Shown here: positions 1-34,465 of the stretch, piece by piece | Layout of the letters: the number at the start of each line of letters is the position of its first letter | Position numbering within the stretch: position 1 is the first letter of the stretch | Source of the DNA: a virus | Virus record (IMG/VR): IMGVR_UViG_3300028925_010462 | Coordinates: 1-34,465 of that record | Length of the DNA stretch: 34,465 nt | Strand: one strand, 5' to 3' | Translations under genes and position numbers: made by a program | The notes under the pieces: model-generated | Databases searched by the model: none | Seen by the model: the letters and a program-made list of their open reading frames with translations, nothing else | Told to the model about the DNA's origin: nothing

Positions 1-435
1 TACATGGCTCTGTTGCTGTCGCTGATCTTCTGGATCGGGGTGGCCTTTGAATTGCCTATCGTTATGCAACTGCTTGCCAGGTTCAGAGTTGTCTCGTACC
101 TGCGAGCCAGTACGCTACGGAAGTGGGTTGTGCCAACAGCGTTTATCTTCGCTGCTCTCATTACGCCCTCACTTGATGGGACACTCACGTTCTTAGTTGC
201 CCTGCCAATGCTAATCCTGTACGAGGCAGGTTTGCTAGCTAGCTGGCTCACACACCCAGAGGAAGGTAACTACTTCGCTGATTTGCCTATGGTCCAGAGG
301 GGGCGACAGCTGATGCACAAGATGTACAACAAACTGAGATCAGGAGTGACCTGGGTTGCCCGAAAGGTGCGCTGGGCGATAGGGTTACCAGTACGAGCAG
401 TCCGGTGGGGTAGCAGGAAAATCGTGTGGCGGTGA
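1..435 (+). CDS. tatC: Sec-independent protein translocase TatC, C-terminal part (partial)
   Basis: TatC is the polytopic inner-membrane receptor of the twin-arginine pathway, which exports folded proteins. The reading frame is open from base 1, so the gene continues upstream; about 144 codons remain of a family that is usually about 240-260 residues. Numbering from the ATG at 4, three membrane segments are visible (about residues 2-23, 40-55 and 62-82). Family features are GVAFELPIV with its conserved Glu, the RKWV...ITPS block, and ALPMLILYEAGLLA before the end of the last helix. The tail is unusually long and basic (about 60 residues, many Arg/Lys/Trp). It lies beside a phage cluster on the opposite strand and ends in its own terminator. 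It could be a host gene at a prophage edge, a phage-carried gene, or an assembly join; the sequence does not decide. Confidence 0.85.
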   Translation, partial: YMALLLSLIFWIGVAFELPIVMQLLARFRVVSYLRASTLRKWVVPTAFIFAALITPSLDGTLTFLVALPMLILYEAGLLASWLTHPEEGNYFADLPMVQRGRQLMHKMYNKLRSGVTWVARKVRWAIGLPVRAVRWGSRKIVWR

Positions 436-488
436 GGACTATTTGTAGGCCGCCTGGTTCTCTCTGGTTTCAGTCGGCCGCCCTCTTG

Positions 489-527
489 CGCCCTCCGTTG
501 GCTTCGGCTGGCGGGGGGCGTTTGTTT
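489..527 (+). terminator. Rho-independent terminator after tatC
   Basis: A 14-bp stem (CGCCCTCC then GTTGGC, pairing with GCTGGC then GGGGGGCG, including G-U pairs) is closed by a UUCG tetraloop at 503-506 and followed directly by TTTGTTT. It lies 54 bases after the tatC stop and should end rightward transcription there. Confidence 0.85.
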
Positions 528-541
528 AGGAGGGTGTTAGT

Positions 542-628
542 TTGAAAGAATGGCTGCCGGTAATCGTCGTATTTTCCGTTTACGGGGTCGTGTTGTGGTT
601 TGGAGTCTACGTTTGCGACTGGTGCTAG
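542..628 (+). CDS. Small single-span membrane peptide, hypothetical
   Basis: This is a 28-residue ORF with a TTG start at 542 and AGGAGGG at 528-534, about 8 bases upstream, which is the reason for choosing this start. The product is KEWLP, then a hydrophobic stretch (VIVVFSVYGVVLWFGVYV), then CDWC, so it looks like one transmembrane helix with a C-terminal CxxC. It sits directly downstream of the tatC terminator, so it would need read-through or its own promoter. I recognise no family; a chance ORF remains possible, but the ribosome binding site is unusually good. Confidence 0.4.
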   Translation: MKEWLPVIVVFSVYGVVLWFGVYVCDWC

Positions 629-673
629 TGCCATAGTCTAAGTTCACCCTGGCCAAATATGCACAGACGCGAA

Positions 674-701
674 AGATCCCCGGTAATCACTCCGGGGATC
701 T
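674..701. terminator. Hairpin between convergent units
   Basis: A perfect 10-bp inverted repeat (AGATCCCCGG / CCGGGGATCT) surrounds an 8-base loop. It lies between the end of the rightward tatC region and the end of the leftward cluster. There is no clear T-run on either side, so terminator function is inferred from position and stability. Confidence 0.5.
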
Positions 702-739
702 GGGCATATACGCCCCTGCGCTGCGCTACCAATACCAGC

Positions 740-770
740 GCGTAAGTCACGGAGCCAACCGGACTTACGC
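740..770 (-). terminator. Hairpin downstream of the leftward cluster
   Basis: A 12-bp stem (GCGTAAGTC, bulged A, CGG / CCG, GACTTACGC) has a 6-base loop. It lies 28 bases beyond the stop of the last gene of the minus-strand cluster (rusA-like, ending at 799), where a terminator or 3' stabilising hairpin is expected. No strong U-tract follows on the minus strand. Confidence 0.55.
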
Positions 771-798
771 CTAGTGTATCAGTTGGAAGCTGTTGTTC

Positions 799-1233
799 TC
801 ACCATGTCACTGTTATCTCCACTCGTTCTTCTCCGCGTGGACATCGCCACTTCCGCATTGCAATTTCGTCTACTTGGTTGTCATCAGTCCAGACACCTGC
901 CTCAGAGAGAGCGTCTTCAGTGTGCGACAGTAGGTTCTTCAGGTCTGGTTTCTGCGTGTGGTCTGTGTAGGTAAGAGCCACCTTCTTCGGTGCGCTTTTC
1001 TGCCACGGAAGGTAAAACTTGTACACCGCTGTAATAGATGTCCTAGCAGGAACCGGAAACTGGCTGCGCCCAGCCTCTAACATCGCAACGAACGCTGCTT
1101 CTTTGACTGCCGCCTTCCATGCTTTCACGGCTGGCACGTTGTACATGCCTCGCCCACCGGCTGCAATGCGTGGTCGCTGAGTAGCCGCAACACCGGAGAC
1201 TGTGATCTTTAGTTTAGGCATTTTCAGTACCAT
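799..1233 (-). CDS. rusA: RusA-like Holliday junction resolvase
   Basis: RusA enzymes are dimeric, metal-dependent endonucleases that resolve Holliday junctions and are common in phage recombination modules. The frame shows the family pattern: an N-terminal ITVSG..ATQRPR strand, then QKPDLKNLLSHTEDALSEAG and VWTDDNQVDEI, corresponding to the KPDxDN...L..DAL...V..DDxxV core. The usual second acidic residue of KPDxDN is Lys-Asn here (KPDLKN), while the later TDDNQV pair is intact. The start is uncertain: ATG 1233 follows GGGGGGCGGA and overlaps the small upstream ORF by 10 bases; ATG 1221 (MPKLK) follows that ORF's stop by two bases and also fits the family length. It is the last gene of the leftward cluster. 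Confidence 0.8.
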   Translation of the reverse strand: MVLKMPKLKITVSGVAATQRPRIAAGGRGMYNVPAVKAWKAAVKEAAFVAMLEAGRSQFPVPARTSITAVYKFYLPWQKSAPKKVALTYTDHTQKPDLKNLLSHTEDALSEAGVWTDDNQVDEIAMRKWRCPRGEERVEITVTW

Positions 1234-1307
1234 TCCGCCCCCCATGCTGCGACGGCGAGGGTTGAGATCAGCGCAATCCAGCCACCATATTCGAGTAATC
1301 GTTTCAT
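1224..1307 (-). CDS. 27-residue single-span membrane peptide, hypothetical
   Basis: The ATG at 1307-1305 overlaps the stop of the cytosine methylase gene (ATGA) and is preceded by GAGG five bases upstream. The product begins MKRLLEYGG, has one hydrophobic helix (WIALISTLAVAAWGA) and ends EWY. The stop overlaps the preferred start of the rusA-like gene. Four-base overlaps on both sides of such a short frame suggest translational coupling and support a real gene. It is too short to assign to a family. Confidence 0.5.
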   Translation of the reverse strand: MKRLLEYGGWIALISTLAVAAWGAEWY

Positions 1308-2224
1308 GCTCGCCTCGTCAGTTCACGAGTCATTGCGGTTAAAGACAGTGCCGCTTGCTGTGGAACTACTGAATTTCCGAGGATTCGCAACTTGTCAGTT
1401 CGAGCCAGCCCTCGGGCAAGCCCATAAGCCACTCCACGAATTTCGGATTGAGTCTGCGTCGCTGGCGCAAGGTCGGGTCTTCGTTCGAGAACAGTGGCCC
1501 ATCCTGCGCTATCTCTTGGACCTGGTGCGACAACATATACTGCATCTTGCCGTTCCGTGTACCAGCTGCGTCTTCGTTGGACGTTGGCGTCCACCACATC
1601 GCTTGTAACGACAAGGGAGTCCCTCCTTGCTCGTATTGCTTGCGCCTGTTCCGAACGTCGTCGCCGGTCGGGGTTGTCCAATTCTCCGCTGCTTCCTCCA
1701 GATTCTTCGCCGTCACGGTAGGCAAGGATGAAAGTTCGTCGTCGATGATGCCGATGACCTGCATCAGCCGCTTCGGTGATGATTTCCGTAACTCGATAGC
1801 CCAGTGCTTGAAGCCCGGATCGGACCTCCCACCAGTAGTAGTGAATAAGTCCAGTTGATGCGACATTCTCGAAGAAGCAAGCTGCTGGCTGAACTTCTCG
1901 TACCACTCGGAGAGTGTTAGGCCATCCGTTTCGGGAATCTTTGGCTCCTCGTTTGCTTCCTGCCGTGGAGAACGGTTGGCATGGTGGGCCTCCAATGACC
2001 CAATCCACTTTGCCACGCCACGGGTTGCCGTCGAAGGTGTTGGCATCATCCCAAATAGGTGCATCATCCAAGTCGCCTGTTTTGAAACGCGCAGTAAGTA
2101 CGCCGATCGAGGTGATTTCTCTCTCCACGTAGCAGACTGTTCGAGCTCCAGGAATTGCCAATCGGAAACCGACGTCAAGACCACCGGCTCCTGAGTAGAG
2201 ACTGAGGACGGTAGGTGTATCCAT
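1304..2224 (-). CDS. dcm: DNA (cytosine-5-)-methyltransferase
   Basis: The enzyme transfers a methyl group from S-adenosylmethionine to C5 of cytosine in DNA; in phages this usually protects against host restriction. Motifs are in the family order: motif I LSLYSGAGGLDVGF (residues 7-20), motif IV GGPPCQPFSTAG with catalytic Cys82, motif VI ENV (119-121), motif VIII HHRRRTFILA (159-168) and motif X LGNSVVPQQA near the C terminus. At 306 residues it is a compact enzyme with a short target-recognition region. The start is well supported: AGGAGG lies nine bases before ATG 2224. From about 1366 to 1925 a second reading frame of the same strand also looks coding (see separate entry), so this DNA may encode two proteins. 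Confidence 0.9.
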   Translation of the reverse strand: MDTPTVLSLYSGAGGLDVGFRLAIPGARTVCYVEREITSIGVLTARFKTGDLDDAPIWDDANTFDGNPWRGKVDWVIGGPPCQPFSTAGSKRGAKDSRNGWPNTLRVVREVQPAACFFENVASTGLIHYYWWEVRSGLQALGYRVTEIITEAADAGHRHHRRRTFILAYRDGEESGGSSGELDNPDRRRRSEQAQAIRARRDSLVVTSDVVDANVQRRRSWYTERQDAVYVVAPGPRDSAGWATVLERRPDLAPATQTQSEIRGVAYGLARGLARTDKLRILGNSVVPQQAALSLTAMTRELTRRA

Positions 2225-2262
2225 GTCAATTCACCTCCTCCGGTTCTCCGAGAAGATCCCAT
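1366..2262 (-). CDS. Overlapping frame inside the methylase gene: phage WxTPT / FVEWLMG protein
   Basis: This is a 298-codon open frame on the same strand as the cytosine methylase but in another phase. Its first ~110 residues look like a shadow of the methylase motifs. From about residue 114 (near 1923) it reads like a real phage protein: LTLSEWYEKF, two WTTPT/WWTPT motifs (195-199, 223-227), QGGTPLSLQAM, and LNPKFVEWLMGLPEGW at residues 271-286 (1405-1452). From memory, this last string with repeated W-TPT motifs is a common phage family found in or beside cytosine methylases; I could not run a search. The true start is unknown. Alternatives are an ancestral in-frame C-terminal domain that shifted frame, or programmed frameshifting from the methylase. 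Confidence 0.5.
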   Translation of the reverse strand: MGSSRRTGGGELTWIHLPSSVSTQEPVVLTSVSDWQFLELEQSATWREKSPRSAYLLRVSKQATWMMHLFGMMPTPSTATRGVAKWIGSLEAHHANRSPRQEANEEPKIPETDGLTLSEWYEKFSQQLASSRMSHQLDLFTTTGGRSDPGFKHWAIELRKSSPKRLMQVIGIIDDELSSLPTVTAKNLEEAAENWTTPTGDDVRNRRKQYEQGGTPLSLQAMWWTPTSNEDAAGTRNGKMQYMLSHQVQEIAQDGPLFSNEDPTLRQRRRLNPKFVEWLMGLPEGWLELTSCESSEIQ

Positions 2263-2351
2263 GCAAACTGAATCAGCCAGTGTTGAAGAATTTCCTCTCG
2301 CCGATTGAACGGGTACTTGCTGAGTTCTGCGTAGGTGATTTCGATTGTCAT
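2226..2351 (-). CDS. 41-residue hypothetical protein upstream of the methylase
   Basis: ATG at 2351 has GGAGG six bases upstream. The product (MTIEITYAELSKYPFNRREE...) is a short, mildly acidic, probably alpha-helical protein ending LLGEPEEVN. Its stop is one base before the methylase ATG, and its last codons (GAG GAG GTG) form the methylase Shine-Dalgarno, so the two are probably translationally coupled. No family recognised. Confidence 0.6.
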   Translation of the reverse strand: MTIEITYAELSKYPFNRREEILQHWLIQFAWDLLGEPEEVN

Positions 2352-2407
2352 TCCAAGCCTCCAGGTTCTTTGGATTGATTCCAAGCTGTTGAGGACAGTT
2401 TACAAAT

Positions 2408-3532
2408 CTACTCTTTGGCAGAGACGATCAGAGTTTGGAATTTGCTTTTGACGTCCGCTGCGGTTTTGCCGCCCATCGATGCGTTCCGAATCCAAGCGTC
2501 GGCAGCTTCCTCGGGTCGCATGGCGGCTAGTGGTGTGTCAGTGGCTACCCGCTGGACAACCACCCGTTCCTTTGTGACCTCGATCGACTCGACCCGATCG
2601 CAGAGTTCGTTCATGCGCTTTCGGACGTCAGCCATTGCCTCAACGGTCGGTTCGCACCCTTCCGCCTCGACATGGTGCTTCCATCGGCCTACGTCGTAGT
2701 GGCTAGTGGTCTCGTCAAGAGGGTCGGCGTATGTGGCGTCGAGCAGTTTCAACGATGTCTTGTAGGGAATCGTTTGGGAATCCCACTCATCGGTGTCGAG
2801 AACGACGAATGATTTCTGCTGCGGAGCATCGCCCCAATCGGTCGGCTGGCTGCTGCCCACGTATCCCTCCATTCGAGGGTCGTGAACGTGGCCGAGCGCA
2901 ACGAAGTCGAATGCGTTGGCGAGGGTGTTGTAGTCGAACACGACGTCCTTGCCAGCCCATTGCAATCCGGGCGACGGCGCAAGATCATTCTCGCCTTTGC
3001 CATACGACACCATTGCATGACCGATGAGGACGTTTTTTCGGTCGGCGACGATCATCGAATTGAGTTCATCGAGCGCAACGGCTTGAGTAAGTTCGAGTTG
3101 GGACTTGAGTGTTCCATCACTAACATCGTAAGCCTGTGGCGTAACCCACGGTAGAAGCACGATGTTCACGTCCTCCATCGTGTACGAGAGGATTCTCTTG
3201 CGAGCCCATACCGCTTCGGCGGGAGAGGTAACTCTTGTAAGATTCCACGATGCGGATACGGATTCGGTCGACACTCCATCGTCGTGATTTCCGTCCGCAC
3301 CTAGAACGACGATTCCGTTACTGACTAGCCGGTGAATCTGATGATCGACGAACCTGCTCGTCCATGTGGTCGGTCGACGGTGGTGAAAGATGTCACCTGC
3401 GAATGCGACTGCATCGAGCTTGTTGTCGAGAGCGTACTCGACGAGTTCTATGAATGGCTCTGCCCACTTCTCATCACTCACACCGAACTTGTTTGCGCCG
3501 ATGTGTAGGTCGGCTGCTATTAGGATTTTCAT
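2408..3532 (-). CDS. sbcD: SbcD/Mre11-like exonuclease subunit
   Basis: This is a calcineurin-like metallophosphoesterase that forms the nuclease half of the SbcCD (Mre11-Rad50, T4 gp46/gp47) complex, which trims DNA ends and opens hairpins. Metal-site motifs are complete: ADLHIG (D8, H10), AGDIFHHR (D47), GADGNHDD (N82, H83, D84), IGHAMVS (H172) and LGHVHDP (H215, H217). The 374-residue length is normal. The C-terminal part (about 280-374) should be the capping and partner-binding region. The ATG overlaps the stop of the upstream sbcC gene (TAATG), as expected for equimolar subunits. The T4 pair acts in recombination-dependent replication and host DNA breakdown; the same role is inferred here. 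Confidence 0.93.
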   Translation of the reverse strand: MKILIAADLHIGANKFGVSDEKWAEPFIELVEYALDNKLDAVAFAGDIFHHRRPTTWTSRFVDHQIHRLVSNGIVVLGADGNHDDGVSTESVSASWNLTRVTSPAEAVWARKRILSYTMEDVNIVLLPWVTPQAYDVSDGTLKSQLELTQAVALDELNSMIVADRKNVLIGHAMVSYGKGENDLAPSPGLQWAGKDVVFDYNTLANAFDFVALGHVHDPRMEGYVGSSQPTDWGDAPQQKSFVVLDTDEWDSQTIPYKTSLKLLDATYADPLDETTSHYDVGRWKHHVEAEGCEPTVEAMADVRKRMNELCDRVESIEVTKERVVVQRVATDTPLAAMRPEEAADAWIRNASMGGKTAADVKSKFQTLIVSAKE

Positions 3533-5715
3533 TATTGTCGTACCTCCGAAGTTGCGTTGCCGACCGGGCGAATCTCTGTCCGCTGATCGACCATGTCCTG
3601 CACCGATTCGATATGAGTGATTGCGACGACATCGATGCCTGTGTCCGCAACCTTGTTGAGCATTTCGAGGAACTGGACCTGGTAGTCACCTGAGAGCCAT
3701 GCGTCGGCCTCGTCGAGATACAACGTCTCGTAGTGAACACCGGCTGCTGCACCACCTACTTCTGCCATTCCGAGACGGACTGCCAGGGCGACAGCAACGG
3801 ACTGAGCCCCTGATAGTTCAGACCACGGCTCGATGTCGCCTGATGGCGTCACCACACCCTCGTCGAACGTCTCACGGTCGGTCTCGGTTTGCGTCGTGAA
3901 GTAAATCTCGAATCCTGGTGCGATGACGTTGAGCCATCGGTTCGCTGCTGATTCGAGCGCACCGAGCGATTGGTCGATGATTAGCTGGCGGACGCCGTTG
4001 GTTCCGGTCATGGACACAACATGCTCCCACGAGGTCAGTTCGCCTCGTAATTCGCCTAACTTCTCACGTTTTTCTTTGAGGTCGGCGCTGGCCTTCTCGG
4101 ACGTGGCTAATTGTTGCTCGGAGATTGTGAGCTCGGTGTTTGCGGAAGACTGCGCCTCGCGCGCGTCAATCACAGCACTTAGTTGAGCAATGCAGGATTG
4201 TCGCAATTCTTCGATCTTCTCCGGGTGGGGGTTCTCGATGTTTTTCAGTGACTTGCGAATCCGTCCAGCATCGGCGGACGCCTTGACTCTCTGTTCCAGC
4301 CACGAGGTCTTCGCTTTTTCGGCGTCCCCGATTCGCACGAGAGCATTCGCAGACTTGGAGCGGTCTGCCATGATGTCGGCATCTTGCCCGAGTTCCCTCG
4401 GTACATCGGTGAGTACGTTCAGCGGCGGCATTTCTGGAGAATTGGGCGGCTTTGTGAGCATCAAATCTTCGTACTCAGTTTTCAATGACGCCAAGTCCAT
4501 TTTCCAATATGGATACATATCTATAAGCGCGAGCAGTTCACTAGCGTGTTCAGTCGTTAGCGGCTGTTTGCACTCGGGGCAGAATTTTGACGCTACCGAT
4601 TCGCTGGCTGCTTTGACCTTGTTCAGCTTGGCAACGGTATCGACTATTGCGGTTGATCGAGAGTCCCGCCTTGACTGCCAATACTGTCGTTCGGTTCGCC
4701 ATCTATCCATCGCCGTTTCGTATACGGCGAGCGCCTCGGTGTTAGCGAGCGTAGACGATTCGTTCGTTGCAATAACAGCGTTGATCTCGGCTTGACGCTC
4801 GGCGATTTTCACCTGATGCGCCTCGTAAAGTTCTTCGATGTCCTCTCGTTTGCTGGCAGCGATATTGAGGTCGGCGATCAGGTCGTCGAGGTCGGCTAGT
4901 GAGCGCGTCGCCTGATCGTGTTCATCTTCTCGGTCGGAGAGTTCGTTGATCTTGCTGATGATGAGGTCGGACGTTTCGATTGCGAGACTGTGAGCAGTTT
5001 GTTTGCTTGCGAGGTTACGCTCGGCAATAGCGAGATTCGTTGCTGCCGAATCGATCATGCCTTTTACGACATCGATAGTGTTGCGGTCGGTCACGAGGTT
5101 CGATGCAATTTCTTCAAACACCGGAATTGCTCCCGAGACCTCGGCAATGTCGAGTCCGAGCCCCTTCACAATTTCCTTTGCTGCGATTTCCCACGCGTCC
5201 CAGTCACCAGCGGCAGAAAGTATTTCGCGCAGGATTCCTTTACGGGTGTAGGCGTCAGCTTCGAGGAATTGGCCGGCTCCTTCACGTTGCCCGACGTAAG
5301 CGGTCATGTTCCAGACCTCGAAAGTTCCGACCAGGTCGTTGATCTTGGCTTGGGTTTCCTTGTTGATCGCCTGAGTAAGATCGTGCGATTTGCCATCTGT
5401 AAATTGTGTAAGGCTCAGTCGAGTCGTGCCGCCCTTGCCGTTCGGTGCAAGTAGGAATCGGCGACTAATCGAATAGCGTTCCTTGCCGACTTGAATCAGG
5501 ACTGTCGCTGTCATGTCTCTCTCGCCGTGGCGAACTAGATAGTCCTGGCTCCGACCCGGCGTCTTTCCCCAAATCGACCAGCCTGCGGATATTCCTTGCA
5601 AGGTGGTCTTCCCTGACCCGTTCGGACCCGTTATCAGGGACAGTCCGGACGGGACTTTGTAGTGCGCCTTTTGGAACGTCCGCATGTTTGCGAGTTCCAC
5701 CTCTAATATCTTCAT
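3532..5715 (-). CDS. sbcC: SbcC/Rad50-like ATPase subunit
   Basis: This is an SMC-family ATPase that clamps DNA ends for the SbcD nuclease. The N-terminal Walker A is GPNGSGKTT (residues 30-38). Two long coiled-coil arms flank a zinc-hook FCPECKQPL (CxxC, near residue 375). The C-terminal head has the signature motif ELSGAQSVAVALAVRL (near 631), with Gln where Rad50 often has Glu, and Walker B with D-loop YLDEADAWLSGD (near 664). At 727 residues it is short for bacterial SbcC (about 1000) but in the range of phage gp46-like proteins. The start is fixed by CGGAGCC seven bases upstream of ATG 5715. A 156-base structured leader precedes it. Confidence 0.95.
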   Translation of the reverse strand: MKILEVELANMRTFQKAHYKVPSGLSLITGPNGSGKTTLQGISAGWSIWGKTPGRSQDYLVRHGERDMTATVLIQVGKERYSISRRFLLAPNGKGGTTRLSLTQFTDGKSHDLTQAINKETQAKINDLVGTFEVWNMTAYVGQREGAGQFLEADAYTRKGILREILSAAGDWDAWEIAAKEIVKGLGLDIAEVSGAIPVFEEIASNLVTDRNTIDVVKGMIDSAATNLAIAERNLASKQTAHSLAIETSDLIISKINELSDREDEHDQATRSLADLDDLIADLNIAASKREDIEELYEAHQVKIAERQAEINAVIATNESSTLANTEALAVYETAMDRWRTERQYWQSRRDSRSTAIVDTVAKLNKVKAASESVASKFCPECKQPLTTEHASELLALIDMYPYWKMDLASLKTEYEDLMLTKPPNSPEMPPLNVLTDVPRELGQDADIMADRSKSANALVRIGDAEKAKTSWLEQRVKASADAGRIRKSLKNIENPHPEKIEELRQSCIAQLSAVIDAREAQSSANTELTISEQQLATSEKASADLKEKREKLGELRGELTSWEHVVSMTGTNGVRQLIIDQSLGALESAANRWLNVIAPGFEIYFTTQTETDRETFDEGVVTPSGDIEPWSELSGAQSVAVALAVRLGMAEVGGAAAGVHYETLYLDEADAWLSGDYQVQFLEMLNKVADTGIDVVAITHIESVQDMVDQRTEIRPVGNATSEVRQ

Positions 5716-5871
5716 CTGTTGGCTCCGGGTGGCACTCGTGAGGGCATCGCCCTGAGTACCTGATATTTCGCGATCGTTCTAGTCTGTTGGTAGCCCACTT
5801 CCCGCTACACCAGCCACATTGCCCATGCGAGCAAGCGGCGGTGAAACGGGGTTCTCCCTGTCGGGGTGCGC
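5716..5871 (-). promoter_or_regulatory. Structured non-coding leader of the sbcCD genes
   Basis: This is the longest spacer in the minus-strand cluster before its promoter region. Nearest the gene, 5731-5760 folds into a long hairpin (GGTACTC and AGGGC on one arm, GCCCT and GAGTGCC on the other, with a 3-base bulge and a GAT loop), ending 7 bases before the CGGAGCC ribosome binding site. Farther upstream, 5809-5842 forms another (UUGCUC-GCAU-GGGCAA extended by GCC/GGC and ACC/GGU). GGTAG at the stop of the upstream gene can pair with CTACC and enclose that part. I do not recognise the class; promoter, attenuator or riboswitch-like control is inferred. Confidence 0.45.
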
Positions 5872-6954
5872 CTACCACGGAAGTTCTTCAACGTCCTCTT
5901 TCACACCGTCAGTCTCGACAATGGTAGTAATCGGAACAGGGACGCACATCAGCTTGACTGCATCGATGATTTCATCGAGATCGTACTCGGCTGACCGAGT
6001 CATTCTTGCCACGCCTTGCCTACCGTTCGCACCCTCGAAGTTGAACTTTTCAATGTCCAATTCACCGAGACCTTTGATCGCCGAGACGACTTCGATTACA
6101 AAGCCTTCCGGGTCTTCTTCCGGGTTTACTTCCGGGTTTGCGGTTGACTCTGGCTCAACAATGGCTTTCATCGGGGTGTCGTCTACAACTCCACCCGACT
6201 CGGCGTCGAACGTGCCGATGTAAACGCCTAGTGGTGCTGCTTGTCGCATTACTCGTACCAGCGCACGTTTCTGTGCGATCTCACCAGCGTAGCCACCAGT
6301 TTTGGCAAGTGGGTTCTGTTCGCCAGCACCGCCAGCTTTCCCGAAATCGGTTGCGATAGGGAATCTCTGACCGCCAGCGACTTTGTAGTAAGTCGCAATG
6401 AACGCATCTTGGTCGTCTTTGACTTTGTACGCCTTGCGTTCATCGGCAGTCATTGGGCGAGCATCTGAACCACCGTCCATTGCGGCGAGTGAATTCTTCG
6501 TCCAGAAAATCCAACCGTTGAAGTTCATGTAGAGGCCACCATGAACGATGTTGAAGTGTTGCGGAATGAATCCCACGGTGCGTAGCTGCGCTGCTAGGCG
6601 TAGGTCGGCATCGCTGATGGCGTCGCCGAATCCGTCCACGAGATCGGCGAATTGCCTCCCCGTCTCACGCAGTTCGATTGTTGTTGGCTCTCGCAGGGCG
6701 AGGGCTGTGTTTGTTGTCACTTTGACTTCTCCAAACTTGTCTCTGAGTCGCGACTTGATAGCCGCGTTCTGAGTATTGTCTCCGGTTAGATACTTTTCAG
6801 TCTCCGAGGAAACGCGCACGAGAGAGACCGGAGATCCCTCGCACTCGTTACACCACGACAGTCCGTCCTTCATTCCTAGTAGCCCGTCAGGGTGTTCGGA
6901 ACAGGCGTTTTTCCTGATGTTTCGGAGCTCGGCACGTTTTTCTCGGAGTCCCAT
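5872..6954 (-). CDS. Probable phage recombination protein (RecT/Erf-like single-strand annealing)
   Basis: This is a 360-residue protein just upstream of sbcCD. The central block resembles RecT/Bet/Erf-type annealing proteins as I know them: LRLAAQLRTVGFIPQHFNI...YMNFNGWIFWTKNS (about 116-155), then GGYAGEIAQKRALVRVMRQAAPLG, analogous to the family 'emAeKRA..RALR.A' helix. The N terminus carries a possible zinc site (CSEH at residues 18-21 and CNEC at 35-38). The C-terminal third is acidic (PEVNPEEDPEG), followed by a small folded segment. The ATG immediately follows the upstream stop with no clear Shine-Dalgarno, suggesting coupling. Placement next to an end-processing nuclease fits an exonuclease plus annealer module. 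The family call is from pattern only. Confidence 0.5.
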   Translation of the reverse strand: MGLREKRAELRNIRKNACSEHPDGLLGMKDGLSWCNECEGSPVSLVRVSSETEKYLTGDNTQNAAIKSRLRDKFGEVKVTTNTALALREPTTIELRETGRQFADLVDGFGDAISDADLRLAAQLRTVGFIPQHFNIVHGGLYMNFNGWIFWTKNSLAAMDGGSDARPMTADERKAYKVKDDQDAFIATYYKVAGGQRFPIATDFGKAGGAGEQNPLAKTGGYAGEIAQKRALVRVMRQAAPLGVYIGTFDAESGGVVDDTPMKAIVEPESTANPEVNPEEDPEGFVIEVVSAIKGLGELDIEKFNFEGANGRQGVARMTRSAEYDLDEIIDAVKLMCVPVPITTIVETDGVKEDVEELPW

Positions 6955-7158
6955 TTAGCTGCCAGCGATCTTGCGCCCTAGTTTAGTAAGACCTTCTTCG
7001 CCGCGTCGCACCATGTTTAGCATTTCCTCTACGATGTCGAGGGTTCCTTCGGTGTTTTGGTACACCTTCGCTGCGACGGCGTACTCGCCCTTCGCATTTT
7101 GCTTCGCCTCGATTGAGGACTGGCTCACTCCCTGAGTGACCGTGTTGTGAGTAACCAT
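6955..7158 (-). CDS. 67-residue hypothetical protein
   Basis: I chose ATG 7158 because CGGAGCC lies five bases upstream and a non-coding inverted-repeat region lies just before it; the open frame extends farther but reads through that repeat. The product (MVTHNTVTQGVSQSSIEAKQ...) has a mixed-charge, probably helical C-terminal half (EEMLNMVRRGEEGLTKLGRK). Its stop abuts the start of the annealing-protein gene (TAAATG), so they should be co-translated. No family recognised. Confidence 0.65.
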   Translation of the reverse strand: MVTHNTVTQGVSQSSIEAKQNAKGEYAVAAKVYQNTEGTLDIVEEMLNMVRRGEEGLTKLGRKIAGS

Positions 7159-7176
7159 GCTGGCTCCGTTCTTACG

Positions 7177-7248
7177 CGCAACAGCCCGGACATCCTCTCT
7201 ACTGGCGTCCGGGCTGTTGCGAAATTCGATTTTAGTTCCAGTAGAGAG
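7177..7248 (-). promoter_or_regulatory. Two interlocking inverted repeats upstream of the recombination genes
   Basis: A perfect 15-bp inverted repeat (7177-7191 / 7207-7221, GCAACAGCCCGGAC core) has a 15-base loop. Inside the loop, CTCTCTACTGG (7195-7205) is an exact 11-bp complement of CCAGTAGAGAG at 7238-7248. The stems can form a pseudoknot or be mutually exclusive. The element lies between the HTH gene and the next ribosome binding site. It could be an RNA switch or attenuator, or a protein-binding operator of the adjacent HTH regulator. Confidence 0.6.
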
Positions 7249-7253
7249 TCTTC

Positions 7254-7523
7254 TCAGTTTACACGATTCTTTCGATACCCCGCTTTCCAAGCGACACTGT
7301 CTATGTCTTCGAGCATGTGGTCAGCCGGTGAGGTCTTGCCGGTCGCCCAATTTTGGACAGTGTTTATGTGTACACCGAGGGCGGTAGCGAGTTCCTTGTA
7401 CCCGCGACTGTTTGCGTGAGCGCCTGACGGTCGTAAGTGAAGGCATACGGCTTGAACTTTTACCGACGACGGCTCCGGTCTAGTCCTGTTCTTATTGGCT
7501 CTCTGCCTGTTGTTGCCTTTCAC
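7254..7523 (-). CDS. HTH (XRE/Cro-like) DNA-binding protein
   Basis: This is an 89-residue protein with a basic N-terminal arm (about 20 Arg/Lys/Asn-rich residues) and a helix-turn-helix at about residues 42-62 (GYKELATALGVHINTVQNWA), followed by TGKTSPADHMLEDIDSVAW. The ...ATALGVHINTVQNWATGKTSP pattern is typical of Cro/C1-type regulators, which bind operator DNA as dimers. The start is GTG 7523, overlapping the stop of the upstream gene by four bases. It immediately precedes an inverted-repeat control element (7177-7248), a natural candidate target. Confidence 0.75.
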   Translation of the reverse strand: MKGNNRQRANKNRTRPEPSSVKVQAVCLHLRPSGAHANSRGYKELATALGVHINTVQNWATGKTSPADHMLEDIDSVAWKAGYRKNRVN

Positions 7524-7858
7524 GATGTTTGGTACGGGTGACAGGTTAGAATCCAGTCGCCAGGGTGTCCAGGTATTTCCGTTGTTTGGAACACCCTGGT
7601 CGAAGGGTCGAGTTGCCTAGCCTGTTCGACTTCTTCTGAGCAGTTGCAGAGATCGGACAGGTCTTCCGGGTCAAAGTCTACGGAGTCGTGGAAGGCCACC
7701 GTCTGTTGTAACTCGCCTATGAGTTCCGACGCGACTTTGGTAGCGGTGAAGTGAAGTGGGACTGTGCCTATTTTCAGCGCACCGAGCAGCGACCCTCCGC
7801 ATCGCTGATTTTCTAGTCGGAGTACCGACAGTGGGATTGAACTTGGGTTAATTGTCAT
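7520..7858 (-). CDS. 112-residue hypothetical protein
   Basis: ATG 7858 is three bases after the upstream stop, and the gene overlaps the HTH gene by four bases, so it belongs to a coupled run. The protein begins MTINPSSIPLSVLRLENQ, has an acidic middle (FDPEDLSDLCNCSEEVEQ) and ends GDWILTCHPYQTS. Three Cys in the second half could bind metal, but no standard pattern is present. No family recognised. Confidence 0.6.
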   Translation of the reverse strand: MTINPSSIPLSVLRLENQRCGGSLLGALKIGTVPLHFTATKVASELIGELQQTVAFHDSVDFDPEDLSDLCNCSEEVEQARQLDPSTRVFQTTEIPGHPGDWILTCHPYQTS

Positions 7859-7861
7859 TGC

Positions 7862-8311
7862 TTACATCCATTCCAGCATTGCGTCGTCGATGGCGACGTT
7901 GATTTTGTAGTAACCGTTCATGTCGCAGCCGCCATTGCGGCATTTGAACGTGAGGACGTCCGTGTTAAGACCGTCGTGATCGAGTAGGTCGGGCTGTGTC
8001 CAGTTGGTGACGTGTTCGTGTTCGGTGTCGAATGATTCCGACCACGCAAGCATCGCTTCCTTACTGCCCCATGCAACAGGTGGAAACTCACCATGCAGCC
8101 ACCAGCACCACTCTTGTATCAGTGGATAGTTCGTTCCGTCAGCGCGGGCGAATACGGCGATAAGGTTGTTGGAGAGGAGTGCTTGGAGAAAATCTCCGGG
8201 TAGCTGCCCTGTCTCCAAATAGCGTTTCAATCCAGCGGTCATTTCGTGGTTTGGAATTTGCCCCCATTGAATGTGGTCAAATTTCTTAGGACCTGGCGCG
8301 TCATTCGTCAT
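7862..8311 (-). CDS. Conserved phage hypothetical protein (PGDFLQALLxN...AWGS type)
   Basis: This is a 149-residue protein. The pattern ...LKRYLETGQLPGDFLQALLSNNL, then AFARAD, then W..HGEFPPVAWGS matches my memory of a very common phage protein of unknown function, usually one small alpha-helical domain. Here that domain occupies about residues 15-90, followed by an extension with CRNGGCDMNG that may bind metal. The start ATG 8311 has GGAGCC nine bases upstream (GGAG core). A folded spacer lies directly before it (8338-8391). Function unknown. Confidence 0.7.
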   Translation of the reverse strand: MTNDAPGPKKFDHIQWGQIPNHEMTAGLKRYLETGQLPGDFLQALLSNNLIAVFARADGTNYPLIQEWCWWLHGEFPPVAWGSKEAMLAWSESFDTEHEHVTNWTQPDLLDHDGLNTDVLTFKCRNGGCDMNGYYKINVAIDDAMLEWM

Positions 8312-8337
8312 TGTCTATGGCTCCGTAACTGTTAATT

Positions 8338-8391
8338 GTCGATGCTCACCGCACCGCGGATACGTCCGACCCGGAGGTCGGACGCATCGAC
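8338..8391 (-). ncRNA. Putative three-way-junction RNA in the leader of the 8311 gene
   Basis: Read on the minus strand, GTCGATGC (8391-8384) pairs perfectly with GCATCGAC (8345-8338). This encloses two hairpins: GTCCGAC/GTCGGAC with a 6-base loop (8364-8383) and CCGC/GCGG with a 3-base loop (8349-8359). The joins are short (0, GUAU, UGA). This is a compact three-way junction filling most of the spacer, 21 bases upstream of the ribosome binding site block. It lacks the hammerhead CUGAUGA and GAAA cores. Class unknown; a regulatory RNA is inferred. Confidence 0.45.
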
Positions 8392-8398
8392 GGGTCGA

Positions 8399-8599
8399 TC
8401 AACCTGCGTGGTAGTGAGGTGCGTCAACGTCCGGGTAGTCCCGGCAGTCGCACACAGAGGATTTCGAAATCCTCTTATCTCCGGGGACAATGTCGTAGTC
8501 GATCACCTCGACGCTGATTCCCGACTCTGTTTTGTTGCGAATGTGCTGCACCAGTCCTCCGCTGATGTAGACGACGATCTCAGTCTCGGGTTTGGTCAT
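8399..8599 (-). CDS. 66-residue conserved phage hypothetical protein
   Basis: ATG 8599 overlaps the upstream stop (ATGA). The product (MTKPETEIVVYISGGLVQHI...) matches a small phage family I recall with the layout 'xIxVxIxGGxVQxVxN...VxVxDYDxxG': a beta-rich N-terminal half with GGLVQHIRN, then VEVIDYDIVPGD, and a Cys/His-containing tail (CDCRDYPDVDAPHYHAG). It probably forms a small folded domain of unknown function. The last gene of its coupled run, it is followed by the junction RNA at 8338-8391. Confidence 0.65.
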   Translation of the reverse strand: MTKPETEIVVYISGGLVQHIRNKTESGISVEVIDYDIVPGDKRISKSSVCDCRDYPDVDAPHYHAG

Positions 8600-9240
8600 A
8601 ACGATGCCACGTCGCAAATGGGCGAACCGCAGTCGCAGTCGTGCCACGGCCGCCAGTCGCTAGGGCGACAGTCCGCCATAAGCCTGATGTACTCGTTGTG
8701 TATGTCGATCTGGCGTTGAACCTCGGCGTCCTCGGCGTCGAGCCTCGCCTTCAATGCTGCGATCTCGGGCGGGTGTAGCGGGTCAGGGCAGGGGCAGTCT
8801 TTACCGACCACCACCCTGACCTCGCAGTACAGGCAGAAGAAGCAAGCGAGGTCATTGCCGTTGGCGAAGCTGTGCGTCGTGCGGTTTAGGTACTCGCAGA
8901 ACTTAGTCTCTGCCCAATCCCTGCACTCCCTGAACGTCCCGGTGAACTCGTTGACTCCGTCGACGTACTCGATTTCATCGTCGGTGCAAGTGAACGCAAC
9001 ATAGAAGTTGCGTTCACCCTCGCCGACGAAAATAAACGTGTCGTATTTGTCGTCGATCATCACGTTGAGGTAGTAGGTCGGAACCATAGTGAATCCGCCG
9101 GTTTGCTCGACGTGAAAGGACTTGATTAGTTCGGCAGGTACGGCAGTCGAGAATCCCTCAAATTCCTCGATGCCGATCTGCGTGATTATGTCAACGCTAG
9201 CCATGTTTACAGCCTTTTCGTATGTGTCTCCGAATTTCAC
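8596..9240 (-). CDS. Hypothetical protein with Cys clusters, 214 residues
   Basis: The GTG 9240 start overlaps the upstream stop (GTGA). An in-frame ATG at 9204 has AAAAGG eight bases upstream and is an equally good start (202 residues). The N-terminal half is beta-rich and acidic (TYYLNVMIDDKYDTFIFVGEGE); the middle has FRECRDWAETKFCEYL, CFFCLYC and CPCPDP, suggesting a metal-binding segment; then a helix (IAALKARLDAEDAEVQRQID); and the C terminus has CDCGSPICD. No family recognised. The clustered Cys pairs are the most informative feature. Confidence 0.65.
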   Translation of the reverse strand: MKFGDTYEKAVNMASVDIITQIGIEEFEGFSTAVPAELIKSFHVEQTGGFTMVPTYYLNVMIDDKYDTFIFVGEGERNFYVAFTCTDDEIEYVDGVNEFTGTFRECRDWAETKFCEYLNRTTHSFANGNDLACFFCLYCEVRVVVGKDCPCPDPLHPPEIAALKARLDAEDAEVQRQIDIHNEYIRLMADCRPSDWRPWHDCDCGSPICDVASL

Positions 9241-9494
9241 GAATACAACTCACTTTCTTCGATTACGATCACGGTAGACCAGAGTTCATCTGATTTTTCC
9301 GTGTCGTACATTGGCTCAATCAAAACGCGTGGCTCGCTGAAATCTTGCATCTCTGCAATGTATCGCCGAGCATCCCCGGTTGTACCTGACATCAGGTCTT
9401 GCGAGGGCTTCTCAACAGTGCAAACTCGGTGCTTGCCGAGTAGGCGACGCCACCACGAAACGTCGGTTCGTGTGACCACAATTTTGTAGGTCAT
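9237..9494 (-). CDS. 85-residue hypothetical protein
   Basis: ATG 9494 overlaps the upstream stop by four bases, and its own stop overlaps the next start, so it sits within a coupled run. It begins MTYKIVVTRTDVSWWRRLLG and has a short beta-strand-like C terminus (LWSTVIVIEESELYS). Trp-Trp and basic residues near the N terminus are notable. No family recognised. Confidence 0.6.
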   Translation of the reverse strand: MTYKIVVTRTDVSWWRRLLGKHRVCTVEKPSQDLMSGTTGDARRYIAEMQDFSEPRVLIEPMYDTEKSDELWSTVIVIEESELYS

Positions 9495-10237
9495 TCCGAC
9501 GCCTCAATCTGCGCCCGATGAGCTGCGATTCTAGCCTCGTTTTCGGCGATAACTTTTGCGATCTTGACCTTGTAAACCTCGGGGAATAAATCTCCGAGTT
9601 CATCGTCCAGGCTCTCATTGATTGCGCCGACCCAATAGTCGTTCGTAATCCACGTTTGGAGGTAGTCGAGCAATGCCTTATCGCTCGGCATCGGCTCATC
9701 CTTGTACCAGTCGTTACCCGCTATTGCGTGTTTCACGTCGTCTATGTGCCACCTGTTTGACGGGTGGTAGTCGTCAACGCCCAACTCGCCCGACTGGACG
9801 TCGTGGTCGGTCGGGTAGTGAGTCACGGCGCAGAACGCACACACTCCTGCACAGTCGCACTCTGCGCCGTGATCGCCCGCGACGTTGGCGTAGTGAGTGT
9901 TGTAGATGCGATTTAGGCTCTCCAAAGATTTAACCTGGTGGAGTTCATCCTGCTCGACCTTGCACTCCGGGCAACCCTCAACCGTGTCTGAATGGTCATA
10001 GCAAACAGTAGTGTCACCGTCTCGCGTTCGGCTCCCTTGAATCGAATCGTCGAATCGAGTGTCGAACGGGTTGACAGGCTCGGGCATACCGAACGTCGGC
10101 ACAACTGACGGGTTGTTAGCGTCCTGTGGCGACTCGTAACCGTCTAGGTGTACCCATCCGAGTCGATGGTCGTGGACTACCACGTTCGCGTTGGGGTCTT
10201 CCCCTGCGAGCGCGGTGATGATCTCGTGAACTTTCAT
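9491..10237 (-). CDS. Acidic hypothetical protein with metal-binding Cys pairs, 248 residues
   Basis: The start ATG 10237 follows ACGGAGAC (GGAG core 8 bases upstream); the same region forms stem III of a hammerhead ribozyme (10248-10302), so initiation may depend on RNA cleavage. The N-terminal 35 residues (MKVHEIITALAGEDPNANVVVHDHR) resemble small phage domains of the 'xxLxxxLxxxDPDAxVVV' type. Next come CYDHSDTVEGCPECK and CDCAGVCAFC, likely zinc-ribbon segments, then an acidic helical C-terminal half (ESLDDELGDLFPEVYKVKIAKVI). Function unknown. Confidence 0.7.
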   Translation of the reverse strand: MKVHEIITALAGEDPNANVVVHDHRLGWVHLDGYESPQDANNPSVVPTFGMPEPVNPFDTRFDDSIQGSRTRDGDTTVCYDHSDTVEGCPECKVEQDELHQVKSLESLNRIYNTHYANVAGDHGAECDCAGVCAFCAVTHYPTDHDVQSGELGVDDYHPSNRWHIDDVKHAIAGNDWYKDEPMPSDKALLDYLQTWITNDYWVGAINESLDDELGDLFPEVYKVKIAKVIAENEARIAAHRAQIEASE

Positions 10238-10247
10238 TCTCTTGTCT

Positions 10248-10302
10248 CCGTTTCGTCGCTATCTGGCGACTCATCAGCAATGGCGAAGTAGCCACTGGAC
10301 GG
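10248..10302 (-). ncRNA. Hammerhead ribozyme A (type III)
   Basis: Minus-strand order: stem III 5' strand CCGU (10302-10299), cleavage triplet GUC (10300-10298), stem I CAGUGGC/GCCAUUG (10297-10291 / 10284-10278) with loop UACUUC, core CUGAUGA (10277-10271), stem II GUCGC/GCGAC (10270-10266 / 10259-10255) with loop CAGAUA, core GAAA (10254-10251), stem III 3' strand ACGG (10251-10248). All invariant core bases and the A-U pair next to the cleavage site are present. Predicted cleavage lies between 10298 and 10297. It fills the spacer between two genes. Stem III overlaps the GG of the Shine-Dalgarno of the 10237 gene. Confidence 0.92.
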
Positions 10303-10313
10303 CTCTCGCCGTC
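10298..10313 (-). promoter_or_regulatory. Hairpin ending exactly at ribozyme A cleavage site
   Basis: GACGGC (10313-10308), loop GAGA (a GNRA tetraloop) and GCCGUC (10303-10298). It starts two bases after the stop of the upstream gene (10316) and its last base is the nucleotide 5' of the scissile bond. It competes with stem III before cleavage and would cap the 3' end of the upstream mRNA after cleavage. Confidence 0.75.
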
Positions 10314-10315
10314 GC

Positions 10316-10792
10316 CTATGAACCGGGGGGAGCGGTCTCGATGAGCCCGCCAGTCTCAGGCGTCTTGAATACGCCGTACTGCTTCTCCAATGCCCGGAGT
10401 ACGTCTTTGCTAGGTGCGACGTGGCTCGTGTCGGTCTTCACTCGGTGAATGAGCATGTTGTTCTTCCGCGCTCGGGTCTTGAATCCCATTAGCTTGAAAG
10501 TCTCTCGGGCGTACTCGAATTCCTTGAACAGCCAGTCCGGGTCGAATGCTTCGAGGTCGTGCCATTTCAGCCCGGCGAAGGTCTTGTACGCCGAGGACTC
10601 TTTGGTCTGGACTACGCCGGTCTCAGATATGGCGTTCAATTCGAGGTTGAATTTGCCGTTATCACCGCCTTCGTAATACGTTCCCTTACCGAGTTTTATC
10701 TCGATCTCGAACTTCGCTGCGACTGCCGCGAGCGCGGTGTCGATTGGCTCTCGAATCGCCTTCATTAGATTTCGGTCGATCTCTGTGGTCAT
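10316..10792 (-). CDS. Conserved phage hypothetical protein flanked by two hammerheads
   Basis: This is a 158-residue protein. The N terminus (MTTEIDRNLMKAIREPIDTA, then LAAVAAKFEIEIKLGKG) matches a widespread phage family I recall, with the pattern 'IDRxxxKALRxxIDxALAxVAxKHGxxIxxGxxxY'. A beta-rich middle (GGDNGKFNLELNAI) and a basic C-terminal part (GFKTRARKNNMLIHRV, then SKDVLRALEKQYGVFK) follow. Function unknown; virion or DNA-associated roles are possible. ATG 10792 is chosen because ACGGAGCC lies upstream (GGAG core 11 bases away) at the end of ribozyme B. Ribozymes A and B flank the gene in the same orientation, so its message could be cut out as one unit. Confidence 0.75.
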   Translation of the reverse strand: MTTEIDRNLMKAIREPIDTALAAVAAKFEIEIKLGKGTYYEGGDNGKFNLELNAISETGVVQTKESSAYKTFAGLKWHDLEAFDPDWLFKEFEYARETFKLMGFKTRARKNNMLIHRVKTDTSHVAPSKDVLRALEKQYGVFKTPETGGLIETAPPGS

Positions 10793-10803
10793 TGTCTGTG
10801 GCT

Positions 10804-10856
10804 CCGTTTCGGTCGTTACTGCGACCTCATCAGCGATGCGAAGAAGCATCGGACGG
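10804..10856 (-). ncRNA. Hammerhead ribozyme B (type III)
   Basis: Minus-strand order: stem III 5' strand CCGU (10856-10853), triplet GUC (10854-10852), stem I CGAUGC/GCAUCG (10851-10846 / 10839-10834) with loop UUCUUC, core CUGAUGA (10833-10827), stem II GGUCG/CGACC (10826-10822 / 10815-10811) with loop CAGUAA, core GAAA (10810-10807), stem III 3' strand ACGG (10807-10804). Predicted cleavage lies between 10852 and 10851. Compared with copy A, stems I and II have changed sequence yet still pair, while the two loops are nearly unchanged, which suits loop-loop tertiary contact. Stem III runs into the Shine-Dalgarno CGGAGCC of the 10792 gene. Confidence 0.93.
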
Positions 10857-10868
10857 GCGTTGCCCGTC
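10852..10868 (-). promoter_or_regulatory. Hairpin ending exactly at ribozyme B cleavage site
   Basis: GACGGGC (10868-10862), loop AAC and GCCCGUC (10858-10852). It overlaps the stop codon of the upstream gene (10867-10869) and ends at the nucleotide 5' of the predicted scissile bond, the same design as at ribozyme A but with a different, still perfectly paired stem. Confidence 0.75.
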
Positions 10869-11037
10869 ACGTACTCCACTCTGGCTCCGGTGTGAGCCAT
10901 TGGTCGTCGCCAATCGTCACGATCACGTAAGCGGGGCAATACATACACCTGATACTCAAGCAATTCTCGTGCTTGTAATCAGCTTGCATCGCGTCAGCCT
11001 CGTGACCTTCTTCGTTCGTGCATGTGGGTGCGTTCAT
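10867..11037 (-). CDS. 56-residue Cys-rich hypothetical protein
   Basis: ATG 11037 lies one base after the upstream stop, with GGAGG 11 bases upstream, which decides this start over the longer open frame. The product has Cys at CTNEEGHEAD, ENCLSIRCMYC and ends DDQWLTPEPEWST. CxxxxCxxC plus the N-terminal Cys/His could bind one zinc. Its stop lies inside the hairpin that ends at the ribozyme B cleavage site. No family recognised. Confidence 0.6.
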   Translation of the reverse strand: MNAPTCTNEEGHEADAMQADYKHENCLSIRCMYCPAYVIVTIGDDQWLTPEPEWST

Positions 11038-11038
11038 G

Positions 11039-11440
11039 TTAATCACAGCCTCCCAAGCAAGCGCACTCGTCGAGGCAACCTCGCACGTTACCGCACTCGT
11101 CGTCCTCGCAGTCAATCTGCTGGCAAGGACACCCTTTGTATGTCGTGCAAGAGCCCTCGCACTCGCACACGATGTCGCTTTCATCCGTTAGCCTCTCGAC
11201 CTCAATCCAAAAGTCCGTTCGCCACCTATCGTGTTCCGGGTGGTTGACCTCAACGCCGTCGATGATTTCGGGCTCGGGCTGCGTCCAGTTGGTATCGTCG
11301 AGGATTGCTCCAACATGCTCAGTCCATTTGAGCGACCCTATCGGCTCGGAGCATGGGTCGCCCGCAAGGCGAGCCGCGACTGTTGCCGCGGCTCGCTTCG
11401 GGTCTGCTAAATATTCGGAGGGTAAAAATCGGTTGGTCAT
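11039..11440 (-). CDS. 133-residue protein with Cys-rich C terminus
   Basis: ATG 11440 is three bases after the upstream stop. The N-terminal part is ordinary (PSEYLADPKRAAATVAARLAG), followed by WTEHVGAILDDTNWTQPEPE and DRWRTDFWIEVERLTDESD. The C-terminal ~45 residues contain eleven Cys (CECEGSC, CPCQQIDCEDDECGN, CLDECACLGGC), a dense metal-binding or disulfide-rich tail. The core suggests a small helical domain with a zinc cluster, function unknown. It is translationally coupled to the next Cys-rich gene. Confidence 0.65.
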   Translation of the reverse strand: MTNRFLPSEYLADPKRAAATVAARLAGDPCSEPIGSLKWTEHVGAILDDTNWTQPEPEIIDGVEVNHPEHDRWRTDFWIEVERLTDESDIVCECEGSCTTYKGCPCQQIDCEDDECGNVRGCLDECACLGGCD

Positions 11441-11443
11441 GGT

Positions 11444-11740
11444 CTAAAAATCCAAGACGATAAACGCCTCGGAGTCTCCAATCTTGATAACTGTGGTGTG
11501 GTTCTCGACTTCGTCTAGGTCGGCGTAATCCTCGCCGTAGTTCTCGCAGAATTCCGCGAAGGTTGCCCATTCGGAATACTCGGAGCAAATAGCGATGACG
11601 TCGAGTTGAATTTGATCTTCGTCGGTCTCGCACGACTCGAAATAGTCGAACAATGCTTCCAGTCCTTCATAGGTGAAATTGTCAGGTCTCACCGACTGGA
11701 ACCGATCTCTAAAATCGTAAAGCGTTACTGTCTCAATCAT
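11444..11740 (-). CDS. 98-residue acidic hypothetical protein
   Basis: The start ATG 11740 overlaps the end of the upstream gene by 8 bases and has AAAGGA about 10 bases upstream. The product is strongly acidic (FESCETDEDQIQLD; YADLDEVENHTTV), beginning MIETVTLYDFRDRFQSV. The layout resembles small phage proteins of the 'xxxFxDxFxxxRPxxFSxxGLxALFDYLE' kind, with YEGLEALFDYFE and the later EWATFAEFCENYG. I recall such proteins as common in phages but of unknown function. Confidence 0.65.
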   Translation of the reverse strand: MIETVTLYDFRDRFQSVRPDNFTYEGLEALFDYFESCETDEDQIQLDVIAICSEYSEWATFAEFCENYGEDYADLDEVENHTTVIKIGDSEAFIVLDF

Positions 11741-12005
11741 TGGGGATATTCCTTTTAAGGTGTGATACGACGATCTCCATTTGGTCGCTCGGGACTGTCC
11801 AAGCCTCAACGCCGCCGTCGAGGTTCAGCCCGAATTGCGTGTCGTGATCGAGTAGGGTCTCGGCGTAGTACCGAGAAATAAATTGGTCTCGATTGGGTAG
11901 CGATGTCGTGTCGAAAAATTCGATTAAGGGTCGGTCGCTATCGTTTTTGTTTGGAACGATGGCAACCCGAAATAGGCTTCCGTCGATTCCTAGAACTGTG
12001 AGCAT
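11733..12005 (-). CDS. 90-residue hypothetical protein
   Basis: ATG 12005 is preceded by GGAGCC, with its GGAG core five bases upstream, which decides the start; the longer TTG-started frame would run through a strong GC hairpin. The product starts MLTVLGIDGSLFRVAIVPNK, probably a small beta-rich fold, and continues FDTTSLPNRDQFISRYYAETLL. The GIDGS opening alone is too weak to assign a family. Confidence 0.6.
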   Translation of the reverse strand: MLTVLGIDGSLFRVAIVPNKNDSDRPLIEFFDTTSLPNRDQFISRYYAETLLDHDTQFGLNLDGGVEAWTVPSDQMEIVVSHLKRNIPND

Positions 12006-12020
12006 GTTGGCTCCGATCTG

Positions 12021-12041
12021 CCGCGGCCTCTTGGACCGCGG
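12021..12041 (-). terminator. GC-rich hairpin before the 12005 gene
   Basis: CCGCGG, bulged U, CC, loop AAGA, GG, CCGCGG on the minus strand. It occupies the middle of the 49-base spacer between two genes and ends 6 bases before the CGGAGCC block. It could be an attenuator or an intercistronic mRNA-stabilising hairpin; there is no U-tract. Confidence 0.5.
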
Positions 12042-12054
12042 CGGCTGTGGGTGT

Positions 12055-12219
12055 CTAGCACATTCCAAGTCGGCGCAGGGGCGACAGTTTGCCGTGTGGG
12101 CATATTCCGTCGGGCTCGACGTTACAACCGTCCTCCGCTGCGACTACTGACATATCGCCGTACCCGTCAGGGTCTAAATCTTCCTCACCTCTCAACAGGT
12201 GGTCTAGTCCTTGCATCAT
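12055..12219 (-). CDS. 54-residue hypothetical protein
   Basis: The start is at the tandem ATG 12219/12216, with ACGGAGCC (GGAG nine bases before 12219). The product is acidic: MMQGLDHLLRGEEDLDPDGYGDMSVV, then EDGCNVEPDGICPHGKLSPLRRLGMC. The CN..DGICPHG segment resembles small metal-binding C-terminal motifs in other short phage proteins. A large inverted repeat lies just upstream (12253-12316). Confidence 0.55.
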   Translation of the reverse strand: MMQGLDHLLRGEEDLDPDGYGDMSVVAAEDGCNVEPDGICPHGKLSPLRRLGMC

Positions 12220-12252
12220 TCTCAATGGCTCCGTTCTTTGGGTCACTGTGGC

Positions 12253-12316
12253 AGTTAGTCACAGAATGTTCCCCGCGAGGCGTGTGTGTCCTCGCGGGGT
12301 CGATCTGTGACTAACT
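12253..12316 (-). promoter_or_regulatory. Long double-stem hairpin between two genes
   Basis: The outer stem is a perfect 12-bp repeat (AGTTAGTCACAG at 12253-12264, CTGTGACTAACT at 12305-12316). The inner stem is a perfect 10-bp repeat (CCCCGCGAGG 12271-12280, CCTCGCGGGG 12290-12299) with a 9-base loop. The outer stem includes the stop codon of the upstream gene. It lacks a U-tract, so it may protect an mRNA end, act as an attenuator, or bind protein as DNA. Confidence 0.6.
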
Positions 12317-12574
12317 AAGTGTGAGTTCGTCGGCGGCTTCTCTCAGCGTGTTCATCGCGTCGCTGATGAGGTCGTATGCGCTTGTTAGGTGTTCGCGGCG
12401 TTCTTCGAGTGCTTCGCCCCGCGCTCCTTCCTGTTGCGCCTCGCTCATGTCGTCGAACTGCTCGGATAGTTCGTCCTCGAGTTGGCTGGCGGTGGTCTCG
12501 TGATCTGCAAGAATTCGCTCGGCGATGTCCTCAAGCGCGTGTCTCAGTTTGTTAGTTCGGCTTGCGATTGTCAT
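12311..12574 (-). CDS. 87-residue helical hypothetical protein
   Basis: ATG 12574 overlaps the upstream stop (TAATG); a GTG 12 bases earlier is possible but adds only residues read inside the upstream gene. The product is almost entirely charged and helical (MTIASRTNKLRHALEDIAER, ETTASQLEDELSEQFDDMSE, AYDLISDAMNTLREAADEL), so a coiled-coil or helical-bundle protein is likely. Function unknown. Confidence 0.65.
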   Translation of the reverse strand: MTIASRTNKLRHALEDIAERILADHETTASQLEDELSEQFDDMSEAQQEGARGEALEERREHLTSAYDLISDAMNTLREAADELTLS

Positions 12575-12930
12575 TACTTCACCCACGATGACGGGATGGT
12601 TCCCGATGCGCCGGGGCTTGCGTCGAACTCGGCTGCGGCGGTGTCGCCGCCGTTGTCACGCCACATGGCTCGCATCGTCTCGGGCTCAACGACGGCGTCG
12701 GCGACCCGTCGGGCTATTCCGACGTGGTGCGAGGTGGTCATGCTGTGGAATTCGTTCGAGGCGTCGAACTGCCCGACGATCTTACGACCTTTGGGGGTCG
12801 TGGTTCCTATCCTGAGAGCGTAGCTGTAGAGGTCGTGACCGTTCGTTGATAGGTGGGCGGTGTTGGCGGTTGCGCCTCGTGTCCACGCTGCGACGACGTC
12901 GGCGTTTTTTGGGACTGTGTAAAAGTTCAT
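12574..12930 (-). CDS. 118-residue hypothetical protein
   Basis: ATG 12930 has ACGGAGCC, with GGAG ten bases upstream. The product begins MNFYTVPKNADVVAAWTRGA, contains YSYALRIGTTTPKGRKIVG and HSMTTSHHVGIARRVADAVV, and has a low-complexity C terminus (GASGTIPSSWVK). It looks like a small globular protein of the kind found in phage early regions; no family recognised. It is coupled to the following helical gene through a TAATG overlap. Confidence 0.6.
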   Translation of the reverse strand: MNFYTVPKNADVVAAWTRGATANTAHLSTNGHDLYSYALRIGTTTPKGRKIVGQFDASNEFHSMTTSHHVGIARRVADAVVEPETMRAMWRDNGGDTAAAEFDASPGASGTIPSSWVK

Positions 12931-12949
12931 TTTCGGTTGGCTCCGTTTG

Positions 12950-13028
12950 CGGGTGATTAGCCCGTGGTTATTCGTTGCTAGCTTGCAACGGGCAGACGCA
13001 CAAACCCGGAAGGCTTGAACGGCTGCCC
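12950..13028 (-). promoter_or_regulatory. Multi-hairpin leader of the 12930 gene
   Basis: From 5' to 3' on the minus strand: GGGCAG/CTGCCC (13028-13023 / 12995-12990) enclosing CAAGCC/GGUUUG (13017-13012 / 13006-13001); then CGUUGC-AAGCUA-GCAACG (12990-12973); then CGGG-CUAAUCA-CCCG (12964-12950). The leader is followed by CAAACGGAGCC. One pair is G-U on the minus strand but A-C on the plus strand, so the fold belongs to the minus-strand RNA. The last hairpin shares AAUCACCCG and ACGGAGCC with the leader of the 13499 gene. Confidence 0.45.
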
Positions 13029-13037
13029 GGTGTGGTG

Positions 13038-13499
13038 CTACGGACGTTGAGAAGCTAGCACCTCAACAATTTCGGGATGAGCGCAGCAAAGTACATCGTC
13101 GCAAGGTTGGAAGTTCTTTACGTGGCAGTCGATGCAACGACCGACCATTTCGTTGTGGATATCTAAAAAATACCCCTCGTGAGGGTTGAAGAAATCGCCC
13201 TTGCAATTTGAACAGGTGAAATCGGGCTTTCCTTCCTGCTCGGCGTAGAACGCATCTCGGTTAAGTTGGTTCTGGATGCTGCACCGTGGGCAAAGGTTAT
13301 CGGCGTCGAATTCCTCGAACCCGGATTCCTGACACCCGGCACACTGTCGCTGGTATTGCTGTTCTCGTGGGCAGTCGTCCCACGTCGGCGCAACGTGCAT
13401 AACCGAGAGGCAGAAGCTGCACATCGTCCCGGCTGCTATTGCAATGCCGTCCTCGTGCTGCTGCTCGTCCTCGGCTCGCATTTCTTGGTAACTGTTCAT
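13038..13499 (-). CDS. 153-residue zinc-ribbon-rich protein, first gene of the leftward cluster
   Basis: ATG 13499 is chosen over the upstream in-frame start because ACGGAGCC lies eight bases before it. The product has at least three Cys-pair modules: CSFCLSVMH with later CPREQQYQRQCAGC, then LCPRCSIQ, then FTCSNCKGDFFNP, with final CIDCHVK and VLCCAH. This suggests three treble-clef or zinc-ribbon units. Such proteins may bind RNA, DNA or protein; the specific role is unknown. Being first after the divergent control region, it is probably among the earliest leftward products. Confidence 0.7.
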   Translation of the reverse strand: MNSYQEMRAEDEQQHEDGIAIAAGTMCSFCLSVMHVAPTWDDCPREQQYQRQCAGCQESGFEEFDADNLCPRCSIQNQLNRDAFYAEQEGKPDFTCSNCKGDFFNPHEGYFLDIHNEMVGRCIDCHVKNFQPCDDVLCCAHPEIVEVLASQRP

Positions 13500-13580
13500 T
13501 CGCTTGGCTCCGTGTTGTCGGGTGATTGTTCCCGCTTGTTTTCTGTTTTCCGCACCAACTCCCAAACATAGCAGAAATTG

Positions 13581-13597
13581 CCACAAGTCACCACAAG
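13581..13597. repeat. Tandem 7-mer CCACAAG spaced by one helical turn
   Basis: CCACAAG occurs at 13581 and 13591, separated by TCA, so the copies are exactly 10 bp apart. It lies about 85 bp upstream of the first leftward gene, a position suited to an operator or activator site. Confidence 0.35.
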
Positions 13598-13909
13598 ATG
13601 AGACACGCTCAAACTCAAAATTGCTCAAGGTCGGGACGTGGGAACGCGGGCGAAATCATTTAACCTGGTAACCCTATTTAAAAATTTTTACTCCTTTTTA
13701 ACTTGCTTTGTCCTTGTGGTTATCTGTTTAATCAGGGTTAGAAGCTACCAACCCAAACAGCCCGACCGGCACGAAATACAGCGCAAATATCGATTCAGCT
13801 CCAAACGCACTGCGAACAATCCGAACCGCTGAACCCGGATATATTCGCCTCATTCCTTGCCCGCTTGCACCGGGGAGATATCGAGAGTTAGCGACCAACC
13901 GAAACCACG

Positions 13910-13948
13910 ACCAGGAATCTGGCCAGGGATTGAAAATAGATTCCTGGT
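13910..13948. repeat. 11-bp inverted repeat in the control region
   Basis: ACCAGGAATCT (13910-13920) and AGATTCCTGGT (13938-13948), perfect, with a 17-base loop. It could be an operator, a packaging-protein site or an RNA hairpin; nothing in the sequence decides. Confidence 0.5.
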
Positions 13949-14172
13949 GGTGAACGGGAAACCTTTAAGGAAGGGCGACACGCGGCAACGCCGCAACCAT
14001 TCCGGAGGCGCAGCACAGCGGAGCCGGGACGCAAACCACCCGCCAACCTGAACCATAGGACCGCGCGCAAATAACCGTAAATTCAGGGGTGTTGTGGGTC
14101 GTCTGGATCATCTGCGGACGCTCTCCGGGGAACTCACAAGGCCGTTTTAAGCAGGAATCCAACATCCAGACG

Positions 14173-14215
14173 GAAACCGACCTTGCAACCGTTGGACGGT
14201 GCATTGTCGGGTTTC
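14173..14215. repeat. Long imperfect hairpin upstream of the small terminase gene
   Basis: GAAACC, GAC, TGC, bulged A, ACCGT, loop TGG, ACGGT, GCA, GTC, bulged G, GGTTTC: 17 paired positions with one CT/TT internal loop. It lies about 130 bases before the small terminase start, where pac/cos sites or late-leader attenuators are commonly found. Confidence 0.5.
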
Positions 14216-14342
14216 GGGTCAACAGTTGCCTAACCGCTGATAACCTCGAGGCGGCAGAAATACGTTGCCGGTCGGCGGTATTCGTAATAAAAAAGAGCTG
14301 CTAAATTACGGTATCCGTAAACGATCAAGGAGATCCCCACAC

Positions 14343-14909
14343 ATGGAAAATCAAATGTCCCTGACGCCTCGCAGGCTCGAATTCGCACGGCAATACGTCG
14401 CCACCCTCAACGGCTCGCTGTCGGCACGTCGGGCGGGTTATGCGGTCAAGTCGGCAGGTGCGGAAGCTAACCGGCTGCTTAAAGATGCTGACGTTGTCGC
14501 GGAGATCGCACGCATCCGGGCAAGTCTGGCGCAGTTGGTCGACGTAACGCCGGAACGGGTAGCGCAGGAACTCGCCGCGCTTGCCTTCGCTGATATGGGC
14601 GACTTCATCCGGATAGATGCGGCAGGGCTACCGGGGCTCGATTTGTCGGGCGTCAATCCTGCACAACTGCGAGCCATTGCCTCAGTTAAGACGGACGGCA
14701 GCGGTGAAACGTCTATCAAGCTGCACGATAAGCACGCGGCACTGGTGACGCTAGCCCGGACGCTTGGAATGGTGCAGGACGGCTCGACCAACGTCCTCAT
14801 CCAGACGCACGACACGGCTAAACTGGCGGTTCTAACGACTGAGGAACTACGGAAATCACTGGATACTGGCGTATTCGAGGCGAAATCACTGACGCCGCCG
14901 ACTACGTGA
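14343..14909 (+). CDS. terS: Terminase small subunit
   Basis: The small terminase binds the packaging site on phage DNA and delivers it to the large terminase motor. The N-terminal block LTPRRLEFARQYVATLNGS, SARRAGYAVKSAGAEANRLL and VVAEIARIRAS is the Terminase_2-type helix-turn-helix DNA-binding domain. A helical oligomerisation region follows (VTPERVAQELAALAFADMGD), then IKLHDKHAALVTLARTLGM, also typical of the family. The C-terminal tail is short and polar. The start is ATG 14343, with AAGGAGA about ten bases upstream. At 188 residues the length is normal. It is the first gene of the rightward late cluster. Confidence 0.88.
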   Translation: MENQMSLTPRRLEFARQYVATLNGSLSARRAGYAVKSAGAEANRLLKDADVVAEIARIRASLAQLVDVTPERVAQELAALAFADMGDFIRIDAAGLPGLDLSGVNPAQLRAIASVKTDGSGETSIKLHDKHAALVTLARTLGMVQDGSTNVLIQTHDTAKLAVLTTEELRKSLDTGVFEAKSLTPPTT

Positions 14910-15098
14910 AAAAACCCCGGAGCCGAGGTACGAGGCGACTTCCTTCTTTGTTCGGAGATCGTACTAAGGATTCAACTTACTTGCATCGGCCTACCATGAC
15001 CATTTTAGACCCCCCTACCCCCGATCCCTTCGAGTCTGACCCGGAGGTATGGGTCCATATTTTCTCTCCACAAAATCTGAGTCTAAAAAGGTGATGTC

Positions 15099-15533
15099 AT
15101 GGTGTTGATTCGTTCTGCGACTGTTGCTGATGTTTCGTACATAGTGTCTTTGCATAAGAGGTTGGGTGAGTATTTGGGCTTGGTCCCAATGGGGACGTAT
15201 GAGAGTCGTTTGCATCATTTGAAGATAGCGGAGGAGAATGGTGATCCGATTGGTTTTGGTTATGCGGGTGAGCGTTCAGGGATATTGACGTTGCACCAGG
15301 TGGGTGTTCAGGACGATGCGCGTCGTTTGTCTGTGGGTAGTGCGTTGGTGGATTCGTTTATAGGTGGATCTGTCGCTTCTTTGGCTCGTTGTCGTGTTCG
15401 TGACACGATTCCTGACCGGGATTTTTGGCCGGCTATTGGTTTTGTGGAGTCGAATCGTGTTGAGGCCGGGAAAAAGCGTGGTAAGGAGCTGATTGTGTAT
15501 CGTCGAGATTTGCAGCCGACATTGTTTGAATAA
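15099..15533 (+). CDS. GNAT-family N-acetyltransferase
   Basis: GNAT enzymes move acetyl from acetyl-CoA to an amine on a protein, antibiotic or metabolite. The 144-residue product shows the fold order: IRSATVADVSYIVSLHKRLG (strand 1, helices 1-2), GDPIGFGYAGE (strands 2-3), LTLHQVGVQDDARRLSVGSALVDSFI (motif A, with a diverged acetyl-CoA loop), then CRVRDTIPDRDFWPAIGFVESN (motif B) and a final strand. The substrate is unknown. The codon choice is T-rich (GTT, TCG, CGT) and differs from the terminase genes on both sides, suggesting recent acquisition. AAGGTG lies about eight bases before ATG 15099. Confidence 0.82.
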   Translation: MVLIRSATVADVSYIVSLHKRLGEYLGLVPMGTYESRLHHLKIAEENGDPIGFGYAGERSGILTLHQVGVQDDARRLSVGSALVDSFIGGSVASLARCRVRDTIPDRDFWPAIGFVESNRVEAGKKRGKELIVYRRDLQPTLFE

Positions 15534-15542
15534 GGAGTTGTG

Positions 15543-15746
15543 ATGATTGTGCGATCGGCAAAAGGTGATGCCAAGAGATTGTCTAAGAGCGATGTAATCG
15601 TAGAGCCCACGTCTCATCTGGTGTGTTGCCCTAAATGTTCGGGTGTTTTGGTTGGTGGTGGAGATATTCGTTTAGAGGACCTGCTTTGGTGTGTTCACTG
15701 TGGCTGGCGTCCTCTTGCTCGGGTCTCATTATCCGAGCCTGTATGA
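15543..15746 (+). CDS. 67-residue zinc-ribbon protein
   Basis: ATG 15543 follows AAGGAG by five bases; GTG 15540 is less well spaced. The product has two CxxC knuckles, CCPKCSGVL and WCVHCGWRP, 20-odd residues apart, the classic zinc-ribbon layout, with a basic N-terminal tail (RSAKGDAKRLSKSD). It may bind nucleic acid or a host protein. It is in the same T-rich codon block as the acetyltransferase and starts nine bases after its stop. Confidence 0.7.
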   Translation: MIVRSAKGDAKRLSKSDVIVEPTSHLVCCPKCSGVLVGGGDIRLEDLLWCVHCGWRPLARVSLSEPV

Positions 15747-15779
15747 TGTGTTCTTACTTGTTAGCCCTGGAGGTTATAA

Positions 15780-15911
15780 ATGTCGTTAAATTCGGATCGT
15801 CCTAATCGTTGTTCCTGTCCTGAGTGTCCTTGTAAGTTCAATGTGAAGGGCCAGGACGGTTCTCTTGTTTGTAAGTGGTGTTCTGGCGGGGATCATCGTT
15901 CAGATGACTAG
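15780..15911 (+). CDS. 43-residue Cys-rich zinc microprotein
   Basis: GGAGG lies six bases before ATG 15780. The product contains CSCPECPCKF and LVCKWCSGGDH, giving six Cys in 43 residues, so at least one zinc site is likely. It is too short for standard ORF cut-offs. Its stop overlaps the next gene's start by 8 bases, supporting translation. No family name can be given. Confidence 0.6.
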   Translation: MSLNSDRPNRCSCPECPCKFNVKGQDGSLVCKWCSGGDHRSDD

Positions 15912-16140
15912 TCCAGGTGTACCAAGTGGCGGTGATTGGGAATATGGCTGCATGGCGTTGCTTGGCGAGCTTACTCCTGACGTTGAGCCGGTCGTTTGTG
16001 GCGACGAAGTCGGTGCTTTTCATGGAATAACGATGGGTAAATCGCTTTCGTTCCGTATAGGTATCATGCTTTGCAAGCCTCACGCCGACGAGATCATGGC
16101 TGCCCAACTAATCGACTCGACAAAGCCATCTGGAGTGTGA
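15904..16140 (+). CDS. 78-residue hypothetical protein
   Basis: ATG 15904 overlaps the end of the preceding microprotein gene by 8 bases; the longer frame upstream lies inside that gene. The product (MTSPGVPSGGDWEYGCMALL...) has VVCGDEVGAFHGITMG and MLCKPHADEIMAAQLI. Cys and His are present but not in a clear zinc pattern, and the C-terminal helix is amphipathic. Function unknown. Confidence 0.55.
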   Translation: MTSPGVPSGGDWEYGCMALLGELTPDVEPVVCGDEVGAFHGITMGKSLSFRIGIMLCKPHADEIMAAQLIDSTKPSGV

Positions 16141-16143
16141 AAA

Positions 16144-16395
16144 TTGGTACTCAAACCCCTTCAATTTGACGGAGAACGGTTACATCCACCTGGAGCAGAC
16201 GCTAGATGGGTGCAATGCGACAACTGCGACGACAAGTGGTGTTCCGTTCACTGGTTACACGCCTTTGAATGCCCTTGTCCTGGTTTAGAAAACCAGCAGT
16301 ACCCCGAAGATGGTTCTAAGGGATACAACCCGTATGACGAGATTGGACCGATTGACCGGCCCGAAGATCAGCCGGTTCGAGATAGTACGTGGTAA
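16144..16395 (+). CDS. 83-residue Cys/His-rich hypothetical protein
   Basis: TTG start at 16144 with GGAG eight bases upstream, three bases after the previous stop. The middle of the protein reads CDNCDDKWCSVHWLHAFECPCPG, a compact Cys/His knot suited to zinc binding. The rest is acidic and Pro-rich (YNPYDEIGPIDRPEDQPV). It ends the small cargo block and is followed by a terminator-like hairpin. Confidence 0.6.
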   Translation: MVLKPLQFDGERLHPPGADARWVQCDNCDDKWCSVHWLHAFECPCPGLENQQYPEDGSKGYNPYDEIGPIDRPEDQPVRDSTW

Positions 16396-16404
16396 TCTGA
16401 CGAC

Positions 16405-16439
16405 GTAGCGGGTTAGAGTCCCGTACCCGCTACTATTTT
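16405..16439 (+). terminator. Terminator-like hairpin after the cargo block
   Basis: GTAGCGGGT (16405-16413) and ACCCGCTAC (16425-16433), a perfect 9-bp stem with an 11-base loop, followed by TATTTT. A second weaker stem (GCCGACG 16442-16448 / CGTCGGC 16482-16488) follows before the next ribosome binding site. Confidence 0.6.
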
Positions 16440-16507
16440 GCGCCGACGTCTTGTGTGCAACCTCCAGGCTTCCGTATGGGGCGTCGGCCACCATTTGAAA
16501 GGCCATC

Positions 16508-16690
16508 ATGGCAAAAAAATCCGAACTAGAAGCAGAGATCGTGGATCTCAAAGCGAAGATCGAACAGTTAACGCATGGCGACTGGAACAACTGTAGTGGC
16601 CCTACCTGCACTACGATCCGTGAGACTCAGGGCTCGCATACGGAAGTAATTACAGTCGACGATTTGCTAGCCGCTGCTGCGAACAAGTAG
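16508..16690 (+). CDS. 60-residue coiled-coil hypothetical protein
   Basis: GAAAGG lies five bases before ATG 16508. The N-terminal 22 residues (MAKKSELEAEIVDLKAKIEQ) form a clear heptad coiled coil, so the protein is probably an oligomer. The C-terminal part contains NNCSGPTC and EVITVDDLLAAAANK. It ends 9 bases before the large terminase start. The role is unknown; small packaging accessory proteins occur at this place in other phages. Confidence 0.65.
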   Translation: MAKKSELEAEIVDLKAKIEQLTHGDWNNCSGPTCTTIRETQGSHTEVITVDDLLAAAANK

Positions 16691-16699
16691 TCTTCCTAA

Positions 16700-18259
16700 A
16701 TGACTACCGAAGCCCAATTCACTAAAAAAGAGATCGAACGAGAACTGGCTGCTCGTTCATTTAAGGACTTCGTAAGCAGACAAATCGATCGAGATGACGG
16801 ACAACTACCGTCATCGATCGTCAAGATAACCGAGCCGCCCGACGCATTTGGGTCGGGCGGAGGCGTCATCGACTTCGAGATGTGGCCGAATCTCGCTGAA
16901 ATGATCGATTTGCTAGGCCAACACCGCCTTCTCAACGTAATGAAGGCTCGCCAGGTCGGTCTTTCCTGGCTTATCGCTGCATACGCTCTCTGGTTTGCCA
17001 TGTACCACGAGGGAGCCGTAGTGCTGATTTTCTCGCAAGGACAAGGTGAAGCGACTGCTTTACTCGGGAAAATCCATAAAATTTGGGACAATTTGCCGGA
17101 ATGGCTTCAAGAATCGATCGGACTCGACAACTCGACTACGATCGAATTCCCAGGTATGAAGGCGAAGATAAGCGCCCTGCCCTCAACCGAAAAGGCTGGA
17201 CGATCGGAAACCGCTGCACTGGTCATTCAGGACGAGGCTGACTTCCATGAAAACATCGATGCCAACTTCGCAGCTGTAAAGCCGACCATCGATAGTGGAG
17301 ATGGTCAGCTAATCCAAATATCAACCGTCAACAAAAAGAAAATGTTGTCGTTGTTCAAAGAAACTTTCCGAAATGCTCGCAAGGTTTGGGAGATCGGCGA
17401 CGAAAACGCCATGCGTCGCAAGACTAATGGCTTTGTTGCTACGTTTTACTCTTGGAAAGTTCGACCATCTCGAGACCAGGACTGGTACGACCAAGTCAAA
17501 TCCGAAGCACCTGACACAGCGGAAATGTCTGCCGACCTTTATATGGAGCAGGAATACCCGAATTCCGTGGAAGAAGCACTTTCACCATCCAGGGTCATGG
17601 CAGCATTTGATCCCGATATTCTTCGATCAATGCTCGATTCTTCTCGAGAACCTATTGAAACTGACGAGAACGGTGCTATCAGGATCTTCCAGCTTCCAGA
17701 AGTCGGCCATACCTACACAGCTGGATCAGATACCGCTCATGGTACTGGTGGCGACAGGGCTGTTACTGCTGTTGTTGATATACAGACCGGCGTTGTCGTA
17801 GCTGATGTTGTGGGAAATTTACTATCTCCAGAAGAATTTGCAAGAATGTCGGTAAACTTACTCAAGCGTTATTGGGACCCTGTTTGGGGTATAGAAGATA
17901 ACGATTGGGGCATATTGACGATTCGTAAAGCCGAAGAACTTGGATACACGAACCTTTCAGAGCGTCAGACGCCTAGTGGGCAAGACTCAGGAATCCACGG
18001 GTGGCATACTGACGAACGCACTCGGAATCTCCTGTACGGTGAATTGATCGAAGCAGTCAAGCAACACCTCGTTATATTATTTTCTAAGGATGGAATCGGA
18101 GATTTCATGTCTGTAATCCGTAATCCTGATAAAAACGGTCGAATCGAAGCCATCGAAGGTGGCAACGACGACTATCCGATCGCAGTAGGCATTGCATGGC
18201 AACTCCGTAAAGACGCATCGGCATACTCAGAAGTCACAGAGGTTCACAAACTTGGCTAA
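16700..18259 (+). CDS. terL: Terminase large subunit
   Basis: The large terminase is the ATP-driven packaging motor and headful/cos nuclease that docks on the portal. The ATPase domain has the Walker A variant MKARQVGLSW (residues 81-90), Walker B AALVIQDEAD (about 172-181) and coupling motif QISTV. The RNase H-like nuclease domain has YTAGSDTAHGTGGD (about 339-352), with its first catalytic Asp, and NDDYPIAVGIAW near the C terminus. The 519-residue length is normal. No strong Shine-Dalgarno is visible before ATG 16700. The portal start overlaps its stop. Confidence 0.93.
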   Translation: MTTEAQFTKKEIERELAARSFKDFVSRQIDRDDGQLPSSIVKITEPPDAFGSGGGVIDFEMWPNLAEMIDLLGQHRLLNVMKARQVGLSWLIAAYALWFAMYHEGAVVLIFSQGQGEATALLGKIHKIWDNLPEWLQESIGLDNSTTIEFPGMKAKISALPSTEKAGRSETAALVIQDEADFHENIDANFAAVKPTIDSGDGQLIQISTVNKKKMLSLFKETFRNARKVWEIGDENAMRRKTNGFVATFYSWKVRPSRDQDWYDQVKSEAPDTAEMSADLYMEQEYPNSVEEALSPSRVMAAFDPDILRSMLDSSREPIETDENGAIRIFQLPEVGHTYTAGSDTAHGTGGDRAVTAVVDIQTGVVVADVVGNLLSPEEFARMSVNLLKRYWDPVWGIEDNDWGILTIRKAEELGYTNLSERQTPSGQDSGIHGWHTDERTRNLLYGELIEAVKQHLVILFSKDGIGDFMSVIRNPDKNGRIEAIEGGNDDYPIAVGIAWQLRKDASAYSEVTEVHKLG

Positions 18260-20273
18260 AAAAACTGGCTACACAGCAAAACCTAAGACAAAAGCAAAGT
18301 CGAATAAAGACAAAGCAGCCCAAACTCGCGCCGAGGAAGCCGGCGAAGATGCTGAAAAGCACGTAGAACCAGGTCTCTGGGATAAGCCCGAAGACATCAT
18401 GCTCGCCATCAAGGCCAAGCAATCTGAAATGGAAGCACTCCGGACTAGGATGGACGAGGATTTTGACGTATATCGTCAAGAAGAATATGACGCAAAGGCT
18501 GGATACGAGTCCTACACGTCAACAGCCCCCAAGAACTATTTCGATAAGATCCTTCACGGGATCAACCAGGCGAATCTAACGATCAATATCAAGACGAAAG
18601 AAGACTCTGATCGATCCGAAAGAGATTCCGCAAACTCGGCTGAATTGTACTTAATTGGAGCCCTCAACGACATAGATCGCGTAAATCGCAAGAGGAGAGT
18701 AAAAGCCCTACGACGCGCCCTCGGGTTTATGGCTTGCTTACGTGGGTGGGTCGCACTCCGCTGCTTGGTTTACGTTCCAAAAGGCGAGAAACAAACAATT
18801 TTCGAGGTTTCTGTTTGGGACATGATGCACGTTACCTGGGAAGACGGCCCAAAAGGTCCTCTCTGGGTTGCGTATCAGCGAAAAGCTACTAGGGCGCAGA
18901 TCCATGCTGAATACGGCGTCGTGATCGGTAAAGCTGATGCAATGATTACCGACTTCTGGAGTGAAGAAAAGAACTGTGTAATTCTCGATTCAGGCGAGTT
19001 CTTGAAAGATCCTGTCGACCACGGAATCGGTCACGTACCTGCATGGATCGGTAACGTCGGCGATATGCCTGACATTCAGACCAAAGACTTCGACGGTGCT
19101 GGATCGCAATCGATCAATACGCTCGAATTTCAAGGTGAGTCCGTATGGACAACTCCAAAGGGAATCATCGAGCCTCGTAATAGGTATATCTCTCAGCTAA
19201 TGGATACCGCTAAACGGGCTGTTGCTGGATCACTCGTTCACAAATCAAAGAACGGCAAGAAGAAAATCAAGGGCGACCCGTATGCCTCATTCATTGAGAT
19301 CCCGATCTCTGAAGATGAAGAAATAACGCCACTGGTATTGCCGTCTGCTCCACCTGAAACGGCTGCAATCCTGTCCGTATTCGACCATGACTGGCAATCT
19401 TCTACTCTCCCGTATCCTCTTTCCTATGGTGGTACACAAGCTGCTGAGTCTGGTCGGGCGCTTGCAATAAGGATCGATAACACCAGGTCAGCATATTCCC
19501 CACGAACTTCCCTAGTTCAAGAGGCATATCAGTGGTTATGTGAAGAACTTCTTTCACAATTCGCTAATCCGGCTCGTAAAACCAAGAAAGTTCAGCTCCA
19601 CGGAAGCGATCCAAAAACCGAGGAATACTTCGTCAACGAATGGAAGCCGTCAGATTTAAAACGGGACTGGATTGTCGAGGTCAAAGTAGAACCCCGACTA
19701 CCTCGTGACCAGGAAACCGAAATCAATATGGCCCTTGCTGCTTCACGAGGCGATCAACAGAATCCGCCGATCCTGTCTATGAGGACTGTTCGCAAGGATA
19801 TTATTCAAACTCCGAACCCTGATCTGGAAGATGACCGTGTTCTTGTCCAGCAAGGGAAGTTATTGCCTCCAATCCAAATGCGTTTGCAAGCTGACGCTAT
19901 GCAACGTGCCGGAGACGAGGAAGGCGCTCAACTCGTACTTGAATATGCACAGGGATTAGAACTCTCTAATCGTGAAAATATAGCAGCGGCAGAGCAACAG
20001 GCTCCGCCGCCTGGACCTGAACAACCACAGGAAACCCCTGCTCCAACCGAGCAAGAAATGAATATACTAGAGCAAGTATTCCAGGTCCTTGAAGCTATTG
20101 GGGCAGAAGAACTTATGGAAGAACTGGCAGGGGCATTATCCGGTCAAGTAGAGCCTCGTCCTACTCTAATAGATGAAATTATCGAAATATTAGTGCAGAA
20201 TGGTCAGCAAGAATTAGCTGAACAGTTTGTTGCACAACTACAAGGTGGCGGCGAAGCACCGCCAGTCCAATAG
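18252..20273 (+). CDS. Portal protein
   Basis: The portal is the dodecameric ring at the packaging vertex and DNA conduit. TTG 18252 is the likely start (GAGG nine bases upstream, 8-base overlap with terL); farther upstream the frame lies inside terL. At 673 residues it has the expected mixed alpha/beta core: FDKILHGINQANLTI, then VEVSVWDMMHVTWEDGP-type wing strands (FEVSVWDMMHVTWEDG), and a long helical region ending in an Ala/Gln/Pro-rich tail (QQAPPPGPEQPQETP). Assignment rests on position after terL, size and the IxNxxxxxxxPxTSLVQEAYQ helices rather than on a sharp motif. Confidence 0.82.
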   Translation: MAKKTGYTAKPKTKAKSNKDKAAQTRAEEAGEDAEKHVEPGLWDKPEDIMLAIKAKQSEMEALRTRMDEDFDVYRQEEYDAKAGYESYTSTAPKNYFDKILHGINQANLTINIKTKEDSDRSERDSANSAELYLIGALNDIDRVNRKRRVKALRRALGFMACLRGWVALRCLVYVPKGEKQTIFEVSVWDMMHVTWEDGPKGPLWVAYQRKATRAQIHAEYGVVIGKADAMITDFWSEEKNCVILDSGEFLKDPVDHGIGHVPAWIGNVGDMPDIQTKDFDGAGSQSINTLEFQGESVWTTPKGIIEPRNRYISQLMDTAKRAVAGSLVHKSKNGKKKIKGDPYASFIEIPISEDEEITPLVLPSAPPETAAILSVFDHDWQSSTLPYPLSYGGTQAAESGRALAIRIDNTRSAYSPRTSLVQEAYQWLCEELLSQFANPARKTKKVQLHGSDPKTEEYFVNEWKPSDLKRDWIVEVKVEPRLPRDQETEINMALAASRGDQQNPPILSMRTVRKDIIQTPNPDLEDDRVLVQQGKLLPPIQMRLQADAMQRAGDEEGAQLVLEYAQGLELSNRENIAAAEQQAPPPGPEQPQETPAPTEQEMNILEQVFQVLEAIGAEELMEELAGALSGQVEPRPTLIDEIIEILVQNGQQELAEQFVAQLQGGGEAPPVQ

Positions 20274-20282
20274 GAACTTATC

Positions 20283-20981
20283 ATGGTACATATCGCCGAC
20301 CACCCAGCTACTGGGACCCCCCTGTTTGATCCTGGTGCATTACGACGGGGCCCCAACCCAGATGCTGATACTTCGTTTGCAGATCTTAATCAAGCAGACC
20401 CCTCGTTATATGAAAGCATGTATTTGAAGTCGATTGGACTTGATGGAATAGGTCCACGATCTCGACACGATCAGTGGCGAGCAAATCGTTTCGGCGATGT
20501 CCAGGCTCAGTACGCGTTAGACCGAGCAGGGCTTTATGGGTTCGGGGCGAGAGAGGATGAAGGTCAAACCGTAACCGAAGGTCGAACCTTCCAAGAGTAT
20601 CTTGATCTCATCAAAGGCGCGAGTAATCAGTACGGTGGTTATAACACGAACAAGAACATGTCACAGATTTCGGATCTTTCAGATGCGGGGGTGATGGACC
20701 TTCGGGAAAAAATTGGTTTCCAGGGCTTCAACGCCAACGACATTATGAATCAGGCTTTTCGGAACGCGACTACTGCCAGATTTGGTAATCGATACGGTGG
20801 CAATATCGCAGATCGGGCTCTTGGCCAGCGAGCCCAATTCGCCACTACGCAAGAAGGACAGGACGATCAGTCTTTTACAAGGCAGCTTTTAGACCAGTTG
20901 AAGCGACAATTCGGAATTGAAATAGCGCCAAGAGCAAATAAGCTTTCGGCTTTGAGAGGTCTAACCTCGGATATAGCGTAG
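20283..20981 (+). CDS. Virion-associated hypothetical protein, 232 residues
   Basis: ATG 20283 lies nine bases after the portal stop. The product is polar, with Gly/Asn/Arg-rich segments (GFGAREDEGQTVTEGRTFQE, NQYGGYNTNKNMSQISDL, NATTARFGNRYGGNIADRAL). Position between portal and the giant polyvalent protein points to a head, neck or internal virion component. No family recognised. Confidence 0.6.
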   Translation: MVHIADHPATGTPLFDPGALRRGPNPDADTSFADLNQADPSLYESMYLKSIGLDGIGPRSRHDQWRANRFGDVQAQYALDRAGLYGFGAREDEGQTVTEGRTFQEYLDLIKGASNQYGGYNTNKNMSQISDLSDAGVMDLREKIGFQGFNANDIMNQAFRNATTARFGNRYGGNIADRALGQRAQFATTQEGQDDQSFTRQLLDQLKRQFGIEIAPRANKLSALRGLTSDIA

Positions 20982-20990
20982 GGAGTAATC

Positions 20991-21293
20991 ATGCCAGGTC
21001 AAAGTTCATTTCTATCGGCGTTCTACGATGGAACGCCAACTGAACAGTTCTACGCCTCGATCCCGCAAACGGGCAACACGGCGATGAAAGAATACTTTCG
21101 CGGCCAAAGTAATCGTATTTATGGCGATTACACGGCAGCCTATGGTCGCGGGTTGCAAAGTGGGCAGGACATTGGGCTGTACCCAGATTACTTGAAGGAC
21201 TTTCCCTGGCTCCAGAATTTCTATAACCAGTCGCCATCTGCACGCGGAGAAACACCAACCAGGTACGCACCACGCGTGCGTTATTCCGGGTAA
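20991..21293 (+). CDS. 100-residue virion-associated hypothetical protein
   Basis: AGGGAG lies about seven bases before ATG 20991. The protein is Tyr/Gln/Gly-rich (FYASIPQTGNTAMKEYFRGQ; GDYTAAYGRGLQSGQDIGLY) and ends in Arg-rich YAPRVRYSG. Its stop overlaps the start of the giant gene by one base (TAATG), so the two are coupled and may be packaged together. No family recognised. Confidence 0.6.
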   Translation: MPGQSSFLSAFYDGTPTEQFYASIPQTGNTAMKEYFRGQSNRIYGDYTAAYGRGLQSGQDIGLYPDYLKDFPWLQNFYNQSPSARGETPTRYAPRVRYSG

Positions 21294-24200
21294 TGGGCGC
21301 ATACGACACAATCGCAGAGTCGTTCAAAGAAGCACGAGTGTCTCTGAAAGAGAAGCGGATTCAGCAAGTAGCGCCTCCTCCTCCGCCTCCTCCTCCAGCG
21401 CCGGCTCCTCGAGCTCCGGTTGTGCCTCAAAGGCCGGCACCTGCTATTCCACCTTTGATCGCTGCGCCGTCTGTTGAGTCCGATCCTGCACAAGAGTTGC
21501 TAACAGCCTTGTCAGATTTGCAAGAACGAGGTCAGCGGTATGGAGTCGACACAACTCAGTTCGATCCCCGTCCTGGTTCAACGCCTTTCGAGTTCGCTGA
21601 TGAGGTTCACAGCGTTTTCGACCAGATCGATTCCAAAGTCATGGCAGACCTTCAGGCTCGACAAGAATATGAAACTGACCAAGCCTCGGCATTCAGAAAC
21701 AAATTCGATGCTGCCGTAGCGCCTCCTTCACCAATTCAAAATCCTAGTAATGGTGTGTTGCCAGGGGTGGCAGTACCAAGCGAAACTCCAGACTGGTTCA
21801 ACCCGGATGCGACTCGTGGGATGTGGGCTGCCAATTCGATGCTAACGCTTCCACCAAAGGGTAGAGGCTATCTCGACGACGAAGGCAACGATATTGGACT
21901 CGAGCCATGGAGGGCTGCGATCCGTCCTGTTCTAAACGCCAATACGTTCGAGGAATTTGGACGAGGATTAGGGGATAAATATCCACTTCCTATAAGTGAC
22001 AATCTTTCCGCCGCAGCCCAGTCAAATCCACTCATAAAGAACATTCTGAAACCAAGTCTAATTGGAGACATCGCCGGTCCCGTTTTACGAGGGGCAGCGC
22101 ATACAACGTCGCCACTTGAAATTGCATTCACTATTGCTACTGCTGGCTATGGTTCAGTCGTTACGCAAGCTATTAGGCGTATGGGCATCCCCGTCATCAG
22201 TAAAATCGCCGGTGTTGCTGCGCCAATGCTCGAGAAGGGCAACTTTGCCCAACGTCTTGGTGTTGAGTGGGCTGCTGGTGGTGTTGCCCCAGAAGTCGGA
22301 GCAAGTGCAGCTATGGGCGCTTTCGAGGATGCCCCTGCGCCTGTTCAGATTGGTGCGGGATTAGCCGGTGGAGTTTTAGCTGCGGGAACTACGCTGGTTG
22401 CTCCAAGACTCGGTATAAAGGGATTGAAAGCATCCAAAGACCTTGTTACTGAGGGAATCCAGACTGCGCTCCGTTTAGGCGAGGATTCCGCAACCGCAGT
22501 AGGCAAGGCGAACACAGGAAACGTATTACTTCCTGCGAGCCCTGATCCGGTTGTGGCTGCTCGATCGGGCAGTCGAGATCCGAACGTCTTGATCGACAAC
22601 ATGCTCGAACCTATGCCCAGAGTAGTAAATGGAGAGTTCACTCCTAGAGGGCTCGATTTCGATACAGGACTTCCAAAGGATCTCGAAACAGTTCCAGCCA
22701 GGATCTTCGGCGATTTTGCGATCGTGAAGACTCCAGCCGGCGAATTCAAGGTTAGTCATATTCCAAGCGGCCAAGCGATTGGTCAGCCGCATCGACTTCT
22801 AAAGGATGCTAAGAAACAAGTTCAGTATTCGATCTCGATGTCAGATCCCGAAGTTCTGAAAATATCCGATCCGGACCAATTCCCGAGCGAAGCCACCTGG
22901 CGACTTCGCATGGCGTGGGATCGATCGATGGGACGAGACGTCACTCACGATACCTATGTTCTTGGATTCAAAGATCCTGTGGCTGAGTCGATCCTCCCAG
23001 AAGGCGGTATCCTCGGCGACGACTTCGGTAAAGCGCCAGAAGGCACAACCATCACCATCGATGGTGTCGAGACCAGGCTTGGACCGGACGGTAAGCCGAT
23101 TGTGGAGACCACGGCACGAACAATCGACCCTCGTGAAGTCGAGGCCGATCGAATCATCGCCGAAGCTGATGCCGAGAAGGCTCACGCCGACCTGGTGAAA
23201 GACGACCCGGCTGTTATGGAAGCAGCGGCAAACTACCGAATCGCTCGTGACTACTCAGAGACGGCTTTGAAAGATCCAAAGACCACACCCGAAGATAATG
23301 CTGTGTGGCGTGACCATGAACTCGAGGCTTACCAGGCACTCAGGGCGGCAGAGGCCGCTGCTGTTGCGCCCGGAACAACGCCCAAGTTTGCATTTGAAGG
23401 TGAACCAGACTTAGTTCTGCAACATGGAACTGATGCTGAATTTACAGGAATTCCTAACGCTGGTAAAGACGGAAGGATTTACTTTTCCGACAGCACTATC
23501 GAAGGCAGAGGTGCTTCCTCATTCTATGGCGATACGGTAAAGAAATTCAACTTATCCGATGATGCCAGAATGATGGACAGGGATGAAGTTCTCACTAAAA
23601 AACAAGTGAAGAATATTATCGCTGGGGCTGAAGATGAAATTCGGAGACTCGGCTTACCAGAATCAGAGATAGCTAGGTATAAAGAATTAATAACTCTAAC
23701 TGTTGATAAAAAAGGTCGTGCAACCGCAGGTGAAATTTCCGACAGGTTGGATAGTGTAGATCGAAGTATAAACCCTAAGATGGGAGAGCCGGGCTATGAC
23801 TTCAGGGGAGGGCAGTCAAAGTCTAATATTGCCAATGCAGGGCTGTCACGAGAGTTTGATTTTATCGCTCCAAGCGGTAACAGACCTCACGAGTATTCCG
23901 TTCTAAATAAGGACGTAATTATTGACTCAGGTTTACGGCAGGATAACTTAGAACCAGTCGGGATACGCAAAGGACCTGACCCAGACTTTAATCAGTTCGG
24001 TGAGCCATATCCCACCACTCCAGCCACAGGCACGGCTGCTGCTAGGGGGGCTGGCATCCCTACTATCGATGAAATCGCCGCCGACTTAAGGAATCAAATA
24101 GCCGACCCTTTATCGCCGCAGAGTGAAAAAGGTTTAATGCTTTTCCCCGAAGACTCTCTAAGGATTAGAGCAGCTGCATTAAACCCAGAAGCTAATGCCC

Positions 24201-27200
24201 AAGACCTTGTTAAGTTCAATGATGAATTTGGGATTGATCCAGTTTCCTTTGAAATCCCAGAAGGCCATATGTGGAACAATGGCAGAATTCAGCGTTACAA
24301 CTACCCTCCAGGAGTTAGACCAGGGTTTAAAGAAGATGTTGCGCCTGATTTTACAACTCGTCTTCGATCTGAGCTGGATCTTCCTCCAGTCAAACAGGCT
24401 GGGGGAGCCGTCACGACAGGCAACCTAACACTCGACGGCAATCGTGCCGAATTCGAGACCCGGTTCGCTGCGCTCAGCAAGCTAACAGACGATGCTGAAA
24501 AGACCCCAAATCGGCAGATGACCGAAGAAGAAGTTGCGCTATGGGACAACGGAAATAATTGGGAAGAATTCTCACGATCTCGCGGCTACACCGAGGCGGA
24601 GATTCAAGACCACCAGGCGTTTCTCGATGCCTACACCGAAGGTCGTCAACTTGGCTACTCGGATGATGAGTTATTTGACATAACCAGAGCCACCCAAAAG
24701 GATGGCGAACTCCCTGTTGCTGATGATTTGCCTACGTCCGGACAAGCTGCGTTTGACGAGGCTGGTGAGGTCGGAGTACGTGATGTCGGGCCTCGTGAAG
24801 ACGACATAATCAATGACGACTCACGACGAGTTCAGGGCGGGTTCTTCGGTGAGGAAGACTTGAAGACTTCTGAACAAGCCGCAGAAATGCTTGAAGGCAC
24901 GCCGTTTGAAAAAGTCTACGATGACACGCCAGTTAGTCAGGCAGAGCAGGAAGTCGACGGAATAATCAAAGAACTCGAGATTGTTCAATCTCGAGGTATG
25001 GCTGATGAGATCATTCAAGGCCGTGTTGATCGCCACGACGCGCCTAAAGGCTTCTCGATGAGAGGTATTTCGGACGATGCGATCATCAAGTGGATGGAAG
25101 CAAACCGCCCGGAGCTCAACCCTTACGAGACCGGAGTTCTCCACAACATCGATTTTGAGCCTGATGAATACTCGGCGCTTCGGCAGATGAACCGCACCAA
25201 CCCGAAAGGCAAGTCGAAGGCCGCTGACAAACGTGCGGCGAGGGAACTAGCGAAAGATCTCGACGAGGCCCGGTACAGGTTGGAGGAGGCCGAGTCAGCT
25301 GAATATTACGCAAAATTAGCAGCAAACGATCCGGACACGGACAACTTCGGCAAGGTCGACAACCTTTGGGATCAGCCAACCGTGGCTACCAAGTCCGGAT
25401 ACAACATTCACGAGGATTTGAAGAAAAGTAAGCCTCGGTACGGGTATCAGCAAAAGCACCCACCGCTTGATTTCCAAGACGACTTCGATCTGTTGCTTTA
25501 CACCGCCACCCGGAAGACCCGAATGGGCAACCGGGCGGATAAATTTGGCCTAGAAATGGACGCTGAATTCGGCCCCGAATGGCGTCAAGCTAGTGGTCTG
25601 ATTCGACAAGCTGGACGAGACCTCGAGGCGCGAATCAAAGAGCAAGTGAAGAATGCTCCGGACGACGGCGAAACGATCGTTGTTGAGGTTGATGGCGCTT
25701 ACGACAGGTTGAAGGCTGCAACCGGGCAGACGTCGGAAGGTCGGCCAGCAAGAACAGCCAATTCCTCGACACCAGCGTCAGGGCTCGAGGACGCTCGCTA
25801 CACGGTCGACAAAGAGACCGGCGAGATCATCGACATCATGCGCGGGCCGCTAACCGCCGAAGAAGTCTCACAGCTTCCGGAGTTCCTGCTTGCAAGGTTG
25901 AGGGCGTTAGGCATCAGCAGCCAGAACCCACGACCGGCAGCGAGCCAGATGAGTGCCGGTGGTCAAGGCGTCGTTCCTGATTCTGGCGTCCGCCCGGTTC
26001 AAGGCACTGGAGATCCGGTCGTAATGGGTCCACCGCTTGATGTTCCTGGTAGTGGTGGCGGAGTCCAGCAAGCGACTCAGGGCGGCGTCAGGCCACCTTT
26101 GAAGACTCATCCGACTGAATATGTTGCAGACGTGAACACTGTCAAGTCTGTCGAAGCTGCTAACGCCGCTTTGAAAGGTGAAATCATTGATTCAGCAGTC
26201 AAGGGATCTCCAGAGGATATGGGTGCTTCTGCTCAATTAGAGACTGGTAAGCTGGCTGACTTCCTTCGGTATATAGTTCCTAAAGACCACGCTGTCGATG
26301 AGAAGTTCTTGACAGCTGTTCAAGTCGGCGAAAACCTCAGAAACGTAAGTGCCCTACTCGCTCGATCATTAGATCCTGGTCGACTGTGGGACACGATTCA
26401 AAAGGGTCGTCACGGCGGCGTTATTTCAGAGTTCATTGGATGGCCAACTAGGCGGATACTTCGAGCAAAACTCGAAATGTCAGACAAGATGAAGTCTGAC
26501 TTTGCTGCGCTTATGACTAAACACCGAGTTACTAAACCGAAACACATGGAGGCGGTTGGTGACGTCATCGAATATATCGGCACAAAGGACATCGAAGGAA
26601 AAGTATCGACCGAGGATTTGCTAAGTCGCAAGGTCATATTTAAACTCCTCAAGGAGTTTCCGTCCGACGAGCGCCGAAGAATCGTTGAACTCGCGCTTGA
26701 GACTCGTAACTTCTATGACAAAGTTCTTTATGCGATAAATTACGCTCGTATCAAGCGCGGCGACAAGCCGATTCCTAAACTGGATAACTACCGACCGTGG
26801 ATCATCGCACAACGAGCATGGAAAGAACGAATCAAGGATGGCTGGAAGTCCAAAGGCGCAGGCGGTTACGAGGGCATGACCCCGAAGATGGCCGAAGAAG
26901 TCTTCGGTCGTCGATCATATCCAACCTTTATGGCCCCGCAAAGCGTTATGAACGATCGCGCAATGCAACGTACTTACGGTCTAAAAGACGTCGGCAAAGA
27001 ACGAGATATTGCCAAGCTAACGTATAGCTACATCGACTCTGCACTGGATGATATTTACAACAACACAATCATCGCCAACGTCACGCGGCACACGAAGGTC
27101 TTGCGTGAGAATGACCTCATCAAATCGGCGGATGCACTTGATACCTGGGCGCAGGAAACCTACGCCGGAGTACCAACTCCGTTCACCAGGTTCATGCGTG

Positions 27201-29089
27201 ATTCTTTACCGTATGTACCTGTCGATCATCTGATGTGGGTACGTCGACAACTGACTCGAGCTGTATTCCCGTTGAACTGGAGTTGGAATATCGCTGTCCA
27301 AACATCATCTGTTGGGCTTACATACACGCGCTACGGCGGAATGAACACGATGAAGGCCCTCAATATCGCGTACGACACCACGACTAACGACTGGATCAAA
27401 AAACACGCCTACTCAGCCATTATGAAAAAACGTAATGGAGGAAAAGTTGTCTACCAGGACCTCGGCAACGCTCTTGAAAAACATGCAACTCTTGAAAAGT
27501 CCAAATTCGAGAAATTTGAAGATATTGGAAACTTCCTCTCATCGACCATCGAAGAACGTCTTACGGCGCATGGTATAGCAGCTGCAAAACTCAAAGGAGA
27601 GCAACTAGGACTCACTGGCCGGTCGCTAATCGAATTCGCATCAGAAGGTGGAGCTCGAACTCAGTCGATGTACAACAGGGAAGATACGGTTGGTTGGCTC
27701 CGATCCCCCGAAATTGGAATCATTGCACCATTTCAGACGTTTGCGTTTGAAATGCTCAACACTCTAAGAGAACTCAACATCCCGATACTTCGTGGCGTCG
27801 AGATCCCTGGCATAGTTCCGTATCTAGGAAATAAGAACATTGGGATTGGTCAAGCGGGAGCATACGAAACGCTTAGCGCAAAGAGAATTACTCTTGGTAA
27901 ACAAGGGACAAAGGACGGCAAGCCTGTTTACGGACTTTCGGATGCAACAGCCGAGCATCGTGTAAAGAACGTCCTTCGCTTGGTGGCCGCAATGTACGTT
28001 ACCAATCTTGTCCAAGACAAACTTATGGACCGTAAGCCGTGGAACCTCGGATCATTCATTCCTATGTATAACCTCATCGTAGCTGGTGCTGCTGGATCAG
28101 GACCGATGAACCAGCCCTTGTATCAGAAATACTCTGGCGACTTCTTCGATGCTGTCGGTGAGTACGTTGAAATAGGCCGATGGCAGCCGATGAGGGATTT
28201 CGGTCTTCGTTACTACACTTTCGGAGGCGGACAAATTGCTCGTACATGGGGTGGCATTGAAGCCGTTGCAGAGGGTGGAGTCAGAAACCGTTCAGGTATG
28301 AAGAAATTTGAGTTGACTCCAGCCGACCAACTTGCAGCGTACACGGGCGGTGTCTATGCGACACAGCCAGGCAAGGACTACTTAGATGCCCGTGTCGACC
28401 GAACAGCAGTCGAGGAGTTTGTTGGTTTCGACTTGCCCGTAATCGGAGGCTACTCAAACGGCATTAAAAAAGAGTACAGAGAGAAATTCGAGGAATATTA
28501 CGACATCGATAAGGATATTAAAGGATCAAAGGGTCGAATCGCATGGCGCAATAAGAACTGGGAAGTCGATGCGAATATGTTCACGGTCGGTATAGTCCGG
28601 TCGATACAATCGCCTCGAGCGAGAACACTCGCACAAGAACTCTTTGAAAAACACGAGATTATTGATTCAGAGACCGACCCGGAAGATCTCGAAGTTTACC
28701 GTCGCCACTTGGGAACCTCATTTGTAAGAAAGATGCTTGAAGGACTCGAACATACTCCTGGTTTGGAAAAACTTCCGCCGCTCAAAAAGCTACCGGATTC
28801 AAGCAGTAACGAAGGTTCTAGCGTTCCGGGACTTGAGAAGTTATCATCTAGTCCGACCGATCAATGGAACAAGGTTAGCAATGTCCTTAACATTAAAGAT
28901 CTCGTTGCTCTTAAAAAGATTTGGAGTAATGAAACTATTTCCCGACAAGAGACCGAGTCGCTGAAAATTGCTTTTGAGAAGGAACCTATGGGTCAAACCA
29001 ACTTTAGAAAGTGGTCTCGACAGACCCTTCGCCAAATCCAAACAAACGCAGCAAACGTGCGTACTCAACCAGAATTTGCTAACGTATAG
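21293..29089 (+). CDS. Giant polyvalent (internal virion) protein with an ADP-ribosyltransferase-like domain
   Basis: This 2598-residue protein takes up more than a fifth of the window. Layout: N terminus with an eight-Pro run (28-35); an Ala/Gly-rich hydrophobic region (about 250-400) that may interact with membrane; long acidic helical linkers; at about 700-870, an ART-like block with LVLQHGTDAEF (His), DGRIYFSDSTIEG (Tyr) and PHEYSVLNKDVII (Glu), the H-Y-E layout of polyvalent-protein ADP-ribosyltransferases; and a conserved-looking C-terminal 900 residues rich in helices (from KFLTAVQVGENLRNVSALLA). Phage polyvalent proteins are typically packaged and injected to disarm host functions; that role is inferred. 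The ATG overlaps the upstream stop. Confidence 0.75.
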   Translation: MGAYDTIAESFKEARVSLKEKRIQQVAPPPPPPPPAPAPRAPVVPQRPAPAIPPLIAAPSVESDPAQELLTALSDLQERGQRYGVDTTQFDPRPGSTPFEFADEVHSVFDQIDSKVMADLQARQEYETDQASAFRNKFDAAVAPPSPIQNPSNGVLPGVAVPSETPDWFNPDATRGMWAANSMLTLPPKGRGYLDDEGNDIGLEPWRAAIRPVLNANTFEEFGRGLGDKYPLPISDNLSAAAQSNPLIKNILKPSLIGDIAGPVLRGAAHTTSPLEIAFTIATAGYGSVVTQAIRRMGIPVISKIAGVAAPMLEKGNFAQRLGVEWAAGGVAPEVGASAAMGAFEDAPAPVQIGAGLAGGVLAAGTTLVAPRLGIKGLKASKDLVTEGIQTALRLGEDSATAVGKANTGNVLLPASPDPVVAARSGSRDPNVLIDNMLEPMPRVVNGEFTPRGLDFDTGLPKDLETVPARIFGDFAIVKTPAGEFKVSHIPSGQAIGQPHRLLKDAKKQVQYSISMSDPEVLKISDPDQFPSEATWRLRMAWDRSMGRDVTHDTYVLGFKDPVAESILPEGGILGDDFGKAPEGTTITIDGVETRLGPDGKPIVETTARTIDPREVEADRIIAEADAEKAHADLVKDDPAVMEAAANYRIARDYSETALKDPKTTPEDNAVWRDHELEAYQALRAAEAAAVAPGTTPKFAFEGEPDLVLQHGTDAEFTGIPNAGKDGRIYFSDSTIEGRGASSFYGDTVKKFNLSDDARMMDRDEVLTKKQVKNIIAGAEDEIRRLGLPESEIARYKELITLTVDKKGRATAGEISDRLDSVDRSINPKMGEPGYDFRGGQSKSNIANAGLSREFDFIAPSGNRPHEYSVLNKDVIIDSGLRQDNLEPVGIRKGPDPDFNQFGEPYPTTPATGTAAARGAGIPTIDEIAADLRNQIADPLSPQSEKGLMLFPEDSLRIRAAALNPEANAQDLVKFNDEFGIDPVSFEIPEGHMWNNGRIQRYNYPPGVRPGFKEDVAPDFTTRLRSELDLPPVKQAGGAVTTGNLTLDGNRAEFETRFAALSKLTDDAEKTPNRQMTEEEVALWDNGNNWEEFSRSRGYTEAEIQDHQAFLDAYTEGRQLGYSDDELFDITRATQKDGELPVADDLPTSGQAAFDEAGEVGVRDVGPREDDIINDDSRRVQGGFFGEEDLKTSEQAAEMLEGTPFEKVYDDTPVSQAEQEVDGIIKELEIVQSRGMADEIIQGRVDRHDAPKGFSMRGISDDAIIKWMEANRPELNPYETGVLHNIDFEPDEYSALRQMNRTNPKGKSKAADKRAARELAKDLDEARYRLEEAESAEYYAKLAANDPDTDNFGKVDNLWDQPTVATKSGYNIHEDLKKSKPRYGYQQKHPPLDFQDDFDLLLYTATRKTRMGNRADKFGLEMDAEFGPEWRQASGLIRQAGRDLEARIKEQVKNAPDDGETIVVEVDGAYDRLKAATGQTSEGRPARTANSSTPASGLEDARYTVDKETGEIIDIMRGPLTAEEVSQLPEFLLARLRALGISSQNPRPAASQMSAGGQGVVPDSGVRPVQGTGDPVVMGPPLDVPGSGGGVQQATQGGVRPPLKTHPTEYVADVNTVKSVEAANAALKGEIIDSAVKGSPEDMGASAQLETGKLADFLRYIVPKDHAVDEKFLTAVQVGENLRNVSALLARSLDPGRLWDTIQKGRHGGVISEFIGWPTRRILRAKLEMSDKMKSDFAALMTKHRVTKPKHMEAVGDVIEYIGTKDIEGKVSTEDLLSRKVIFKLLKEFPSDERRRIVELALETRNFYDKVLYAINYARIKRGDKPIPKLDNYRPWIIAQRAWKERIKDGWKSKGAGGYEGMTPKMAEEVFGRRSYPTFMAPQSVMNDRAMQRTYGLKDVGKERDIAKLTYSYIDSALDDIYNNTIIANVTRHTKVLRENDLIKSADALDTWAQETYAGVPTPFTRFMRDSLPYVPVDHLMWVRRQLTRAVFPLNWSWNIAVQTSSVGLTYTRYGGMNTMKALNIAYDTTTNDWIKKHAYSAIMKKRNGGKVVYQDLGNALEKHATLEKSKFEKFEDIGNFLSSTIEERLTAHGIAAAKLKGEQLGLTGRSLIEFASEGGARTQSMYNREDTVGWLRSPEIGIIAPFQTFAFEMLNTLRELNIPILRGVEIPGIVPYLGNKNIGIGQAGAYETLSAKRITLGKQGTKDGKPVYGLSDATAEHRVKNVLRLVAAMYVTNLVQDKLMDRKPWNLGSFIPMYNLIVAGAAGSGPMNQPLYQKYSGDFFDAVGEYVEIGRWQPMRDFGLRYYTFGGGQIARTWGGIEAVAEGGVRNRSGMKKFELTPADQLAAYTGGVYATQPGKDYLDARVDRTAVEEFVGFDLPVIGGYSNGIKKEYREKFEEYYDIDKDIKGSKGRIAWRNKNWEVDANMFTVGIVRSIQSPRARTLAQELFEKHEIIDSETDPEDLEVYRRHLGTSFVRKMLEGLEHTPGLEKLPPLKKLPDSSSNEGSSVPGLEKLSSSPTDQWNKVSNVLNIKDLVALKKIWSNETISRQETESLKIAFEKEPMGQTNFRKWSRQTLRQIQTNAANVRTQPEFANV

Positions 29090-29107
29090 ATACCTGGAGT
29101 TATTTAT

Positions 29108-29800
29108 TTGACGACCGAACAGACCTCACAAGACCAAAACCTTTTGACTGCTGCTGAACAATCCGCTGCTACTGGACAGGCTGACAACAAGCAACCTGCC
29201 GGCTCGCAAGGTAATTCTGCTGCCTCGGAGAATTCTGGGAATAGTGGAGCTAATGGAAATGGCGGCCCGGATACGCTGAGAAGCGAACTCGACGCCGCAA
29301 ACAGTACGATCGCTGCGCTGCGAGACCAGGCTTCACAGTCTAATCTCCAAGCACAAATCGATCGTGTTGAAGCAGCAAACCAAGCTGAGTTAGCAGCAGA
29401 TCAGCAATCTATCGAAGATGGCAACCTGACCGCCGCTGACGCCACACAAAAGGCTCTAAACCGACAACAGAACGCCCAGAAAGCAGTCGAAGATATTGCT
29501 CGAAATGCCCGAGGCTATCAGCAAGAGGTCGATTCAGGCCTTATTGCTCGTCTCGGAGTTGCCCAAGAAATTGCAGCACAGTATGACGGGGTTGACGCAA
29601 ATGTCCTCAATTTGGACAAAACGCTGACTAACCCGGAAATGATGCAGATCAAGGCACGAGAAATTCAACTCGACCAGCGTGAGGCAAATGCCGTAGGTAC
29701 TGAAAACTTTGATGCTGGCCAGCGTGGATCTGCTTCTATTGAAGTAAACGATATGAGTCCAATCGAGAAAATCTCGGCAGGGCTCTCTAAGCAACGGTAA
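29108..29800 (+). CDS. Capsid scaffold protein
   Basis: The scaffold guides capsid assembly and then leaves. TTG start at 29108 with TGGAG eight bases upstream. The 230-residue product is low-complexity and acidic at the N terminus (Ser/Gly/Asn/Gln-rich for about 50 residues), then helical and coiled (LRSELDAANSTIAALRDQAS, AADATQKALNRQQNAQKAVE), ending MSPIEKISAGLSKQR, a typical basic helix that binds coat protein. Position directly before the major capsid gene is the strongest support. Confidence 0.75.
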   Translation: MTTEQTSQDQNLLTAAEQSAATGQADNKQPAGSQGNSAASENSGNSGANGNGGPDTLRSELDAANSTIAALRDQASQSNLQAQIDRVEAANQAELAADQQSIEDGNLTAADATQKALNRQQNAQKAVEDIARNARGYQQEVDSGLIARLGVAQEIAAQYDGVDANVLNLDKTLTNPEMMQIKAREIQLDQREANAVGTENFDAGQRGSASIEVNDMSPIEKISAGLSKQR

Positions 29801-29829
29801 TCCTATAAGGGTTGCCAATAGAGGTTCAA

Positions 29830-30792
29830 ATGGCACTTACACTTGTTGAAGCCAGTAAATACTCGAATGATGTCCTTCAAAGAGGCATAATCGAGTTGAT
29901 AGTAAAAGATGATCCAATTCTGGATCGCCTTCCATTCAAGGACATTGTAGGAAACGGTCTGACGTATGACGTCGAGACAACTATGTCCGGTGCAGATTTC
30001 TACTCAGTCGGCGACACATGGGTCGAGTCGACTGGTACTGTCACGCAGCACACCGCTCACACCAAAATTCTTGGTGGCGATGCTGACGTAGATAACTACC
30101 TCAAAGCTACAAGGTCCAATGTCCAGGATCTTATGGCCGAGCAGATCGAAGCAAAGACAAAGGCGATTCGACACGCCTACATGAACACGTTCTTCTACGG
30201 ATACGCCGCAACGGAAACCAAGCGGTTCGATGGTGTCCATCAGCTGCTAACCTCCGAGTCCTACAACACAATCGCTGTTGGCGGAAGCGGTTCTCCTGCT
30301 GTTCTCAGTATGGAAAAGGTTGAAGAACTGATCGACCTCATCACAGACGGCAAGCCCGACATGCTTGTTATGACGAAGCAGATGCGCCGCTCGATCAACG
30401 TCTACTTGAAGTCCGTTGGCGGTCTCACGTATGACGAGTCTGCTAATAAGCGGGTTCAGACAATCCTCGAAGTTCCAGTCCACGTTTCCGACTTCCTCTC
30501 GAACGACGAAGCCTGTGACAAAGACTACGGGAATGGCTACGGCCACCAGCCGACAGATGGAACGGCACTTGGCGATGACGATAACTCGACATCGATCTTT
30601 GCTCTCCAGTTTGGTGCAAAAGCACTCTCCGGTGTGCAGTCGATGGGCATCACGACCGAGAAGTTTGCCAAACTTGAAAACAAGGACGGCGCTCGAACTC
30701 GTATCAAGTGGTATCCAGGACTGATGATGCAGTCAATCATCAGCTGCTCGAAGCTGACTGGTCTCCAGCCAGCAGGAACAGTAACCGCCTAA
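29830..30792 (+). CDS. Major capsid protein
   Basis: This is the main shell protein, 320 residues. ATG 29830 has GAGG five bases upstream, giving MALTLVEASKYSNDVLQRGI; the six residues encoded upstream lie before the ribosome binding site. IELIVKDDPILDRLPFKDI and YSVGDTWVESTGTVTQHTAH, with ADVDNYLKATRSN, match the coat-protein pattern I know from other tailed phages (HK97-fold group), in which an N-terminal arm is followed by 'LxxLPFxxIxGNxxxYxxE'. Placement after the scaffold gene and before a decoration-like gene agrees. Confidence 0.85.
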   Translation: MALTLVEASKYSNDVLQRGIIELIVKDDPILDRLPFKDIVGNGLTYDVETTMSGADFYSVGDTWVESTGTVTQHTAHTKILGGDADVDNYLKATRSNVQDLMAEQIEAKTKAIRHAYMNTFFYGYAATETKRFDGVHQLLTSESYNTIAVGGSGSPAVLSMEKVEELIDLITDGKPDMLVMTKQMRRSINVYLKSVGGLTYDESANKRVQTILEVPVHVSDFLSNDEACDKDYGNGYGHQPTDGTALGDDDNSTSIFALQFGAKALSGVQSMGITTEKFAKLENKDGARTRIKWYPGLMMQSIISCSKLTGLQPAGTVTA

Positions 30793-30805
30793 CCAGGTAC
30801 TCGCA

Positions 30806-30829
30806 TCCCTGTGTGCGTAATCGCAGGGA
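30806..30829 (+). terminator. Weak hairpin after the capsid gene
   Basis: TCCCTG (30806-30811) and CAGGGA (30824-30829), with an inner TGCG-TAAT-CGCA stem as an alternative. It lies in the 97-base spacer between the capsid and decoration-like genes, which otherwise holds nothing I recognise. There is no T-run; it may be an attenuator or mRNA-stabilising hairpin. Confidence 0.35.
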
Positions 30830-30889
30830 GGACGTCAACAGCCTCAATCCTTCAAAATGGGGCGAAAATTCAAATAAGGAAATAAGTCC

Positions 30890-31651
30890 GTGGCATTCAC
30901 ATACACAGACAAAAACCAGAAGCGAACTGTTCGTACTGGTAAGACCTATAAGGCAACCGTAAATGCGGCTGTTGTTGTTGGAGATTTGCTCGCACCAGCG
31001 AACGCAGATAACTCCAGCACATTCAAGCTGGCTGACGACTCTACTCGAGTAAAAGCAACAACAGTTGCAATTGAATCCTCAACGGCAGCAGGAGAAGAAA
31101 TCTCCGTTGCTGATTGGGCCGAGTTCGCAACTGAAGACACTATTGGCACTGGTGGCGTTGTCACTCAGGTCTACTTCGCAGCGTCAAGCGACTTCCTCGG
31201 TGCGGCGTTGTACTTGGGTGAGAGCGGTAAGCCGTCCTCTGCGATCGGTACGTCCGGTCAACAGATCGGCATCCTAACCGCTCGAAAGCGCATCTTGGTC
31301 AATCCTGGGGTTTACGGAAACTCTCAGGAATTGAGCAACATTATTGCCGATCCTGGTGCTTCGGGCGCAATCCCGGTCATCAAGTCCGGTTCGGTGTCGA
31401 TCGTTTCGGCAGGTGCAGAGACTCGAACCGTGGCAGACCCCTCGTTTGTCGGACAGACGCTTAACATTGGCTTGAAAACCGATGGTGGTGCTGTAACTCT
31501 GACAGCCGCTTCTCCTGTAAACCAGACAGGAAACAACACCCTCATCTTTGCAGATGTGGGGGACCACCTCTTGCTTATGGCATCGGAAGATGGAGCTGAC
31601 ATCGAATGGCGAATCGTCGCTAACGATGGCGCTGCCCTTTCAACGGTCTAA
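30890..31651 (+). CDS. Capsid decoration-like structural protein
   Basis: GTG start at 30890, with AAGGAAA about ten bases upstream. The 253-residue product is Ala/Gly/Ser/Thr-rich and beta-rich with no Cys, as in virion surface proteins. The first ~80 residues (VNAAVVVGDLLAPANADNSS, then STRVKATTVAIESSTAAGEE) resemble DUF2190-like head decoration domains; the second half (AETRTVADPSFVGQTLNIGL, then TDGGAVTLTAASPVNQTGNN) looks like an added beta domain. It lies between the capsid gene and a terminator, so it may be expressed at a level near that of the capsid protein. Confidence 0.65.
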   Translation: MAFTYTDKNQKRTVRTGKTYKATVNAAVVVGDLLAPANADNSSTFKLADDSTRVKATTVAIESSTAAGEEISVADWAEFATEDTIGTGGVVTQVYFAASSDFLGAALYLGESGKPSSAIGTSGQQIGILTARKRILVNPGVYGNSQELSNIIADPGASGAIPVIKSGSVSIVSAGAETRTVADPSFVGQTLNIGLKTDGGAVTLTAASPVNQTGNNTLIFADVGDHLLLMASEDGADIEWRIVANDGAALSTV

Positions 31652-31673
31652 GCTAGGAACTGACGCTCTGATT

Positions 31674-31705
31674 GGGGGCCGGTCATTTTGGCCGGCCCTC
31701 GTTTT
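31674..31705 (+). terminator. Rho-independent terminator after the capsid block
   Basis: GGGGGCCGG (31674-31682) pairs with CCGGCCCTC (31692-31700), with one G-U, around a 9-base loop, followed by GTTTT. It would end the capsid operon transcript after the decoration-like gene. Confidence 0.8.
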
Positions 31706-31722
31706 AAAAGCCTGGAGGCAGT

Positions 31723-31917
31723 ATGGATACGATGAAATGGTCCGAGTTCAAACAAAAGAATTTGGAAGACATGAAGCAAATGAAGAACGTAATCGTTACC
31801 GGCGATGGTGATGAGATCTTCATTGCAGTTATTGGCTCTCAACATTTGATGCGTAACGAAATCGTTGCCAGGTGTGAGCAAATCGACAAGGGACGGGTTG
31901 CTTTGTCGTGGGATTAG
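31723..31917 (+). CDS. 64-residue hypothetical protein
   Basis: GGAGG lies four bases before ATG 31723. The product starts MDTMKWSEFKQKNLEDMKQM, then strands (NVIVTGDGDEIFIAVIG) and a helix (QHLMRNEIVARCEQID). It is the first gene after the capsid terminator. No family recognised. Confidence 0.55.
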   Translation: MDTMKWSEFKQKNLEDMKQMKNVIVTGDGDEIFIAVIGSQHLMRNEIVARCEQIDKGRVALSWD

Positions 31918-31931
31918 ACTCAAAGTTTGAA

Positions 31932-32078
31932 ATGCAACCTACAATCGAAGCCGTACTTCGCGACAAAGATGGAAATATCAAACAGGTTTGGGCAGAAGCG
32001 GAACCAGGAGAGACTCTTGAACAGGCTCAATTACGAGTCATATCCGCAAATCAGTTACCAGACCAGGAAGAAAAATAA
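31932..32078 (+). CDS. 48-residue hypothetical protein
   Basis: ATG 31932 gives MQPTIEAVLRDKDGNIKQVW, an acidic small protein ending QLPDQEEK. An in-frame GTG at 31908 overlapping the previous stop would add eight residues; neither start has a strong Shine-Dalgarno. The stop overlaps the next gene (TAATG), supporting coupled translation. No family recognised. Confidence 0.5.
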   Translation: MQPTIEAVLRDKDGNIKQVWAEAEPGETLEQAQLRVISANQLPDQEEK

Positions 32079-32467
32079 TGGCTGTATACGCATGTAACGC
32101 AGGGTTTACAGAACTTGCAAAACTAGGTGCTGGTGAAACTGCCTCTGCGTGGACTCACATTGCCCTGGCAACCAATAAAGGACGAACTGCAAGTGCTACT
32201 ACACTTGATGCTGAAACAGTTGCCTCTGGTCTCGCTCGTGCTGCTGCGACTATGTCGACTGTAACTACAACAGTTACCGATGACACGATTCAGGCATATA
32301 AAGTATTCACAGCAGGTGCTACTGTCCTTGTTAAAGAGGCTGGAGTGTTCAATGCGTCAAGCGGCGGCGACATGCTAATGGTTGGGGCTCTTGCACCGGA
32401 GGCATCAATGGTTTCCGGTGACACTCTAACAATCACCATGAAGTGCAAGATCCAAGCTGCTACATAA
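32078..32467 (+). CDS. Phage tail/fibre-associated structural protein, 129 residues
   Basis: The product is Thr/Ala/Gly-rich and beta-rich: ACNAGFTELAKLGAGETASA, then WTHIALATNKGRTASATTLD, VTTTVTDDTIQAYKVFTAGA, VLVKEAGVFNASSGGDMLMV and a final SGDTLTITMKCKIQA strand. The 'xxxxEAGVFNAxxGGxML...VxxGDTLTxTxKxxx' ending is a pattern I know from small virion proteins near tail fibres in many phages. The exact role is unknown; a baseplate or fibre adaptor is likely. The ATG overlaps the upstream stop. Confidence 0.65.
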   Translation: MAVYACNAGFTELAKLGAGETASAWTHIALATNKGRTASATTLDAETVASGLARAAATMSTVTTTVTDDTIQAYKVFTAGATVLVKEAGVFNASSGGDMLMVGALAPEASMVSGDTLTITMKCKIQAAT

Positions 32468-32479
32468 TAGGAGCTCGAT

Positions 32480-34465
32480 ATGGCAACTACATTTCAGCAG
32501 GTCGCTAATAATGCGATAGGCACTCTTGACACGACTATAAGTGCCTCGGATACGAGCGTTGTTCTTGGGTCAGGCGAAGGCGCTTTATTCCCGTCTTCTG
32601 GATCATTCCACATATCGATCGGTACAGAAATTCTTATCTGTACTTCCAGGTCAAGCGACACACTGACTGTTAGTAGGGCCGCAGAGTCGACTACTGCCGC
32701 AATTCATACAGCTGGCGCTATCGTTGCCCTCAATATCATCAGCAAGCACATCTCAGACCTCAACACAGCCGTCAACGCTGTCGAGACTATACTTGCGACC
32801 TCTGGCGGTCTACGAGGCAATCTAAGCGATGAAACAGGATCAGGTGGAGCGGTTTTCGCTACTGACCCTGTTCTAGTAGCCCCCCGTTTAGGCACACCCC
32901 ACTCAGGTGTAATGACTAATGTGACAGGGACAGCATCAGGACTGACCGCAGGTACGGCGACAGTAGCTACAACAGTCACGATCACTGACAACGAAAGTAC
33001 AACCGAAGCCAACCCTATTATCTTTGCGGCTGGTGCGGCTGGTGCGGGTAACATCGCGCTGGAATCCGATGGGACGCTAACCTACAACCCTGGTACGGGT
33101 GCGATAACGGCAGCAGGATTCGTCGGTGCGCTAACAGGCAACGTCACAGGTAACGCCAGCGGTACAGCCGCTACCGTTACAGCAGGCACACAGGCCTCTA
33201 TAACAACCCTTACTAACGTGGTTACGGTTGGCGAACTGGTCAATGGCTCTATCGCCTCTGGCTTCGGCACGATCAACAACGGCGCAAACACGATCACCAC
33301 TACGGGACTCGTTACTGCTGGCGCGCTTACCGTTAATGGCACGACTACCCTCAACGGGGCTTTGGTTCTAGGTGATGCCGCTGGTGACACCTTAGACATC
33401 ACGGCTTCCGCTACTGTAAGCACAGACTTCAAATTTGCCGACAATGTAGATATTGCTCTTGGCACTAATGCGGACATTCTTATACGTCACAGCGATGCAG
33501 TCTCGGTAAATGCCGAAATTACTGACATTATCATTGGCACGTCTGTTCACCCCGGCGTTGCTGCCAACTCGCTACTCGTGTCGAACATCACCCAAAATGG
33601 CGACATGATGTTTGCAACCAACCGTGGTGGTAACACTGAAGCACACATGCTGTTCGATGCTGATGCTGGTGACACCTTCCTCTATGCCCGTGGCGTACAG
33701 GCTGTGAAAATCACTGGTGGTGGAGCAATCGTTGTCACGCCATCAATTACCGCAAATGGTGGAGTGGTAGGCGATCTCACAGGCGATGTAACAGGCAACG
33801 CTGACACCGTAACGACTAACGCAAACCTGACTGGGGATGTAACGTCTAACGGAAACGCAACAACAATAGCTGGCTTAGCGTATTCAAAGTTAGCCGCCCT
33901 TGCATCTGGAAACATCTTAGTAGGTAACGGTTCAAACGTAGCGGTTTCTGTAAACCCATCAGGCGATGTGGATGTGACTAACGCCGGTGTGTTCAGTATC
34001 TCATCAGGGTCAATCATAGATGATGATGTGAAGTCTGATGCAGCAATAGCTATATCTAAACTAGCTACGATCACTTTAGCAACCAATACCACTGGCGATT
34101 ATGTTCAGAACATTACCGGGGGAGTTGGGATTGACTCAAACGGGGCAACAAGCGGAGAGAATATCGCACATTCACTCACGCTAGACCTTTCGGAACTTGC
34201 AGATACAGCGATTGCTAACGGTGACTACATAGTATTTACAGACACTACTGATAGTAATGCGTCCGTTAAAGGCGACTTAGCTGACGTAGCAACTCTGTTT
34301 GCTGGCACAAGCCTGACCGCCTCTAGTTCTGTCATAAGCGTTGACGATGACTTTCTGAAGAACGATGCTAACGACACGACATTAGGAACAATTACTGCTG
34401 CTGGATTTACCGCTTCAGATGACACAGATGTAATCTTAGGTGAGGCAGGAAAAGTAAACTTTGCC
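32480..34465 (+). CDS. Tail fibre or appendage protein (partial, runs off the window)
   Basis: AGGAG lies six bases before ATG 32480; the frame stays open for 662 codons to the last base, so the gene is incomplete. The N-terminal ~90 residues (MATTFQQVANNAIGTLDTTI, then ILICTSRSSDTLTVSRAAES) look like a virion-attachment head with a small beta domain. The rest is repetitive and Thr/Gly/Ala/Asn-rich (LTGNVTGNASGTAATVTAGT; DLTGDVTGNADTVTTNANLT), the style of trimeric beta-helical fibres that contact the host. Being late and at the end of the visible cluster, it is a likely host-range determinant. Confidence 0.75.
   Translation, partial: MATTFQQVANNAIGTLDTTISASDTSVVLGSGEGALFPSSGSFHISIGTEILICTSRSSDTLTVSRAAESTTAAIHTAGAIVALNIISKHISDLNTAVNAVETILATSGGLRGNLSDETGSGGAVFATDPVLVAPRLGTPHSGVMTNVTGTASGLTAGTATVATTVTITDNESTTEANPIIFAAGAAGAGNIALESDGTLTYNPGTGAITAAGFVGALTGNVTGNASGTAATVTAGTQASITTLTNVVTVGELVNGSIASGFGTINNGANTITTTGLVTAGALTVNGTTTLNGALVLGDAAGDTLDITASATVSTDFKFADNVDIALGTNADILIRHSDAVSVNAEITDIIIGTSVHPGVAANSLLVSNITQNGDMMFATNRGGNTEAHMLFDADAGDTFLYARGVQAVKITGGGAIVVTPSITANGGVVGDLTGDVTGNADTVTTNANLTGDVTSNGNATTIAGLAYSKLAALASGNILVGNGSNVAVSVNPSGDVDVTNAGVFSISSGSIIDDDVKSDAAIAISKLATITLATNTTGDYVQNITGGVGIDSNGATSGENIAHSLTLDLSELADTAIANGDYIVFTDTTDSNASVKGDLADVATLFAGTSLTASSSVISVDDDFLKNDANDTTLGTITAAGFTASDDTDVILGEAGKVNFA

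Follow-up and report, generated by a model that had tools for sequence, protein, structure and literature searches.

Positions 10804-10856 of the window (the whole 34,465-nucleotide stretch of viral DNA analyzed here) encode what is, judged from its sequence and predicted pairing, a type III hammerhead ribozyme, which we call copy B. The RNA should cut the phage mRNA just before the start signal of a gene. Copy B lies in the intergenic spacer between two genes of a leftward block of this uncultured phage and, together with a second hammerhead on the same strand (copy A), flanks a gene for a 158-aa protein, an arrangement that fits the clustered phage hammerheads described by Perreault and colleagues in 2011 (PMC3088659). 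Phage hammerheads, their prophage clusters and a proposed role in processing long RNAs were already known from that year. What we add is the anatomy of the window copies and a hairpin–ribozyme–start-codon module, found in the window phage and in dozens of others, which suggests what phage hammerheads are for. Their function in bacteria and phages was called unproven or unknown in papers of 2011 (main text of PMC3088659), 2017 and 2023.

On the minus strand (10856-10804), copy B reads CCGU-C^CGAUGC-UUCUUC-GCAUCG-CUGAUGA-GGUCG-CAGUAA-CGACC-GAA-ACGG. CCGU (10856-10853) and ACGG (10807-10804) are the two strands of stem III, and the core consists of CUGAUGA at 10833-10827, GAA at 10810-10808 and C17 at 10852. 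What a hammerhead core requires, namely CUGANGA...GAA, an A15.1-U16.1 pair and an H17 that is not G, is present here as CUGAUGA, GAA, a U-A pair and C17, together with a GUC cleavage triplet and three stems. Stems I and II are closed by loops and stem III is open, which is the type III topology. The preliminary description had proposed a complete type III hammerhead at this place, and both its coordinates and its pairings proved exact; the layout it gave for copy A was likewise recovered. All three helices are paired in both copies, which differ in stems I and II and stay paired as had been claimed, with a single G-U pair in stem I of copy A. Both RNAs would be expected to cleave themselves site-specifically, 3' of H17 (Table 1).

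Table 1. Positions of the hammerheads, their parts and neighboring features (window coordinates unless a locus is given)
Feature	Position	Strand	Details
Type III hammerhead ribozyme, copy B	10804..10856	(-)	R1 49.4 bits, E 7.1e-12, plus anatomy
Copy B, expected cut	between 10852 (C17) and 10851	(-)	
Copy B, stem I CGAUGC-UUCUUC-GCAUCG	10834..10851	(-)	would open the 3' cleavage product
Copy B, stem II GGUCG-CAGUAA-CGACC	10811..10826	(-)	loop motif CAGUNA also in L015, L036, L040, L239
Copy B, perfect 7-bp hairpin GACGGGC-AAC-GCCCGUC	10852..10868	(-)	ends at C17
Copy B, Shine-Dalgarno GGAG	10802..10805	(-)	first two bases in stem III, 9 nt before AUG
Type III hammerhead ribozyme, copy A	10248..10302	(-)	R1 42.1 bits, E 8.1e-10; RF00008 28 bits, below cut-off
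Copy A, expected cut	between 10298 (C17) and 10297	(-)	
Copy A, perfect 6-bp hairpin GACGGC-GAGA-GCCGUC	10298..10313	(-)	ends at C17
Copy A, Shine-Dalgarno GGAG	10246..10249	(-)	overlaps stem III, 8 nt before AUG
Gene upstream of copy B, 56 aa	10867..11037	(-)	
Gene downstream of copy B, 158 aa	10316..10792	(-)	no PHROG or Pfam match
Gene downstream of copy A, 248 aa	9491..10237	(-)	no family match; N-terminal homologue in G031
Predicted hammerhead, Caulobacter phage S2B	L241:645-699 (MN857473)		at start codon of gene near genome end
Predicted hammerhead, Mycobacterium phage jiawei	L240:485-541 (OR464703)		at start codon of gene near genome end

Both copies were recognized by a profile of independent members. 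This covariance model, R1, was built from 54 hammerheads of other phages with the window sequences left out; on the window it matched copies B and A, with no third match up to an E-value of 10, and a relaxed-core scan of both strands likewise returned only these two. R1 also detects the hammerhead of phage PaP3, at 43.2 bits. Rfam at its gathering score found no family anywhere in the window: RF00008 did not report copy B and scored copy A at 28 bits, below its gathering score of 48.5; that value is the score cut-off of a curated set, not a biological definition. A glmS-like, ligand-dependent ribozyme was considered and rejected, since no Rfam family matched at gathering score and the fold is that of a hammerhead. 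Blastn searches of phages and plasmids with this region gave no matches.

To place the two copies among other phages, we searched IMG/VR with the core pattern CCGTC-N-CTGATGAG-N-CGAAACGG, which leaves stem I free and constrains stem II at its outermost pair only. At least 119 stretches matched, compared to two when one core base of the pattern was altered. Stems I and II both closed in register in 97 of the 103 distinct matches listed, and in 16 of 5150 shuffled loops. The weak Rfam result is what one would see if the window merely held chance hairpins resembling a hammerhead; the independent R1 E-values (7e-12 and 8e-10), the broken-core control and the stem closure relative to shuffled loops bring the probability of this explanation close to nil, and we dismiss it. 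A scan of genome contigs gave three matches, all of them poor hammerheads.

The preliminary description had further read the differences between copies A and B as compensatory, and had proposed a covariation check on related sequences. Two copies within one genome cannot prove compensation, so the proof has to come from covariation in other phages. Run on the 54 other-phage hammerheads of the R1 alignment, whose rows were picked by a scanner that demands pairing, the check showed standard pairs in 96.3% of pair cells and a covariation score of 0.742, compared to 0.177 after shuffling and 0.08-0.11 for slid partners. Double changes occurred at 12 of the 15 pairs. Covariation of stem III is under-sampled here because its sequence is largely set by the search pattern. 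The A/B differences are real, and stems I and II do compensate across phages, but the A/B pair alone would not have been sufficient to claim it. The 6-nt loop II motif of copy B, CAGUNA, recurs on different stems in the four loci named in Table 1, which fits the keeping of putative docking loops.

Multiple copies are common: 14 of 20 whole phage records, chosen partly for their multi-copy look, carry two to four hammerheads. Three single phage records have four each, on one strand and within a few kilobases (G003:C1:55891-59397, G001:C1:27079-30268 and G007:C1:37949-40969), and these are good candidates for metatranscriptome tests of transcript processing.

The position of the hammerheads relative to genes is equally regular. 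In 100 of 114 distinct hammerheads, an ORF of 40 codons or more opens with an ATG no further than 80 nt downstream, the median distance from GAA being 26 nt; the opposite strand gives 11 of 114 and random positions 33%. Upstream, a region that was outside the selection criteria, a helix of at least 5 bp occurs within 44 nt of C17 in 75 of 77 representatives (less than 80% alike), and 65 of them have a hairpin with 6 or more base pairs whose end lies no further than 8 nt from C17, compared to 21% of random windows drawn from these loci (322 of 1540). The mean folding z-score of the upstream region is -2.45, compared to -0.36 in control windows. The stop codon of the upstream gene mostly lies 2-8 nt 5' of the hairpin, and these positions define a layout of stop codon, hairpin, cleavage site, stem I, core and start codon. 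Such a recurrent stop-to-start layout offers a specific, testable answer to the question of hammerhead function.

The sequences of the upstream hairpins are highly diverse, and a U-tract follows in only 1 of 77, which argues that they are not ordinary intrinsic terminators; that reading was rejected, the one terminator call at copy B being a weak one of 5 bp. No sigma-70-like promoter was found near copies A and B. Three loci lack a strong upstream hairpin (L241:625-650, L015 at about 7990-8022 and L036 at about 6935-6970) and have a similar stretch before the hammerhead instead, GCTCTTTGACATCGTGAA in S2B, which we take to resemble a boxA antitermination element.

In the window the hairpins take up an unusual position. 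Both end exactly at C17, the hairpin of copy B sharing its 3' arm with stem III, so that hairpin and stem III exclude one another. The copy B hairpin begins inside the UGA stop codon of the upstream gene, and the UAG stop before copy A lies 2 nt 5' of its hairpin. Nearest-neighbor energies, in a model that ignores loop docking and core contacts, prefer the hairpin fold over stem III by 7.7 kcal/mol for copy B and 8.6 kcal/mol for copy A, and cleavage of either copy could therefore be slow or partial. When the 5' arm of its hairpin is removed, the predicted fold of copy B is the hammerhead.

Such an arrangement could gate the ribozyme by translation, stem III forming only when the ribosome that ends the upstream gene covers the 5' arm of the hairpin. 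The cut would then expose the next Shine-Dalgarno sequence, and cleavage would report translation of the upstream gene. This reasoning depends on the footprint of the ribosome. The two window hairpins, which end at C17 and have 5' arms starting at the stop codon or 2 nt past it, and the predicted preference of about 8 kcal/mol for the hairpin, speak for a gate of this kind, as do the hairpins of L110 and L046, which end 0-1 nt from C17 near a stop codon. However, in most phages hairpin and stem III lie side by side (offset 5-7 nt) with no competition between them, hence the gate is not general, and the packing of stop codon, hairpin and ribozyme may just mirror short spacers. We consider translation gating rather unlikely.

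The start signal also touches the ribozyme. In both window copies the 3' strand of stem III continues into the Shine-Dalgarno sequence (ACGGAG). Since the leader ACGGAGCCA also stands 5' of several genes of the same phage that have no hammerhead, the ribozyme appears to borrow the standard leader of the phage as a strand of stem III. The leader CGGAGCCA stands 5' of the start codon in other leftward genes, with minus-strand starts at 5715, 7158, 8311, 12005, 12219, 12930 and 13499, and several of these genes have strong hairpins upstream in the absence of a hammerhead. Overlap of the Shine-Dalgarno sequence with stem III is rare, being seen in 4 of 32 hammerheads with a recognizable Shine-Dalgarno sequence, two of which are copies A and B; L239 adds another case. 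In the predicted 3' product the Shine-Dalgarno sequence is only partly freed. The rarity of the overlap led us to reject Shine-Dalgarno release as the general function.

From what was observed of their sequence, structure and covariation, of their orientation and placement, and of the recurrent hairpin, we propose that these hammerheads probably cleave co-transcriptionally between cistrons, so that each new mRNA end carries a hairpin. RNA transcribed from the leftward block would cut itself once, just after C17, between two cistrons. At copy B this would leave a 2',3'-cyclic phosphate on the upstream mRNA, at the end of the GACGGGC-AAC-GCCCGUC hairpin, and the downstream mRNA would open with stem I, a 5'-terminal hairpin bearing a 5'-OH. 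Cuts at both B and A would release the 158-aa gene alone, as a 554-nt monocistronic RNA (10851-10298) with a hairpin at each end. Such terminal hairpins may protect the new ends: works cited in PMC3997798 are quoted there for the stabilization of E. coli mRNA by 5'-terminal stem-loops and for the slowing of bacterial mRNA decay by end hairpins. Cleavage would thereby decouple the stability and translation of adjacent genes, and in the window phage it would also take away the stem III strand to which part of the Shine-Dalgarno sequence is paired.

The same cut could have the opposite outcome. In B. subtilis the 5'-OH left by the glmS ribozyme leads to decay by RNase J1 (PMC3997798); cutting could thus destabilize the downstream mRNA in some hosts, and the effect would be host-dependent. 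Down-regulation as the purpose, in which a 5'-leader cut yields a 5'-OH mRNA that decays faster so that downstream expression falls, draws on this precedent and on the location of the ribozymes directly 5' of start codons. Yet no ligand domain is seen, a stable hairpin opens the 3' product, two to four tandem copies are common, and the benefit of a constitutive loss of one's own mRNA is not apparent, all of which makes down-regulation distinctly unlikely.

The processing model, which we favor, can be extended. Hairpin, hammerhead and start signal might together be a single module, shared by many phages, that replaces termination plus a new promoter by producing hairpin-ended monocistronic mRNAs. 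In the window phage the module would be a translation-coupled switch, with hairpin and stem III exclusive, the terminating ribosome permitting cleavage, and cleavage exposing the next Shine-Dalgarno sequence. This extension is speculative, and we give it a low chance of being right in full.

The genes next to the ribozymes were examined for relatives. None was found for either downstream protein in IMG/VR or INPHARED. A distant relative, G031, has a gene homologous to the one downstream of copy A (47% over 66 aa) with no hammerhead before it, and thus the ribozyme is not fixed to this gene. The terminase of the window phage has relatives, and among 22 such records one (G034) has a confident but divergent hammerhead, located before a short ORF, and another (G029) a doubtful one; since many of the records are fragments, absence from them is weak evidence. 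In the G034 copy (L233:1501-1551), CCGAUGA replaces CUGAUGA and stem II is weak, and it is perhaps a decaying or slow ribozyme. The patchy presence in terminase relatives and the absence in G031 suggest that the ribozyme is probably gained and lost readily. Elsewhere in the window, the minus strand of 1304-5715 carries SbcC-like (3532-5715) and SbcD-like (2408-3532) genes and, after them, one for a DNA methyltransferase (1304-2224).

Alternatively, the hammerheads could be selfish or neutral passengers, cassettes that move between phage spacers and persist because they do little harm, not because they serve the phage. The hammerhead-less homologue in G031, the divergent CCGAUGA core in the terminase lineage and the lack of family matches for the adjoining genes agree with this. 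Strong covariation with intact cores, fixed orientation and tight stop-to-start placement in compact genomes do not, and together they make mere passengers very unlikely.

Named phages provide further cases. R1 predicts type III hammerheads in both Caulobacter phage S2B and Mycobacterium phage jiawei (Table 1). In S2B the annotated start codon lies within stem III (GAAACGCAUG), in jiawei it follows directly 3' of stem III, and both have an AGGAGG-type Shine-Dalgarno sequence in the stem II region; in PaP3 the start codon is closely 3' of stem III. Overlap between hammerhead and translation start is thus present in separate phages and takes different forms. As S2B (host C. vibrioides CB15) and jiawei (host M. 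smegmatis) can be cultured, function could be tested directly. Blastn with short hammerhead queries returned no match in named phages. In Pelagibacter phage HTVC027P and phage DSL-LC04 no hammerhead was matched over the initial 50 kb, and the match in Bcep176 is doubtful.

Among known systems, the tandem prophage hammerheads reported in the main text of Perreault et al. 2011 (PMC3088659) are the closest. These cleave in vitro and in E. coli, and the authors proposed that clustered prophage hammerheads convert long phage transcripts into gene-length mRNAs; an association of hammerheads with Mu-like phages was published later. They share with the window the hammerhead core, several close copies flanking single phage genes, and unrelated neighbors. 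The window copies differ from those described in that main text by hairpins that exclude stem III and by having part of the Shine-Dalgarno sequence inside stem III; neither an upstream hairpin nor a Shine-Dalgarno overlap is mentioned there, and no description of either was found in the open-access literature searched. The PaP3 hammerhead (NC_004466), listed among active ribozymes with core variations (Fig. S6 of PMC3088659), is also type III, is found by the same model and ends immediately before the annotated orf71 start. Unlike the window copies it is a core variant with A at H17, has its AAAGGA Shine-Dalgarno sequence in stem II instead of stem III, and occurs as a single copy. Type III hammerheads of viroid-like satellite RNAs (RF00008, e.g. 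sTRSV) have the same topology, core and cleavage triplet as the window copies, but process multimeric circular RNA genomes. The glmS ribozyme, like the window elements, is a self-cleaving RNA in a 5' mRNA leader that leaves a 5'-OH on the coding RNA (PMC3997798), whereas its fold is unrelated, it needs a metabolite cofactor and it lowers expression.
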